This document shows, piece by piece, positions 1-62,413 of a stretch of DNA of 62,413 nt. The stretch spans positions 1 to 62,413 of the forward strand of contig CALZGM010000022.1 of assembly GCA_945787015.1 (NCBI GenBank), in the 5' to 3' direction. Position 1 is the stretch's first letter. Each line of letters begins with the position of its first letter. Made by a program: the position numbers and the translations under genes. Source of the DNA: an uncultured Roseburia sp. GTDB taxonomy: Bacteria > Bacillota > Clostridia > Lachnospirales > Lachnospiraceae. The notes under the pieces were generated by a model. That model was not told the origin of the DNA and did not search any database. It worked only from the letters and a program-made list of their open reading frames with translations.

Positions 1-173
1 AGGATTCTGCGTAAATACTGCGGCTCCTCGCATTTTGACTGTCAAAGATGGGATTGTATTTTTTTCAGTAATGGTTTCTTTTTTTCGCTTTTAGTGTACT
101 TATTTTAGAACATATGGAAATCCGCTTTTAGGTGCTGTATAAACAAAGTAGAAAATAGGTGGAGGTTTTTAAG

Positions 174-2087
174 ATGAAGAAGAAAATCATAACGTTTGTG
201 CTGGCAGGCATGCTATTACTGGGCGCCTGCACCAATGCAGCACCAGCGGTACAGAATACCACAGAGCAGACTTTAAAAACCGGTGAAGTGGATAAGTCGG
301 TGTACATGGATGCCACGCAGGATGTGGAAACTCGCATAGAGGCATTGCTGGCACAGATGACCTTAGAGGAAAAAATTGGTCAGATGCTTCAGCCGGAACA
401 GGCATATATTACTGCAGCAGAAGTAAAGGAATATGGAGTAGGTTCCGTGCTTAGCGGAGGAGGTTCTGCACCAACTTCTGGAAACACAGTTATTGACTGG
501 GCATACAGAATCAACGAGTTAAAGAAAGCTGCATTGGAAACAAGGCTAGGCATTCCGCTTTTATATGGTGTAGATGCGGTACATGGGAATAACAATGTAT
601 ATGGCGCGACCATTTTCCCGCATAATATCGGACTGGGTGCGACAGGCGACGTGGAATTAGTGGAGAAAATCGGGGTGGCAACTGCAGCAGAAGTCCGGGC
701 AATCGGCGCACAATGGACCTTTGCTCCGACATTGGGCAATCCGCAGAATGTGCGCTGGGGAAGAAGCTATGAATGCTTTAGCGAGGATGCACCTGAGGTG
801 GCAGAATTTGGCACAGCTTACATCCGCGGTTTCCAGGGAGAAAAAGAAAGTGACACATATTTAGATGAAACCCATGTACTTGCCTGTGCAAAGCATTTTA
901 TCGGGGAAGGCTACACTACAGACGGCGTGAACCAGGGAAATGTAGAGATGACAGACGAGGAGTTTGATGTGCTTTTAGAAAGTGGAGTACTTGACCCATA
1001 TACGATGGCTATCAATGAAGGCGTCAGAACCGTAATGGTTTCTTATAATAGTGTAAACGGAGTGAAGTGCCATGAAAACAGGCATTTAATTCGTGAAGTG
1101 TTAAAGGGCGAGTTAGGCTTTACGGGTCTGGTAGTCAGTGATTACAATGCAGTGCAGCAGTTGTCAGGGATTACCTATAAGGAGCAGATTCGTCAGGCAA
1201 TTGATGCAGGTGTGGATTTATTTATGGAAGTATCCACTTGGAAGGACGTCCTAAAAAATATAAAAGAACTGGTAGAAGAAGGCAGTGTGCCAATGGAACA
1301 GATTGATGAGGCAGTGTGCCGCATTCTTCGCGTAAAGTTCGAAGCAGGTTTATTTGAAGAAGAAATTGGCGGAGAAAAAGAACTGGCTTTACGGGACGAA
1401 GTAGGCAGTGAGGAACACAGAGAAATTGCGAGAGAAGCAGTGCGTAAGTCCCTTGTTTTATTAAAGAATGACAAGGTAGGAGAACAGACTGCGTTGGAAG
1501 CTTTAAAAGAAGCAGACAACATCCGGTTATGCGGACAGAAAGCCTATGATTTAGGAAATCAGTGTGGAGGATGGACCATCAGCTGGCAGGGACTTACCGG
1601 AAAGACAACGATAGGAACCACAATTATTGATGGGATTGCAGCGGCTGTGATGCCGGAAAAGACCTTATCCCATGATATAAAGGGAGAGGTACTGGCAGAA
1701 AACGAAGCAATTATTATAGTGGTAGGAGAAGGCCCTTATGCAGAAACCGATGGAGACCGCAGTGAAAATGGAGTTACAATCAGCGCGACGGACAAAGAGA
1801 TGCTTGCAAATTTAAGACAGTCCCTATCAAATCAGGGAAAAGAGGATATGCCTGTGGTTGCCATTTTAATTGGGGGAAGACCGCTCGATATCACAGAGTA
1901 TATGGATTTGTTTGACGGCATCATCATGGCATGGCTTCCGGGAACGGAGGGTGAAGGAATCGCGGACGTGCTGTTTGGGGAGTATGATTTTACAGGAAAA
2001 CTGACCTATACCTGGAGAGAACATCCGGGTGATACACAGTCACCGGTGCTCTTTGAGAAAGGATTCGGACTTACAAAGGCGCAGTAG
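174..2087 (+). CDS. GH3 family beta-glucosidase/exo-glucanase lipoprotein
   Basis: Predicted secreted, lipid-anchored glycoside hydrolase family 3 enzyme of 637 aa that would release glucose from beta-glucans or cello-oligosaccharides at the cell surface. The N-terminus is a lipoprotein signal peptide with lipobox LLGAC (Cys19). A TIM-barrel GH3 domain follows, with SDY giving the candidate nucleophile Asp323. The C-terminal alpha/beta sandwich has the GEGPYAETDGD segment seen in exo-1,3/1,4-glucanase-type members. I chose ATG 174 over the in-frame GTG at 159 because GGAGG (161-165) sits just before it and the signal peptide then begins MKKK. The 173 bases upstream hold no other recognised gene. 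Exact substrate is not predictable. Confidence 0.9.
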   Translation: MKKKIITFVLAGMLLLGACTNAAPAVQNTTEQTLKTGEVDKSVYMDATQDVETRIEALLAQMTLEEKIGQMLQPEQAYITAAEVKEYGVGSVLSGGGSAPTSGNTVIDWAYRINELKKAALETRLGIPLLYGVDAVHGNNNVYGATIFPHNIGLGATGDVELVEKIGVATAAEVRAIGAQWTFAPTLGNPQNVRWGRSYECFSEDAPEVAEFGTAYIRGFQGEKESDTYLDETHVLACAKHFIGEGYTTDGVNQGNVEMTDEEFDVLLESGVLDPYTMAINEGVRTVMVSYNSVNGVKCHENRHLIREVLKGELGFTGLVVSDYNAVQQLSGITYKEQIRQAIDAGVDLFMEVSTWKDVLKNIKELVEEGSVPMEQIDEAVCRILRVKFEAGLFEEEIGGEKELALRDEVGSEEHREIAREAVRKSLVLLKNDKVGEQTALEALKEADNIRLCGQKAYDLGNQCGGWTISWQGLTGKTTIGTTIIDGIAAAVMPEKTLSHDIKGEVLAENEAIIIVVGEGPYAETDGDRSENGVTISATDKEMLANLRQSLSNQGKEDMPVVAILIGGRPLDITEYMDLFDGIIMAWLPGTEGEGIADVLFGEYDFTGKLTYTWREHPGDTQSPVLFEKGFGLTKAQ

Positions 2088-2209
2088 AGCCGACGTAGTA
2101 TTGTGAGAAATAGCCAATAAATAAAATTAAAAATTGTGCACATTTTTTCTTCTCTCATCACAAAATGAGGTGCATTTTACCGTTTGTGTCAGAAAAAGTG
2201 CAATTGGTG

Positions 2210-2236
2210 CAAGGGTGGTCTCCACCCTTGTTTTTT
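2210..2236 (+). terminator. Rho-independent terminator after first GH3 gene
   Basis: A perfect 9-bp stem CAAGGGTGG (2210-2218)/CCACCCTTG (2222-2230) with a 3-nt loop is followed by six T. It separates the lipoprotein GH3 gene from the next GH3 gene, about 60 nt before the latter's start. It could act as an attenuator for that second gene. Confidence 0.8.
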
Positions 2237-2298
2237 GTGATAACATAGATTGCAAAGAGGGGGCAAGACCCATTATCGGGAAAAAGGAGAAAAAACAG

Positions 2299-4734
2299 AT
2301 GGACGTAAATGCATATATTGAAAAAATGTCACTGGAAGAAAAAGCTGCAATGCTACAGGGATGGTCAGAGTGGACCAGTTTTGAGAATCCCCGCTTAAAG
2401 ATTCCGGCAATGTTTATGTCAGACGGACCGCATGGTTTGCGCAAACAGGCAGGAGAAGGAGACCATCTGGGACTGAATGCTTCCTTACCGGCTACCTGTT
2501 TCCCAACAGCAGCAGGAATGGCAAATACCTGGGACGAGGAACTGGGTGAAGAATTGGGCAGAGCTTTAGGCGAAGAAGCAGCAGCAAATGAGGTAAACGT
2601 GGTTTTAGGACCCGGGTTAAATATAAAAAGAAGTCCCTTGTGCGGCAGAAATTTTGAGTATTTTTCCGAAGATCCGTATCTGGCAGGAAAGATGGCAGCG
2701 GCATACATCCGTGGTATTCAGGCAAACGGTGTGGCAGCCTGCCCAAAACATTTTGCGGCAAACTCACAGGAAATGCGCCGTATGGCCATGGATTCTGTGG
2801 TGGATGAGCGCACCTTCCGTGAAATTTATCTGACCGGATTTGAAATTGCGGTAAAAGAAGGCAAGGCAAAAGCCATCATGTCTTCTTACAATATGATTAA
2901 CGGAACCTATGCCAATGAAAACAAACACCTTTTGACGGATATTTTAAGAAAGGAATGGGGTTTTGAAGGCTATGTCGTAACCGACTGGGGTGGAGATAAT
3001 GACCATGTGGAAGGTGTAAAAGCAGGTTCTAATCTCGTTATGCCAACACCGGGACCGGATTGTGCCATCTCTTTGGTAAACGCAGTAAAAGAAGGAAAAA
3101 TCGAAGAAAGCGTGTTGGATGATCGCATCCGGGAAATTCTTCATGTGATTTTATCAACAAATGAAGCAATCAAAGCAGCGGCGAAAAAATATGATGTAGA
3201 AGCACATCATGCATTGGCGAAAAAATGTGCGGAAGCTTCCATCGTATTATTGGAAAATGACGGTATCCTTCCATTAAAGAAAGAAACCAAGGTTGCCATC
3301 ATTGGTGATTTTGCAAAAGTGCCTCGCTATCAGGGGGCAGGCTCTTCCGTTGTAAATCCTACAAAACTGGACAATTTGTATGACTGTGCAAAGGAAGCAG
3401 GCATGAATATTACATCTTATGCGGCTGGCTACGACCGTACCAATCCACTGCCAAAGGCAGAGTTAATCACAGAAGCAGTAGAGGCAGTAAAGGATGCAGA
3501 GGCAGTTTTATTATGCATCGGTTTGGAAGAAATCTTAGAATCAGAGGGTATGGATCGTTTACATATGTCCCTTTCCAAAGCTCAGCAAGAACTGATTCAG
3601 GCAATCGGTAAGGCACATGAAAATGTGATTTTAGTCATTTCAGGCGGATCATCCTTTGAGATGCCATCCAAGGAACTGTATCGTGCAGCTATCCATGGTT
3701 ACTTGGGTGGTCAGGCCGGAGCAGGAGCAATGGTAGATGCACTTTTGGGAAACACTTGTCCTTCCGGAAAGTTAAATGAGACCTGGTGGAATACCTTGGC
3801 AGACAATCCGTCATATCCATATTTTCCGAGCAAGGAACGTACCTCAGAATATAGAGAAGGCCTTTATGTGGGATACCGCTACAGTGATACCGCAGGTAAG
3901 CAGGTGAGATACCCGTTTGGTTATGGTTTAAGCTATACAAGCTTTGCTTATTCAGATCTTACAGCAGATAAAAATAGCGTTTCTTTTACCTTGACAAATA
4001 CCGGAAATTATGACGGAGCGGAAATCGCACAGGTATATGTTTCTTGTAAGAATGGAAAAGTTTTCAGACCGAAGAAGGAATTAAAAGGATTTAAGAAGGT
4101 TTTCTTAAAAGCAGGTGAGAGTAAACAGGTAACCATTCCTTTGGATGATAAAGCTTTCCGCTACTTTAACGTAAAGACAAATCAGTGGGAAGTGGAAACC
4201 GCTGATTATGAAATCTGTGTGGCTGCGAATGTTTCGGATGTGAAACTAACCGCAACCATACATGTGGAAGGCAGCAATGCACCTCTTCCATATGAGGATA
4301 TGGCATGCTATGAAAGCGGAAGAATTGAATCTGTTACGGACAAAGAATTTGAGGCATTGCTTGGCCATGCAATCCCGGATGGAAGCTGGAGCGGACAGTT
4401 ACAGCGCAATGATGCAATCTGTCAGCTATATTATGCAAAATTATGGCTTGCCCGTGTGGTATGTAAGATTCTGACGAACATGAAAAATAAGGCGGAAGCA
4501 AAGGGCAAACCGGATTTAAATATCATGTTCATTTACAATATGCCATTTCGCGCGCTTGGAAAAATGACTGGCGGAATGTTAAGCCAGAAGATGGTAGATG
4601 ATATCGTGTTCTTAGTAAACGGACATTTCTTCAGAGGCGTCGGCAGACTGATTGCGGACTTCGTTCGAAATAATAAAAACAACAAACAATTTGTAAAGCT
4701 TTTACAGGAAAAAACAGCAGTGGAGGAAAACTAA
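2299..4734 (+). CDS. GH3 family beta-glycosidase with C-terminal extension
   Basis: Cytosolic GH3 enzyme of 811 aa with no signal peptide, predicted to hydrolyse imported beta-linked disaccharides or oligosaccharides. Domains in order: GH3 TIM barrel (VVTDW, nucleophile candidate Asp229), GH3 C-terminal sandwich, and a fibronectin-III-like domain ending near residue 660. An extra helical tail of about 145 aa (667-811) contains hydrophobic stretches and is not part of the canonical family. ATG 2299 has AAGGAG at 2284-2289; the open frame extends upstream to 2134 without an RBS. The stop lies two bases before the next start, so the two genes are probably translationally coupled. Confidence 0.9.
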   Translation: MDVNAYIEKMSLEEKAAMLQGWSEWTSFENPRLKIPAMFMSDGPHGLRKQAGEGDHLGLNASLPATCFPTAAGMANTWDEELGEELGRALGEEAAANEVNVVLGPGLNIKRSPLCGRNFEYFSEDPYLAGKMAAAYIRGIQANGVAACPKHFAANSQEMRRMAMDSVVDERTFREIYLTGFEIAVKEGKAKAIMSSYNMINGTYANENKHLLTDILRKEWGFEGYVVTDWGGDNDHVEGVKAGSNLVMPTPGPDCAISLVNAVKEGKIEESVLDDRIREILHVILSTNEAIKAAAKKYDVEAHHALAKKCAEASIVLLENDGILPLKKETKVAIIGDFAKVPRYQGAGSSVVNPTKLDNLYDCAKEAGMNITSYAAGYDRTNPLPKAELITEAVEAVKDAEAVLLCIGLEEILESEGMDRLHMSLSKAQQELIQAIGKAHENVILVISGGSSFEMPSKELYRAAIHGYLGGQAGAGAMVDALLGNTCPSGKLNETWWNTLADNPSYPYFPSKERTSEYREGLYVGYRYSDTAGKQVRYPFGYGLSYTSFAYSDLTADKNSVSFTLTNTGNYDGAEIAQVYVSCKNGKVFRPKKELKGFKKVFLKAGESKQVTIPLDDKAFRYFNVKTNQWEVETADYEICVAANVSDVKLTATIHVEGSNAPLPYEDMACYESGRIESVTDKEFEALLGHAIPDGSWSGQLQRNDAICQLYYAKLWLARVVCKILTNMKNKAEAKGKPDLNIMFIYNMPFRALGKMTGGMLSQKMVDDIVFLVNGHFFRGVGRLIADFVRNNKNNKQFVKLLQEKTAVEEN

Positions 4735-4735
4735 A

Positions 4736-5329
4736 ATGGAAGCAATTAAAAATATTTGGAGTCAATTTGTAGAGAAACATCCCAAGGCAGCAAAGTGGGT
4801 AAGAGAAGGTGGTCTATTTGTAATCTTCAGTAACCTGGTAACTGTCGTTCAGTATATTATTTATGCATTCCTTCCGAATTTACTTGGCTTAGAACTTGCG
4901 GGGACCGCATGGAGCTGGCCGGCAATTCCGGTGAGCCTGTTTGGTATTGACTTTACCTGGAATGCACTTGGCTATGATGTGCTGTATGATGCAGCTGGAA
5001 ACGTTATGATTGGCGGCGGATTAGGCTACTTAATCGCTATGCTGGTAGGTTCTTTTCTGGCGCAGGTGATTAACTTCCCGCTTCAGAGAAATATCACCTT
5101 CCGCAGTAAGGGGAATCCTTGGTATCAGGCAATGTGGTATTTCATTGCATGGGTATTGATTACTTTTATCGTAAACTCTATCAACTGTGTATGGGTTGCA
5201 GTAGCAAGCGTACTCCTTCCGAACTGGTTGTACAACATCGGAACGACCGTTATGATGGGTGGTATTTCCATGGTAATCTTCTTCTTTGTATTTAAGATTA
5301 TTTTCCCGGAGGGAGAAGCGAAGAAATAA
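4736..5329 (+). CDS. GtrA-like multipass membrane protein
   Basis: A 197-aa protein with about four hydrophobic segments (near residues 25-45, 90-115, 130-150, 165-190). The motif QRNITFRSKGNP between segments two and three resembles the loop of GtrA-like flippase-type proteins. GtrA members usually help move lipid-linked sugars or cell-wall precursors. Its start follows the GH3 stop by one base, with the RBS GGAGG inside the GH3 gene, so the two are co-expressed. The partner suggests a role linked to sugar handling at the membrane, but this is inference and family assignment is moderate. Confidence 0.6.
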   Translation: MEAIKNIWSQFVEKHPKAAKWVREGGLFVIFSNLVTVVQYIIYAFLPNLLGLELAGTAWSWPAIPVSLFGIDFTWNALGYDVLYDAAGNVMIGGGLGYLIAMLVGSFLAQVINFPLQRNITFRSKGNPWYQAMWYFIAWVLITFIVNSINCVWVAVASVLLPNWLYNIGTTVMMGGISMVIFFFVFKIIFPEGEAKK

Positions 5330-5340
5330 ATATGGTAAAA

Positions 5341-5385
5341 AATCCCGGCTTGGTCAGCTTCATACTGACTTTGCCGGGATTTTTT
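5341..5385 (+). terminator. Rho-independent terminator of GH3/GtrA operon
   Basis: Stem AATCCCGGC (5341-5349) pairs with GCCGGGATT (5373-5381), with an inner GTCAG/CTGAC stem, followed by a T run. Confidence 0.9.
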
Positions 5386-5479
5386 GTCTTCACAAGTAAC
5401 TTAAAAAATATGATGCATAAAATTCAAAATAGGAGATAAACATAGACAAAGCGGCGGTGAAACTTATAGTGCGGATTGG

Positions 5480-5508
5480 TTGACGAATCGGTTATTTTAG
5501 TGTATGAT
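5480..5508 (+). promoter_or_regulatory. Sigma-A-type promoter for chemoreceptor gene
   Basis: TTGACG at 5480-5485, a 17-nt spacer and TATGAT at 5503-5508, about 70 nt upstream of the chosen start. No convincing sigma-28 element (CTAAA-N16-CCGATAT) is visible here. Confidence 0.6.
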
Positions 5509-5576
5509 TAGTACAAATGTACTACCTTTGGATGGGCTATGGGGAGTGTATAAAAATTTTACAAAAGGAGAAGCGT

Positions 5577-7283
5577 TTGTTTGAAAAATTGGAAAAAATG
5601 AGAGTTCAGCAAAGGCTGACAAGAAGTTCCCTGATTACTGTAATGATTGCCGGTGTGGCAGCAGTGATAGCCGCAATTTTTCTATTCATTATCGGTAACA
5701 GATACAACTATGTATTGACCTATTATGCATTTCCGCAGGGGGATACGGGACTTGCAATGCAGGAACTGGCAGATGTCAGAAGTGCAACCCGTGGAGCAAT
5801 CGGCTATGATGAGGCTAATCGCATTGAACAAATTGTAGCAACACATGATGAGGCAGTAACTGCTTTGTGGGAAAAACTGGCGGTAATTGAGGAAACGCTT
5901 GTCTCAAAGGAGGACAGACAAGCCTATAATGAAGCGGTATCTGCATTAGAAGAGTACCTTGAGGTGGATACAAGAGTATTAAAGATGGGGGCTACTACAG
6001 ACGAGGCACTTTCGAAACAGGCTCAGAATTTAGCATTTGAAGAACTGGCACCGGCTTATACGAAGGTCCATGCAGCATTTGAGCATCTTATGGAAACTAA
6101 TATTGCCAAGGGTGACCAGATGCAGGGATACCTTAAGTGGTTACAAATCTTTTTGATTATCGGAATTGTAGTAATTTTGGCGATTGCATATGTTGTAGCA
6201 ACGAAAATCGGTACAAAAATTGCAATGGGAATAGCAAAACCATTACATGAATTAAGTGAGCGTCTTGAGACTTTTGCACAGGGTGACCTTACTTCTCCGT
6301 TTCCGGAGTATCAGAACGACGATGAAGTAGGCGACATGTTAAAAGCGGTAAATGATACAACAGGAAAACTTTCCCTGATTTTTGCCGACCTTGAAAAACT
6401 GCTGGGCGACATGGCAGACGGTAATTTTAATATTCGTACATCCTGCGAGGAAGAATATGTGGGCGATTATGAACCGCTCTTACTTGCGATTAGAAAGATG
6501 AATCGCCAGATGGATGAGACCTTAAAGGAAGTAAGAGCTGCTTCTGAAATGGTATCAGCAGGAGCTTCAAATTTAGCAGAAGCATCTCAGGCATTGGCAG
6601 AAGGCGCAACCGATCAGGCAGCCTCTGTAGAAGAAATGCAGGCTACTATTGATGAGATTACATCCGGATTGGAAAGAACGGTGGAAGAGGTAAACGAAGC
6701 TTATGAAGAAGCAGAGCGTGTAGCGGCTGCAGCAGAAACAAGCCGTACCGAAATGGGAGTTATGACTGATGCAATGGAAAGAATCAGCGAAACTTCATTA
6801 AAGATAGGATCGGTTATTACGGAAATTGAAGATATTGCAAGCCAGACAAACTTATTGTCATTAAATGCTTCTATCGAGGCGGCAAGAGCTGGTGAGGCAG
6901 GTCGTGGCTTTGCGGTAGTTGCAGACCAGATTCGTACACTGGCAGAACAGAGTGCGAAAGCAGCAGTAAACACACGTGAATTGATTGAAGGCTCTATCCG
7001 TGAAATTGAAATCGGAAATGAAGCAGCAGAGAGAACCGCAGATGTTTTGGCAAAGGTTGTCGAGGCAATCCATGCCATTGCACAGACTTCTAAGAGCTTA
7101 AGCGAGAATTCGACGCAGCAGGCAGAGTCAATGGAGCAGGCAGATGCTGGTATTTCGAGAATTTCCGAAGTGGTTCAGTCTAACTCTGCAACTGCCCAGG
7201 AAGCATCTGCAACAAGCGAAGAACTATCTGCTCAGGCAACCAGTATGGATGAATTGGTAGGACAGTTTAGACTGAGAGAATAG
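5577..7283 (+). CDS. Methyl-accepting chemotaxis protein
   Basis: Transmembrane chemoreceptor of 568 aa that would signal to CheA/CheW. It has a transmembrane helix at about 18-42, an extracytoplasmic helical sensor of about 150 aa (four-helix-bundle-like), a second helix at about 185-207, a HAMP segment, then a long signalling coiled coil. The hairpin tip carries the conserved [17 protein letters not shown] motif. TTG 5577 is preferred because AAAAGGAG (5563-5570) lies 6 nt before it; the frame is open from 5517 but has no RBS there. The ligand cannot be predicted. It fits a motile cell, given the flagellar operon further along. Confidence 0.93.
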
Positions 7284-7304
7284 AATATTTCATGATAGCG
7301 TGCC

Positions 7305-7333
7305 TTGACGATTGTAGGCTGTTATGATAATAT
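7305..7333 (+). promoter_or_regulatory. Promoter of SCIFF peptide gene
   Basis: TTGACG at 7305-7310, a 17-nt spacer and TAATAT at 7328-7333. It lies in the gap between the chemoreceptor stop and the peptide gene. Confidence 0.5.
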
Positions 7334-7405
7334 AAAAAAAATTAGGTGCAGATGATATGATTCGAAACCTGAAATCACGATATTAATAGAATGGAGATAA
7401 AGATT

Positions 7406-7549
7406 ATGGAAAGAATTAAAACATTAGAAACTCGTAACTTATGCGAAAGTGCTAAAAATGGTGGATGCGGCGAGTGCCAGACATCTTGTCAGTCAGCTTG
7501 CAAAACAAGCTGTGGCGTTGCAAATCAGTCTTGCGAAAACAATAAATAA
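7406..7549 (+). CDS. scfA: SCIFF ranthipeptide precursor, seven cysteines
   Basis: A 47-residue peptide with the hallmark core CGECQTSCQSACKTSC of the SCIFF family (six cysteines in forty-five residues). SCIFF peptides are modified by an adjacent radical SAM/SPASM enzyme that installs thioether crosslinks. Cysteines are at 13, 21, 24, 28, 32, 36 and 43; the last six match the usual set and Cys13 is extra. The leader begins MERIKTLETRNL. GGAG at 7393-7396 precedes ATG 7406. The gene is directly upstream of the matching maturase. The biological role of SCIFF products is not established. Confidence 0.95.
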   Translation: MERIKTLETRNLCESAKNGGCGECQTSCQSACKTSCGVANQSCENNK

Positions 7550-7571
7550 GAATTGCCTTAAAGCATATGAA

Positions 7572-7600
7572 AATGCCGTCTGTTATGGCGGCATTTTTTT
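7572..7600 (+). terminator. Terminator/attenuator between peptide and maturase
   Basis: AATGCCG (7572-7578) pairs with CGGCATT (7589-7595), followed by T. Placed 22 nt after the peptide gene, it would let most transcripts stop after the precursor and a minority read into the maturase, giving an excess of substrate over enzyme. Confidence 0.75.
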
Positions 7601-7691
7601 ACGTGCGCTTTGTGGCGCATGTTTCTAATGGAAAACCTTATTTCCAACAGAGAAAAACTCTGCAAGGATGCCAATGAGGGAGGATACAATT

Positions 7692-9071
7692 TTGGTACAT
7701 CAGTATAAATTAAACGGATATAATATCGTTTTAGATACATGTTCGGGTGGAATTCATGTAGTAGATGATGTGGCTTACGACATGATTGAGCTTTACCCAA
7801 AGAAAAATAAGAAAGAAATCATCACAGAGATGATGGGAAAATATGGTGGCCGGGAGGATGTTACTGAGGAAGAATTAAAGATTTGCATGCAGGATATTGA
7901 GGATTTGGTTGCTGCAAAGAAACTATATACGGAAGATACTTTTGAGCCGATGGCAGGTACTTTTAAGGAACGCTCCGGAAACGTAGTAAAGGCATTGTGC
8001 TTACATGTGGCTCACACTTGTAATCTGAACTGCTCTTACTGTTTTGCCAGTCAGGGAAAGTATCATGGAGAACGTGCACTCATGAGTTTTGAAGTGGGTA
8101 AGCGTGCGCTGGATTTCCTGGTTGAACATTCAGGAGGCAGAAGAAACTTAGAAGTGGACTTTTTTGGCGGCGAACCATTGATGAACTGGGATGTTGTGAA
8201 AGAGTTGGTAAAATATGCCCGTTCTATCGAAAAAGAGCATAACAAGAATTTCCGCTTTACACTGACTACAAATGGTATGTTAATTGATGATGATGTCATC
8301 GATTTTGCTAATAAAGAAATGAGCAACGTGGTATTAAGTCTTGACGGGCGAAAAGAAATTCATGATGCAACTCGCGTGGATTATGCAGGAAACGGAAGCT
8401 ATGACAAAATTGTGCCAAAATTCCAGAAACTGGTAGAATCCCGTGGCGGACAGGGCTATTACATGCGCGGTACTTTTACACATGCGAATCCGGATTTTAC
8501 AAAGGATGTATTCCATATGGCAGATTTAGGCTTCACTGAGCTTAGTATGGAGCCTGTGGTATCCGCAGCAGATGATCCAGCTGCACTGACTCCGGAGGAC
8601 ATCGAGATTGTAAAAGAGCAGTATGAGATTCTTGCAAAAGAAATGATAAAACGTGAGAAAGAAGGCCGCGGCTTTACTTTCTATCACTATATGTTAGACC
8701 TTACAGAAGGTCCTTGTATTTATAAACGTATTTCCGGCTGCGGTTCCGGCACAGAGTATATGGCAGTCACACCTTGGGGTGACTTATACCCATGCCACCA
8801 GTTTGTAGGTGATGAAGCATATAAGCTTGGTGATATCTACAATGGTGTGACGAATGAAAACTTACGGGAAGAGTTTCGTAGCTGTAATGCGTATGCGAGA
8901 CCGGAATGTGCTGACTGTTGGGCAAAACTATATTGCTCCGGTGGATGTGCAGCAAATGCTTATCATGCATCCGGAAGCATTCGCGGTATTTATGAACCGG
9001 GATGCGAGCTTTTTAGAAAACGTATTGAATGTGCAATCATGATGAAGGTTGCAGAACAAGAGGAGAAATAA
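7692..9071 (+). CDS. scfB: SCIFF maturase, radical SAM/SPASM protein
   Basis: A 459-aa radical SAM enzyme that would bind the SCIFF leader and form thioether bonds between Cys thiols and partner residues. The N-terminal 90 residues form a peptide-recognition (RRE-like) region. The CNLNCSYC motif (Cys110, 114, 117) binds the catalytic 4Fe-4S cluster. The C-terminal SPASM domain, with cysteines in CGSGTEY, GDLYPCHQF and CADCWAKLYCSGGC, binds auxiliary clusters. I place the start at TTG 7692 (MVHQYKLNGYNIVL), with GGGAGG just upstream at 7678-7683. An in-frame ATG at 7668 lies before that site and is less likely. Confidence 0.93.
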   Translation: MVHQYKLNGYNIVLDTCSGGIHVVDDVAYDMIELYPKKNKKEIITEMMGKYGGREDVTEEELKICMQDIEDLVAAKKLYTEDTFEPMAGTFKERSGNVVKALCLHVAHTCNLNCSYCFASQGKYHGERALMSFEVGKRALDFLVEHSGGRRNLEVDFFGGEPLMNWDVVKELVKYARSIEKEHNKNFRFTLTTNGMLIDDDVIDFANKEMSNVVLSLDGRKEIHDATRVDYAGNGSYDKIVPKFQKLVESRGGQGYYMRGTFTHANPDFTKDVFHMADLGFTELSMEPVVSAADDPAALTPEDIEIVKEQYEILAKEMIKREKEGRGFTFYHYMLDLTEGPCIYKRISGCGSGTEYMAVTPWGDLYPCHQFVGDEAYKLGDIYNGVTNENLREEFRSCNAYARPECADCWAKLYCSGGCAANAYHASGSIRGIYEPGCELFRKRIECAIMMKVAEQEEK

Positions 9072-9072
9072 C

Positions 9073-10476
9073 ATGCGGACACCGATTGCAGATTTTGTAA
9101 AAGAATATGCAAACAATAGTGGCTGCCGCTTCCACATGCCTGGCCATAAAGGTCAGGCATTTCTTGGATGCGAAGCTTTTGACATTACTGAGATTAAAGG
9201 AGCAGATGCACTCTATGAGGCAGAGGGCATCATTGCGGAAAGCGAAAAAAATGCGACAGCACTTTTTGGGACAGCACGTACGCTCTTTTCCACCGAGGGA
9301 TCTAGTCAGTGTATCCGGGCGATGCTGCAATTGGCAGTGGGATACGAGCGGAAAAAGACCGGCAATACGGTACGCCCATACGTTATTGCTTCCAGAAACG
9401 TACATAAGGCTTTTTTATATGCTGCAGCTTTAGTGGACTTTGATGTGGTGTGGCTGTATCCAAAGGAGATGCACTCTCTATGCAGTTGCTTCATAGCAGA
9501 AGAGCAGTTGGAAGCAGAATTGTGCCAGCAGAGACAACTACATCATGGCAGGACACCTGCAGCAGTTTATGTGACCAGCCCGGATTATTTGGGAGGGCAA
9601 CTGGATATTGCCGCTTTAGCCAAAGTCTGCCATCGCCACGATACGATTCTGGCGGTTGATAACGCGCATGGTGCCTATCTGCATTTTCTAGAAAAGCCGA
9701 AACATCCGATGGATTTAGGCGCAGATATCTGCTGTGATTCCGCACATAAGACTTTGCCGGCTTTAACCGGAGGAGCGTATTTACAGATTAGCAAAAATGC
9801 ACCGGCCTATTTTGCCAAGCACGCAAAACAGGCAATGGTGTTATTTGGTTCCACCAGTCCCTCTTACTTAACTATGGCTTCGTTGGATTTGTGTAATGCG
9901 TATCTGGCAGATGGATATGAAAAGCGCTTGACAGAAACAGTACAAAAACTGTCTGAGGTTCGAAAAACATTGCGTGAAATCGGTTGGAACGTGGAAGAAA
10001 CAGATCCGCTAAAACTGACGATAAAGGTAACTGATGGTTTGACAGGAACCGCTTTGGCAGGGATGCTTAGAACTGCTCAGATTGAGTGTGAGTATGCAGA
10101 TGAAGAATACCTTGTGTGCATGATAACGCCTGAAAATACGGCAGGAGATTTTGAAAGATTGTTGTTAGCGTTGCAGAAGGCGTGGAGCTTACTTGACGTG
10201 GACTTAAAAGAGGCTATAGCATGTGATGGGAAAACGGAGCGAATCAGGCAGCCTCAGTTGAAACCGGTAAAATGCGAGCAGAAGGGAACCATCAGAGAAA
10301 CTATTTTTGCCGGACAGGAAATGGTGAAAGCATCCGACGCTTTAGGAAGAGTCTGTGGTGCACCAACCGTTAGCTGTCCGCCTGCAATTCCGATTGTGGT
10401 ACCGGGTGAAGTGATAAATGAAGAAGCAATCAAGCTTTTTACATATTATGGGATAGAACAAGTGGCGGTTTTGTGA
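9073..10476 (+). CDS. Orn/Lys/Arg decarboxylase family PLP enzyme
   Basis: A 467-aa fold-type I PLP enzyme of the ornithine/lysine/arginine decarboxylase family, predicted to make a polyamine or polyamine precursor from a basic amino acid. It has the N-terminal CRFHMPGHKG motif and the PLP-lysine site SAHKTLPALTGGAY. The C-terminal domain ends in the family pattern PPAIPIVVPGE. ATG 9073 follows GAGGAG (9060-9065) and starts one base after the maturase stop, so it is in the same operon. Which amino acid is used cannot be read from sequence. Co-transcription with SCIFF genes may be incidental. Confidence 0.9.
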   Translation: MRTPIADFVKEYANNSGCRFHMPGHKGQAFLGCEAFDITEIKGADALYEAEGIIAESEKNATALFGTARTLFSTEGSSQCIRAMLQLAVGYERKKTGNTVRPYVIASRNVHKAFLYAAALVDFDVVWLYPKEMHSLCSCFIAEEQLEAELCQQRQLHHGRTPAAVYVTSPDYLGGQLDIAALAKVCHRHDTILAVDNAHGAYLHFLEKPKHPMDLGADICCDSAHKTLPALTGGAYLQISKNAPAYFAKHAKQAMVLFGSTSPSYLTMASLDLCNAYLADGYEKRLTETVQKLSEVRKTLREIGWNVEETDPLKLTIKVTDGLTGTALAGMLRTAQIECEYADEEYLVCMITPENTAGDFERLLLALQKAWSLLDVDLKEAIACDGKTERIRQPQLKPVKCEQKGTIRETIFAGQEMVKASDALGRVCGAPTVSCPPAIPIVVPGEVINEEAIKLFTYYGIEQVAVL

Positions 10477-10512
10477 AGTGCAAAGGAAAGAAGATCTTTA
10501 AACAAAAATGAT

Positions 10513-10563
10513 TAATATTTTAGCCCATTCTTGATAAAATCAAAAGAATGGGCTAAAATATTA
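10513..10563. repeat. 20-bp perfect inverted repeat covering the hip promoter
   Basis: Arms 10513-10532 and 10544-10563 are perfectly complementary over 20 bp with an 11-nt spacer. The arms contain the promoter elements themselves, so binding by the HipB-like repressor would block RNA polymerase. The right arm ends two bases before the hipB start codon. Confidence 0.9.
10531..10559 (+). promoter_or_regulatory. Promoter of hipBA-like module, predicted leaderless
   Basis: TTGATA at 10531-10536, a 17-nt spacer and TAAAAT at 10554-10559. Transcription would begin near 10566, which is the A of the start codon. No Shine-Dalgarno is present, consistent with a leaderless mRNA. Confidence 0.65.
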
Positions 10564-10565
10564 GT

Positions 10566-10847
10566 ATGATTAACTTATATCAAAAAACATGGGAAGAAAT
10601 TAATACAGAGATTGCAAATCGAATGGTACAGCTTCGGAAGAGAAAGAAAATCTCGCAGAAGGCACTTGCGGCAAAATCAGGGGTGAGCCTTGGTTCATTA
10701 AAGCGATTTGAGCAGACTGGTGAGATCTCACTTCAGTCTTTCACAAAGCTTGCAATAGCTCTTGAAGTGGAGGGAGAGTTAGAGTCTTTGTTTAGCGAAG
10801 TGCCTTTTGATTCCATTGAGGAGATAATAAATGGACAGAGTAAATAA
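10566..10847 (+). CDS. HipB-like XRE antitoxin/repressor
   Basis: A 93-aa protein with a helix-turn-helix at about residues 30-60 (SQKALAAKSGVSLGSLKRFE), typical of HipB-like antitoxins that bind operator palindromes and neutralise HipA. The ATG falls at the expected transcription start with no RBS. An internal ATG at 10623 would delete the N-terminal segment, which looks conserved in this family, so I keep 10566. It overlaps the toxin gene by 17 nt, indicating coupled translation. The palindrome at 10513-10563 is the likely operator. Confidence 0.85.
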   Translation: MINLYQKTWEEINTEIANRMVQLRKRKKISQKALAAKSGVSLGSLKRFEQTGEISLQSFTKLAIALEVEGELESLFSEVPFDSIEEIINGQSK

Positions 10848-11967
10848 GCTGGATGTTTTTTATCATGATAGGCTAGTGGGAACGATGGCCCTATACCAGG
10901 AAAGGCTGGCGGCATTTGAATATAGTAGTGACTGGCTAAAGAATGGGTTTTCAATTAGTCCATTTTCATTACCACTTAAAAAAAAGGTTTTTATGCCCAA
11001 AATAGATCCTTTCGAAGGCCTTTTTGGCGTATTTTCAGATAGCCTTCCGGATGGATGGGGACGTCTTTTGGTAGACAGATTGATGAGAAGAAATGGGATT
11101 AATCTTCAGATGGTGGGTAATCTGGAGCGGCTGGCAATTGTAGGAAGTTCCGGTATGGGGGCGTTGACTTATCGCCCGGTCATTTCAATGGAGAATGCTC
11201 ATAATGAAATGACTTTGGATGAAATTGCAAGGGAATGTGAACGTATTTTAAATACAGAATCCACCGACAACCTGGATTATCTGTTTGCAAAGGGTGGATC
11301 TTCCGGTGGAGCAAGACCAAAAATTCTTACTCGTGTAGATGGGGAGGATTGGATTATTAAATTCCCTTCTACAGACGATAACAAGAATATTGGAAAACTG
11401 GAATATGATTACGCTCTTTGTGCCAAGGAGTGTGGCCTTAATATGGAAGAAGTAAGGCTATTTTCATCAACAAATACAAGTGGATATTTTGGAACACGCC
11501 GTTTTGACAGAATAGGAGAAGGGGAAACAGGAAAGCTTCACATGGTATCTGCAGCAGGACTTTTGGAGACCTCACATAGAATACCAAACCTTGATTATGA
11601 CATTCTTATGAAGCTGACACTCCAGCTTACAAAATCCATGGAAGAATGTGAAAAACTTTATCGTCTGATGTGTTTTAATGTATTTGCACATAACAGGGAT
11701 GATCACTCTAAGAATTTCACATATATCTATATGGAAGGGGAATCCAGATGGATTTTATCACCCGCTTATGACCTTACCTATGCAAATTCCATTGGTGGAG
11801 AACATGCTACAACAGTCAATGGAAATGGTATAGACCCGGGAATGGGTGACATTCTTGCGGTCGCGAAGCGGATAGGACTGAATACAACAAAAGCCAGGAA
11901 GACAGCGGAGCAGATGAAGGAGTGCGTTTTTGAAATGCTGAAGGACTATGTCAAGGAAACACATTGA
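10831..11967 (+). CDS. HipA-like Ser/Thr kinase toxin
   Basis: A 378-aa HipA-family protein. The best-known HipA phosphorylates glutamyl-tRNA synthetase and causes growth arrest. Seen here: the N-terminal HipA domain with PFSLPL and DSLPDGWGRLL; a glycine-rich AKGGSSGGARPK loop; the catalytic segment FNVFAHNRDDHSKNF; and the metal-binding LSPAYDLTY. These key residues are present, so the kinase looks intact. The start lies inside the antitoxin gene. Its last codons contain the -35 element of the downstream ars promoter. The target in this organism is unknown. Confidence 0.9.
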   Translation: MDRVNKLDVFYHDRLVGTMALYQERLAAFEYSSDWLKNGFSISPFSLPLKKKVFMPKIDPFEGLFGVFSDSLPDGWGRLLVDRLMRRNGINLQMVGNLERLAIVGSSGMGALTYRPVISMENAHNEMTLDEIARECERILNTESTDNLDYLFAKGGSSGGARPKILTRVDGEDWIIKFPSTDDNKNIGKLEYDYALCAKECGLNMEEVRLFSSTNTSGYFGTRRFDRIGEGETGKLHMVSAAGLLETSHRIPNLDYDILMKLTLQLTKSMEECEKLYRLMCFNVFAHNRDDHSKNFTYIYMEGESRWILSPAYDLTYANSIGGEHATTVNGNGIDPGMGDILAVAKRIGLNTTKARKTAEQMKECVFEMLKDYVKETH

Positions 11968-12002
11968 CAAGCATCTATGTATATGATAATCTACACATAG
12001 AT
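11964..12002 (+). promoter_or_regulatory. ars operon promoter and ArsR-type operator
   Basis: TTGACA (11964-11969) overlaps the hipA stop codon; GATAAT (11985-11990) is the best -10 with a 15-nt spacer. Inverted arms ATCTATGT (11973-11980) and ACATAGAT (11995-12002) flank the -10, as expected for an ArsR repressor that blocks polymerase until a metalloid binds. Confidence 0.65.
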
Positions 12003-12029
12003 GTCAATCTATTTGATGGGGAGGGCTTT

Positions 12030-12326
12030 ATGACCAGAGAAGAAGTTGCAATGATTTGTAAGGCAATGTCAGATACGAATCGACTTAGAATTATTGAGAT
12101 GCTCACACAGGGAGAAAAATGTGGATGCAATCTCTTGGAAGAACTAAAGGTAACGCAGCCAACCTTATCGCATCATATGAAGGTATTGTCAGATTGCAAT
12201 CTGGTCAGTTCCTACAAGGATGGAAAGTGGCAGCATTATTCTATTAACTGTGAAACATTTAAAGAATATAAGGATTACATTGCAGGCATTACCTGTTGTG
12301 AAACAAAGAAAGGAGCATTGTTATGA
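12030..12326 (+). CDS. arsR: ArsR-family metalloid-responsive repressor
   Basis: A 98-aa winged-helix repressor that should bind the operator at 11973-12002 and release it on binding trivalent arsenic or a related metalloid. It carries the EKCGCNLLEEL segment, whose Cys-x-Cys corresponds to the alpha-3 ligand site of ArsR proteins, followed by the recognition helix QPTLSHHMKVL. Two more cysteines (TCCET) near the C-terminus may add a ligand. ATG 12030 is chosen because GGGGAGG lies at 12018-12024; the open frame runs upstream to 11964. Its stop overlaps the next start (ATGA). Confidence 0.9.
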   Translation: MTREEVAMICKAMSDTNRLRIIEMLTQGEKCGCNLLEELKVTQPTLSHHMKVLSDCNLVSSYKDGKWQHYSINCETFKEYKDYIAGITCCETKKGALL

Positions 12327-12556
12327 TGAATGTAAAAGTATTAGGCGGTGGCTGTAGTAAGTGTGAGACACTTCTTGCAAATACAAAGGAAGCAGTTGCA
12401 AAGGTAGGTGTAGAGGCAGAAGTAGAATATATTACAGATTTTGCAGTAATTGCCGGCTATGGAATTATGAGTACCCCTGCATTAATTGTTGATGAAAAAA
12501 TAGTATCAATGGGTAAAGTACTAAAGAGTAGTGAAATTGAAAAATTTTTGCAATAA
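12323..12556 (+). CDS. Thioredoxin-fold CxxC protein of ars operon
   Basis: A 77-aa small thioredoxin-like (redox-active disulfide) protein with active site GGCSKCETL and the cis-proline segment STPALIVD. Members often sit beside ArsP-type permeases and may reduce or shuttle metal-thiol complexes; this role is inferred from context. The start overlaps the arsR stop (ATGA at 12323-12326), with AAAGGAG at 12309-12315. A second ATG at 12326 is also possible. Confidence 0.85.
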   Translation: MMNVKVLGGGCSKCETLLANTKEAVAKVGVEAEVEYITDFAVIAGYGIMSTPALIVDEKIVSMGKVLKSSEIEKFLQ

Positions 12557-12566
12557 AAAAAGAATG

Positions 12567-12622
12567 CTGGTGCAGCTTGCACCAGTAAAAAAATAATAGA
12601 TATATAGATAACTGTCTATATA
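12567..12622 (+). promoter_or_regulatory. Intra-operon stem-loop and second palindrome before permease
   Basis: CTGGTGCA (12567-12574) pairs with TGCACCAG (12578-12585) but no T run follows, so it is more likely an mRNA processing or stability element than a terminator. A second perfect palindrome, TATATAGA (12601-12608)/TCTATATA (12615-12622), lies just before the permease RBS. It resembles in content the operator upstream of arsR. Confidence 0.5.
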
Positions 12623-12637
12623 AAAGGGGATATAGGT

Positions 12638-13633
12638 ATGTGGATATTTATACAGGATCAGATACTTGGCATGAAATGGCTAAATGTAATGATTGGAAAT
12701 CTATTAACAACTTTAGGAATAGACACAACAGGAAGAATTGGTGGTTCTATTCAGTTTTTTATCTATGATGTCATAAAGATTGTAGTGTTACTTTGTACCC
12801 TGATATTTATGATAAGCTATATTCAAAGTCACTTTCCACCGGAGAGAACAAAGAAGATTTTGGGAAGGTTTCATGGAATCGGAGCTAATATCCTGGCAGC
12901 ACTACTAGGAACGGTTACCCCATTTTGCTCCTGTTCCTCCATCCCGCTTTTTATAGGGTTTACCAGTGCGGGACTGCCGCTTGGAGTAACCTTTTCCTTC
13001 TTAATTTCATCACCGATGGTTGATTTGGGGTCGCTGGTTCTTCTGATGAGTATATTCGGTGCAAAAGTGGCAATTGTATATGTGGTTCTTGGACTTGTGA
13101 TTGCAGTTTTGGGAGGAACGCTCATTGAAAAGCTTCATATGGAAAATCAGGTAGAGGAATTTATTCGAAATGCAAGACAAATTGATCTTCCACAGGAAGA
13201 ATTGACAGTGAAAGACCGTATGAAGTATGCAGCGGAGCAGGTTGTTGAAACCTTTAAAAAGGTATTTCGATATATTATCATTGGTGTTGGTATTGGAGCC
13301 TTTATTCATAATTGGATTCCGGAAGAATGGATTGTGCAATTCCTTGGTACTGGCAATCCGTTTGGCGTTATCATTGCAACAATCGCAGGTGTACCAATGT
13401 ATGCAGATATTTTCGGCTGCATTCCGATTGCAGAAGCTTTGCTTGCAAAGGGGGCAAAACTTGGAGTGGTACTTTCTTTCATGATGGGGGTTACCACATT
13501 AAGTCTTCCATCTATGGTGATGTTAAAAAAAGCCGTCAAACCCAAATTGCTGGGTATATTTATCGCAATCTGTACAGTAGGAATTATCATTGTCGGATAT
13601 TTTTTCAATGCGATACAGTTTCTGCTTGTCTAA
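12638..13633 (+). CDS. ArsP-like permease (DUF318 family)
   Basis: A 331-aa membrane protein with about eight hydrophobic segments and the family motif TPFCSCSSIPLF. In ArsP, the organoarsenical efflux permease, paired cysteines in this region are needed for trivalent methyl- or aromatic arsenical export. An internal repeat of the fold ends with GVPMYADIFGCIPIAEALL. Context (ArsR upstream, ArsC downstream) supports arsenic efflux. Whether the substrate is inorganic or organic arsenic is undecided. Start ATG 12638 follows AAAAGGGGA. Confidence 0.85.
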   Translation: MWIFIQDQILGMKWLNVMIGNLLTTLGIDTTGRIGGSIQFFIYDVIKIVVLLCTLIFMISYIQSHFPPERTKKILGRFHGIGANILAALLGTVTPFCSCSSIPLFIGFTSAGLPLGVTFSFLISSPMVDLGSLVLLMSIFGAKVAIVYVVLGLVIAVLGGTLIEKLHMENQVEEFIRNARQIDLPQEELTVKDRMKYAAEQVVETFKKVFRYIIIGVGIGAFIHNWIPEEWIVQFLGTGNPFGVIIATIAGVPMYADIFGCIPIAEALLAKGAKLGVVLSFMMGVTTLSLPSMVMLKKAVKPKLLGIFIAICTVGIIIVGYFFNAIQFLLV

Positions 13634-13702
13634 GGCAGAGCATAGGTAGTGGAAAAGGACGCATTGGATTGAAACAAAAGAAACAGGAGGAGCGTTTTAG
13701 GA

Positions 13703-14101
13703 ATGGAAAAGAAAAAAATAGCCTTTATCTGCGTGCACAATTCTTGCAGAAGTCAGATAGCAGAAGCGCTGGGGAAGCATTTGGCAGGCGATGTGTTTGA
13801 AAGTTATTCAGCCGGAACAGAGACGAAGCCACAGATCAATCAGGATGCAGTCCGCCTGATGAAGGAAATCTATGGAATTGATATGGAGAGAAATGGACAG
13901 CATAGCAAATTGGTTTCTGAAATCCCCGAGGTTGATTTTGCGATATCCATGGGATGTAACGTGGGATGCCCATTTATCGGGAGAGCCTTTGATGATAACT
14001 GGGGACTAAAAGACCCGACCGGAAAAACGGATGAGGACTTTAAATTTGTGATTTGCGAGATAGAAAAGAGAATATTAGAATTAAAGAAGATGCTTTCTTG
14101 A
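13703..14101 (+). CDS. arsC: Arsenate reductase, low-MW phosphatase type
   Basis: A 132-aa thioredoxin-coupled arsenate reductase that converts arsenate to arsenite for export. It has the P-loop CVHNSCR (Cys10, Cys15, Arg16), the late redox cysteines in ISMGCNVGCPF, and the catalytic Asp in LKDPTGK. All three cysteines required by the ArsC/thioredoxin relay are present. Last gene of the ars operon; it ends just before a terminator. Start ATG 13703 with AGGAGG upstream at 13685-13690. Confidence 0.95.
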   Translation: MEKKKIAFICVHNSCRSQIAEALGKHLAGDVFESYSAGTETKPQINQDAVRLMKEIYGIDMERNGQHSKLVSEIPEVDFAISMGCNVGCPFIGRAFDDNWGLKDPTGKTDEDFKFVICEIEKRILELKKMLS

Positions 14102-14104
14102 AAG

Positions 14105-14140
14105 AGTTCCGGGTGATAAAATATTGCCTGGGACTTTTTT
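14105..14140 (+). terminator. Terminator of ars operon
   Basis: AGTTCCGGG (14105-14113) pairs with CCTGGGACT (14127-14135), with wobble, followed by six T. Confidence 0.75.
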
Positions 14141-14209
14141 GATACACAAAAGGTCTAATAGTTAAAAGAAAAAGAAAATGCGCATTTTTTCCTGAAAGGA
14201 GGCTTACTT

Positions 14210-14636
14210 TTGAACAAGAAAAAGACAGAACAATGCATTGAAGATATATTACTGGAAAAATATGATCATTATTATCGTTTGGCATACAGCTATACCCATA
14301 ATGAGGCAGATTCACAGGACATTGTGCAGAATGGTGCATATAAGGCGATTTTAAACAGTGACAGCTTAAAGAATATTGAGTTTGCCGAAACTTGGGTTTA
14401 TCGTATTACTTGGCGAAGACTATATGAATATTGTAAATGCTGATATCCAGGCGCAGATTGAGCAGAGAACGAATGCCGGAGAGACATTTTTTGCATCGGA
14501 AGAGGGCGGATTTACAGGAATATCTGAGGATGTAAAGTTTTATATGAACGAAGCCGGTAATCCGGTGGTTGTTTTTGATAAATATGAAATTGCACCGGGT
14601 AGTGCAGGAAAAGTAGAATTTGAAATAGAGAGATAA
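14210..14636 (+). pseudogene. Deletion remnant of ECF sigma factor plus RsiV-like anti-sigma
   Basis: TTG 14210 (AAAGGAGG at 14195-14202) opens a 77-codon frame matching only region 2 of an ECF sigma factor: YDHYYRLAYSYTHNEADSQD and ETWVYRI. Similarity stops near 14408 and the frame ends at 14443. From about 14408, in another frame, the sequence encodes the C-terminal end of a DUF3298/RsiV-type anti-sigma (FYMNEAGNPVVVFDKYEIAP) ending at 14636. The simplest reading is one deletion that removed sigma region 4 and most of the anti-sigma, leaving both outer ends. No functional sigma factor is expected. Confidence 0.75.
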
Positions 14637-14645
14637 GGTGGAACG

Positions 14646-15200
14646 ATGAAGAAAAAAATACTTGCAGTTTTAATGGTAGGAATTATAGGAATGAGTCTGG
14701 TAGCTTGTGGTAAGGAGAATACCACGGATGCGCCGGTGGCAGGCAGTGAGCATGAAAGTGTTCAGGACACCCAGAAAGAAGAGCCACAGCAGGAAGAGAC
14801 ACAAAAAGCGGAGCAGCCTAAGGACGAAGCCGCAGAAAAAGAGGATACAAAAGAATATGTAGATAATTTCGCGGTAGATAGCGAGGCTGCCGCAGCTTTT
14901 GCCAAGAAGATTAAGGAAGCAGTAGCAAATCAGGATCTTGAAGCACTTGCTGATTTAGCATCTTATCCTTTATATGTTGGTTTTACGGATGGCTCAGCTT
15001 TCACGAAGGCAAGCGAAGAACTTGTTGATTTGGGAGCAGAGAAAATTTTCACATCTGAGATGATGGAATCCATAAAAAATGCTGACGAAAACAGTCTTTC
15101 TCCTAGTATGGCTGGATTTGCATTATATTCAGATGGAGGACCTGGCATGGTATTTGGCGTAGTCGATGGAAAGCTTGCCATTCAAGGAATAAATTACTAA
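14646..15200 (+). CDS. Uncharacterised lipoprotein with acidic linker
   Basis: A 184-aa predicted lipoprotein: signal peptide ending in lipobox LVAC (Cys21), a low-complexity Glu/Gln/Lys/Asp linker at about 25-75, then a roughly 110-aa alpha/beta domain with no motif I recognise. The end of this domain (GPGMVFGVVDGKLAIQGI) looks like a surface-exposed NTF2-like fold, but that is a guess. It starts 10 nt after the anti-sigma remnant and may once have been part of that stress operon. RBS AAGGTGG at 14635-14641. Confidence 0.75.
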   Translation: MKKKILAVLMVGIIGMSLVACGKENTTDAPVAGSEHESVQDTQKEEPQQEETQKAEQPKDEAAEKEDTKEYVDNFAVDSEAAAAFAKKIKEAVANQDLEALADLASYPLYVGFTDGSAFTKASEELVDLGAEKIFTSEMMESIKNADENSLSPSMAGFALYSDGGPGMVFGVVDGKLAIQGINY

Positions 15201-15227
15201 AATATAGTAGATGATTAAAATAGAAAG

Positions 15228-15259
15228 CGGACGAGAAAGTTTATGAATTTTCTCGTCCG
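15228..15259. terminator. Bidirectional terminator between convergent genes
   Basis: CGGACGAGAAA (15228-15238) pairs perfectly with TTTCTCGTCCG (15249-15259), between the lipoprotein gene and the convergent Rpn gene. Confidence 0.8.
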
Positions 15260-15270
15260 TAAATTTTAAA

Positions 15271-16218
15271 CTATTCAATAAGTTGAAACTCTTTATATAA
15301 CTTTTTGCGATACTGCATATCTGTTGTCGCTCGGTTAATATCATCCATTCTCTTGGCAGTCAGCAAATGCTGAATTAAAGTAGAAAGCATATCTTCGCCT
15401 TTTTTAATTCCGACCTGCTCGCCCTTTTTAATTCCGACCTGCTCGCCTTTCTTCAAACCGATTTGTTCACCCTTTATTATGCCTGCTCGCTCGCCTTCTT
15501 CGTATGATATTTCTTTTTCATTCTTTATGTGCACCTGTTCGTCATATTCTGTTAATAACATAGAACGCACCTCCTCGCGGTCTTCTCGCAAAATGTCCTC
15601 AAGAATCCCATGTTTAATACACGCATCTATCGCCAGGTCAACTGCTTCTTCGATATTTCCCGTTTCTTCTAGGTGTTCCCGAATTTTGGCTATAAACTGT
15701 GCATATTCTTTAAGTTTCTTGCACTTTTCCATTACTTCTTTATTATAGCCCAAATTAATATTCAAAACAACCGCCCGGCATTGTAAAGCCACATTTTCTT
15801 TGTTATACTCCTTCGGGAAAGCTGCATTTAGCTCCAATACCTGACGCTCCGGTTCTTCTTTTGTACCATTATAGAAAACCACAAACTGTGGATAGGGCAG
15901 CTCAATGAGTTTTTCACTATATAAATCTTTTCTTGGCCCTATTATTTTTTGATACAGTTTTGCAAAATACAGTAATCCTCTTAATGGTAAATTCGGATTA
16001 AATGTGCTTTGATGTTCATACAGGTTCAGAACTTCTGTAAATAAAAACGAAACGTCATTTTTCATTCCCATATAGATTACGTCTTCTAGTGTATTTACTT
16101 CTATTTCTTCCGGATTACTGTAATTAGTGTCATTTATTGCATTGTAAAGTTCCAGCAAATCCTTTTTATCGCGAAAAATCCGCTTAAACAGTCTATCCTT
16201 ATATTGTCTGTTTATCAT
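15271..16218 (-). CDS. Rpn-family recombination-promoting nuclease-like protein
   Basis: A 315-aa protein of the Rpn/PD-(D/E)XK nuclease-transposase-like family. The N-terminus (YKDRLFKRIFRDKKDLLELY) and the segment MKNDVSFLFTEVLNLYEHQS contain the Asp and Glu-x-Gln of the nuclease core. Rpn proteins are DNA endonucleases linked to RecA-independent recombination or phage defence. Near the C-terminus is a tandem octapeptide repeat GEQ(I/V)G(L/I)KK (about residues 249-272), common in this family and prone to copy-number change. It is a single gene with its own upstream region and is not a transposon. Confidence 0.8.
   Translation of the reverse strand: MINRQYKDRLFKRIFRDKKDLLELYNAINDTNYSNPEEIEVNTLEDVIYMGMKNDVSFLFTEVLNLYEHQSTFNPNLPLRGLLYFAKLYQKIIGPRKDLYSEKLIELPYPQFVVFYNGTKEEPERQVLELNAAFPKEYNKENVALQCRAVVLNINLGYNKEVMEKCKKLKEYAQFIAKIREHLEETGNIEEAVDLAIDACIKHGILEDILREDREEVRSMLLTEYDEQVHIKNEKEISYEEGERAGIIKGEQIGLKKGEQVGIKKGEQVGIKKGEDMLSTLIQHLLTAKRMDDINRATTDMQYRKKLYKEFQLIE
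15400..15471 (-). repeat. Three 24-bp tandem repeats inside Rpn gene
   Basis: Units at 15400-15423 and 15424-15447 differ by one base; 15448-15471 is a diverged third copy. Each encodes the octapeptide GEQxGxKK in frame, so gain or loss of a unit would keep the reading frame. Confidence 0.9.
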
Positions 16219-16378
16219 TAGTTATTCCTCCTAAGTATTCTAAAAAATTGAAATTTGAACGATTCGTTCAAGGTAGCAGCAGACTCCTCGTATCTCCTGC
16301 ATAAAGATAATTCTTGCACTTACGCAATAATCAAAAATGAAAAAGATGGTGCTAACAGTATAACCCCTGCTATATATT

Positions 16379-16426
16379 TTTACAAATAAAAAATAATATG
16401 TTATAATGAGTTAGAAAAACCTAACT
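16379..16426 (+). promoter_or_regulatory. Promoter and operator-like palindrome of ZIP gene
   Basis: TTTACA (16379-16384), a 17-nt spacer and TATAAT (16402-16407). Directly downstream, over the expected transcription start, lies AGTTAG-N6-CTAACT (16409-16414/16421-16426). Its half-sites resemble TTAGG/CCTAA-type boxes bound by DtxR/MntR-family metalloregulators, suggesting metal control; this is inference. Confidence 0.55.
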
Positions 16427-16442
16427 AGAAGGAGCAGACGTT

Positions 16443-17225
16443 ATGAATACATATACGATTTTAGGTATTATGATACCGTTTCTTGGAACAACATTTGGCG
16501 CAGCATGTGTGCTTTTTATGAAAAATAATTTACACATACAGGTGCAGCGTGCACTTACAGGTTTTGCAGCCGGAGTGATGGTTGCGGCATCTATTTGGAG
16601 TCTGATTATTCCTGCGATGGACCAGTCAGCGCACATGGGTAAATTATCCTTTTTGCCTTCTGTCATCGGATTCTGGCTGGGGATTCTATTTTTACTTGGT
16701 TTGGATCATCTGATTCCGCATTTGCACTTAAATAGCAATGAGGTAGAGGGACCAAAATCAAAATTGCAAAGAACGACGATGTTGGTTTTGGCAGTAGCGT
16801 TACATAACATTCCGGAGGGGATGGCAGTCGGCGTTGTATATGCCGGTTTGATGGAAAAAAATACTTCCCTGACTCTTATGGGGGCATTTGCATTATCCAT
16901 AGGGATTGCAATCCAGAATTTCCCCGAAGGTGCAATTATCTCTATGCCATTAAGAGCGGAGGGGAAAAGTAAAGCAAAAGCATTTGGACTGGGAGTATTA
17001 TCCGGAATTGTAGAACCGATTGGTGCAATCTTTACCATTATGGCAGCCCGCATTGTTGTACCTATTTTGCCATATTTGCTTAGTTTTGCAGCTGGCGCAA
17101 TGATTTATGTAGTGGTGGAGGAGTTAATTCCGGAGATATCAGAAGGAAATCATTCCAATATAGGAGTTCTTTCTTTCGCAGTAGGATTTACATTAATGAT
17201 GGCGCTTGATGTTGCATTGGGATAA
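16443..17225 (+). CDS. ZIP family divalent metal transporter
   Basis: A 260-aa ZIP-family importer with eight predicted membrane segments. Helix 4 has HNIPEGMAVGVVY and helix 5 has NFPEGAIISMPL, the paired metal-binding sites that carry zinc, iron or manganese inward. The loop between helices 3 and 4 has the histidine-containing stretch LDHLIPHLHLN. The RBS AAGGAG precedes ATG 16443. A palindrome at its promoter suggests regulation by a metal-sensing repressor. Single-gene unit. Confidence 0.92.
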   Translation: MNTYTILGIMIPFLGTTFGAACVLFMKNNLHIQVQRALTGFAAGVMVAASIWSLIIPAMDQSAHMGKLSFLPSVIGFWLGILFLLGLDHLIPHLHLNSNEVEGPKSKLQRTTMLVLAVALHNIPEGMAVGVVYAGLMEKNTSLTLMGAFALSIGIAIQNFPEGAIISMPLRAEGKSKAKAFGLGVLSGIVEPIGAIFTIMAARIVVPILPYLLSFAAGAMIYVVVEELIPEISEGNHSNIGVLSFAVGFTLMMALDVALG

Positions 17226-17341
17226 TATATGATTCTTTTGATTATGCAACTTAAAGTTGCGTGATAATTGCTGGCAGCAACCTACCTTACTTTGTTATAC
17301 TGTGATTACAGATTACAAAATGAAGGCGGAGAAAATAATCT

Positions 17342-17692
17342 ATGACCTTGACGCTATTTATAACTTTAATATTAATCGCAATCCGAATTTTGACCTTTGG
17401 AATACTTATTCATATTGTTGTATTATTAATTAAAGCGCTTCGCAAGTATATAAGGACTTCCGAGGTAAGAAAAGAAAAATCAACCACTAAGAAATCATTG
17501 GGAGAAGCAATTAAAGAGAACAGAATGAGATGTAGGATGACACAAGAATTTGTTGCAGAAAGCATCGGAGTAAGCAGGCAGGCTGTTTCAAAGTGGGAAA
17601 GTGGTACATCTGATCCGAGTACTTCAAATCTGTTGGCACTGGCAAAACTTTTTGGAATTTCTGCGGAAGAACTCTTACACAATAGTAACTAG
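17342..17692 (+). CDS. Membrane-anchored XRE-family regulator
   Basis: A 116-aa protein with an N-terminal hydrophobic helix (about 3-30), a basic linker, and an XRE helix-turn-helix at about 50-110 (TQEFVAESIGVSRQAVSKWE). The order, membrane segment first and DNA-binding domain last, is the reverse of the other XRE membrane regulators in the window. Target unknown. RBS-like GGCGGAG precedes ATG 17342. Confidence 0.8.
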   Translation: MTLTLFITLILIAIRILTFGILIHIVVLLIKALRKYIRTSEVRKEKSTTKKSLGEAIKENRMRCRMTQEFVAESIGVSRQAVSKWESGTSDPSTSNLLALAKLFGISAEELLHNSN

Positions 17693-17778
17693 TGATGAAA
17701 TGAAGGTTTCTTTTTGCATTACGGAATGGTATAATTCATATGTGATTTTCTTTCAGGGAGAGTAGAAAGGAATTACGG

Positions 17779-18099
17779 ATGAATATTAACGAAGTACAGG
17801 CTCTGTGTGCAGAAGGAAAAATTGTTTGGACAGAGCATGTAGAGAAACGAATGGTACAACGTAAAATTAGCCGAGATGATATAAAACGTTGTATCATGAA
17901 TGGTGAAATTATTGAGGAGTATCTTGATGATTATCCATACCCATCGTGTCTGATATTTGGATATGCAGAAGATGAAAGGGTTTTACATGTTGTAGTTAGC
18001 ATAAGTGACGGAGTTCCTAGAATTTTAAATGTCATAACAACGTATTGTCCCGATGAGAGTAGATTTCAAGCAGACATGAAGACAAGGAGGGAAAAATGA
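17779..18099 (+). CDS. DUF4258 protein, likely toxin of TA pair
   Basis: A 106-aa DUF4258 protein. WTEHVEKRMVQRKISRDDI matches the family's conserved H/R region, and DUF4258 is considered RelE/BrnT-like. It is followed with a 4-nt ATGA overlap by a YgiT-type zinc-finger gene, the usual antitoxin partner, so a type II toxin-antitoxin role is likely. RBS GAAAGGA at 17765-17771. Toxicity is inferred from genomic pairing, not from a known activity. Confidence 0.8.
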   Translation: MNINEVQALCAEGKIVWTEHVEKRMVQRKISRDDIKRCIMNGEIIEEYLDDYPYPSCLIFGYAEDERVLHVVVSISDGVPRILNVITTYCPDESRFQADMKTRREK

Positions 18100-18344
18100 T
18101 GTGTGCATTTTGTAAAGGAAAAGAAACAAAAAATATTTTAGATAAATATTTGGTTACATTGGATGGTACGGTATTGATTGTAAATGATGTTCCAACAATG
18201 GAATGTGTACAGTGCGGTGAGAAATTCTACACGGATGATGTTTCAGAGAAATTAGAGAAAATCGTAAATAAGGCACGGACAATTCCGGCAGAGATTTTAA
18301 TGACGGATTATAGTGAGTGTAATGCGATTGAAGTAGTACGATAA
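18096..18344 (+). CDS. YgiT-type zinc-finger antitoxin
   Basis: An 82-aa protein with an N-terminal zinc ribbon of two pairs, CAFC and CVQC, as in MqsA/YgiT-type antitoxins. The C-terminal part (VSEKLEKIVNKARTIPAEI) is helical and lacks the HTH of full-length MqsA. It probably binds and neutralises the DUF4258 protein encoded just upstream. AAGGAGG lies 6 nt before the start. Confidence 0.82.
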   Translation: MMCAFCKGKETKNILDKYLVTLDGTVLIVNDVPTMECVQCGEKFYTDDVSEKLEKIVNKARTIPAEILMTDYSECNAIEVVR

Positions 18345-18352
18345 GAAAGTTT

Positions 18353-18387
18353 AGGAGCAATGCGAATGTTTTGCATTGCTCCTTTTA
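18353..18387 (+). terminator. Terminator of DUF4258/YgiT operon
   Basis: AGGAGCAATGC (18353-18363) pairs with GCATTGCTCCT (18373-18383), followed by T. A second hairpin-forming stretch lies at 18393-18420 without a T run. Confidence 0.85.
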
Positions 18388-18562
18388 TATAGTGTGTCCA
18401 GCGAAGCTGGAGCACACTTGCATGCAACCGCACTGTTACTTAAATTCTCGCATTTCGAGAGAAATTCTCACATCCAATGGTGGTATTTTTCCTGACAAAA
18501 TGAGAGAATGTCAATGTAAAAGATGAACTGGCAGGTACCGCCGACAGCAGGGAGGAACAGCG

Positions 18563-19837
18563 ATGGAAAAGAAAACCATTGGAAAATTTATAGCAGCATT
18601 AAGACGTGCAAATGGAATGACACAGAAGGAGCTTGGAGATAGGCTGTATGTATCAGACAAGACGGTGAGCCGCTGGGAATGTGAGGAATGTACACCGGAG
18701 CTTTCACTCATTCCGGCTATTGCAGAGATATTTGGAATTACGACAGATGAATAGCTGCGTGGAGAACGAAATAATAAGACTGAAGCAGAAGATGAAACGA
18801 CATCCGCAAAGCAGAAAGTAAAAAGTGAGAAACAGTTGAAAGCCATGCTTCATGGCAGACTTGTTAAGTATCAAAACTTGAGCTTTGTATCGATAGGAAT
18901 TGCACTTGGAGGCTTGATTGCAGCAATCATTTGTAATCTTGGTTTTACCAGGGGAATTTTAGGATTTTGTATGGGAAGTATCTTTCTGCTAATCAGCGTT
19001 ATTTTTCAAATGTGTGCGTTGAGAAGCAAGCTTTTACCAATGTTAGAAGAGGATGAGAATCAAAGGCTCCTTATGAAAAAAGCAAATACAAAAATGCAAA
19101 GGTTGGCAGTTGGGGTAATAGCAGTTAATTTAAGCCTTTTTGCATTCTTTTTGCCACTAGCGATATTTAGTCAGGGTGGATATACAGGACTGAGCTTTGG
19201 AACTTGGCTTGGCTATGGCCTTTTATTTGCAGGGATTACATTGGTAATTGTGTATGCAATCTACGCTTTCTGCATTCGGGAAAGATTTGCAAAAAAGGAA
19301 ACGCTCTATATGGAAGAAGCATATTGGGTATGGATGAAAGAGGACAAGAAATTATTAAAGAAAGCTTTAAAGACGGCGCTGGCTATTGCGATTGTTCTAG
19401 GGATAATCAGCGGCGTGATTTATAATCTGGCCCCGGCTATTATTGTAAAACCGATTGTATTTGAGACAGTAGAAGAGTTCCAACTTTATATGGAAGAAAA
19501 TACGGACAACTATTATGCAGATGGCTGGGATGTCACTATCGTACCGGTCAGAGAGGAAACAGAGCAGGAAGAGGCGGAGGAGCCTTTGGCACAGGCTTTA
19601 GGAAAAGACGGAGAAGTACTATTTGAATATGCTGAGGGAAATTTTTATCATTATATTCGCTATGATGCCAAGGAAGGTATGCCGATAGAGCTCTACTTAA
19701 AGGAAGACTGGAACAGGGTGCTTTTTATACGCGACAGGATTAGTATGGCTTTGGGAATACTAATTGTGATTGAACTCGTAGGCTTTACTGCCTTATATTT
19801 AAGGAAAACCACTAGAAATTTACCCAATTTTTCTTGA
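18563..19837 (+). pseudogene. XRE membrane regulator split by an in-frame TAG
   Basis: Reading straight through gives a 424-residue protein: an XRE helix-turn-helix (residues 10-63, TQKELGDRLYVSDKTVSRWE), then four or more membrane segments and an extracytoplasmic region. Codon 64 (18752-18754) is TAG where family members continue DELLRGER; the sequence after it, LRGERNN, is preserved. The downstream frame stays open to 19837, with an in-frame ATG at 18836. TTG (Leu) to TAG is the simplest change. The 63-aa DNA-binding fragment could still be made from RBS AGGGAGG (18549-18555). The lesion looks recent because no other decay is visible. Confidence 0.8.
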
Positions 19838-19962
19838 AAAACGCCGTGATTTTTGGTACCTTCGTCATTGATTTTCACATATATTAGTCGTAAGATATAG
19901 CTTGCGCTTAAAGGCAAGGTTGTCTGGCGCACTTTATTTTGAGGAAAAGAGTGTGAAATGTT

Positions 19963-21255
19963 ATGAATATTTTATTATCTGTATCAGTAGCCCTTTTAGC
20001 AGGGTTACTTATGACAAGAGTATTTAAGCCATTTAAACTGCCATCTGTAACCGCATATCTGATTGCTGGTGTGTTGATTGGACCATACTGCATTGGTGCC
20101 TTACATATTGAGGGACTTGGCTTCACAACGATGGATGAAGTAAGTGTGCTCTCTTTAGTATCACAGGTAGCACTTGGCTTTATTGCATTTTCCATTGGTA
20201 ATGAATTCCGTTTGAGTGATTTGAAAAAAATCGGAAAGCAGGCATTTGTCATCGGTATCTTCCAGGCATTGGTTGCAACCTTATTTGTTGATTTGGCATT
20301 GCTTGCAGTACATCTGATGATGCCGGAAAAACTGACTCTGGCGCAGACTTTGACATTAGGCGCGATTGCTACAGCAACAGCACCGGCTGCAACCCTTATG
20401 GTTGTAAGACAGTATAAAGCAAAGGGACCTCTTACCAGTTTGCTTCTTCCAATCGTAGCATTGGATGACGCAGTGGGCTTAGTGGTATTTGCAGTTTCCT
20501 TTGGTATTGCAAAGACCTTAGTCAGTGGAACGGTTGATTTGATTTCTATTCTCGTAAATCCATTGGTGGAAATTGTTTGTTCCCTTTTACTGGGAGCGTT
20601 CATGGGCTGGCTTTTGACACAGCTGGAAAAAATGTTTAACTCCAATACAAATCGTTTGAATATGACAATTGCTTTCGTATTTATGACCGTTGCATTGTCT
20701 ATGATGTCTTTTAACATTGGACCTGTACACGTTGGATTTTCTTCCTTACTTGTATGCATGATGTTAGGAACGGTATTCTGTAATATCTGTCCGTTGTCGC
20801 ATGATTTAATGGGGGCTGCCGATAAGTGGACTTCTCCGCTATTTGCATTATTCTTCGTTATCAGCGGTGCAGAATTGGAACTTAGTGTATTTACAGATAT
20901 CGCAATCGTAGGAATTGGTGTTATCTACATTATTTTCCGTTGTTTAGGAAAATACACCGGTACATTTGCAAGTGCGAAGGCAACCAAATGTGAACCACAG
21001 ATTTGCAAGTATTTAGGAATTACACTTTTCCCACAGGCAGGTGTTGCTCTTGGAATGTGTACCACAGCGATGCAGCTTGGAACAGAGGGAAATCTGATTC
21101 GAAACATTACTTTATTTGCCGTATTAGTTTATGAAATCGTAGGACCACTTCTTACCAAGATGGCATTGACAGCAGCAGGAGATATTAAACCGATGTCAGA
21201 GGAAGTAAAGAATCGTCGTCAGACAAAACTGGAACAGGCCAAGGCAGGAAAATAA
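19963..21255 (+). CDS. Cation:proton antiporter (CPA2/Kef-type)
   Basis: A 430-aa integral membrane protein with 12-13 hydrophobic segments, resembling CPA2 Na+(K+)/H+ antiporters. VFKPFKLPSVTAYLIAGVLI matches the first Na_H_Exchanger helices and VALDDAVGLVVFAV carries the paired-Asp ion-binding site. It lacks a cytosolic TrkA-N/RCK domain, so it is the short form. Likely role: pH or sodium homeostasis. RBS is weak (GAGGAAAAG, 17-22 nt before the start). Confidence 0.9.
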   Translation: MNILLSVSVALLAGLLMTRVFKPFKLPSVTAYLIAGVLIGPYCIGALHIEGLGFTTMDEVSVLSLVSQVALGFIAFSIGNEFRLSDLKKIGKQAFVIGIFQALVATLFVDLALLAVHLMMPEKLTLAQTLTLGAIATATAPAATLMVVRQYKAKGPLTSLLLPIVALDDAVGLVVFAVSFGIAKTLVSGTVDLISILVNPLVEIVCSLLLGAFMGWLLTQLEKMFNSNTNRLNMTIAFVFMTVALSMMSFNIGPVHVGFSSLLVCMMLGTVFCNICPLSHDLMGAADKWTSPLFALFFVISGAELELSVFTDIAIVGIGVIYIIFRCLGKYTGTFASAKATKCEPQICKYLGITLFPQAGVALGMCTTAMQLGTEGNLIRNITLFAVLVYEIVGPLLTKMALTAAGDIKPMSEEVKNRRQTKLEQAKAGK

Positions 21256-21374
21256 TACAGATTAATATTGCTTTGAATGAGAAAGAGGAGATTTTGGGAA
21301 AACCGAAATCTCCTTTTGTATTATGCAAAAAAATAGATTATAATGTTATTAATATGGGAAAGGGAGATTTTTAT

Positions 21375-21535
21375 ATGAGCATCAAAAACGAACCAAAGAT
21401 AAAGAATCCGTTAATCGTAGCCATTCGTGAGCAGTTAGCATCGTGCACTTTGGATGTGAACTGGAGCTTCCCTCTACGATTGCACGCGGCGATGATATCT
21501 GTCAGATTCGTTTTGTAAGAAAAAAGAAAAACTAA
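21375..21535 (+). pseudogene. Small frameshifted gene of unknown function
   Basis: ATG 21375 (GGGAG at 21362-21366) opens a short frame that changes character at 21458. Moving one base there gives a smooth continuation ELELPSTIARGDDICQIRF ending at TAA 21533-21535, a 53-residue product. One missing G after GTG (21456-21458) explains this. The ending is reminiscent of L-2-amino-thiazoline-4-carboxylic acid hydrolase C-termini, so it may be a residue of a larger gene. The family is not certain. Confidence 0.4.
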
Positions 21536-21545
21536 GGAAGGCAAC

Positions 21546-22706
21546 ATGGTACATTTACTTTTATTTATCATATATTTATCATTTATCAGTCTGGGATTGC
21601 CGGATGGCTTGCTTGGAGCGGCATGGCCGACCATGTATTTAGAATTTGGTGTACCGGTATCCTATGCAGGACTGGTATCCATGATTATTTCGGTGGGCAC
21701 CATTGTTTCCAGCCTGCAGAGTGATCGGATGACAAGGCGGTTCGGAACGGGAATTGTGACGACAGTAAGCGTTATGATGACAGCTGTTGCACTATTTGGA
21801 TTTTCCATGAGCCATTCATTTTTTGCATTATGTTTATGGTCAATTCCCTATGGACTTGGTGCGGGTGGTGTAGATGCCTCTATCAATAATTATGTAGCGT
21901 TGCATTATGCCAGCCGGCATATGAGCTGGCTACATTGCATGTGGGGAATTGGGGCTGCAACAGGACCGCATATCATGGGCTATGTGCTGACCGGTGGGGC
22001 AAGCTGGAATGCTGGTTACCGCTATGTGGGCATGATTCAGATGATACTTACCGCAATTCTGTTTCTTAGCCTTCCGATTTGGAAAAAACGGAACGCAGGA
22101 GAAACAGAGAATGGAGAGCCGGTATCCGATAAACCGCTTACGCTAAAAGAAATATTCCATATTCCCGGCGCAAAGGAAGTTATGGTAATGTTTTTTGGCT
22201 ATTGCGCACTGGAACAGACCGCAGGGCTTTGGGCAGCAAGTTATCTGGTACTCCATCATGGAGTAACTGTAGAAATGGCTGCACAGATGGCTACGCTTTT
22301 CTATACAGGAATTACGATCGGCAGGGCGGTTAGCGGATTTATGACAATGAAGTTTTCTGATGCTCAGATGATTCGGATTGGCGAAGCTATTATTTTATTG
22401 GGGGCGGCAGCAATTTTACTCCCGCTGGGAGTGACGGTAGCCTTTGTGGGACTGGTTCTTGTCGGACTTGGGTGTGCACCGATTTATCCATGCGTGATTC
22501 ACTCTACACCGGAGCACTTCGGCGCGGATAAATCTCAGGCAATTATCGGTGTGCAGATGGCATGTGCTTATGTAGGAACCTGTCTCATGCCACCATTTTT
22601 TGGATTAATTGCAAATCACATCAGTATTGCATTATTCCCGGTATTTTTACTGGTGATTTTAGTGCTTATGGCTGTAATGCATGAGCGTTTAGAAAAAATA
22701 GCTTAA
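21546..22706 (+). CDS. MFS transporter
   Basis: A 386-aa major facilitator superfamily protein with 12 predicted membrane helices and the loop 2-3 motif SDRMTRRFGTG. FSMSHSFFALCLWSIPYGLG and GLGCAPIYPCVIHSTPEHFG resemble FucP/Bypass-of-Stop-type sugar or drug transporters. Substrate not predictable. The stop is 15 nt before the glycosyltransferase-MarR fusion gene, so these two are likely one operon. Confidence 0.88.
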   Translation: MVHLLLFIIYLSFISLGLPDGLLGAAWPTMYLEFGVPVSYAGLVSMIISVGTIVSSLQSDRMTRRFGTGIVTTVSVMMTAVALFGFSMSHSFFALCLWSIPYGLGAGGVDASINNYVALHYASRHMSWLHCMWGIGAATGPHIMGYVLTGGASWNAGYRYVGMIQMILTAILFLSLPIWKKRNAGETENGEPVSDKPLTLKEIFHIPGAKEVMVMFFGYCALEQTAGLWAASYLVLHHGVTVEMAAQMATLFYTGITIGRAVSGFMTMKFSDAQMIRIGEAIILLGAAAILLPLGVTVAFVGLVLVGLGCAPIYPCVIHSTPEHFGADKSQAIIGVQMACAYVGTCLMPPFFGLIANHISIALFPVFLLVILVLMAVMHERLEKIA

Positions 22707-22721
22707 TAAGGGGGAGATACG

Positions 22722-24026
22722 ATGAAGCCTATGGTAAGTATTATCGTTCCAATTTACAATGCGAGTAAAACACTTGCCCGCTGCGTGGACAGTATTTTAA
22801 ATCAAGAGTACACCGATTTTGAACTTCTTTTAATGGATGACGGAAGTAAAGATGAATCTCCAATTATCTGTGATGAATATGCTGCAAAAGATACCAGAGT
22901 ACGTGTCATCCATAAAGAAAACAGCGGTGTATCTGCGACCAGAAATATGGCGCTTGATTTGGCAGAAGGAAAATATTTGCAGTTTTTAGATAGTGATGAC
23001 TGGATTACGCCGAATGCAACGAAGCTTTTGGTAGAGGCGGCAGAACAGCATGACTGCGATATGGTAATTGCAGACTTTTATCGCGTGGTTGGAGAACGTG
23101 TTTCTCATAAAGGTGCGATTGAAGGTGAGGGAGTTTTAAGCCGGGAAGCTTTTGCAGAGGAAATGATGGAGAATCCTGCTGACTTTTACTATGGCGTATT
23201 GTGGAACAAGCTTTTCCGCAGAGATATCATAGAGAAGAATAAGCTGCGGATGGATGAAAAACTGAGCTGGTGTGAGGATTTTCTGTTTAATCTGGAGTAT
23301 ATCCGCTATTGCGAGAAGCTGTTTGTGCTTCAGGTGCCAATCTATTATTATGTGCGGACAAAGGGTTCACTTGCCAGTCAGGGTATGAGTATTACCAAAA
23401 CGGTGAAAATGAAGCTGATGCTGTTTGAATATTATACAGATTTTTATAAACAGGTGCTCACCGAAGAAGAGTACCAGAAAAAGCGGCTGCAGGTTTATCG
23501 TTTTCTGGTGGATTCTGCATCGGATGGTACCGTACTTCCAACGGTTATGCCGGGGACGAAGAAGCTGGGAGAGGAACGTATCCAAACCAGTCAGGCTGCA
23601 ATTGATGCGGATGGTGTTTTAATGGATGCATACCGTGACCGAAAATTGCTGGATTATTATATGGAACCGGCAGCAATCCGCTATGAATTAAGCATCAATG
23701 AAATGCGGATATTGCTATGTCTCTGTGCAAATGTCGCATGCAAGGATAGAAGAGAACTGGCAGAAATTTCGGGCGTCTCATACAGTAATGTGACGATTGC
23801 ATTGCAGCATCTGGCACAACGAGGTTTCGTACGTGTGACAAAAAAACGTGGCAAGGAAGTCCTTACTGCAAAGTTTTATCCGGAAGCAAAACCGATATTA
23901 GAGGAATTAAAGCTAATTCAGACTGAATTAAAAACAGCAAAACTGGCCGGCCTTTCCGAGGAAGAAGTGCAGCAGTATCTGCATCTGTCAGAAAAAATCA
24001 AACAGAATATGCAGAAGATTTTGTAG
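22722..24026 (+). CDS. GT2 glycosyltransferase fused to MarR-like winged helix
   Basis: A 434-aa two-part protein. Residues 1-210 are a GT-A family 2 glycosyltransferase: VSIIVPIYNASKTLARCVDS, the MDDGSKDESP loop and the DxD-type motif FLDSDDW. Residues 321-434 are a MarR-like winged helix: NEMRILLCLCANV, the helix-turn-helix RRELAEISGVSYSNVTIALQHL, the wing VRVTKKRGKEVLTAKFYPEA, then a helical C-terminus like the MarR dimerisation helices. No frame break separates the parts. The combination would allow a sugar-transferring enzyme to bind DNA, or the DNA-binding domain may be used for dimerisation only. GGGGGAG precedes ATG 22722. Confidence 0.85.
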   Translation: MKPMVSIIVPIYNASKTLARCVDSILNQEYTDFELLLMDDGSKDESPIICDEYAAKDTRVRVIHKENSGVSATRNMALDLAEGKYLQFLDSDDWITPNATKLLVEAAEQHDCDMVIADFYRVVGERVSHKGAIEGEGVLSREAFAEEMMENPADFYYGVLWNKLFRRDIIEKNKLRMDEKLSWCEDFLFNLEYIRYCEKLFVLQVPIYYYVRTKGSLASQGMSITKTVKMKLMLFEYYTDFYKQVLTEEEYQKKRLQVYRFLVDSASDGTVLPTVMPGTKKLGEERIQTSQAAIDADGVLMDAYRDRKLLDYYMEPAAIRYELSINEMRILLCLCANVACKDRRELAEISGVSYSNVTIALQHLAQRGFVRVTKKRGKEVLTAKFYPEAKPILEELKLIQTELKTAKLAGLSEEEVQQYLHLSEKIKQNMQKIL

Positions 24027-24040
24027 TGAGTGCAGAACTT

Positions 24041-25192
24041 CTAATTCTTTTTTTCTTTCAGCAGAGCCTGGCGTTTTCTGGTAGCCTCCTTTAAAAGAGA
24101 ATAGGCGGCAGAAAATACAGGTACACCAAAAAACATACCAAGAATGCCACAAAGCCTTCCACCAATGGTAATGGCAATAAGTACCCAGATGGGAGGCAGG
24201 TTAATTCTTGTTCCGATAACTTTTGGGTAAATCCAGTCGCCCTCTAATTGTTGGAGAACGAATAAAAAAATAAGAAATAGCAGTGCTTTATAGGGTGATA
24301 TGGTATACAGCACAAATGCACCTGCAATGGCACCGATGTAGGCACCAATAATGGGCAATAGTGCTGTGATACCCACAAGAGCGCCAATCATTGCGGCATA
24401 AGGAAGCCTCAAAAGAAACATACCAATCATGCAGAGGACTCCCAAAATGAACGCTTCTATTGCCTGCGCAGCAATAAAATGTTGAAAGGTAGAGGCAAAA
24501 ACAGCAGAAATGTGGATAAGATTCTGACCGACACGTTCCGGCAGCCAAACATGAATCAGATGTTTGGTCTGCCGTTTTAATTTTTCTTTATGATATAGGA
24601 GATATATAGAAATTGCCAGCCCAACAAAAAAGTCAGTAACAACATTGACAAGAGATACAAGTGTTGATATGGCGATATCTACCGACTGGTCCCGAAAGGC
24701 TCCGGTCCGCTGCCTGATTTGCAGATTCAAATCTTCCCAGTTAATACTATAATTTTCCATCCAGCTGCAGAAGGGCAGGCGAGAGAAAATGATATTTCCA
24801 TCTGCATCCAGAAGCTGTTTGAAAAGTAGCATGAGATTGTTTCCGACAATGATAACTGCCTCGATAAAGGCGGGAATTACTAAAAATGCCAAACCAATGA
24901 ACAAGCCAAAAACAAACAGAAAAGAGAGTACAATTGCAAGCGGTCTTCTAAGAAACCGCATTTTTTTGCTTTTCGGGAAAAGTTTTTTCTCGATTGACCG
25001 CATAGGTACATTAAAAATAAGGGCAAGTGCAAGAGCCCAGATAATCGGAAGAAAGAGGTTTAATAGCCATGCAAAAGCAGCCGCAACGACATCAATGTGG
25101 CGCACGCTAAGGTAAATCAGAATACAGGAGGCAAAAATGCCAATCAGCCATTTTGCAAGAACTTTTAGTTGCTGTTTGTTTTCGATAAGCAT
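24041..25192 (-). CDS. AI-2E family transporter
   Basis: A 383-aa membrane protein with 7-8 predicted helices, of the AI-2E/YdiK/YhhQ-like permease family. Conserved parts are the C-terminal IGAYIGAIAGAFVLYTIS and LEGDWIYPKVIGTRINLPP. Proposed roles include autoinducer-2 export or Na+/H+ exchange, and neither is certain for a given member. Start at 25192 with AGGAGG upstream. It converges with the glycosyltransferase-MarR gene. Confidence 0.88.
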   Translation of the reverse strand: MLIENKQQLKVLAKWLIGIFASCILIYLSVRHIDVVAAAFAWLLNLFLPIIWALALALIFNVPMRSIEKKLFPKSKKMRFLRRPLAIVLSFLFVFGLFIGLAFLVIPAFIEAVIIVGNNLMLLFKQLLDADGNIIFSRLPFCSWMENYSINWEDLNLQIRQRTGAFRDQSVDIAISTLVSLVNVVTDFFVGLAISIYLLYHKEKLKRQTKHLIHVWLPERVGQNLIHISAVFASTFQHFIAAQAIEAFILGVLCMIGMFLLRLPYAAMIGALVGITALLPIIGAYIGAIAGAFVLYTISPYKALLFLIFLFVLQQLEGDWIYPKVIGTRINLPPIWVLIAITIGGRLCGILGMFFGVPVFSAAYSLLKEATRKRQALLKEKKN

Positions 25193-25292
25193 GGGAAACC
25201 TCCTTTCGAGGTTAGTTTCCCAGAAATAAAAAAGAAATATTCTTGAATCATAAATATAACTATGCCTTCAATAGGAATGAAAGAGAAAAAGA

Positions 25293-25321
25293 AAAGACCT
25301 GTTCAACTTGAGCAGGCCTTT
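25293..25321 (-). terminator. Terminator of oxidoreductase gene
   Basis: Imperfect stem-loop of 12-bp arms (25293-25304/25310-25321) followed, on the minus strand, by TTTTCTTTTT. It lies 12 nt beyond the oxidoreductase stop. Confidence 0.75.
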
Positions 25322-25333
25322 AAACAATCTGTT

Positions 25334-27280
25334 TTATAGCTTTCTAGCAGTCTCATATCCGGTTGAAATAGCATCCTTAAGATTGCCTACAGTACCGGCA
25401 TCGCCAACCATATGATAGGTAACTCCGGCAGTTTTTAGCATCTCTTCCATAGCCGGGTCAATCTTGTAGCCGGCTGCAAACACAAGGGTATCGGCATCAT
25501 CAATCACATAAGAATTGCCACCTTGTGTATAGTGGATTGCAGATTCCTCTACACTGTCTACCGTTGCCTTTGTAATAATATGAATGCCTTTTTTCATCAT
25601 TCTAAGAACCAGATTAGAACGAACCGCACCGGCTTCTTTTAACATGATTTCATCCGCCATCTCAATGACTGTAATGTCACGGTTGCGCGGGAATCTGTCA
25701 TTTACAATAGGAGCCAGGTAATCCGCTGTTTCGCAGCCAACAGAACCGCCGCCGATGATAACCACCTTACGTCCCGGGAAAGCACGTCCGGCCAAAATGT
25801 CGTCTGCCGTCATCCACTGCTTAAAGCCGGTAAATGGTTTTATTACAATCGGAGCTGCTCCGGTGGAAGCAACCACTTCATAGCCTGCAAATTCATTTTG
25901 TAACATCTCGTCAGTTACTTCTGTATTCAGACGGATTTCAACGTCCACTTCTTCCAATCTGCGACGCATGAATTTAATCACTCTGGCTAAATCCTGTTTC
26001 CCGATTGGAACTGCCGCAAGGCGTAAAAGACCGCCAAGTTCACTCTGTTTTTCACACAGAACAACATGATGCCCGCGTTTCTTCGCAATGTAGGCAGCTT
26101 CCATGCCGGCAGGACCACCACCGATAACAAGGATATTTTTCTTTTCTTCTGCGAGTGGAACGTTATCTTCATTTTCCAATTCAAAAGAAGGATTCATGGT
26201 GCAGGATACCCGCTTGCCAAACATAATTCCGTTTAAGCAGCGCAGACAGCCGATGCATGGACGAATATCTTCGTCGCGGCCTTCCATCGCTTTATTTACA
26301 AACTCCGGATCACAAAGATTTGCACGTCCAATCATGCAGGCATCTGCCTTTCCATTTGCAATCATCTCTTCTGCAAACCAAGGTTCTAGGATACGTCCTA
26401 CACTTGTCACCGGAATATGTACATATTTTTTGATTTCTTCTGAAAGTGCAGAATGTGTACCAAGCTTGGTGCCCGGAGCAGGAATGGAGCTTCCACGGGC
26501 GATTGTAGTTCCACCGGAAACGTGGAGCATGTCCACCCCGGCTTTTTCCAACTGCTTGGAAACATAAATCATATCATTGATGTTAAGACCACCATCGCTG
26601 TATTCATCACCTGAGATTCGCACATCAATAATGAAATCCTCTCCGCAGACTTTTCGCACTTCTTCAATCACTTCTAAGGTGAGGCGCAGACGTCCGTTGA
26701 TATCTCCGCCATATTCATCTGTACGTTTATTATACTGTGGAGAAAGAAAGCCGCCCAGAAGACCATGCGCATGAGCCGCATGGATTTCGACACCGTCGCC
26801 ACCTGCCTGTTTTACACGACCTGCTGCTTCGCCAAACTGACGAATGATGGTTTTTAGCTCTTCCTTGGTCACCGGGCGTGGCGCTTCCTTTGCATAGTGT
26901 GGTCCCACATTGGAAGGAGCAATTAACTGTGGTGTACCCGGAATCGGAAATGCCATGTATGCAGGGTGGAAAAGCTGTGGCAGAATTTTTGCATCATATT
27001 CATGCACTGCATCTACTAATTTCTTCCATCCCGGAATAAAAGAATCGTCATGGATGGACATGTCACCCGGCAGGTAAACATAAGTCGGCTCAACCGTAAC
27101 AACTTCGGTTACAAATAAGCCGACACCGCCTTTGGCGCGGGCACGATAGTGTGCCACCAGCTCATCGGTTACATAGCCCTTGTTTCCAAGATTCGTGGAA
27201 AGCGGCGGCATGAAAATACGGTTCTTTACGGTAGTGTTACCGATTTTAATTGGTGAAAATAAATGTGGATATTTGTTCAT
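25334..27280 (-). CDS. OYE-family FMN/FAD/4Fe-4S oxidoreductase
   Basis: A 648-aa fusion: an N-terminal old-yellow-enzyme TIM barrel (about 1-330) binding FMN, a cluster-binding region CIGCLRCLNGIMFGKRVSCT, and a C-terminal NAD(P)/FAD domain with two Rossmann motifs (VIGGGPAGMEAAYIA and VIIGGGSVGCETADYLA). This is the layout of 2,4-dienoyl-CoA reductase, trimethylamine dehydrogenase and the bile-acid enzyme BaiCD, used for anaerobic reduction of alpha,beta-unsaturated substrates. The true substrate is unknown. Start ATG 27280 has GGAGGGG upstream. Confidence 0.92.
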   Translation of the reverse strand: MNKYPHLFSPIKIGNTTVKNRIFMPPLSTNLGNKGYVTDELVAHYRARAKGGVGLFVTEVVTVEPTYVYLPGDMSIHDDSFIPGWKKLVDAVHEYDAKILPQLFHPAYMAFPIPGTPQLIAPSNVGPHYAKEAPRPVTKEELKTIIRQFGEAAGRVKQAGGDGVEIHAAHAHGLLGGFLSPQYNKRTDEYGGDINGRLRLTLEVIEEVRKVCGEDFIIDVRISGDEYSDGGLNINDMIYVSKQLEKAGVDMLHVSGGTTIARGSSIPAPGTKLGTHSALSEEIKKYVHIPVTSVGRILEPWFAEEMIANGKADACMIGRANLCDPEFVNKAMEGRDEDIRPCIGCLRCLNGIMFGKRVSCTMNPSFELENEDNVPLAEEKKNILVIGGGPAGMEAAYIAKKRGHHVVLCEKQSELGGLLRLAAVPIGKQDLARVIKFMRRRLEEVDVEIRLNTEVTDEMLQNEFAGYEVVASTGAAPIVIKPFTGFKQWMTADDILAGRAFPGRKVVIIGGGSVGCETADYLAPIVNDRFPRNRDITVIEMADEIMLKEAGAVRSNLVLRMMKKGIHIITKATVDSVEESAIHYTQGGNSYVIDDADTLVFAAGYKIDPAMEEMLKTAGVTYHMVGDAGTVGNLKDAISTGYETARKL

Positions 27281-27468
27281 TAGTAAAACCCCTCCTTCGT
27301 AAAAATGAACTTTATATAAGAGTATTATAACATGAAACTTACAATGCGGAGTAGGTTTTATGGTGAGTTCATTGAAAAAACAGGGAAAGTCCTTTATAGT
27401 GGAAGTACATGTAACCCGGCAGCCTCTTTTGCCGTCTAAATAGGTAGAGGCGAAAAAGGAGGGACGTT

Positions 27469-28029
27469 ATGAAGGATGAAGAAATCATTGGCTTATACTG
27501 GGATAGAAATCAGAAAGCGATTCCGGCAACCGATGCAAAATACGGAAAACTTTTAAACCAGATTGCATACCGTATTTTGTATAATTCACAGGATGCCGAG
27601 GAGTGTGTGAATGACACCTATCTCAATACGTGGAACTGTATTCCGCCACAGAAACCTACCTATTTTCAGGCTTTTTTGGGTGCGATTACCAGAAATCTCT
27701 CGATTGACCGCTATAAGGAGCAGCATGCAAAAAAACGGATTCCATCCGAACTGACGCTGCTTTTATCGGAATTGGAAGAGGTACTTCCGGCGCAAAGTGA
27801 TGTGCACCGGGAAATTGAAGAAAAAGAAATTGCAGCTCATATCAGCACTTTTTTACGAAACCTGGATTTGGAAAAAAGAATGATTTTTATCCGCAGATAC
27901 TGGTACTGCGAGGAAATCAAACAGATAGCCGAGGAGTTTGGCTATAGTGAAAGTAAAATAAAAACCTCACTTTTTCGCATCAGGGCAAAACTGAAAGCTT
28001 ATTTGGAAAAGGAGGGCGTCTGGATATGA
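27469..28029 (+). CDS. ECF-type RNA polymerase sigma factor
   Basis: A 186-aa group IV sigma factor with region 2 (YRILYNSQDAEECVNDTYLN, ITRNLSIDRYK) and region 4 (MIFIRRYWYCEEIKQIAEEF, SESKIKTSLFRIRAKL). It directs polymerase to its own stress promoters. The gene overlaps the next one (ATGA at 28026-28029), whose product is probably its membrane anti-sigma partner. AAGGAGG lies 7 nt before the start, and bases 27425-27434 and 27449-27458 could pair to hide part of it. Confidence 0.92.
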   Translation: MKDEEIIGLYWDRNQKAIPATDAKYGKLLNQIAYRILYNSQDAEECVNDTYLNTWNCIPPQKPTYFQAFLGAITRNLSIDRYKEQHAKKRIPSELTLLLSELEEVLPAQSDVHREIEEKEIAAHISTFLRNLDLEKRMIFIRRYWYCEEIKQIAEEFGYSESKIKTSLFRIRAKLKAYLEKEGVWI

Positions 28030-29252
28030 GGAAGGAAATATTATTTCGTGCAATCGGACAGATTGATGGAGATTTGATAGAGGAGGCAGGGCAGAAGAAA
28101 TCTGTGAAAAAAAGAGGATGGATAAGGTATGCAGCACTTGCCGCCAGCTTGGTACTGTTAGTTGGTATTGCACGGTTGACAGATCAAAAGCTTACACCTG
28201 ATAGGGCGAAAGGCCCTTCGGATGTGCAACCGGGTGGAATGCAGGATGACGAAATACGGGCGGGTGAAACGCAGGTGGAGGAAACACAAATTGCCGAAAC
28301 GGAAAGCCAAAATCAGATAGAAAAGCGACCGGTGCTTGATTTTACGATGCTTTTTGATGGAATGGGATTTCAGGGAATCATGGCTTATGAGATGCCGGAG
28401 CTTGGTAATCCATGGAATGAGACGGATGAGATAGAGACTTTGCCGGTCATTGAAAATCATTCTATATATGCAGTAAGTGACTCACGGAATATTAGAATTG
28501 AGAAGGAACGATACGATGAAATGCTGTCTTGGACGTCAGAAGTGGCAACATTTTTCGGTATGGAGGATATAAAACCGGAAGAAAAAAGAGAATATGTTAG
28601 TATCAGTAATGGAGAAATCGAAATTCGAGTGGACGGTGATATGCAAATGCGCATTCACTTTCTGAATGAAGTCAGTTTTCCAAAAGAGTATCATGCAACA
28701 AATAGTGCTACAAGGGAAGAAACCTATGAACTGGCAGAATATTTGATCGGAGAATACAAAGAATTATTCCAGATGAAGAATCCACAAATTGCGATTGCGG
28801 ATGGTGATTATTCATTTGATGCGGTACGTAATTGTAACGAAATTCGCATTTACGATAAAGGCGATACGGCAGTAGAAACCTTGTTGAATTATCATTTCGA
28901 ATATGTAAAATTTTGGATAAGCAATGAGGGTGAAATGAGCTATATGGATATTAACCGTAGAGACAGAACGCCGGTTCTTGGTGAATATGAGATTATTTCC
29001 GTAGAAGAGGCAACGAAACTCCTGGCTGATGGAAGGTTTGATACAACCTATCATGAAAGTGAATTTCCGGGCTTAGAGTATGTTCGGGATGTGGAGCTGG
29101 TATATTATATGAGCTTTATCGATGATTACAAGCCGTATTATCGCTTCTGGGTAGAAGTTCCGGCCAAAAAGCGGGAAAACGATTTGAATACCTACGTGGC
29201 ATATTATGTGCCGGCAGTTGAAACAGCATATTTGGAAATAACATTTAATTAA
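28026..29252 (+). CDS. Putative membrane anti-sigma/sensor protein
   Basis: A 408-aa protein with a short basic cytoplasmic head (about 1-38), one membrane helix (about 39-58, YAALAASLVLLVGIA), then a Glu/Gln-rich linker and a long extracytoplasmic domain. Translation overlaps with the ECF sigma gene, the usual arrangement for sigma/anti-sigma pairs. The head is too short for a recognisable zinc-binding anti-sigma fold. The outer domain has no family I know. Sensing of an outside signal is inferred. Confidence 0.65.
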   Translation: MRKEILFRAIGQIDGDLIEEAGQKKSVKKRGWIRYAALAASLVLLVGIARLTDQKLTPDRAKGPSDVQPGGMQDDEIRAGETQVEETQIAETESQNQIEKRPVLDFTMLFDGMGFQGIMAYEMPELGNPWNETDEIETLPVIENHSIYAVSDSRNIRIEKERYDEMLSWTSEVATFFGMEDIKPEEKREYVSISNGEIEIRVDGDMQMRIHFLNEVSFPKEYHATNSATREETYELAEYLIGEYKELFQMKNPQIAIADGDYSFDAVRNCNEIRIYDKGDTAVETLLNYHFEYVKFWISNEGEMSYMDINRRDRTPVLGEYEIISVEEATKLLADGRFDTTYHESEFPGLEYVRDVELVYYMSFIDDYKPYYRFWVEVPAKKRENDLNTYVAYYVPAVETAYLEITFN

Positions 29253-29260
29253 TTGGGCAA

Positions 29261-29298
29261 CGCCAATCGTCGGAAAAATATTTCGCCAATCGTCGGAA
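29261..29298. repeat. Pair of 15-bp direct repeats upstream of XRE gene
   Basis: CGCCAATCGTCGGAA occurs at 29261-29275 and 29284-29298, a period of 23 nt (about two helical turns). It begins 8 nt after the anti-sigma-like stop and 93 nt before the XRE start, so it may be a binding site. Confidence 0.7.
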
Positions 29299-29390
29299 TT
29301 CCACGATGCGTAGACACTAATTCTACTGGGAAAAAGTTGTACAGTAAAAAGAAGTTTGCTAAGGTAAAACTAAAGAAGGGAGTGGATAGT

Positions 29391-30135
29391 ATGAAGCAAG
29401 AAAAAATTGGCAAATTTCTTTGCGAGGCAAGAAAAGAACAGGGGATAACACAGCAACAATTAGCAGATGCGATAGGGGTGAGTAACAAGACGGTGTCAAA
29501 GTGGGAATGTGGAAAAGGAATGCCGGAAATTTCTCTCATTTCGCCACTATGTCAGGCTTTACAGATTAATATCAATGAATTTATTACCGGTGAGCGCCTG
29601 TCTGAGGAGACTTACTCCCAAAAGGCGGAGGAAAATATGATGAAGTTTATCAAGGAGACGGAGGAACATAAGAAGCGTAATTCAATATGGATGCTCTTGA
29701 TTATAGGAGCGGCTGTAAGCTTTGGACTTTGGTATACAATCCTATCAAATATGGGAATGAGTATGAATTGGATATTATTAGATAAAACCGCATTATTTGC
29801 AATGGTGGTGGTTATGGCGTTGTTTTTGACAGGAACAAAGTTTGCAGGTGATTTCGGAACGGCATTCGTTCTTGCGGTAGGAAAAAAATGTATCAGAAGA
29901 GGAGATGCTACGTGCAAAAGCAGCGGTAAAACTGGTAAGTAAGACATGGCTAGTAATGGGACTGTTAGTAAGCTGCGTAAGATTTATGGCAATGATATAT
30001 GTGAGGGAAAGTGTTTCTCTTTTTCTGGAGGCGTTAAGCATAACGATGCCAATGGCTTTCATTGGTGTGATATATGGATTGACAGGATACCTTTTGCTGC
30101 TTCCGGTTGAAATGAAATTGGAAAGTATGTATTAG
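29391..30135 (+). pseudogene. XRE regulator with MotA-like membrane tail, frameshifted at A7
   Basis: ATG 29391 (GAAGGGAG upstream) encodes an XRE helix-turn-helix (residues 5-60, TQQQLADAIGVSNKTVSKWE), a linker and membrane segments (about 98-117 and 130-150). At a seven-A tract (29882-29888) the frame runs into a short junk tail ending at 29942. With one extra A the frame continues GKKNVSEEEMLRAKAAVKL to 30135 with further membrane helices and the ending LLLPVEMKLE. So one gene of about 247 aa is split by a single-base deletion in a homopolymer. It may be a pseudogene, a slippage-controlled gene or a sequencing error. Confidence 0.75.
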
Positions 30136-30221
30136 TCTGTTATTATTAAATATTTCTTAACTCATATCCTAATTCATTGAAAAAGGAGACAAGGTCGGGT
30201 ATAGTAATACAATAAACAAAC

Positions 30222-30355
30222 GTAACTGCTCAGTACCTTCACAGTCACGATGAAAAAATCCATGAAAATCGTCTTCGACGATGGGATTTTTTCACTCCTG
30301 AATCATGTTCTTACGGTCTCAGCAGCAAGTGCTTCGACCTGTTCTGAACAGTTAC
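30222..30355 (+). repeat. Structured intergenic element of two nested stems
   Basis: Outer arms GTAACTGCTCAG (30222-30233) and CTGAACAGTTAC (30344-30355) pair with one mismatch. Inside, a long hairpin (30249-30295) combines a TGAAAAAATCC/GGATTTTTTCA stem and the inner ATCGTC-TTC-GACGAT stem. It fills most of the 247-bp gap between the XRE gene and the phosphoesterase. The layout suggests a mobile intergenic repeat or a structured RNA. Confidence 0.6.
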
Positions 30356-30382
30356 AAACAAACATATTAAAGAAGTAAAAGA

Positions 30383-31246
30383 ATGAGTAAGACAGGAAAA
30401 ATGATTTTGAAAATTTTAATCATAGTACTAGTGCTGGCATTTGCTGGATGGATTGCGTGGGACAATTCACGGATTGTGCTAACGACAATAACAGTAAAAA
30501 GTGAACGCCTTCCGGGAGCCTTTGACGGATACAGGATCGCTCAGGTATCAGATTTGCATAATGACGAATTTGGAGAAAACAATGAGAAGTTGATTACACT
30601 GCTTGTAGAGGCAGCGCCGGATATGATTGCAATCACAGGAGACTTACTGGATTCCAGAAGAACCAGCGTGGAAAAAGTACTAAATTTTGTGCAGCAGGCA
30701 GTGCAGATTGTACCATGCTATTATGTGACCGGAAATCATGAATCCAGATTAAAAGAATATGCACAGTTAGAAGAGGAAATGCGAAAAGCAGGTGTCCTTG
30801 TGCTGAGGGATGAAAAAGTAACACTAGAAAAAGACGGTACAGAAATGATTGTACTTGGCATCGATGACCCGCGTTTTAAACTGTCAACGGATAAACAACA
30901 CAAAATGGAATCTGTCATAGGCGAGGTGCTGACAGGACTTTTGAAGGATACAGAGCGGGAGACATTTACCATGCTTTTGTCCCACCGCCCGGAACTTTTT
31001 GATTTGTATTGTGAGCATGACATAGATGTGGTATTATCGGGACATGTTCATGGAGGTCAGTTCCGCCTGCCAGTCATCGGAGGAATCTTTGGTCCGTCGC
31101 AGGGAATCATCCCGGAATACGATGCAGGCTTATATACTAAAAATACTACAAACATGGTAGTCAGCCGCGGCCTTGGACAGAGCATTATCCCGTTTCGCGT
31201 GAATAATCCACCGGAACTGGTTTTAATAGAACTAAAATCTGAATGA
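30383..31246 (+). CDS. Membrane-anchored metallophosphoesterase
   Basis: A 287-aa calcineurin-like metallophosphoesterase with an N-terminal signal anchor (about 8-28). Metal-binding motifs in order: VSDLHNDEFG, TGDLLDS, GNHES, LSHRPE and SGHVHGGQ. This set is typical of YkuE/YaeI-type enzymes acting on phospholipids or lipid-linked phosphates such as UDP-diacylglucosamine or related lipids. The natural substrate is not certain. Followed 18 nt later by an unknown membrane protein. Confidence 0.9.
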   Translation: MSKTGKMILKILIIVLVLAFAGWIAWDNSRIVLTTITVKSERLPGAFDGYRIAQVSDLHNDEFGENNEKLITLLVEAAPDMIAITGDLLDSRRTSVEKVLNFVQQAVQIVPCYYVTGNHESRLKEYAQLEEEMRKAGVLVLRDEKVTLEKDGTEMIVLGIDDPRFKLSTDKQHKMESVIGEVLTGLLKDTERETFTMLLSHRPELFDLYCEHDIDVVLSGHVHGGQFRLPVIGGIFGPSQGIIPEYDAGLYTKNTTNMVVSRGLGQSIIPFRVNNPPELVLIELKSE

Positions 31247-31264
31247 TATGAGGGAGGAATTGAT

Positions 31265-32869
31265 ATGTTAATTAGTATTGTATTGACAGTGCTCGTAGGA
31301 TTGATTTATTTTTATCTGCAGCTACCTGCAATCAACCTGCATTCTGCAGAGTTTTACAGCTTTATCTTTATTCTTTGCGTGGTATATTGCGGTGCGAACC
31401 TGGTGGTTACAGGATTTCGTGCAACGAATGTGAAGGATTATTTTAAGCATTTGATAAAAAAATGTACCATTCCGGTGGCCGCAGTTGTACTGCTGATTGC
31501 CATTGCAATTGTCGGAAGCCTGGCAGGAAGTGTTTTCTTCCGTGCAAAATCATATGCAAAACTGCTTCCGTTTGAGACGGGAGATTTTTCGGCAGAAGTG
31601 CAGGAAGTAACATGGGAACAGATTCCGATGCTAGACAGCCATTCAGCAAATACACTGGCAAATAAAAAAATGGGTGAGCTGTCAGACCTGGTGTCTCAGT
31701 TTGAGGTAGATACCAATTCTGCACAGATTAATTATCAGGACAGACCGGTACGTGCCACATACTTAAATTATGGAGATGTAATAAAGTGGTTTAAGAACCG
31801 GAAGGAAGGTATTCCGGCGTATCTGTTGATTGACATGGTAACACAGGAAGTAACGGTTTGCAGAACGGAAACCGGAATGAAATATTCTCCGTCAGAGATT
31901 TTTAACCGGAATATTTACCGATATTTGCGTTTTTGCTATCCGACAAAAATGTTTTATGATGTAAACTTTGAAGTGGATGAAGACGGCACACCATACTGGT
32001 GCGCGAGCGTTGTAAATAAGACGATTGGCTTGTTTGGCGGAACGGACGTAGTCGGTGCAGTACTTGTAAATGCACTGACAGGTGAACACGAATATTATGA
32101 CATGGAAGAGGTGCCGACCTGGGTTGACCGTGTCTGCAGTGCAAGCCTGATTATGGAACAGTATGATTACTACGGCTTGTATCAGGGCGGATTCTGGAAC
32201 TCTATGCTTGGACAGAGCGGTTGTACCGAAACAACTTCCGGCTATAACTACATTGCGATGGATGACGATGTATGGGTATATACCGGTGTGACCTCGGTAG
32301 GAGGCGATGAAAGTAACCTTGGTTTTATGCTGGTAAATCAGCGTACGAAGGAAGCTCGTTACTATCCGTGTGCAGGAGCAAACGAGGAAGCCGGCATGCG
32401 TTCGGCACAGGGTGCAGTGCAGCAGTTCAGCTATACAGCAACCTTCCCAATCCTTTTGAATTTAGGTGGGGAGCCGACCTACTTTATGGCTTTAAAGGAT
32501 GCTTCCCAGCTGGTAAAAATGTATGCTATGGTAAATGTCAGCCAGTATCAGATTGTTGCGACAGGTACAACAGTTGAAGAATGTCAGGATAATTATGCGG
32601 AACTGATGATTAAGAATGGTATTACACAAGTGGCTCCGGAACCGGAAATTGAGACGGCTGAAGTCAGAGGTAATGTGGCTGAAATTCGTTCTTCGGTAAT
32701 GGATGGCGATACCTGGTATTTTATCCGTCTGGAAAATCAGGCGGTATATTATCTGATTAACGGACGTGAATATCCGCTTGCGACAATCTTAAATGTGGGT
32801 GATAGAGTGGTAATTACTTATGAAAAAGGAACCGGAGAAATGTTAAATGCTATTTCGCTGGAGCGATAA
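31265..32869 (+). CDS. Uncharacterised membrane protein
   Basis: A 534-aa protein with three hydrophobic segments in the first 100 residues (about 1-20, 27-50, 70-95), then a large extracytoplasmic domain rich in aromatic residues. The segment NKTIGLFGGTDVVGAVLVN and the ending GDRVVITYEKGTGEM suggest two beta-rich subdomains, the last being OB-like. I do not recognise the family. AGGGAGG precedes ATG 31265. Its last codons form the outer end of the giant palindrome downstream. Confidence 0.7.
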   Translation: MLISIVLTVLVGLIYFYLQLPAINLHSAEFYSFIFILCVVYCGANLVVTGFRATNVKDYFKHLIKKCTIPVAAVVLLIAIAIVGSLAGSVFFRAKSYAKLLPFETGDFSAEVQEVTWEQIPMLDSHSANTLANKKMGELSDLVSQFEVDTNSAQINYQDRPVRATYLNYGDVIKWFKNRKEGIPAYLLIDMVTQEVTVCRTETGMKYSPSEIFNRNIYRYLRFCYPTKMFYDVNFEVDEDGTPYWCASVVNKTIGLFGGTDVVGAVLVNALTGEHEYYDMEEVPTWVDRVCSASLIMEQYDYYGLYQGGFWNSMLGQSGCTETTSGYNYIAMDDDVWVYTGVTSVGGDESNLGFMLVNQRTKEARYYPCAGANEEAGMRSAQGAVQQFSYTATFPILLNLGGEPTYFMALKDASQLVKMYAMVNVSQYQIVATGTTVEECQDNYAELMIKNGITQVAPEPEIETAEVRGNVAEIRSSVMDGDTWYFIRLENQAVYYLINGREYPLATILNVGDRVVITYEKGTGEMLNAISLER

Positions 32870-33411
32870 AAGTTGCAGAAATGTTCCTTTTCGCATAATT
32901 CGCATATTCAATGCTTTAGAAAATAAGGAGAGTCCCTTTTTAGAAAAGAAGTTTGTGCACTTTGAAGAAAAGTATAGAAATTCTCTTCTCTTTCGCTGCA
33001 ATGTCATTTTATGTACACTAATGGCTTTGACAAAAATAAAAAAATGTCTGACATAGCACGAACATTCCGTTACACCTTCCTAAGAACATCTAAAAGGCCC
33101 GCTTTGACAAAATCGATATAAAATCCGGCTCCCGAAAAGAAGGGTCGTCCGCCGGATTACGTTTTATCAAAGTGGGGCTTTAAGATGTTCTAAGAAAGCT
33201 GTAAGAGGAAATGTCCGTGTCTATGCAGACATTTTTTTATTTTTGTCAAACCTTTAGCGAACATAAATCATCGTATTTTGCAGCGAAAGAGAAGTAGTAT
33301 TTCTTGCTTTTCTTCATGTGCAAAAATTCTTTCTGAAAAGTGACTCTGCTTATTTTAAAACTTCGGAAATGCAAATTATGTAAGAAGAAACATTTCTACA
33401 ACTTTTATCGC
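32863..33411. repeat. Giant imperfect inverted repeat, two ~265-bp arms
   Basis: The whole gap between the unknown membrane protein and the flagellar promoter forms one palindrome. Perfect blocks: 32863-32875 with 33399-33411 (13 bp), 32985-33001 with 33278-33294 (17 bp), 33026-33050 with 33226-33250 (25 bp) and 33123-33129 with 33151-33157 (7 bp). Between them the arms align collinearly with few indels, about three quarters identical by eye. The centre (33130-33150) is a short loop. This is either two inverted copies of one element or an extremely long RNA hairpin. No coding region is seen. Confidence 0.9.
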
Positions 33412-33442
33412 ACCGCATAATTTGAAAACTTTCTGAATACCT

Positions 33443-33470
33443 CTAAGGAAAAGCCGAAATCAGCCGATAA
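33443..33470 (+). promoter_or_regulatory. Sigma-28 (FliA/SigD) promoter of late flagellar operon
   Basis: CTAAG (33443-33447), a 16-nt spacer and CCGATAA (33464-33470), close to the CTAAA-N16-CCGATAT consensus. The first gene is flgM, the sigma-28 inhibitor, as expected for autoregulation of the class III flagellar set. Confidence 0.8.
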
Positions 33471-33516
33471 ATAACGTGAAAGCTATAATAATTTAATGTG
33501 GAAGGAGATGCCTAAT

Positions 33517-33798
33517 ATGCGTATAGATGCTTACAATCAAATCGCACAGATTTACAAAACGAATAAGACCGGTAAGGTGACAAGTGCGGCAAGTGCCTCT
33601 TCTGCCCGTGATGAAGTACAGATTTCATCTTTTGGACGCGATTTCCAAATCGCAAAGCAGGCAGTACAGGAATCTTCCGATATCAGAACTGACAAAGTAG
33701 CAGGCTTAAAAGCAAAAGTAGATGCTGGTAATTATCATGTTGATAACGGAGATTTTGCAAGCAAATTATTGGAAAAATACAATGCATTAGGAATGTAA
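33517..33798 (+). CDS. flgM: Anti-sigma-28 factor FlgM
   Basis: A 93-aa FlgM, which holds sigma-28 inactive until the hook is complete and FlgM is exported. Features: a flexible N-terminus (MRIDAYNQIAQIYK), a Ser/Ala-rich linker and the C-terminal helices with VAGLKAKVDAGNYHVD that bind the sigma factor. ATG 33517 is chosen because AAGGAG (33502-33507) lies before it; the frame is open from 33496. First gene of the operon. Confidence 0.93.
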   Translation: MRIDAYNQIAQIYKTNKTGKVTSAASASSARDEVQISSFGRDFQIAKQAVQESSDIRTDKVAGLKAKVDAGNYHVDNGDFASKLLEKYNALGM

Positions 33799-33813
33799 AA
33801 GTGAGGAAGAACT

Positions 33814-34326
33814 TTGGCTAGTTTAATGGAAGACCTTTTGGATGTTTTAGAAAAAGAAGAAGCACAATATCAGGGACTGATAGAGCTTGGAAAGCAGAAA
33901 AGAGAAGCAGTGATTAAGGCTGACATTGCGACTTTGGAACAGATTACGGAAAAAGAAGGCGATGTTGCAAGTGTATTGCAGAACCTTGCAAAACGCAGAA
34001 CCAGAGTCTTAAATGATATGGCCACTGTTTTGGGAAAGGAACCGGGCGAAATCACAATTACGAAAATGATTGGTTATCTGGAAGGACAGAAGGAAGAACA
34101 GGAAAAGCTGATACAGATAAAAGAACGTCTGCTTACTACCGGAACAAAGATGAGGACCATGAATGAACAGAATGAAGTTCTTCTCAAACAGGCATTAGAG
34201 ATGGTGGAGTTTGACCTGACGCTGCTTAAAAGCATGCGGCAGGCACCTGAGACCGCCAATTATAACAAGAATGCCTATAATACAGGTGACTTGTTGGGCG
34301 GGGGCGGATTTGACGCCAAACAGTAG
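33814..34326 (+). CDS. flgN: Flagellar export chaperone FlgN
   Basis: A 170-aa mostly helical FlgN-type chaperone that keeps FlgK and FlgL ready for export. LMEDLLDVLEKEEAQYQGLI matches the family N-terminus and a long coiled coil follows. The C-terminus is Gly/Asn rich. It starts with TTG 33814 after GAGGAA and precedes the two flgK genes it would serve. Confidence 0.88.
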   Translation: MASLMEDLLDVLEKEEAQYQGLIELGKQKREAVIKADIATLEQITEKEGDVASVLQNLAKRRTRVLNDMATVLGKEPGEITITKMIGYLEGQKEEQEKLIQIKERLLTTGTKMRTMNEQNEVLLKQALEMVEFDLTLLKSMRQAPETANYNKNAYNTGDLLGGGGFDAKQ

Positions 34327-34347
34327 TGGCATCGGAGGTAATTTACC

Positions 34348-36093
34348 ATGGCTAATGGATTTGGAAGTTTATATGTAGGTGCGTCTGGGTTGCTGAGCGC
34401 ACAAAATTCATTAAATACAACATCAAACAACCTTGCAAACGTAAATACCAAGGGGTATGTACGTCAGCAGGTAGTACATACAGACCGCAATTATAATATT
34501 TTTGATACAAGTGCATCCATTAGTTATCAGCAGGCAGGACTTGGCGTGAAAATCGGTGATGTCGTACATGCGAGGGATATCTTTTTGGATAAGGCGTATC
34601 GGACCGAGAGCGGACGACAGGCATTTTACGCGGCTACGGCAGAAGCAGTAAATGAAGTATACACTTATTATCAGGAATTAGAGGGGGAAGCTTTTCAGAA
34701 TTCCCTAAAGGATTTATGGACATCTTTTCAGGAACTTGCAAAGACACCGGATGATTCGGTTGCACAGAATCTGGTGATTCAAAAGGCAAGTCTTTTTGTT
34801 TCCAGAGCAAATGCGGTATATACCGGATTAAAAGATTACCAGTCCAACATTAATCAACAGATTTCGGATGATATTGACCGTATCAACGAGCTTGGACAAA
34901 GAATCTATGAATTGAATTTAGAAATAAAGACAGTGGAAGCAAGTCACGTAGAGACTGCAATGACGTTACGGGATGAACGTGATAACTGTCTGGATGAGTT
35001 GGGAAGCTATGTTGATATTTCATATAAAGAAGATGTAGACGGCATTGTAAAGGTAAGCGTGGAAGGCATGGAGTTTGTAAACGAGGCGAGATGCTATAAG
35101 ATGGGCAAATTGGCAGATGAGCTTACCGGATTCATTACACCCTACTGGCCACAGTCTTCAGAGCCTGAAAAAGGAATTTATGATGAAGTATTTTCTTATA
35201 CGACAGAAATCTCTTCTGAGATGAATACGGATATTGGAGAATTAAAGGCACTTATTCTGGCTCGTGGTGACAGAGTGGCAAACTATACGGACATTGTAGG
35301 ATTGAGTGCAGATGCATACAATAAATCTACAGCTGACCGGATTGCAACCGGAATGTCAGTTATGTTGGATGCAGAAGCACAGCTTGACCAGCTGGTGCAT
35401 GGAATTATTACGGCAATTAATGATGCCCTTTGTCCGAATACGGAAGCGGAAAATATTTTTAATTTTAATGGTGCAGACGAAATCACAATAGACGGCGTAA
35501 CTATTAAAAAAGGAGAACTCTTTTTGGATGCCGAGAACTGCCCGGTGGGCGTGGACAAAACTCTTCCACCGACGGAATTGTTTCAGCGTATCGGAACAGA
35601 ACGGTATACAGAAATTGAGATAGATGGAAAGACCTATTACAAATTTGTTCCGGAAGACGAGACAGATACTACGATGCAGTATACGATGGCAAGTGTATCT
35701 GTAAATCATACTTTACTGGAACAGGAGACAAAGTTTCCGCATCTTGCGCAGAATGGAGAAGTGGACTACGCAATGGCACAGAAACTGGTGGAATTGTGGG
35801 AGAAAGAAGATTTGATTTTAAATCCGAATGATACCAATTGCGTCAGCTTTATGGATTATTATTCCAATATGATTGGAGCATTCGGAACCCTGGGCTCTGT
35901 TTATGAGTCTACCTCCAGCAGTTTATCAGGTACGGTAACTGCAGTGGACAACCAACGGGCACAAGTGATAGGGGTATCTTCAGATGAAGAACTTACCAAA
36001 ATGATTAAATACCAGAATGCATACAATGCATCCAGCCGTTTTATTAACGTAATAAATGAAATGATAGAACACATTATTACACAGCTTGGCTGA
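34348..36093 (+). CDS. flgK: Flagellar hook-associated protein FlgK, copy 1
   Basis: A 581-aa hook-filament junction protein. The N-terminus GASGLLSAQNSLNTTSNNLA followed by NVNTKGYVRQ is the flagellar rod/hook signature and the C-terminus MIKYQNAYNASSRFINVINE is the matching FlgK helix. It assembles between hook and FlgL at the distal cell surface. The middle region differs strongly from copy 2. GGAGG precedes ATG 34348. Confidence 0.93.
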   Translation: MANGFGSLYVGASGLLSAQNSLNTTSNNLANVNTKGYVRQQVVHTDRNYNIFDTSASISYQQAGLGVKIGDVVHARDIFLDKAYRTESGRQAFYAATAEAVNEVYTYYQELEGEAFQNSLKDLWTSFQELAKTPDDSVAQNLVIQKASLFVSRANAVYTGLKDYQSNINQQISDDIDRINELGQRIYELNLEIKTVEASHVETAMTLRDERDNCLDELGSYVDISYKEDVDGIVKVSVEGMEFVNEARCYKMGKLADELTGFITPYWPQSSEPEKGIYDEVFSYTTEISSEMNTDIGELKALILARGDRVANYTDIVGLSADAYNKSTADRIATGMSVMLDAEAQLDQLVHGIITAINDALCPNTEAENIFNFNGADEITIDGVTIKKGELFLDAENCPVGVDKTLPPTELFQRIGTERYTEIEIDGKTYYKFVPEDETDTTMQYTMASVSVNHTLLEQETKFPHLAQNGEVDYAMAQKLVELWEKEDLILNPNDTNCVSFMDYYSNMIGAFGTLGSVYESTSSSLSGTVTAVDNQRAQVIGVSSDEELTKMIKYQNAYNASSRFINVINEMIEHIITQLG

Positions 36094-36114
36094 AAATCGT
36101 AGGGGGTAGTTGAA

Positions 36115-37950
36115 ATGCCATCACAGTTTTTTGGATTAACGATAGCGTCTTCGGGACTAAGTGCTTATCAGGCGGCGTTAAATACAACTGCAAATAATAT
36201 ATCAAATGTAAAAACAGAGGGCTATACCAGACAAGCGGCAAATATGAGCGCCTCTAGCGCACTTCGCGTTTATGCAAAATATGGTAGTGCCGGCACCGGT
36301 GTGCAGGTTGATTCTATCAAACAGCTGCGAAATGCGTACTACGATACCAAATATTGGGAAAATCAAAGCTCGCTGGGGTTATACCAGACAAAGCTGAATT
36401 ATAATTTGCAGATAGAGAATTACTTTATTGATGATGATACAGAAAAAGGATTTTCTACCATCTTAAATAATATGTTCAATGCATTGGATGCGTTGAAAAC
36501 CGGTGCCGGTGATTTGAATAAGCGTCAGCAGTTTATTTCACAGGCGCAGAACTTTACTACTTACTTTAATAGTGTGGCAATCGGTCTTGGCGAAATTCAG
36601 GATAGTGTAAATGAAGAAGTTAAGTCTACGGTGGCAAATATTAATTCCATTGCAGAGAAGATTTCTATTTTAAATAAACAGATTAACACCATAGAACTTC
36701 AGGGCGGGTATGCGAATGAACTTCGTGACCAGAGAGCCTTACTGGTAGATGAGTTGTCTTCGATTGTGCCGACAGAGGTGACAGAGGTTCCGATAACCAA
36801 TTCTCACTTCCCGGACATGCAGCTTGGTTCCAACTACTATACAGTAAAGATCAATGGACAGACTTTAGTAGACAGCTATGAATATAATAAACTTGTCTGC
36901 GTGGCGCGTGATAAAAAAGTGAATCAATCCGATATGGAAGGCATGTATGATATATACTGGGCAGATACCGGAAGCAGATTTCATGCAGGTTCCAATTACA
37001 GTGCGGGTTCTTTAAAAGGACTGCTTGATATTCGTGATGGCAATAATGCAGAAAACTTTAAGGGAAATGTAACGGGTGTAACCTCAAATACCATTACCAT
37101 GTTAAAAGGACTTTCCATTACAAGTGTTGAAGCAATGACAATGCCGGAGAGCGGTGTATTGACGATTGATGGAAGAGACTATGAGTATGATGGTTTTTCC
37201 TTCACGACAGATGGCAATGGAAAAGTAGTCTCTTATACCTTTAACCTAAAGGAAACGCTGACAAGTGATGAAAGAGCAAAAATAGAAAACAAACAGGCGA
37301 CCATTGGCGAGAGCATTGACGCTAAGGGTGTTCCATACTATCTGGCACAGATGAATGAGTTTTTACGCAGCTTTGCCCAGCAGTTTAATGATATTATGAA
37401 GGGCGGCGAAAACTTAAATGGTGATAAGGTAGATTTTTCGTTTATTACTGCAAAGAATACCGTTAGTGGCGAAGACATCGATTTTATTACAGTCGAACCG
37501 AACAATGTATATCACACATGGGCTGACAACGGTTATTTTAAAATGACATGCCGATACGTTTCAATTGATAGTGAAAGCGTGAAGGATCCTTCCCTGATTG
37601 CGACCAAAAAAAATAGTAATAAGAATGACGTGGATCAATACGATATTGTAGAAAAACTGCTTTTATTAAAGAAAGACACAGTGATGTATCGTGGTGGCGG
37701 TGCAGACGATTTCTTACAGTGCATGATATCGGATATCTCTGTTGACACGGAGGAAGCAAAGATTTTTTCAACAAACTATGAAAATGTATCAAATGCAATT
37801 GATAATCAGAGAATGTCCATTTCAGGTGTAGATGAAGATGAAGAAGCACTGAATTTAGTAAAATTTCAGAATGCGTATAATCTTTCTTCCAAGATGATTT
37901 CCGTTCTGACGGAAATCTACGACCGGCTTATTTTAGAGACCGGAGTATAG
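36115..37950 (+). CDS. flgK: Flagellar hook-associated protein FlgK, copy 2
   Basis: A 611-aa second FlgK-type protein, directly downstream of copy 1. N-terminal SSGLSAYQAALNTTANNISN and VKTEGYTRQAANM, and C-terminal LVKFQNAYNLSSKMISVLTE, are canonical. The central domain (about 150-500) is unlike copy 1, so this is an old duplication or an acquired paralogue. Both may be assembled, or each could serve a different junction. GGGGG precedes ATG 36115. Confidence 0.92.
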   Translation: MPSQFFGLTIASSGLSAYQAALNTTANNISNVKTEGYTRQAANMSASSALRVYAKYGSAGTGVQVDSIKQLRNAYYDTKYWENQSSLGLYQTKLNYNLQIENYFIDDDTEKGFSTILNNMFNALDALKTGAGDLNKRQQFISQAQNFTTYFNSVAIGLGEIQDSVNEEVKSTVANINSIAEKISILNKQINTIELQGGYANELRDQRALLVDELSSIVPTEVTEVPITNSHFPDMQLGSNYYTVKINGQTLVDSYEYNKLVCVARDKKVNQSDMEGMYDIYWADTGSRFHAGSNYSAGSLKGLLDIRDGNNAENFKGNVTGVTSNTITMLKGLSITSVEAMTMPESGVLTIDGRDYEYDGFSFTTDGNGKVVSYTFNLKETLTSDERAKIENKQATIGESIDAKGVPYYLAQMNEFLRSFAQQFNDIMKGGENLNGDKVDFSFITAKNTVSGEDIDFITVEPNNVYHTWADNGYFKMTCRYVSIDSESVKDPSLIATKKNSNKNDVDQYDIVEKLLLLKKDTVMYRGGGADDFLQCMISDISVDTEEAKIFSTNYENVSNAIDNQRMSISGVDEDEEALNLVKFQNAYNLSSKMISVLTEIYDRLILETGV

Positions 37951-37958
37951 GAGGCTGT

Positions 37959-39545
37959 ATGAGAATTACAAATAATATGATGCTACGAACGACTGCATCC
38001 AATATTAATACGAATAAGCTAAATGTAAACACTCTGAATAATCAGATGTCTTCCCAGAAAAAGATTTCCAGACCATCGGAAGACCCGGTAGTTGCAATTC
38101 GCGCACTTCGTCTTCGCAGTAATTTAAGCGAGATTAACCAATATTATGAAAAAAATATTCCGGATGCAGAAGCCTGGCTGGAGGTAACAGAAACAGCTTT
38201 AAATAACATGGAAAGCATTTTGTCTGATATCCGTACCCAGTGTAATTATGGTGCAACCGGCACTTTGAAAACGGATGACAGAAAAGCGATTTTGACAGGA
38301 TTGACCAAATTAAGGGAGCAGCTGTATGCAGAGGGAAATGCAGACAATGCCGGACGTACGGTCTTTACCGGTTATCGTACAAACAGTAAGCTTACTTTTA
38401 TGACAGAGGAAGATGCGACTTATGAGATTGAACAAGTGTTTTCCGCAGATGATATAGAGAAAGAGCATCGTTATTTTAAAGGGGAAGCGGTTGTTCCTGC
38501 TGATGCTAACGTTGCGAATACAACTGCGATAGGTGAATTGGAGCGTATGGCCTGTGACCGAATTCGCATGGCTTATGACGACACAGATTTTACGGCAGAT
38601 GATATTACGGTAACGGATGGAAGTAAAGATGCGGGCGGAAACCTAATTTATACAGCACTGACTGATTTAGTGGTAAGCAGTGATGCAAGCGGCGATATAA
38701 AGGCGTCTGTAAAGACTTTTGATACAGTAGAAGATTGGAAAGCTTCTTATACAAATGCGGGTGATTTCGCAAAGGGCATTGGTGAGAATGAAGTCATTGT
38801 TATTAAAGAAACAGGAGAGGTACTGTTAGGGAAAAATGTCTCCAATACTCTAAAATCAAATGACCTTGGCTTAAAAGTTGCATATACCAAGAGCGGTTTT
38901 GCAAAAGGAGAGGTTCGACCGGAATATTATTTTAACTGTAAAGATGTAACAGATGCTGCCAATCCGATTGTATATACCAAATATGACGGAGCCGGAAAAG
39001 AAATATCGCAGGATATCGAGTATACAATTGCTGCAAATCAGACACTCACCATCAACACGAATGCATCGGATGTATTTAATGCAGATGCCGGTCGTGATGT
39101 GGATGAAATGGTTGATGCCGTACAGTATGCAATTGACGCACATGATAAAGTGGATCAGATTGAAGCAATGATGGCATTGGAAGAATACGCGGGGGAAGAG
39201 GACCAAAAGAACCTGCAGAAGTGGCTGGATGCTGCGAAAAAAGAAGCTGATTATGCAGATGACAATTTAAAGAAGCTATATAACACTTATATTGGCAATT
39301 TTGACAGCTATCTGACAGATGTTCGGCTTGCAATTACTACGGTAGGAAGCAAGGGAGATCAGCTTGAACTGACAGAAACACGAATGTCAAACCAGCAACT
39401 GACAGTGGAAGAGTTAAAATCTTCCAATGAAGACAGAGAATTATCGGATATTATTATTGATTATACTTCTGCTTTTACGGCTTATCAGGGGGCCTTACAG
39501 GCTGCTAGTAAAATCAATCAGAACACGTTATTAAATTATATTTAA
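37959..39545 (+). CDS. flgL: Flagellar hook-associated protein FlgL, long form
   Basis: A 528-aa FlgL/HAP3, much longer than the usual 300 or so residues. MRITNNMMLRTTASNINTNK and the segment QKKISRPSEDPVVAIRALRL are the flagellin-like N-terminal coiled coil. The C-terminus DYTSAFTAYQGALQAASKIN is also flagellin-like. The extra 200 residues lie in the middle (about 150-400) and would form an exposed variable domain. AGGAGG precedes ATG 37959. Confidence 0.92.
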   Translation: MRITNNMMLRTTASNINTNKLNVNTLNNQMSSQKKISRPSEDPVVAIRALRLRSNLSEINQYYEKNIPDAEAWLEVTETALNNMESILSDIRTQCNYGATGTLKTDDRKAILTGLTKLREQLYAEGNADNAGRTVFTGYRTNSKLTFMTEEDATYEIEQVFSADDIEKEHRYFKGEAVVPADANVANTTAIGELERMACDRIRMAYDDTDFTADDITVTDGSKDAGGNLIYTALTDLVVSSDASGDIKASVKTFDTVEDWKASYTNAGDFAKGIGENEVIVIKETGEVLLGKNVSNTLKSNDLGLKVAYTKSGFAKGEVRPEYYFNCKDVTDAANPIVYTKYDGAGKEISQDIEYTIAANQTLTINTNASDVFNADAGRDVDEMVDAVQYAIDAHDKVDQIEAMMALEEYAGEEDQKNLQKWLDAAKKEADYADDNLKKLYNTYIGNFDSYLTDVRLAITTVGSKGDQLELTETRMSNQQLTVEELKSSNEDRELSDIIIDYTSAFTAYQGALQAASKINQNTLLNYI

Positions 39546-39611
39546 AAGAATGTCTGTATGGCATAAAATATAGACTGCCGGAGGCAGCTAAAAAACCAGG
39601 AGGAAAAGACA

Positions 39612-40073
39612 ATGAAAGCAAATACGAGAATGTTTGGCGCAATTGAGATTCCGGATGAAAAAATTATCGTTTTGGAAAGTGGTATGATAGGATTTCCGGA
39701 TATGCAGCATTTCGCATTGATTTATGATGCGGAAAAAGAAAACGGTGGAAAAATCAAATGGCTGCAGTCCATGGATGAACCGGAGGCAGCATTTCCGGTA
39801 ATGGACCCTACTGTTATTAAAGAAGACTATAATCCAACGATTAACGATGAAATTTTAAAACCATTAGGAGAATTGACACCGGAAAATACGTTTGTTTTAA
39901 CAACAGTTACTGTTCCAAAAGATTTGGAAAAAATGTCTATCAATTTAAAGGCACCGATTGTAATCAATTCTGATACCATGAAAGGTGCCCAGATTATCGT
40001 AGAAGATGATTTGCCTGTGAAATATATGATTTATGAGCTGTTAAAGCTCAGAAAAGAAAAGGCAGGTGAATAG
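39612..40073 (+). CDS. fliW: Flagellar assembly factor FliW
   Basis: A 153-aa FliW that binds flagellin and antagonises CsrA, tying flagellin translation to export. GMIGFPDMQHFALIYD and MSINLKAPIVINSDTMKGAQ are the family motifs. It sits directly before csrA, the usual FliW-CsrA pair. AGGAGG at 39599-39604. Confidence 0.95.
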   Translation: MKANTRMFGAIEIPDEKIIVLESGMIGFPDMQHFALIYDAEKENGGKIKWLQSMDEPEAAFPVMDPTVIKEDYNPTINDEILKPLGELTPENTFVLTTVTVPKDLEKMSINLKAPIVINSDTMKGAQIIVEDDLPVKYMIYELLKLRKEKAGE

Positions 40074-40075
40074 GC

Positions 40076-40294
40076 ATGCTGGCATTGACAAGAAAAAAAG
40101 GGGAATCCTTAGTAATTAATAATAATATTGAGATTACCGTATTGGAAATTCGCGGAGACCAGATTAAAATCGGTATTCAGGCGCCAAAGGATGTGCCTAT
40201 TTATCGAAAAGAAGTGTATATGCAGATACAGAAGGAAAATGCAGAAGCGATTAGCGTTGATAGCTTAGAGGCATTGAATAATCTGCTTGATTAA
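40076..40294 (+). CDS. csrA: Translational regulator CsrA
   Basis: A 72-aa CsrA that binds GGA motifs in mRNA leaders, mainly blocking flagellin translation. MLALTRKKGESLVINNNIEI and the RNA-contact segment GIQAPKDVPIYRKEVY are conserved. It starts two nucleotides after the FliW stop, so the antagonist and its target are made together. Confidence 0.95.
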   Translation: MLALTRKKGESLVINNNIEITVLEIRGDQIKIGIQAPKDVPIYRKEVYMQIQKENAEAISVDSLEALNNLLD

Positions 40295-40316
40295 ATAAGG
40301 TTAAGGAAGAAAACAG

Positions 40317-40793
40317 ATGGCAGAAAATTATTTGCTCATTATGATTCAGAGTTTAAAAAAGAAAATACAGGTGTTGGACTGTATTATCGATGCGAATGAC
40401 AGACAAAAAAGCGGATTGGAAGATCCAAACCTTGATCCGGATGATTTTGATATCATCGTAGAAGAAAAGGCAAAGTATATTGAACAGCTGGATTTGCTGG
40501 ATAGCGGCTTTGATAAGCTCTTTACAAGAGTCAGAGAAGAACTGAATACAAACCGCGCTGCATACGCAGAGGAAATAAAGGAGATGCAGACCCTGATTCA
40601 GAAGGTTACAGAAAAGAGCAACCGGATTCAGGTGCAGGAAGCGAGAAACAAAGATTTGATGACGCAGAAGTTCTCCAAGATTCATAAGCAGGTGAGAGAT
40701 GTGCGTATGAGCCAGCAGGCAGTCAATCAGTATTATCAGAACATGAAGAAAATTAATTTTATTGATCCGCAATTTATGGATAATAAACAGTAG
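40317..40793 (+). CDS. Coiled-coil flagellar protein of unknown function
   Basis: A 158-aa nearly all-helical protein with no membrane segment. It has charged heptad patterns over residues 40-130 and resembles FlgN/FliT-type chaperones only in general character. Placed between csrA and a glycosyltransferase within the flagellar operon, it is likely an export chaperone or assembly helper. The family is not recognised. Confidence 0.65.
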   Translation: MAENYLLIMIQSLKKKIQVLDCIIDANDRQKSGLEDPNLDPDDFDIIVEEKAKYIEQLDLLDSGFDKLFTRVREELNTNRAAYAEEIKEMQTLIQKVTEKSNRIQVQEARNKDLMTQKFSKIHKQVRDVRMSQQAVNQYYQNMKKINFIDPQFMDNKQ

Positions 40794-40798
40794 AAATT

Positions 40799-41980
40799 AT
40801 GCGTATATTAATGTATCGTTGGAAGGCTTACAATTATCGCGACATTGAAGAAACCTTTCTTCTGATGGGGCATATGGTTGATAACCTGACGCAAAAGCTG
40901 GGCAATTATGACATTGATCCGGAGTTTGAGATTGTTTTGAGAAAACAGATGGAAAAGGTCCCTTATGACATGGTTTTTACCGTAAACTACTTTGCGGTGA
41001 TTTCAAACATTTGTCAGGAACTGGGAGTGAAATATGTCTCCTGGACCTGCGACAATCCATTGATAAGCATGTATCATGAATCCGTGTTCCATAGCTGCAA
41101 TTATATTTTCACCTTTGATAAAACCAATTATCTGGAATTTAAAGGGATGGGAGTGGAACACATCTGGTATCTGCCACTGGCGGTGGATACGAATCGGATG
41201 GATGCAGTTATCGATGGAAGAATCAACCCGTCAGGAATTGATAAAAAAGTGTATGCCGGGGATGTAGCCTTTGTCGGAAGCCTCTATGAGCGAAACTCTT
41301 ATGACAAACTAAAGCATACGCTACCACCGTATCTGCAGGGCTATTTTGATGCGGTGATGGAAGCACAGATGAATATCAGCGGTGCCAATATCATTGAACC
41401 GATGCTAACCATGGATATCTTAGAGCAGCTGGAACAATATTTCAAACTGGAAAAATCCGAAGGCTCTTTCTCCGATATTGGTTTGATTTTTCAGACAACG
41501 GTACTGGGATTTAAGATTGCGGAACTGGAACGAAGAAGAGCATTGATTGAATTGTCAAAACAGTTTCAGGTGTATGTATACAGTAATAGTGACGTGAGTG
41601 ATTTGGTACGGGTACGTTACATGGGCTCTGTGGATTACTGGAGTGAAATGCCCAAAGTATTCCGGGAATCCAAAATAAATCTGAATTTTACCATTCCAAA
41701 TATAAAAAGCGGTATTCCGCTTCGCATATGGGATGTACTGGGAGCTAAGGGATTCCTTTTAACCAACTATCAGGCAGAGATTCCTCTTTATTTTAAGGAA
41801 GGAGAAGATTTGGTCTGCTTTGACGGAATGGAAGATTTGAAGGAGAAGACAGCATATTACCTGTCGCATGAAAAAGAGCGCAGAGCAATTGCAGAGAATG
41901 GATATCAGAAGGTAAAGAAACATCATACTTATGTAAATCGTATCGAAGAAATTTTAAAGACAGTAGAAAAGGCAGGATGA
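40799..41980 (+). CDS. CgeB-type glycosyltransferase
   Basis: A 393-aa GT-B protein of the CgeB/DUF3880 type. The N-terminal half has VNYFAVISNICQELGVKYVS and WTCDNP; the C-terminal glycosyl-transfer domain has the SGIPLRIWDVLGAKGFLLTN segment and GEDLVCFDGMEDL. As the last gene of the flagellar operon it probably glycosylates flagellin or hook-associated proteins; this is inferred from context. The stop lies 30 nt before the terminator. Confidence 0.85.
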   Translation: MRILMYRWKAYNYRDIEETFLLMGHMVDNLTQKLGNYDIDPEFEIVLRKQMEKVPYDMVFTVNYFAVISNICQELGVKYVSWTCDNPLISMYHESVFHSCNYIFTFDKTNYLEFKGMGVEHIWYLPLAVDTNRMDAVIDGRINPSGIDKKVYAGDVAFVGSLYERNSYDKLKHTLPPYLQGYFDAVMEAQMNISGANIIEPMLTMDILEQLEQYFKLEKSEGSFSDIGLIFQTTVLGFKIAELERRRALIELSKQFQVYVYSNSDVSDLVRVRYMGSVDYWSEMPKVFRESKINLNFTIPNIKSGIPLRIWDVLGAKGFLLTNYQAEIPLYFKEGEDLVCFDGMEDLKEKTAYYLSHEKERRAIAENGYQKVKKHHTYVNRIEEILKTVEKAG

Positions 41981-42009
41981 GACAACAGCATCACTTGCCT
42001 CAAATTATA

Positions 42010-42044
42010 AAAAGGACTGCCCATTTTTATGGGCGGTCCTTTTT
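42010..42044. terminator. Bidirectional terminator of flagellar operon
   Basis: A 13-bp stem with wobble (42011-42023/42030-42042) flanked by A and T runs. It serves the flagellar operon and the convergent FliD-like gene. Confidence 0.85.
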
Positions 42045-42046
42045 GG

Positions 42047-43336
42047 TTAACAATAACGGTCTAACATCATTCCAGAATAAATGGAAGTGATATAAGGGGA
42101 TGCAAAATTGTGCCCCGGATTCTTATAGGCAACAACAATTTTATTCACATAATTCATTGGATCAATGTATGCATTTGAGGTCTTTTCACAAAGTGCATTT
42201 TTAAATTGATTTAGTACGTCAAAAGATTCTTTGGAATCTTCGGCTGTAACCGCGTCTGCTAAAAGGCTGCGATCGATGGAAATATGAGAATCAGCATCCA
42301 GATTTACGCCGATGGATTCCAACTCATTATGATAACTGCGGACGACACTGCTGATATCACGAACCAGTTTGTTGGAATTTGAAGTGTCATCATGTGTATG
42401 CGCGATATCAATCATATGGTTATAAGCATCTGCTAATTTTTGAAGGTTGTCGGCTACTGCATCCACATTGGCTTTAAAACCGATTTCAGCAGCTTCTCCA
42501 TCTTTGCTGACCGCGTGAAGGGTGATATCGAACTTATTATCTACCGTAAAGGTATTTGAGTAAGAAGAATGTTCTTTCCCATTTAATAGAAAACGCGAGT
42601 TCCTGGCTTCTGTATGAACGTCTCCGATACCAAGAGTCTGCAAAGCAGTTCTGGAAGCAGAATCACCGGATGGAAGAATCTCAAAAAGATAAGACTCGGT
42701 TTCACTAATGCCGGTCTGCTTAGAGGCAACTCGCAGAGAAATCTGTCCGTCTTCATTTGTATCAATAGAGGCAGAAATACCAATGCCTGCCGAATGAATC
42801 AACTTTGTAAGCTTCCGCAATACGGAAAGGTTATTATCCGAATCTGCTACGGTATACTGGAACTCGTAGGAGTTGGAATTGGTATTCAGGTCAAAGCTAT
42901 AGGCTCCCGGATGAATATCCAGACGTTCGGGATTCAGATATTTGCCACAGTTTACCTGATTGCTGGCTAATTGTTCAACCTGAATTTCAAAACCGTTTGC
43001 GGTCTCGGTATCATCGCCGATGTATTCCGCAGTAACGATATCTTCATCAGATGATTGGGCAATACGTTTTGAAAAAACATCCTCAATGCCGCCATTTACA
43101 TCCGATAAAGAGGAAATGACGTTCTGCAACTGTCTGGCAGATTCTTTGATGTCGATTGCATACTTGGTGACATCCTTTGTATTTTTAATCTTATACAGAG
43201 GGGAATCTTTATTAATTTTTACAATCTGATTATAAATGTCACGCAGCTGGCTTTTCTTGTGCGTGTCATAACGAGATACAGTAGAGTTCGCATAAGTACT
43301 TAAATAGTACTGATAAGCACTGTCAACTACTGCCAT
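42047..43336 (-). CDS. FliD-like flagellar cap protein
   Basis: A 429-aa protein resembling the FliD/HAP2 filament cap. The N-terminal helical region has YYLSTYANSTVSRYDTHKKS and the C-terminal helix region ends in a short conserved tail. The middle has beta-rich segments such as NGFEIQVEQLASNQVNCGKY that match FliD's Ig-like domains. It lacks a separate FliS/FliT neighbour. Start chosen at 43336 with GGAGGGG just upstream (43341-43349 on the plus strand). Opposite strand to the main operon, so separately controlled. Confidence 0.75.
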   Translation of the reverse strand: MAVVDSAYQYYLSTYANSTVSRYDTHKKSQLRDIYNQIVKINKDSPLYKIKNTKDVTKYAIDIKESARQLQNVISSLSDVNGGIEDVFSKRIAQSSDEDIVTAEYIGDDTETANGFEIQVEQLASNQVNCGKYLNPERLDIHPGAYSFDLNTNSNSYEFQYTVADSDNNLSVLRKLTKLIHSAGIGISASIDTNEDGQISLRVASKQTGISETESYLFEILPSGDSASRTALQTLGIGDVHTEARNSRFLLNGKEHSSYSNTFTVDNKFDITLHAVSKDGEAAEIGFKANVDAVADNLQKLADAYNHMIDIAHTHDDTSNSNKLVRDISSVVRSYHNELESIGVNLDADSHISIDRSLLADAVTAEDSKESFDVLNQFKNALCEKTSNAYIDPMNYVNKIVVAYKNPGHNFASPYITSIYSGMMLDRYC

Positions 43337-43361
43337 AACAGTCCCCTCCTTTCTTCCGTGA

Positions 43362-43377
43362 ATATCATATATGATAT
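43362..43377. promoter_or_regulatory. 16-bp perfect palindrome before FliD-like gene
   Basis: ATATCATATATGATAT lies about 25 bp upstream of the FliD-like start, within the probable leader. Possible minus-strand promoter elements (GTGACA, 17-nt spacer, TAGTAT) lie further upstream. The 321-bp stretch 43337-43657 otherwise holds only this leader and the rpmG promoter. Confidence 0.5.
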
Positions 43378-43522
43378 GAGGGCATAAAAATCCATTTATA
43401 TAAGAACATACTAGCACAAAGTACAAGTTTTGTCACTACTTTCAAGGATTTTAGGAAAAAAGACTTGCGAAGTACAAGATGTAGTGTTAGAATATTTTTT
43501 GTTGACTAAATAAAAAAATTAG

Positions 43523-43551
43523 TTGACGCTTAATATTGATTGTGATATATT
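43523..43551 (+). promoter_or_regulatory. Promoter of rpmG-secE-nusG operon
   Basis: TTGACG (43523-43528), 17 nt and TATATT (43546-43551) with an upstream TG (extended -10). Confidence 0.75.
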
Positions 43552-43657
43552 AGACTAGCGATGGAAGTAGGTCTTTTTTTTATGCCTTTTTTTAGGGAGG
43601 TCGCAAAATACCCTGGGCATAAAGAGAAAACAAAGAATTAATATGGAGGTGGAAGTT

Positions 43658-43807
43658 GTGCGCACAAAGATAACACTGGCATGTACAGAGTGCAAGAATC
43701 GTAATTACAACACGACAAAAGACAAGAAAGCTCATCCAGACAGAATGGAAACTAAAAAGTATTGTAGATTCTGCAGAACACATACAATGCACAAGGAAAC
43801 AAAATAG
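43658..43807 (+). CDS. rpmG: 50S ribosomal protein L33
   Basis: A 49-aa L33 of the large ribosomal subunit. [13 protein letters not shown] and YCRFCRTH carry two CxxC pairs, the zinc-binding (C+) form. It starts at GTG 43658 with GGAGG 43645-43649; an in-frame ATG 15 nt earlier would overlap the RBS. It opens the canonical rpmG-secE-nusG set. Confidence 0.93.
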
Positions 43808-43831
43808 TCTAAGATAGCGAAGGAGACAAAA

Positions 43832-44047
43832 ATGGGCGAAACCGAGAAATTAGAAAAAGCTCCAAAGACGAGCTGGTTTACAGGCCTCAAGGCTGAATTC
43901 AAAAAAATCATTTGGCCTAGCAAACAATCGCTTGCAAGACAGACAGCAGCAGTTATTGCTGTATCAGTAGCATTAGGTCTTATAATCGCGCTTATGGATT
44001 ATATTATCCAGTATGGCGTTGATTTCCTTGTAGGTTTAAGTTTTTAA
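43832..44047 (+). CDS. secE: Preprotein translocase subunit SecE
   Basis: A 71-aa single-span SecE subunit that clamps SecY. LKAEFKKIIWPSKQSLARQT is the conserved amphipathic region and a transmembrane helix covers about 39-63. AAGGAG at 43820-43825. Confidence 0.95.
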   Translation: MGETEKLEKAPKTSWFTGLKAEFKKIIWPSKQSLARQTAAVIAVSVALGLIIALMDYIIQYGVDFLVGLSF

Positions 44048-44064
44048 TGGAGGCAAAGTGACTT

Positions 44065-44586
44065 ATGGCAGAGGCACGCTGGTATGTAGTTCATACCTAC
44101 TCAGGTTATGAGAATAAGGTAAAAGCGAACATTGACAAGACAATTGAAAACAGACATTTGGAAGATCAGATTTTAGAAGTCAGAGTTCCGATGCAGGATG
44201 TTGTTGAGATGAAAAATGGCGCAAATAAAACCGTATCAAAGAAGATGTTTCCGGGATACGTGCTTATCAATATGGTTATGAATGACGACACTTGGTATGT
44301 TGTCAGAAATACCCGTGGTGTCACCGGATTTGTTGGTCCGGGAAGTAAGCCGGTACCACTTACCGATATGGAAATGAAACCATTAGGAATCAAGACAACA
44401 GCAGACGTTGAAGTAGATTTCGCAGAGGGCGATATGGTTACTGTTACAGGAGGCGTATGGAAGGATACCGTTGGTGTCATCCGTTCTATGAATCCAAGTA
44501 AGCAGATTGTTACAATCAACGTTGAGTTATTCGGTCGCGAAACACCGGTAGAAATAAGTTTCGCAGATGTAAAGCTTACACAGTAA
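44065..44586 (+). CDS. nusG: Transcription antitermination factor NusG
   Basis: A 173-aa NusG with the N-terminal NGN domain (WYVVHTYSGYENKVKANIDK, FPGYVLINM) and a C-terminal KOW domain (EGDMVTVTGGVWKDTVGVIR). It links RNA polymerase elongation to ribosomes or Rho. Located after secE as in most bacteria. Confidence 0.97.
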   Translation: MAEARWYVVHTYSGYENKVKANIDKTIENRHLEDQILEVRVPMQDVVEMKNGANKTVSKKMFPGYVLINMVMNDDTWYVVRNTRGVTGFVGPGSKPVPLTDMEMKPLGIKTTADVEVDFAEGDMVTVTGGVWKDTVGVIRSMNPSKQIVTINVELFGRETPVEISFADVKLTQ

Positions 44587-44634
44587 GTAAAACATGAAAA
44601 AACATGTTAGAACTAATTAAGGAGGAAATTTCCA

Positions 44635-45060
44635 ATGGCAAAGAAAGTAGAAGGATATATCAAATTGCAGATTCCTGCTGGCAAGGCTACACCTGCTCCA
44701 CCAGTTGGTCCTGCACTTGGTCAGCATGGCGTTAACATTGTAGAATTTACAAAACAGTTCAACGCAAGAACAGCTGAAATGGGAGATACAATTATCCCTG
44801 TAGTTATTACAGTATATGCAGACAGAAGCTTCAGCTTCATCACAAAGACACCACCAGCTCCAGTATTAATTAAGAAGGCTTGCGGTATTAAGTCTGGTTC
44901 TGGTACACCGAACAAGACAAAGGTTGCAGTTCTTCCTAAGGCAAAATTACAGGAAATCGCAGAGTTAAAGATGAAGGACTTAAATGCAGCATCCTTAGAA
45001 GCAGCTATGAGCATGATTGAAGGTACTGCTAAGAGTATGGGTGTTACAATCGGAGAATAA
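44635..45060 (+). CDS. rplK: 50S ribosomal protein L11
   Basis: A 141-aa L11 of the GTPase-associated centre. [20 protein letters not shown] and the rRNA-binding C-terminal domain [20 protein letters not shown] are conserved. AAGGAGG precedes ATG 44635. Confidence 0.97.
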
Positions 45061-45097
45061 TCTGATTTGTACTATTAATTAAGAAACAAGTTAACCA

Positions 45098-45147
45098 TTA
45101 TGTGGGAGGGACCTCTCCCGATAATACCACCAGGAGGTTTTTTTAGA
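45098..45147 (+). promoter_or_regulatory. Candidate L1-binding leader hairpin before rplA
   Basis: GGGAGG and CCTCTCCC (about 45103-45119) can form a stem-loop, followed by GATAATACC and AGGAGG. This resembles autoregulatory sites by which L1 controls the L11-L1 operon. Similarity judged by eye only. Confidence 0.45.
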
Positions 45148-45843
45148 ATGAAAAGAGGAAAGAAATATCAGGACGCTGTAAAATCTTTTGACAAGTTAGC
45201 TCAGTACGATGTTGCAGAAGCTATCGGTTTAGTAAAGAAGAACGCTACAGCAAAATTTGATGAGACAATCGAACTTCATGTTAGAACAGGTTGTGATGGT
45301 CGTCATGCAGAACAGCAGATTCGTGGTGCGGTAGTATTACCACACGGTACAGGTAAAACAGTTAAAGTTTTAGTATTCGCTAAGGGTACTAAGTTAGATG
45401 AAGCACAGGCAGCAGGAGCTGACTACGTTGGTGGAGAGGAATTAATTCCAAAGATCCAGAACGAAGGATGGTTTGACTTCGACGTTGTTGTTGCTACACC
45501 TGATATGATGGGTGTTGTTGGTCGTTTGGGTCGTGTACTTGGACCAAAGGGCTTAATGCCAAACCCAAAAGCAGGAACTGTTACTATGGACGTTACAAAG
45601 GCTGTTAACGACATCAAAGCTGGTAAGATTGAATACAGATTGGACAAAACAAACATTATCCACGTGCCAGTTGGAAAAGCTTCTTTCACAGAAGAACAGT
45701 TAAGCGACAACTTCCAGACCATTATGGGAGCTATCAATAAAGCAAAACCAGCAAGCTTAAAGGGTCAGTACATTAAGAGTGCAGTAATCACATCTACAAT
45801 GGGACCTGGTGTGAAATTAAACGTTTCTAAACTTGGAAACTAA
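45148..45843 (+). CDS. rplA: 50S ribosomal protein L1
   Basis: A 231-aa L1, which shapes the mobile L1 stalk and can repress its own operon. [19 protein letters not shown] is the signature. The start is ATG 45148 after AGGAGG, since the open frame runs back to 45100 without an RBS. Confidence 0.97.
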
Positions 45844-45882
45844 TCAGGACTGAAAGATTTTAAGATTGTTGGGAAGTTTTAG

Positions 45883-45911
45883 TTGACAAGCCCAATATAC
45901 AATGCTATAAT
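45883..45911 (+). promoter_or_regulatory. Strong promoter of rplJL operon
   Basis: TTGACA (45883-45888), a 17-nt spacer and TATAAT (45906-45911): both boxes match consensus. Confidence 0.9.
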
Positions 45912-46035
45912 GCATAAGCATATTGCCGAAGACAGTAGGTGCCGTAAGGCATAAAGGTAAAACACCTACCGAGGAGATTATAATCATTCAAGATGATTTC
46001 TGCCTCTCTGTCTGCGGACAGAGAGGTTTTTAATA
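45912..46035 (+). ncRNA. L10 leader with attenuator hairpin
   Basis: The leader of rplJ contains AGTAGGTGCC-type and CACCTACCGAGGAG segments typical of the L10-binding leader, ending in a perfect 10-bp hairpin CCTCTCTGTC/GACAGAGAGG (46003-46012/46017-46026) with a T run. L10-L12 bound to the leader is expected to favour termination. Assignment to the L10 leader class is from context and layout. Confidence 0.75.
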
Positions 46036-46099
46036 TTTCGATAAGAATTATAACCTCTAAAGTCTTTTATGCATGAATAATAAAAGGAGGTAAACAATC

Positions 46100-46672
46100 G
46101 TGGCAAAAGTAGAACTTAAACAGCCAATCGTTCAGGAGATTTCTGATAACATCAAAGATGCACAGTCATTAGTAGTAGTAGACTACCGTGGACTTACTGT
46201 TGCACAGGATACAGAACTTCGTAAAGCATTAAGAGAAGCTGGTATTACTTATAAGGTTTATAAGAATACTTTAGTAAAACGTGCTATTGCAGGTACTGAA
46301 TTCGAAAGTTTAGCAGATTCCCTTGAAGGACCAAACGCATTCGCTATGTCTGCAACAGATGCAACAGCACCTGCAAGAGTATTAGCAGAGTTCGCGAAGA
46401 AAGCACCGAAGCTTGAAATCAAAGCCGGTGTAGTAGAAGGCACATTCTATGATGAGAATGGCATGAAAGCAATCTCAGCTATCCCATCAAGAGACGTACT
46501 TCTTGGAAGATTATTTGGCAGCATGCAGTCACCAATCACAAATCTTGCTCGCGTTCTTAATCAGATCGCAGAAAAAGGTGGCGCAGGCGCAGCTGTAGAA
46601 GCAGCACCGGCTGAAGAAGCACCGGTAGCTGAGGCTCCGGCAGAAGAAGCAGCTGAAACAACAGCTGAATAA
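46100..46672 (+). CDS. rplJ: 50S ribosomal protein L10
   Basis: A 190-aa L10 that carries the L7/L12 dimers. DAQSLVVVDYRGLTVAQDTE and YKVYKNTLVKRAI are conserved. The C-terminal tail is an Ala/Glu/Pro-rich repeat (about 165-190), longer than usual. GTG start 46100 behind AAAGGAGG. Confidence 0.96.
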   Translation: MAKVELKQPIVQEISDNIKDAQSLVVVDYRGLTVAQDTELRKALREAGITYKVYKNTLVKRAIAGTEFESLADSLEGPNAFAMSATDATAPARVLAEFAKKAPKLEIKAGVVEGTFYDENGMKAISAIPSRDVLLGRLFGSMQSPITNLARVLNQIAEKGGAGAAVEAAPAEEAPVAEAPAEEAAETTAE

Positions 46673-46739
46673 TTCATACGAATTAGGAAACAGGAAACGG
46701 CGAAAGCCAATATATTAAATTTTAATGGAGGAAATTAAA

Positions 46740-47111
46740 ATGGCAAAATTAACAACAGCAGAATTTATTGAAGCTATCAAAGAGTTAAGCGTATTAGAAT
46801 TAAACGAGTTAGTAAAAGCTTGTGAAGAAGAATTTGGTGTATCTGCAGCAGCAGGTGTTGTAGTAGCAGCAGCTGGCCCAGCAGTAGAAGCAGAAGAGAA
46901 GACAGAGTTCGACGTTGAGTTAACAGAAGTTGGACCAAACAAGGTTAAGGTTATCAAAGTTGTTCGTGAAGAGACTGGTTTAGGCTTAAAAGAAGCTAAA
47001 GACGTAGTTGATGGCGCACCAAAGATCGTTAAAGAAGCAGCTGACAAAGCAACAGCTGAAGCAATCAAAGCTAAATTAGAAGCTGAAGGTGCTAAAGTTA
47101 CTCTTAAGTAA
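46740..47111 (+). CDS. rplL: 50S ribosomal protein L7/L12
   Basis: A 123-aa stalk protein with an N-terminal dimerisation region, an Ala-rich hinge (about 35-50) and the C-terminal domain [20 protein letters not shown] that recruits GTPase factors. ATG 46740 follows GGAGG; the in-frame ATG 46725 overlaps that site and is rejected. Confidence 0.97.
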
Positions 47112-47118
47112 GAATCAC

Positions 47119-47258
47119 GTAAGCTACGAGCAGAGTGAAAGCGGAAAAGACCCCACTCCCGGAAATTTATTTCCAGGGGTGAGGTCTTTTTTGATTTCAT
47201 TCGGCGACAGCCGTGTGCGGACAGACTTTGTCTGGCGGCTACTCTGCTCGTAGTTTAC
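47119..47258 (+). terminator. Terminator of rplJL nested in an 18-bp inverted repeat
   Basis: An inner terminator (47146-47192, GACCCCACTCCC pairing with GGGGTGAGGTC, then T6) lies within outer arms 47119-47136 and 47241-47258, which pair at 17 of 18 bases. A further hairpin sits between them at about 47210-47239. Confidence 0.8.
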
Positions 47259-47325
47259 ATGGATGCTGCTCTCCAAAAACGAGAGCCATTTCTACGTAAA
47301 GAACCTTGCACTCTACAGACGAATG

Positions 47326-47342
47326 CGATACTTTAAAAGTAT
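47326..47342. promoter_or_regulatory. Operator-like palindrome before XRE gene
   Basis: GATACTT and AAGTATC with a 3-nt centre lie 36 bp upstream of the XRE regulator start, a likely site for autoregulation. Confidence 0.45.
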
Positions 47343-47377
47343 CAAGTGCATGCACTGTTACAAAAGGAGAGATAAAA

Positions 47378-48049
47378 ATGGATCAGGAAAAAATGGGCAA
47401 GTTTATGTTAGAAATGCGAAAACAAAAAGGACTGACGCAGAAAGAACTGGCAGAGCAGATAGGAATCAGCGATAAAACCATTTCAAAGTGGGAATGCGGA
47501 AACAGCATCCCGGATATCAGCTATCTGGAACCATTGTGTCATTCTTTAGAAATTAGCGTGAATGAACTTTTGTCCGGTGAACACTTGACTGAAGAGAGCT
47601 ATTCCGAAAAAGCGGAGGAAAATATTATGGCACTCATGAAGGAAAATGAAAAGAATAAAAAGACAGGTTTCTGGCGGAAAGTTTTCGGAATCCTGGCAGC
47701 CTGCGTAGGAATGGCAATTCTCATTTTTAGCAGAAATCAGGAAGTCAGAGTGCTACAGTATTATATTAATTATTTTACATTGCTGGTTTTTGGACTGCTT
47801 TGTGTCGCAGGTGTTCTGTTATCCGGAAAGAAAACTAAAATGGAAATACTGTCAGTACTGCAAAAAATTGTTGTGCCAAATGGCGTGCTGATTGCACTCA
47901 TTCAAGTTGTGAATATGTTAAGGGATTTAGATGAACCGAGCGCAATTGGGCCAATTGTATCGGCGTGCATATTGTCGATACTGTATGGCGTTAGTTCTTA
48001 TCTGGTAGTAACCATACTAAAATTGCTGGGAGAAAAGGAAGAAAAATAA
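47378..48049 (+). CDS. XRE-family regulator with membrane tail
   Basis: A 223-aa protein: an N-terminal XRE helix-turn-helix (about 5-60, TQKELAEQIGISDKTISKWE), linker, then three or four membrane helices (about 105-125, 132-152, 168-188 and 192-212). Its N-terminal half resembles the frameshifted gene at 29391. Likely a membrane-tethered transcription factor. AAAAGGAG precedes ATG 47378; the frame is open from 47306. Confidence 0.85.
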   Translation: MDQEKMGKFMLEMRKQKGLTQKELAEQIGISDKTISKWECGNSIPDISYLEPLCHSLEISVNELLSGEHLTEESYSEKAEENIMALMKENEKNKKTGFWRKVFGILAACVGMAILIFSRNQEVRVLQYYINYFTLLVFGLLCVAGVLLSGKKTKMEILSVLQKIVVPNGVLIALIQVVNMLRDLDEPSAIGPIVSACILSILYGVSSYLVVTILKLLGEKEEK

Positions 48050-48061
48050 AGATTAATAAAG

Positions 48062-48098
48062 TATACCCATCTACTCTGCTAAAATAGATGGGTATATT
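48062..48098. terminator. Bidirectional terminator
   Basis: TATACCCATCTA (48062-48073) pairs perfectly with TAGATGGGTATA (48085-48096) between convergent genes. Confidence 0.8.
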
Positions 48099-48110
48099 TC
48101 GCCTATGCAA

Positions 48111-48932
48111 TTATGATTCCTTGTGTATCTCATGAATACCTTCTGCTATTTTGGCAAACATATCCGAAGCATTGACATGTTTCTCAAAATTGCCCTGAAA
48201 TGCACCGATATGAACGTGCACCGGGAATTCCTTATCACCACACTTGATGGTCTGTTCATTTTGGAGTGATACCTTCTTTACAATCTCATTAGCATGTTCC
48301 ATATCTTTGCTATTAGTGAATACAACAAATTCATCTCCGCCAATTCTCAAAAAAACATCTTCATCGTCGCATGCCTTTTCCACACGGCGCATTAACTCCA
48401 GCAGTGCAGCATCCCCAGCGTCTCTTCCAAGATTATTATTAATCCACATTAACCGACACAAGTCTGCACATACATATGCATTATTTTTTCTTTCCTGTAT
48501 AACATCATATAATTCTGTAAGATCATATTTCACTCTACTCATTGCATCACCCTCCGAATTTAAATACATTCCTTGAACGGAGAATTTTGGTGTATGACCT
48601 GAAAAATGCCGGGTTTTTCGGTATTCACTGGGAGTGATTCCCCATATCTTACGAAAGCCTCTGGTAAAACTCTCTGCATTGGAATAACCGAATTTTAATG
48701 CAATATCAAGAATACTATCGTTGGTTTGCAAGATGTCTCTGGCAGCACAAGAAAAACGTCTTCTTAGAATGTACTCTTTGACTGATATATGAAATGCGTA
48801 CTTAAATGTCTTCTGAAGACTTGATACCGACACATAACAATAATCTGCCAGTTCTTGCAGCATAATCTCTCCTGCAATATGTTCCTCAATATAATCCAAA
48901 GCATTAATTAGTACCTCTGCATTATTCACCAT
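48111..48932 (-). CDS. AraC-type HTH fused to degenerate GGDEF domain
   Basis: A 273-aa protein. Residues 5-108 are an AraC/XylS DNA-binding domain with two helix-turn-helices (LQELADYCYVSVSSLQKTFK; LDIALKFGYSNAESFTRGFR). Residues 140-270 are a short GGDEF domain: ADLCRLMWINNNLGRDAGD and the intact RIGGDEFVVF signature. The first acidic region reads ADLC where DxD is usual, so diguanylate cyclase activity is doubtful. No ligand-binding N-terminus is present. Confidence 0.85.
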   Translation of the reverse strand: MVNNAEVLINALDYIEEHIAGEIMLQELADYCYVSVSSLQKTFKYAFHISVKEYILRRRFSCAARDILQTNDSILDIALKFGYSNAESFTRGFRKIWGITPSEYRKTRHFSGHTPKFSVQGMYLNSEGDAMSRVKYDLTELYDVIQERKNNAYVCADLCRLMWINNNLGRDAGDAALLELMRRVEKACDDEDVFLRIGGDEFVVFTNSKDMEHANEIVKKVSLQNEQTIKCGDKEFPVHVHIGAFQGNFEKHVNASDMFAKIAEGIHEIHKES

Positions 48933-49034
48933 TTTCCAACCTTCCGTTCATTTATTTCATCGATCGATAAGAATATGATATATGATTGCCTGGCGTATTT
49001 CTTGACCTTTTACGTAAAAATGCTTTCTATTTTT

Positions 49035-49517
49035 CTATTGACAAATCTTCCCGTCTACAATTGCTTTCTGAACCCAAAGCTGTAGCGAGTCTACTGCTAA
49101 AGATATCTGGGAAAGCTGATTCTGAATCCTTTCAAAATCCTCCTTTTCGTCTTCTGAAATGATACCGTCTACAGTTATTTCGATGAGCCGGGTCTTTTCC
49201 TTTTCAAGAGAATTTAAGGATGCCAGCATTTCCAAGGTAATCTGCGACAAATCCTTAAGCTTTACTTCCGGAACATATTCCTGACCGATTGGACATTCAT
49301 GCGAACAATAATAATTACATAAAGAAGGATTCTTATAGCAATCAGCCATAGCAAGAATTTCATCGGGATGAGGAAGGGACTTCTCACTTTCTATTTTTTC
49401 AATTCTGTCAGATGACATATATTCAAGTAATTCAGCGGCACCTTCTCTGGTGAGACCTGCAGCTTCACGGCTGGTCTGATAGATATTTTTGTTTTCTTTG
49501 GTAGATTTTCTTCCCAT
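49035..49517 (-). CDS. XRE-family regulator, cysteine-rich centre
   Basis: A 160-aa protein with an N-terminal XRE helix-turn-helix (SREAAGLTREGAAELLEYMS), a central cysteine cluster (NPSLCNYYCSHECPIG) and a C-terminal helical part. The three closely spaced cysteines may bind a metal or cluster. It is transcribed away from a small gene at 49683, sharing a palindrome at 49545-49556. Confidence 0.8.
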   Translation of the reverse strand: MGRKSTKENKNIYQTSREAAGLTREGAAELLEYMSSDRIEKIESEKSLPHPDEILAMADCYKNPSLCNYYCSHECPIGQEYVPEVKLKDLSQITLEMLASLNSLEKEKTRLIEITVDGIISEDEKEDFERIQNQLSQISLAVDSLQLWVQKAIVDGKICQ

Positions 49518-49544
49518 AAATAAACTCCCTGTTTTTCTATTTTG

Positions 49545-49556
49545 CAGTTTAAACTG
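49545..49556. promoter_or_regulatory. 12-bp palindrome in divergent promoter region
   Basis: CAGTTTAAACTG lies 28 bp upstream of the XRE regulator gene in the intergenic region facing the small gene at 49683, so it could control both. Confidence 0.5.
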
Positions 49557-49682
49557 AAATAAAACTTATTAATTCGGACTTTTGAGGGTGTTTTCCGACA
49601 TAGATATATTATATACTGTATTCAAACAAGTGAAAACCATTAATTTAAAACCCCAGGAAGCATGCGTAAGGGAGGCTTTAAA

Positions 49683-49838
49683 ATGAGCATTGAACAAAGA
49701 GTCCTAACCTGCAGAGTGTTAGAAAAGATGAAAGAACAAAAGGGATATAGTAAAAAATTAGGGTTGGAAAATGCATCTACAATTCATGGGCAGAAAATGA
49801 ATGGTGATGTTAAAACTATAATAGAGAAAGGAACGTGA
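49683..49838 (+). CDS. Small protein of unknown function (51 aa)
   Basis: A 51-residue ORF beginning MSIEQRVLTCRVLEKMKEQK, with GGGAGG at 49670-49675. It is positively charged and contains no membrane helix. Its divergence from the XRE gene suggests a regulated pair. Support is the strong RBS, the frame and the position. Confidence 0.65.
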   Translation: MSIEQRVLTCRVLEKMKEQKGYSKKLGLENASTIHGQKMNGDVKTIIEKGT

Positions 49839-49843
49839 AGAAT

Positions 49844-50068
49844 ATGTTAGGTTTTATTATTTGTATGGGCTTGCTGTCTTTTATGCTGTGGATTGGATTT
49901 AAATTAACCGGTGCAATCTTTTCGGCTTGCTTCTGGCTTTTCATTGAAGTACCTTTGGCGGTGGCTGCCGGAGGAATTGGTTTGATTTGTTGTTGCACGA
50001 TTATTTTAATACCGGTTGGCATATGGTTTTTTAAAACAGGTTTCAAATTATTAATACCGGGTATATAA
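49844..50068 (+). CDS. Small membrane protein (74 aa)
   Basis: A 74-aa very hydrophobic protein with two to three membrane segments and a GLICCC cysteine cluster. It starts 5 nt after the previous stop, so probably the same operon as the 51-aa gene. No family recognised. Confidence 0.65.
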   Translation: MLGFIICMGLLSFMLWIGFKLTGAIFSACFWLFIEVPLAVAAGGIGLICCCTIILIPVGIWFFKTGFKLLIPGI

Positions 50069-50152
50069 AAAGGAGGCAAAATCCTCTCCTCGTCATAGGA
50101 CAAATTTTACTTCGTAAAATGGGATTTTGCTTCGTAAAACAAGGAGGATATT

Positions 50153-50473
50153 ATGATTACAACTACAACACCTTCCGTAGAAGGAAAAAGAATTGTTGAG
50201 TACAAAGGAATTGTATTTGGAGAGGTTGTCTCCGGCGTGAATTTTGTGAGAGATATCGCAGCTTCGTTTAGTAACTTTTTTGGAGGAAGATCCGGAAGCT
50301 ACGAAGAAGAACTAATTCAGGCAAGACAAAACGCAATCAAAGAAATGGAACAAAAAGCAGCTTCGCTGGGAGCAAACGCGGTAGTAGGCGTTGATATTGA
50401 TTATGAGGTACTTGGCGCAGACAACGGAATGCTGATGGTTACAGCCAGCGGAACAGCAGTTACGGTTCAGTAA
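50153..50473 (+). CDS. YbjQ-family protein (DUF74, heavy-metal-binding domain)
   Basis: A 106-aa YbjQ/DUF74 protein; the family forms pentamers and its role is unknown. [20 protein letters not shown] and [18 protein letters not shown] are the conserved ends. AAGGAGG precedes ATG 50153. Upstream at 50104-50142 are two related hairpins built from ACTTCGT/GCTTCGT units. Confidence 0.9.
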
Positions 50474-50503
50474 CGGTTAAAAAGGGATTTTTTGATGAAA
50501 GCG

Positions 50504-50545
50504 TTTAGAGGGGGATGTCTTTTGATGTTCCCCTCTAAATGTTTT
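50504..50545 (+). terminator. Terminator of YbjQ-family gene
   Basis: TTTAGAGGGG (50504-50513) pairs with CCCCTCTAAA (50530-50539), followed by TGTTTTG. Confidence 0.7.
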
Positions 50546-50610
50546 GTGATGTAATTACCTTTGGAACATTGATATAGCGGTTTGTGATAGGAAATCTCAG
50601 AAGAGGGTGG

Positions 50611-50744
50611 TTGATTTTTCAACCACCCTAGTGTATAATTTACTCGAAGGTAATCGGATATGACTCCGATTTGCCCTCAGTGAAATATAAGTTTAAAAGA
50701 TTAGCACCCATCACTTTGGCGGTAAGGGGTGCTATTTCTTTTTG
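50611..50744 (+). ncRNA. Candidate small RNA upstream of rpoB
   Basis: TTGATT (50611-50616), a 17-nt spacer and TATAAT (50634-50639) form a promoter that overlaps an 11-bp perfect hairpin (50604-50614/50619-50629). The transcript would contain AATCGGA/TCCGATT (50652-50658/50665-50671) and end at a terminator AGCACCC/GGGTGCT (50703-50709/50727-50733) plus a T-rich run at 50735-50743. Length is about 100 nt. No ORF or known RNA class is recognised. Confidence 0.5.
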
Positions 50745-50775
50745 TTAAATTACGCAAAAATTTGTAAATTTCTTC

Positions 50776-50805
50776 TTGACTTCTCATTTGCAATTGTGCT
50801 ATCAT
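50776..50805 (+). promoter_or_regulatory. Promoter of rpoBC operon
   Basis: TTGACT (50776-50781), an 18-nt spacer and TATCAT (50800-50805) with TG two bases upstream (extended -10). Confidence 0.7.
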
Positions 50806-51004
50806 ATACGGTGCACTATTGTGGTGCTTTGTGCTCATTGTGCAATTTTTTCTAGTGGGCACGGGTTTATCCCTATACATTATCTTGTGGTCGGGGTAGA
50901 TTTTAGGACGGAATAAGGAAGCTTCGTATTCCGTTTGAGACAATAGAGACTGCGTCTTTTGTATTTTCTATTGTGATGAATAAAAAACGAGAGGTGAAAC
51001 GTCA
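50806..51004 (+). other. Long rpoB leader
   Basis: About 200 nt of untranslated leader with hairpin-forming segments, including GGAAT/ATTCC around 50911-50932 and ACAATAG/CTATTGT (50941-50974). Long rpoB leaders commonly allow feedback regulation. The full gap 50474-51004 holds this leader, a terminator and the candidate small RNA, no protein gene. Confidence 0.5.
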
Positions 51005-54000
51005 ATGGAGAAAAACAGAATACGTCCGGTCAAAGCCGGAAGAAGCATGCGTATGAGTTACTCAAGACAGAAAGAGGTATTGGAAATGCCTAACCTGATC
51101 GAGGTCCAGAAGGATTCTTATCAGTGGTTCTTAAAAGAGGGCTTGAAAGAAGTATTAGATGATATCTCTCCAATCGCTGATTACAGCGGTCACTTGAGTC
51201 TGGAATTCGTTGATTTTACATTATGCGAGGACGATGTAAAATACACAATTCCTGAATGCAAAGAAAGAGATGCTACTTACGCAGCACCTTTAAAAGTGAA
51301 GGTAAGACTTCATAACAAAGAGACAGATGAAATCAATGAACATGAAATCTTCATGGGTGATCTTCCTTTGATGACAGAGACCGGTACCTTCGTAATTAAC
51401 GGTGCAGAGCGAGTTATCGTCAGCCAGTTAGTACGTTCTCCTGGTATCTACTATGGTATTGCACACGATAAAGTGGGTAAGACCTTATATTCCTGTACCG
51501 TAATACCAAACCGTGGTGCTTGGTTAGAATACGAGACAGACTCCAATGACGTATTCTATGTTCGTGTAGATAGAACCAGAAAAGTGCCGATTACCGTATT
51601 GATTCGTGCGCTTGGTGTTGGCAGCAACCAGGAAATCATCGATATGTTCGGTGAAGAACCAAAGATTATCGCAAGCTTTGGTAAGGACGTTGCAACAAAT
51701 TATGAAGAAGGTCTTCTTGAATTATATAAGAAAATCAGACCAGGGGAGCCGCTTTCGGTTGAAAGTGCGGAGTCCCTTATTTCCATGATGTTTTTTGACC
51801 CTAGAAGATATGATTTGGCAAAGGTTGGACGTTACAAATTCAACAAGAAATTGGCACTTAAAAACCGTATTAACGGACAGGTTCTTGCCGAAGATGTTGT
51901 TGATGTAACAACTGGTGAAATTATTGCAACAGCAGGTACAGAAGTGACTCGCGAACTTGCTGATGATATTCAGAATGCCGCTGTTCCATATGTGTGGATT
52001 CAGGGCGAAACAAGAAATATCAAAGTTCTTTCTTCTATGATGGTAGATCTGACTCACTTTGTGGACTGCAATCCGAGAGAACTTGGAATTACAGAATTAG
52101 TATATTATCCGGTTCTTGCACAGTTGATGGAAGAATATCCGGATGTGGAAGAGTTAAAGGCTGCAATCAAACGTAATGTGCATGATTTGATTCCAAAACA
52201 CATTACAAAGGATGATATTTTTGCATCCATTAACTATAACATGCATTTAGAGTATGGTCTTGGTCATGATGATGATATCGACCACTTAGGAAACAGACGT
52301 ATCCGTGCGGTTGGTGAATTATTACAGAACCAGTATCGTATTGGTCTTTCCCGTATGGAAAGAGTGGTTCGTGAGAGAATGACTACTCTTGATTTAGAGG
52401 GTATTTCTCCACAGAGCTTAATTAATATCAAACCTGTAACAGCAGCTGTAAAAGAATTCTTCGGTTCTTCACAGTTGTCACAGTTTATGGATCAGAATAA
52501 CCCACTTGGTGAGCTGACTCATAAGAGACGTTTGTCTGCATTGGGTCCTGGTGGTCTTTCCAGAGACCGTGCCGGATTCGAGGTTCGAGACGTTCATTAT
52601 TCTCACTATGGAAGAATGTGTCCGATCGAGACACCTGAAGGTCCAAACATCGGTTTGATTAACTCCCTTGCAAGCTATGCAAGAATTAATGAATATGGTT
52701 TCATTGAAGCACCATATCGTAAAATTGATAAATCAGATCCTAAGAATCCGCGAGTTACAGACGAAGTTATTTATATGACCGCAGACGAAGAGGATAATTA
52801 TCATGTAGCTCAGGCGAACGAGGCGTTAGATGCAGAAGGACACTTTATCCGTAACTCTGTATCTGGTCGTTACCTGGATGAGACACAGGAATATGAAAAG
52901 ACAATGTTCGATTATATGGATGTCTCTCCTAAGATGGTATTCTCCGTAGCTACAGCGTTGATTCCGTTCTTGCAGAACGACGATGCGAACCGTGCCCTTA
53001 TGGGTTCCAACATGCAGCGTCAGGCCGTTCCGCTTCTTACAACAGAAGCTCCTGTGGTAGGTACCGGTATGGAAACAAAAGCAGCTGTTGACTCCGGTGT
53101 CTGTGTAGTTGCTAAGAACGCCGGTGTGGTTGAAAGCGCAGAGTCAAACCAGATTGTAATTAAGAATACAGACGGCGGCAGAGATGTTTACAAGCTGACC
53201 AAGTTCTCAAGAAGTAACCAGTCCAACTGCTACAATCAGAGACCGGTTGTATTTAAGGGCGACCGTGTAGAAGCAGGCGAAGTTATCGCAGATGGTCCTT
53301 CTACCTCAAACGGAGAATTAGCTCTTGGTAAGAACCCGTTGATTGGTTTCATGACATGGGAAGGTTATAACTACGAGGATGCTGTATTATTAAGTGAAAG
53401 ATTAGTACAGGATGATGTTTATACATCCATCCATATTGAAGAATATGAAGCAGAAGCACGTGACACCAAGTTAGGACCGGAAGAAATTACCCGTGACGTT
53501 CCGGGTGTCGGTGACGAAGCATTAAAGGATTTGGACGAAAGAGGTATCATCCGCATTGGTGCCGAGGTTCGTGCCGGTGATATCCTTGTTGGTAAGGTTA
53601 CACCAAAGGGAGAAACAGAGCTGACAGCAGAAGAAAGACTTCTTCGTGCAATCTTTGGTGAGAAAGCCAGAGAAGTTCGTGATACTTCCTTGAAAGTGCC
53701 ACATGGTGAATATGGTATTGTTGTAGATGCAAAGGTATTTACAAGAGAAAATGGTGATGAATTGTCTCCGGGTGTAAATCAGGCAGTCCGTATTTACATC
53801 GCACAGAAGAGAAAAATCTCTGTCGGTGATAAGATGGCCGGACGTCATGGTAACAAGGGTGTCGTTTCCCGTGTACTTCCGGTAGAAGATATGCCATTCC
53901 TTCCAAATGGTCGCCCGCTTGATATCGTATTGAACCCATTAGGCGTACCTTCCCGTATGAACATTGGTCAGGTCCTTGAGATTCATTTAAGTCTTGCAGC

Positions 54001-54859
54001 TAAGGCGTTAGGATTCAACATTGAAACTCCGGTATTCGATGGTGCAAAGGAAATTGATATCCAGGATACCTTAGAGCTTGCAAATGACTATGTAAATATG
54101 GAGTGGGAAGACTTCGAAGCAAAATATAAAGATACATTGAATGAAGATGTGATGAAATATTTGTGGGATAATCGTGACCACAGATCATTGTGGAAGGGTG
54201 TTCCGATTTCCCGTGATGGTAAAGTTCAGCTGCGTGACGGACGTACAGGAGAACCATTCGATTCACCGGTAACAATCGGACACATGCATTACCTGAAACT
54301 CCATCACTTGGTTGATGATAAGATTCATGCCCGTTCAACAGGTCCTTACTCTTTAGTAACCCAGCAGCCTCTCGGCGGTAAAGCACAGTTCGGTGGACAG
54401 CGTTTCGGTGAAATGGAAGTTTGGGCACTGGAAGCTTACGGTGCTGCTTACACATTGCAGGAAATCCTGACCGTGAAGTCTGATGACGTTGTAGGACGTG
54501 TGAAGACTTACGAGGCAATTATTAAGGGTGATAACATCCCTGAACCGGGTATTCCGGAATCATTCAAGGTATTGTTAAAAGAACTTCAGTCATTAGGCTT
54601 GGATGTAAAAGTTCTTGATGATACCGGCGCTGAAGTAGAATTAATGGAAACCAGCGAGTATGGTAATACTGATTTGAATTCTATCATTTCAGGTGATAAA
54701 GACTTTGCTTTCGAAGATAGTGAATCCTTTGCAAAAGCAGGATTTACAAAGCAGGAATTTGACGTCGAAAACGAAGAACTTGTCAACGTAGATGAGGATG
54801 ACATGGATGATTCTGATTACTATGACGACATGGCAGACGAAGGTTTCGATGAAGACTAA
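51005..54859 (+). CDS. rpoB: RNA polymerase beta subunit
   Basis: A 1284-aa catalytic core subunit. The rifampicin region reads [20 protein letters not shown] and [20 protein letters not shown], with no known resistance substitution visible by eye. [15 protein letters not shown] and the end [20 protein letters not shown] are conserved. A highly acidic C-terminal tail (about 1250-1284) is an extension. GAGAGGTG precedes ATG 51005; the operon continues with rpoC 20 nt later. Confidence 0.98.
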
Positions 54860-54879
54860 ATAGGAAGGGAGTGCCATAA

Positions 54880-57800
54880 ATGCCAGAAATAATGAATAAA
54901 GATGCGATGAATCAGTCTGTATCTTTTGATGCAATCCGTATTGGTTTAGCATCTCCGGAGAAAATCAGAGAATGGTCAAAGGGCGAAGTTAAGAAGCCGG
55001 AAACCATTAACTACAGAACCTTAAAACCGGAAAAAGATGGTTTGTTCTGTGAAAAGATTTTTGGACCAAGCAAAGACTGGGAATGTCATTGTGGAAAATA
55101 CAAAAAAATCCGTTACAAAGGTGTCGTTTGTGACCGCTGTGGCGTTGAAATTACAAAAGCCAGCGTTCGTAGAGAGCGTATGGGACATATTGAGCTGGCA
55201 GCTCCTGTTTCCCATATCTGGTATTTCAAGGGTATCCCATCCCGTATGGGCTTAATCCTTGATTTGTCTCCTAGAACATTGGAAAAAGTACTGTACTTTG
55301 CTTCCTATATCGTACTGGACGGCGGAAATACTGCTTTACAGTACAAACAGGTACTTACTGAAAGTGAATATCAGGATGCAAGAGAACAGTATGGAAATGC
55401 ATTCCGTGTAGGAATGGGTGCGGAAGCAATTCAGGAATTGTTACAGGCAATTGATCTTGAAAAGGATTCCGCAGAATTAAAGGCAGAACTTGAGGATGCA
55501 ACAGGTCAGAAACGTGCCCGCATCATCAAGAGACTTGAAGTTGTAGAAGCATTCCGAGAGTCAGGAAATAAACCGGAATGGATGATTATGACTGTTATTC
55601 CGGTTATCCCACCGGATTTACGTCCAATGGTTCAGTTAGACGGTGGCCGTTTTGCCACATCTGACTTGAATGACTTGTACAGAAGAATTATTAATAGAAA
55701 TAACCGTTTAAGAAGACTTCTTGATTTAGGAGCACCTGACATCATCGTTCGTAATGAAAAACGTATGTTACAGGAAGCGGTTGACGCATTAATCGATAAT
55801 GGACGTCGTGGACGTCCGGTTACTGGACCTGGTAACAGAGCACTGAAGTCATTATCTGACATGTTGAAAGGTAAGTCAGGACGTTTCCGTCAGAACTTAC
55901 TTGGTAAGCGAGTTGACTACTCAGGACGTTCCGTTATCTGTGTTGAGCCAAAATTAAAGATTTATCAGTGTGGTCTTCCAAAAGAAATGGCAATCGAATT
56001 ATTCAAACCATTCGTTATGAAAGAACTCGTTGCAAACGGAACTGCACATAACATTAAGAGTGCCAAGAAGATGGTAGAAAGACTCCAGACAGAAGTTTGG
56101 GATGTTTTAGAGGATGTTATCAAAGAACATCCGGTTATGTTAAACCGTGCTCCTACACTTCACCGTCTTGGTATTCAGGCATTCGAGCCAATCTTAGTAG
56201 AAGGTAAAGCAATCAAATTGCATCCATTGGTATGTACCGCATTCAATGCCGACTTCGATGGTGACCAGATGGCTGTACACCTTCCATTGTCCGTTGAGGC
56301 ACAGGCAGAATGTAGATTTATGCTTTTGTCACCAAACAACCTGTTGAAACCTTCTGATGGTGGTTTGGTAGCTGTTCCTTCACAGGATATGGTCCTGGGT
56401 ATCTACTATTTGACACAGGAGAGACCGGGTGCCAAGGGAGAAGGCAAATTCTTCAAGGGTGTAAACGAGGCAATCCTTGCTTACGAAAATGGTGCAATCA
56501 CACTTCATGCGCGTATCAAAGTACGTGTAACAAAGAAGATGGCTGATGGTACAGAAATGACAGGCATTGTAGAATCAACCTTAGGACGTTTCATTTTCAA
56601 TGAAATCATTCCACAGGATTTGGGATTTGTAGACAGATCCATTCCTGGAAATGAACTGAAGTTGGAAGTAGATTTCCTTGTTGCTAAGAAACAGAATAAG
56701 CAGATTCTGGAAAAAGTTATTAATATTCATGGCGCAACAAAGACAGCAGAAGTATTGGATGCTGTTAAGGCTATGGGTTATAAGTTCTCAACAAGAGCTG
56801 CAATGACGGTATCCATTTCCGATATGACAGTACCGCCTCAGAAACCGGAATTAATCAAAGCTGCCGAAGATACGGTTGATAAGATTACAAAACAGTACAA
56901 ACGTGGTTTGATTACTGAGGAAGAGCGATATAAAGAAGTAGTAGAAACATGGAAAGAAACTGACGATGAATTAACAAGAGCACTTCTTTCCGGATTAGAT
57001 AAATACAACAATATCTTCATGATGGCTGACTCCGGAGCCCGTGGTTCTGATAAGCAGATTAAGCAGTTAGCCGGTATGCGTGGTTTGATGGCAGATACAA
57101 CCGGTAGAACCATCGAGTTGCCAATCAAGTCAAACTTCCGTGAGGGTCTTGACGTATTGGAGTACTTCATGTCAGCACATGGTGCTCGTAAAGGTCTTTC
57201 CGATACAGCGTTACGTACAGCCGACTCCGGTTACTTAACAAGACGTCTGGTTGACGTTTCACAGCATATGATTGTACGTGAATCAGACTGCTGTGAAGGA
57301 AAAGACAGAGAAATCCCTGGAATGTGGGTAACTGCATTTATGGATGGAAAAGAAGAAATTGAAAGTCTTCAGGAACGTATTACAGGAAGATTCTCTTGCA
57401 ATACAATCTGTGATAAAGATGGCAATGTGCTTGTAAAAGCAAACCACATGATTACACCAAAGCGTGCAGCAGCAGTGATGAGCAAGGGTGTAGACGAAAA
57501 CGGCGAACCGATTACGAAAGTAAAAATCCGTACCGTATTATCCTGCCGCTCTCATATGGGTGTTTGTGCAAAATGTTATGGCGCAAACATGGCTACCGGT
57601 CAGGCAGTACAGGTTGGTGAAGCAGTTGGTATTATTGCAGCGCAGTCAATCGGTGAACCTGGTACACAGCTTACCATGCGTACCTTCCACACCGGTGGTG
57701 TTGCCGGAAACGATATCACACAAGGTCTTCCTCGTGTCGAAGAAATTTTTGAAGCAAGAAAGCCAAAGGGACTTGCAATTATCACAGAATTTGGCGGCGT

Positions 57801-58557
57801 AGCTACCATTAAGGATACAAAGAAAAAACGTGAAATCGTTGTTACCAATAATGAAACCGGTGAGACAAAGGCATACCTTATCCCATACGGTTCCAGAATT
57901 AAGATTACAGACGGTGCGGTACTTGAAGCAGGCGACGAGTTGACAGAAGGTTCTGTAAATCCACACGACATCTTAAAGATTAAGGGTGTTCGTGCCGTTC
58001 AGGATTATATGCTTCGTGAAGTTCAGCGAGTATACCGTCTCCAAGGTGTAGAAATTAATGATAAGCACATTGAATTAATTGTACGCCAGATGTTACAGAA
58101 GATTCGTGTTGAGTCAAATGGAGATTCTGATATGCTTCCGGGCGTATTGGTAGACACACTTGATTTTGAGGATACCAATGAAATCCTCGAAAAAGAAGGC
58201 AAAGTAAAAGCAGAAGGCAAGCAGGTATTGCTTGGTATCACAAAAGCTTCTCTTGCTACAAACTCCTTCTTATCAGCAGCATCCTTCCAGGAAACCACAA
58301 AGGTACTTACTGAGGCTGCAATTAAGGGTAAGGTCGATCCGTTGATTGGTATGAAAGAAAACGTAATTATCGGTAAACTTATCCCGGCTGGTACAGGTAT
58401 GAAGAGATACCGCAACATTAAGCTTGACACAGACGGATCTGAATTCGACGAAATGATTTATGATGATTTTGATGATTATGAAGAGTTTACAGATGAGTCT
58501 TACGAGCAGGATGATGCGATGGGTGATGAGTCCGATGAAGATTTCGTAGAAGAGTAA
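54880..58557 (+). CDS. rpoC: RNA polymerase beta' subunit
   Basis: A 1225-aa catalytic subunit. It has the zinc motif [20 protein letters not shown], the active-site NADFDGD Mg-binding motif, and the trigger-loop region [16 protein letters not shown]. It ends in an acidic tail. RBS AGGAAGGGAG precedes ATG 54880. Confidence 0.98.
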
Positions 58558-58570
58558 AATAGCAGTTAAA

Positions 58571-58603
58571 AGAGCCAGTTTTTTACAAAACTGGTTCTTT
58601 TTT
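58571..58603 (+). terminator. Terminator of rpoBC operon
   Basis: AGAGCCAGTTTT (58571-58582) pairs with AAAACTGGTTCT (58587-58598), followed by T6. Confidence 0.9.
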
Positions 58604-58646
58604 GTATAAAATTCTTCCAAAGATGTAAAAATATTGGGGAAAGTGC

Positions 58647-58675
58647 TTGACAAAGAAAAAACTGGTTTGTATAAT
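58647..58675 (+). promoter_or_regulatory. Consensus promoter of rpsL operon
   Basis: TTGACA (58647-58652), a 17-nt spacer and TATAAT (58670-58675): a perfect consensus pair. Confidence 0.92.
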
Positions 58676-58743
58676 AATTTAGCGTGCATTAGTAGCGCGT
58701 TTTATTTTGTGCAAAAAATTATGAAACACAGGAGGTGAAAATA

Positions 58744-59163
58744 ATGCCAACATTCAACCAGTTAGTAAGAAAAGGACGTCAGACTGCAGTTAAGAAGTCT
58801 ACAGCACCTGCACTTCAGAAGGGTTACAACTCTTTACAGAAGAGAGCAACAGATGCTTCTTCACCACAGAAGAGAGGTGTATGTACAGCTGTTAAGACAG
58901 CTACTCCTAAAAAACCTAACTCAGCTCTTAGAAAGATTGCCAGAGTTCGTCTTTCAAACGGAATCGAAGTAACAAGCTACATTCCGGGTGAAGGTCACAA
59001 CTTACAGGAGCATAGCGTTGTTTTGATCCGTGGTGGTCGTGTTAAGGACTTACCAGGTACAAGATACCACATTATCCGTGGTACACTTGATACAGCAGGT
59101 GTCGCTAACAGAAAACAGGCTCGTTCAAAATACGGCGCTAAGAGACCAAAAGCAGGTAAATAA
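58744..59163 (+). CDS. rpsL: 30S ribosomal protein S12
   Basis: A 139-aa S12 of the decoding centre. [20 protein letters not shown] and [15 protein letters not shown] keep the lysines (PKKPNS and RVKDLPG) that are wild type for streptomycin sensitivity. ATG 58744 follows GGAGGTG; the frame opens 9 nt earlier but that ATG overlaps the RBS. Confidence 0.98.
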
Positions 59164-59401
59164 TTAATTTACCAAACCAATAGTATCACATAACAGAACT
59201 AGAGGTTAGTGTTGGGATTATTATCACGTTAGATAGATTTCCGCACGAACACTATGTGAGTACCGTTGAATTAATCGAATGAAGTTCGCTGTCATAGTAG
59301 CCCAGACAGGTTTATGACTACTACGAGTACCGGGCAACCGGTCACGGCAAATGCAGGCAGTAAGGCCTGTATAGTAAATAATGATTAAGGAGGGAAGAAC
59401 C
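59164..59401 (+). promoter_or_regulatory. Structured leader between rpsL and rpsG
   Basis: A 238-nt gap, long for a str operon. It can form several helices: AGTGTT (about 59207) with AACACT (about 59249), and CAGGC/GCCTG around 59354-59370. No independent promoter is clear. A likely S7-type autoregulatory leader or an intergenic structured element. Confidence 0.45.
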
Positions 59402-59872
59402 GTGCCACGTAAAGGACATACTCAGAAAAGAGACGTATTAGCAGATCCAATGTACAATAACAAAGTGGTTACAAAGCTTATCAATAACGTTATGTTAGAT
59501 GGTAAGAAAGGTGTAGCTCAGAAGATTGTATATGGAGCTTTTGCAAGAGTAGAGGCTAAGACAGAAAAGCCAGCTCTTGAAGTATTTGAAGAAGCAATGA
59601 ACAACGTTATGCCGGCACTTGAAGTAAAGGCTAGACGTATTGGTGGAGCAACCTACCAGGTGCCAATCGAAGTTAGAGCAGACCGTCGTCAGACATTAGC
59701 ACTTCGTTGGATTACAATGTTCTCTCGTAAGAGAGGCGAGAAGACCATGGAAGAAAAGCTCGCTAACGAAATTATTGATGCATACAACAATACCGGTGCA
59801 TCTGTAAAGAGAAAAGAAGAAATGCACAGAATGGCAGAAGCAAACAAGGCGTTCGCTCACTACCGTTTCTAA
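59402..59872 (+). CDS. rpsG: 30S ribosomal protein S7
   Basis: A 156-aa S7, a primary 16S rRNA-binding and assembly protein. [20 protein letters not shown] and [20 protein letters not shown] are conserved. Starts at GTG 59402 after GGAGGG; the 7-codon extension from 59381 contains that RBS and is rejected. Confidence 0.98.
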
Positions 59873-59910
59873 TTTCTATCAGGTTATAGTAAATAGAGGA
59901 GGAAAAACCT

Positions 59911-62028
59911 TTGGCTGGAAGAGAATATCCATTAGAGAGAACCAGAAACATTGGTATTATGGCGCATATTGATGCTGGTAAGACTACCACAACAGAGCGT
60001 ATCTTATACTATACCGGTGTTAACTATAAGATTGGTGATACTCATGACGGTACTGCTACCATGGACTGGATGGAACAGGAGCAGGAAAGAGGTATCACAA
60101 TTACTTCAGCAGCTACAACATGTCACTGGACATTGCAGGATCACTGTAAACCAAAGGCTGGTGCTTTGGAGCATCGTATTAATATCATTGATACTCCGGG
60201 ACACGTTGACTTTACAGTAGAAGTAGAGCGTTCACTCCGTGTACTTGACGGCGCTGTTGGTGTTTTCTGTGCAAAGGGTGGTGTTGAACCACAGTCAGAA
60301 AACGTGTGGAGACAGGCTGACACATATAACGTACCACGTATGGCATTTATTAATAAAATGGACATCTTGGGTGCGAACTTCTACGGATGTGTTGACCAGA
60401 TTCGCAACAGATTAGGTAAAAACGCTATTTGTCTTCAGTTGCCAATCGGTAAAGAAGATGAATTCAAGGGAATTATTGACTTATTTGAGATGCAGGCTTA
60501 CATCTACAATGATGATAAGGGCGATGATATCTCAATCGTTGATATCCCAGCTGATATGGCTGATGAAGCTGAATTATATCATACAGAATTAGTAGAGAAA
60601 ATCTGCGAATTAGATGATGATTTAATGATGATGTATTTAGAGGGTGAAGAACCTTCTGTTGATGAGTTAAAGAAAGTTTTAAGAAAGGCTACATGTGAAT
60701 GTCAGGCGATTCCTGTATGCTGTGGTACCGCATATCGTAACAAAGGTGTACAGAAATTATTGGATGCAATTATCGAATTTATGCCATCACCAATCGACAT
60801 CCCTTCAATTAAGGGTACTGATATGGATGGTAATGAAATCGAAAGACATTCTTCTGATGAAGAACCATTCTCAGCATTAGCATTCAAGATTATGACTGAC
60901 CCATTCGTAGGTAAGCTTGCTTACTTCCGTGTGTACTCAGGTACCGTTAACTCAGGTTCTTATGTATTAAATGCTACAAAGAACAAAAAGGAACGTGTAG
61001 GACGTATCCTTCAGATGCATGCTAACAAACGTCAGGAGTTAGACAAGGTTTACTCTGGTGATATCGCTGCTGCTGTAGGTTTCAAATTTACAACAACAGG
61101 TGATACCATTTGTGACGAGCAGCATCCGGTAATCTTAGAGTCTATGGAATTCCCGGAACCGGTTATCGAGTTGGCTATTGAGCCAAAGACAAAAGCCGGA
61201 CAGGGTAAGATGGGTGAAGCTCTTGCAAAACTTGCAGAAGAAGATCCGACATTCCGTGCTCACACAGATCAGGAAACTGGTCAGACAATCATCGCTGGTA
61301 TGGGTGAGTTACACTTGGAAATCATCGTTGACCGTCTCCTTCGTGAATTCAAGGTAGAGGCTAACGTAGGTGCTCCTCAGGTAGCTTACAAAGAAACATT
61401 TACCAAACCGGTTGATGTTGAATACAAATATGCAAAGCAGTCCGGTGGTCGTGGTCAGTACGGTCACTGTAAAGTTAAATTCGAGCCAATGGATGCAAAC
61501 GCTGAAGAAACCTTCAAGTTTGAATCTACCGTTGTTGGTGGTGCGATTCCGAAGGAATACATCCCGGCAGTTGGTGAAGGTATCGAAGAAGCTGCTAAGG
61601 CAGGTATCCTTGGTGGATTCCCTGTACTTGGTGTTCATGCAAACGTATACGATGGTTCTTACCATGAAGTTGACTCTTCTGAAATGGCATTCAAGATCGC
61701 AGGTTCTATGTGTTTCAAAGAAGCTATGCAGAAGGCAGGCTGTGTATTACTTGAGCCTATCATGAAGGTAGAAGTTACAATGCCTGAAGAATACATGGGC
61801 GATGTAATCGGTGATATCAACTCTCGTCGTGGCCGTATCGAAGGTATGGATGACCTTGGTGGTGGTAAAATCGTTCGTGGTTATGTACCACTTGCTGAAA
61901 TGTTTGGTTACTCAACCGACTTACGTTCTAAGACACAGGGACGTGGTAACTACTCAATGTTCTTTGAGAAGTATGAGCCGGTACCAAAATCTGTTCAGGA
62001 AAAAGTTCTTGCAGAGAAGGCAAAATAA
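59911..62028 (+). CDS. fusA: Translation elongation factor G
   Basis: A 705-aa EF-G that drives translocation using GTP. G1 is [16 protein letters not shown]3 [11 protein letters not shown]4 NKMD; the C-terminal domains have [15 protein letters not shown] and RGRIEGM. It starts at TTG 59911 behind GGAGG. Between switch I and G3 there is a roughly 15-residue insertion ([15 protein letters not shown]) compared with typical bacterial EF-G. Confidence 0.97.
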
Positions 62029-62058
62029 GATTTTGCAATAAGACATTATGTCAAAATA

Positions 62059-62090
62059 AACAGAATTCCCTAAAAATAGGGGATTCTGTT
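62059..62090 (+). terminator. Stem-loop after fusA
   Basis: AACAGAAT plus CCC (62059-62070) pairs with GGG plus ATTCTGTT (62079-62090), with a one-base bulge. No T run follows, so termination would be weak or partial. Confidence 0.55.
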
Positions 62091-62101
62091 ATAAAAATAA
62101 C

Positions 62102-62130
62102 TTGAAAATACTAGAATTATTTAATATAAT
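62102..62130 (+). promoter_or_regulatory. Promoter of tuf
   Basis: TTGAAA (62102-62107), 17 nt and TATAAT (62125-62130). Confidence 0.75.
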
Positions 62131-62205
62131 CATAGATAGCCGAGTTATTTTATAATAAAAAGCATATAGCCCAATAGAGGCAGTAATTTAAGGAGGATAT
62201 TCAAA

Positions 62206-62413
62206 ATGGCAAAAGCTAAGTTTGAAAGAACAAAACCACATTGTAATATCGGTACCATCGGACACGTTGACCATGGTAAAACAACTTTAACAGCAGCTAT
62301 CACAAAAGTATTAGCTGAAAGAGTAGCTGGTAACGAAAAAGTTGATTTCGAAAATATTGATAAAGCTCCAGAAGAAAGAGAACGTGGTATCACAATTTCT
62401 ACAGCTCACGTAG
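62206..62413 (+). CDS. tuf: Elongation factor Tu, partial (5' end)
   Basis: The first 69 codons of EF-Tu, cut by the window end. [20 protein letters not shown] and the G1 loop [14 protein letters not shown] are present, followed by the switch I segment [20 protein letters not shown] lies about 9 nt before ATG 62206. EF-Tu delivers aminoacyl-tRNA to the ribosome. Confidence 0.98.

Follow-up and report, generated by a model that had tools for sequence, protein, structure and literature searches.

A 555-base intergenic palindrome in Roseburia probably belongs to a dispersed family of giant insertion elements that are palindromic and non-coding

Dispersed palindromic repeats are already known, as is the correction of imperfect palindromes. 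In the part of their description drawn on here, the SPRITE, BOX, and RUP elements of Streptococcus pneumoniae are dispersed non-coding repeats with folded transcripts, typically <200 bp long (BOX is modular and runs from 67 to 637 bp) and overrepresented between convergent genes (PMC3049150). The family reported here resembles them by that description, and SPRITE, which is terminator-like, is the nearest positional parallel that we found; in contrast, that part of the description mentions neither arms matched copy by copy nor a terminator duplicated in inverted orientation (PMC3049150). Prokaryotic MITEs, as excerpted from their source, share with our element the lack of a gene of its own, the inverted repeats, and the intergenic position (PMC10969869). 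They differ in that the Roseburia element is an inverted repeat throughout, with outer arms that vary by copy, and in that we saw neither a direct target duplication nor a parent transposase for it (PMC10969869).

Template switching at hairpins can rewrite one arm from its partner and so make several compensatory changes together, which is the likeness to the arms described below (PMC8794818, in the part drawn on). That work covers RNA genes such as those for rRNA and microRNA, and its largest pattern, 59 bp, failed its quality control (PMC8794818); the Roseburia case differs in that its palindromes are dispersed, measure about 520 to 650 bp, and appear to copy flanking DNA as well. Palindromes in mitochondrial coding sequences of Nematomorpha likewise combine long inverted repeats with concerted arm evolution, for which template switching was proposed, and the same source, in the part drawn on, cites active maintenance of inverted repeats in bacteria (PMC6649704). 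Those palindromes lie inside mitochondrial protein genes, whereas the Roseburia family is dispersed and intergenic. A literature search over titles and the first lines of abstracts returned no account of such a palindrome family, that is, of dispersed palindromes of ~520 to 650 bp with copy-specific matched arms and inverted terminator duplication.

We analyzed a window of 62,413 nucleotides from an uncultured Roseburia sp. whose genome (G000) is assembled in 59 contigs. An initial annotation of the window had described a giant palindrome across the whole intergenic region, and inverted repeats and folding confirmed it: the palindrome is 555 bases long and takes up all the DNA separating the flgM operon from the 534-aa gene upstream, four inverted repeat pairs (I1 to I4) span the region, a DNA search matched it to itself in reverse (77% over query positions 11 to 565), and its predicted fold as single-stranded RNA reaches -258 kcal/mol versus -112 ± 6.6 kcal/mol for 100 dinucleotide shuffles, none of which was as good (z of -22). 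Perfect mirror blocks of 25 bp (33026-33050/33226-33250), 17 bp (32985-33001/33278-33294), and 13 bp (the GCGATAAAAGTTG pair in Table 1) exceed anything in shuffled arms (n = 300; longest block, mean of 6.9 and maximum of 12); a 7-bp block that the annotation had also listed does not exceed the length found in shuffled arms. The outermost 13 bp hold the last Arg codon and the TAA stop (32867-32869) of the upstream gene, so the palindrome does start in the stop region, as had been stated. It contains no long open reading frame; a 69-codon frame overlaps the left arm.

The 534-aa gene had no Pfam family above the cutoff, and Rfam at gathering scores gave no match at the palindrome; the sole Rfam match in the window is a ribosomal protein L10 leader (45908-46041, 81.8 bits). 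A terminator pattern (short GC-rich stem plus T run) occurred three times in 32600-33700 versus 0.8 times by chance, one match being the apical hairpin on the minus strand. A promoter scan of the same interval found four sites versus 3.1 expected.

Table 1. Positions of the palindrome, its parts, and neighboring features in the window
Feature	Position	Strand	Basis or remark
Whole imperfect palindrome, one copy of the family	32860..33414	.	Inverted repeats, fold, reverse self-match
Inner zone, common to other copies	32950..33328	.	Same-side versus arm-arm identity
Apical hairpin AATCCGGC...GCCGGATT	33122..33158	.	Block 33122-33129/33151-33158 and alignment A1
Outer left arm, copy-specific, beginning within the 3′ end of the upstream gene	32860..32949	.	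Arm comparisons
Outer right arm	33329..33414	.	Arm comparisons between copies
GCGATAAAAGTTG, with the final Arg codon and TAA stop of the upstream gene	32863..32875	+	Recurs inverted at the far end
Inverted copy of GCGATAAAAGTTG	33399..33411	-	Mirror-block comparison
Upstream gene, 534 aa	31265..32869	+	Open reading frame
Sigma-28-like site TAAG-N15-GCCGATAA	33444..33470	+	Also present in the G059 empty allele
flgM	33517..33798	+	Pfam FlgM, 7.6e-19

The suggestion that the palindrome might be an unknown repeated element held up, since it is one copy among others that are dispersed. Six sites in G000 carry it, on contigs C22 (the window), C1, C9, C5, C20, and C2 (core deleted on C2), and a seventh holds a collapsed remnant. 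The family is scattered at gene ends in five related species. DNA-level matches were found in 3 of 98 genomes (G000 counted), all three within the genus. A covariance model of the apex (172 nt, built from 7 sequences), run with stricter filters under which absences are not proofs, matched 5 of 62 genomes of the genus; a family-wide search with it matched 1 of 299 genomes, G000 itself, and none of the 298 others, one of which belongs to the same genus. Genome G038 alone gave 12 apex-model matches, with further copies on its contigs C15 and C37 and a collapsed copy on C4. A 19-base pattern occurred in 29 stretches of genome contigs, 7 of which belong to the family and come from two Roseburia MAGs (3 with the whole hairpin and 4 at contig ends). 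The other 22 stretches and 7 viral matches lacked giant-hairpin energy (three shuffles each) and were taken as chance. Plasmid and phage collections gave no match to the family. Several assemblies break at these hairpins, so such palindromes may be undercounted; in G059, several of contigs C54, C45, C29, C22, C16, C8, C75, and C5 start or stop inside the element, which makes its copy number uncertain.

The arms of each copy comprise two zones. In the inner zone of eight copies, same-side identity between copies was 0.77 to 0.82 versus 0.69 to 0.77 between the two arms. In the outer zone of the eight copies, arm-arm identity was 0.65 to 0.70 within a copy versus 0.40 to 0.51 between copies and, further out, 0.43 versus 0.26. 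The outer arms of seven copies gave z scores of 9.3 to 17.4 within a copy versus between-copy means of 3.1 (left) and 1.9 (right), and the outer right arm of the window copy pairs with its own left outer arm far better than with left outer arms elsewhere. L011 was left out of the zone-identity and outer z comparisons, and L040 was left out of the latter. The L032 sequence begins where its contig does, and the initial 54 bases are a perfect mirror of its right arm; it was therefore not used as evidence of compensation, and its inclusion in the zone-identity and outer z comparisons and in the mismatch counts raises the arm-arm figures somewhat. (Alignment A1 omits L011 and L040; alignment A2 omits L011 and L032.)

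Because outer arms are more alike within copies than between them, simple descent cannot explain them. Their similarity between copies is weak yet above chance, which means that an insertion does not start with entirely novel outer arms. In the inner zone, side-specific differences between the arms are conserved among copies and across species, and arm copying thus cannot act freely there. At the one site compared between close relatives, about eight outer-arm changes separate the G000 C1:30.5 kb sequence, which has lost its core, from its G021 C42 counterpart, and none was compensated when read by eye.

The young copies of G038 showed arms changing together. Its 12 cores have a mean column identity of 97%, and the cores of seven of the eight full copies share an identity of at least 0.968 (mean, 0.984). 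Between the outer arms of each full copy, nevertheless, the longest perfect match (19, 43, 46, 27, 15, 31, 17, and 42 bp, respectively) is found in that copy and in no other member of this set. When 20 other G038 stretches were compared, six of the eight matches stayed confined to one copy; the 31-mer was also present in the C4 copy that has collapsed, and two other stretches contained the 15-mer. L212, L213, L217, L220, and L222, with an arm cut or rearranged, were left out of the core-identity and arm-match comparisons, and L264 was used only for the latter. Multi-base coordinated arm changes, which maintenance by template switching requires, are thus present.

Paired changes also occur nearer the center. 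In the G038 core, 12 of 88 predicted pairs changed on both sides (five of them in the apical stem of one copy), and a separate alignment of the inner zone of related copies gave 14 compensatory pairs of 64. Related copies hence align and show arm covariation, the outcome opposite to the unalignable arms that the initial annotation had named as the mark of a chance or decaying duplication. Both sets of compensatory pairs, and the finding that 16 of 23 copies lie between convergent genes, would be expected if selection for a long hairpin transcript, acting either as a two-way terminator or as double-stranded RNA, kept the arms paired through ordinary compensatory substitutions. Exact blocks of 27 to 46 bp private to one copy beside near-identical cores, however, would demand many double substitutions in a short time, and the window copy is not between convergent genes.

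We counted arm mismatches as a way to reveal a transcribed strand. Nine copies from G000, G021, and G059 gave 64 G-U versus 73 A-C mismatches (P value of 0.49), a rough count in that the copies share ancestry and some alignments run into flanks; G-U was not in excess, and no transcribed strand was revealed. Selection on one RNA strand should spare G-U, so the equal frequencies leave such selection, and to that extent the annotation's long double-stranded RNA, unsupported as the cause of the pairing. Selection on both strands, as could act between convergent genes, would look alike, giving no G-U bias either. Taking these points together, we judge hairpin RNA selection a rather improbable cause of the matched arms. 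In the inner third of seven G000 and G021 copies (the window copy, L002, L004, L005, L006, L030, and L032), there were 25 A-C versus 8 G-U mismatches; these A-C mismatches are mostly shared by descent and equal G-U on the other strand, which hints at a possible separate function for the inner zone.

Orientation of the flanking genes (open reading frames of at least 70 codons) was convergent at 16 of 23 copies, tandem at 4, the window copy included, and divergent at none, with 3 unreadable and two of the 23 representing the same site in two species; family sites with readable neighbors therefore lie behind genes. At the window site, the relative G059 has the upstream orthologue (81% identical), an ordinary terminator, a sigma-28-like site, and flgM, with no palindrome. 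GAG(C/A)GATAAAA is present in this empty allele too, and by eye its right flank has no inverted counterpart of GCGATAAAAGTTG. The sigma-28-like site, so labeled for its resemblance to the sigma-28 consensus, begins 32 bases past 33411, just as the annotation had it, and this proximity is what would recommend the palindrome as a cis-acting element tuning flagellar transcription. G059 keeps flgM and the sigma-28-like site without it, though, and other copies stand at other gene pairs; a role specific to the flagellum is accordingly not supported, and we regard this reading as very improbable. Among upstream-gene orthologues whose downstream DNA was read by eye, flgM came next only in G000 and G059, and fourteen close orthologues have a different, common downstream gene.

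Other sites occur empty, filled, or collapsed. In G021, the genes that flank the G000 C9 copy are separated by only about 25 bp. Where G021 has a filled site on C42, joined outer arms alone are present in G000 (C1:30.5 kb) and a short terminator in G022, and the G038 C4 copy has collapsed to about 190 bp. Two features of MITEs are present, namely, inverted repeats over the whole length and a dispersed distribution of many copies, for which unoccupied sites exist in relatives. If the element were a conventional MITE whose terminal inverted repeats are very long, mobilized in trans by a transposase and with arms matched through recent common origin, it would also be dispersed, non-coding, and intergenic. 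Moreover, GGGGYTGTTGCAAAATAC or a close variant forms the end of most G038 copies (18 matches with at most 2 mismatches), and this end may resemble those of IS6-type elements. Yet outer arms match better within than between copies, the reverse of simple descent, and one copy ends in a different terminator, inverted at its two ends (L214, below). Read by eye, no direct target duplication was apparent in the window DNA relative to the G059 empty allele or at six G038 copies with both ends located; element ends are poorly delimited in G000. The end pattern was searched for in five genomes and nine stretches were read by eye, and in these no transposase partner was noticed. We think a conventional MITE unlikely.

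The ends of several copies bear on how flanking DNA becomes part of the arms. L214 carries an exact 43-bp terminator at both ends in opposite orientations. In G011, the same two genes are about 80 bp apart with one small terminator, and four other relatives have one terminator behind the left gene (all by eye); since the terminators differ in all five relatives read, the native one of the two in L214 cannot be told. The flanks just outside L264 are the inverted repeats AACCACAA and TTGTGGTT. By eye, those just outside L221, another G038 copy, also look inverted (AAGATGT/ACATCTT). L218 appears recombinant by eye, with the left arm of one variant and the right arm of another, which suggests exchange between copies that could also spread arm variants. 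In L217, the core is inverted relative to the arms, and in L258, a mid-arm block is replaced on both sides (both by eye). The ends of G038 copies form terminator-like hairpins by eye, and similar hairpins also occur alone in G038 (C5 and C19).

These terminators could alternatively mean that the inner zone inserts into the loop of long palindromes already present in the host, with outer arms that are host terminators. Terminator-like sequence adjoins the inner zone in several copies and directly surrounds the short core of L213 (both by eye), G000 C1:30.5 kb resembles an outer palindrome alone, and the outer arms reach stop codons. The empty alleles read, however, have short terminators only. 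A screen of 436 kb of G000, partly chosen for holding family copies, found at scores of at least 75 the six family copies, the collapsed copy, and one other palindrome (C1:13.75 kb), so that all but one were family members or remnants; three weaker palindromes scored 45 to 48, and shuffled sequence gave none at 44. Insertion into host palindromes is, on this evidence, quite unlikely, and the screen and the relatives of the L214 site led us to reject, as a full account, the idea that the outer arms derive from host terminators alone. The one other palindrome (L175, at C1:13752; score, 75) has arms of ~70 bp and was not placed in the family.

We consider it likely that the palindrome is a mobile one inserted at terminators, whose arms are kept matched and extended by arm-to-arm copying through replication template switching; mobility itself is suggested by the distribution of the family. 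The element would insert at or within the terminator that ends the gene before it, and the inserted hairpin would then cause a replication fork to switch template and copy one arm onto the other. Such copying may keep the arms matched while replacing both together, block by block, and may run outward into flanking DNA until it meets coding sequence. If it continued beyond an arm, the flank on one side would be duplicated, in inverted orientation, on the opposite side, as GCGATAAAAGTTG in the window, apparently a copied host gene end, and the L214 terminator illustrate. The inner zone could be held by selection or by exchange between copies, and copies would end through internal deletion, leaving short terminator-like hairpins. 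A bolder version, doubtful but worth entertaining, is that the gene-free element spreads by virtue of being a hairpin: replication forks that stall at a terminator would switch template into the hairpin, copy it, and come back through snap-back synthesis. Each insertion would then duplicate the target terminator in inverted rather than direct orientation, and the palindrome would go on extending outward through copying of host DNA.

For the cell, the element is probably a large two-way terminator or neutral; its placement at terminators and the lone hairpins resembling G038 ends suggest that it may terminate transcription in both directions. A selected RNA is usually proved by covariation between paired bases, yet this family seems to make coordinated paired changes through the copying of DNA. 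Since a single genome holds many recent copies, it could serve as a natural test bed for the mutational share of covariation. A bacterial chromosome evidently tolerates many imperfect palindromes of about 520 to 650 bp, collapsed copies suggest a source of new terminators, and the family offers a possible case of inverted target duplication.

Some placements and motifs recur among copies. L125 (at the end of G059:C16) and L002 (G000) apparently follow the same gene end with quite different outer arms by eye, which may reflect a shared insertion or repeated targeting. L258 (G038) and L004 (G000) both follow a gene ending ...VEALKS.E, presumably FtsX-like, and their right neighbors differ (by eye). 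Apical hairpins of copies in G038, G053, and G059 have in common an asymmetric internal loop (left side, AACTC; right side, CAAACA), noted by eye in L211 to L224 and L040. The G000 and G021 copies of alignment A1, the window copy included, lack this loop. A mismatch of GAACA with TGTCC at window positions 33060-33064/33212-33216 recurs by eye in G000, G059, G038, and one G053 copy, though not in L032 or L224, and would make G-U on the other strand.
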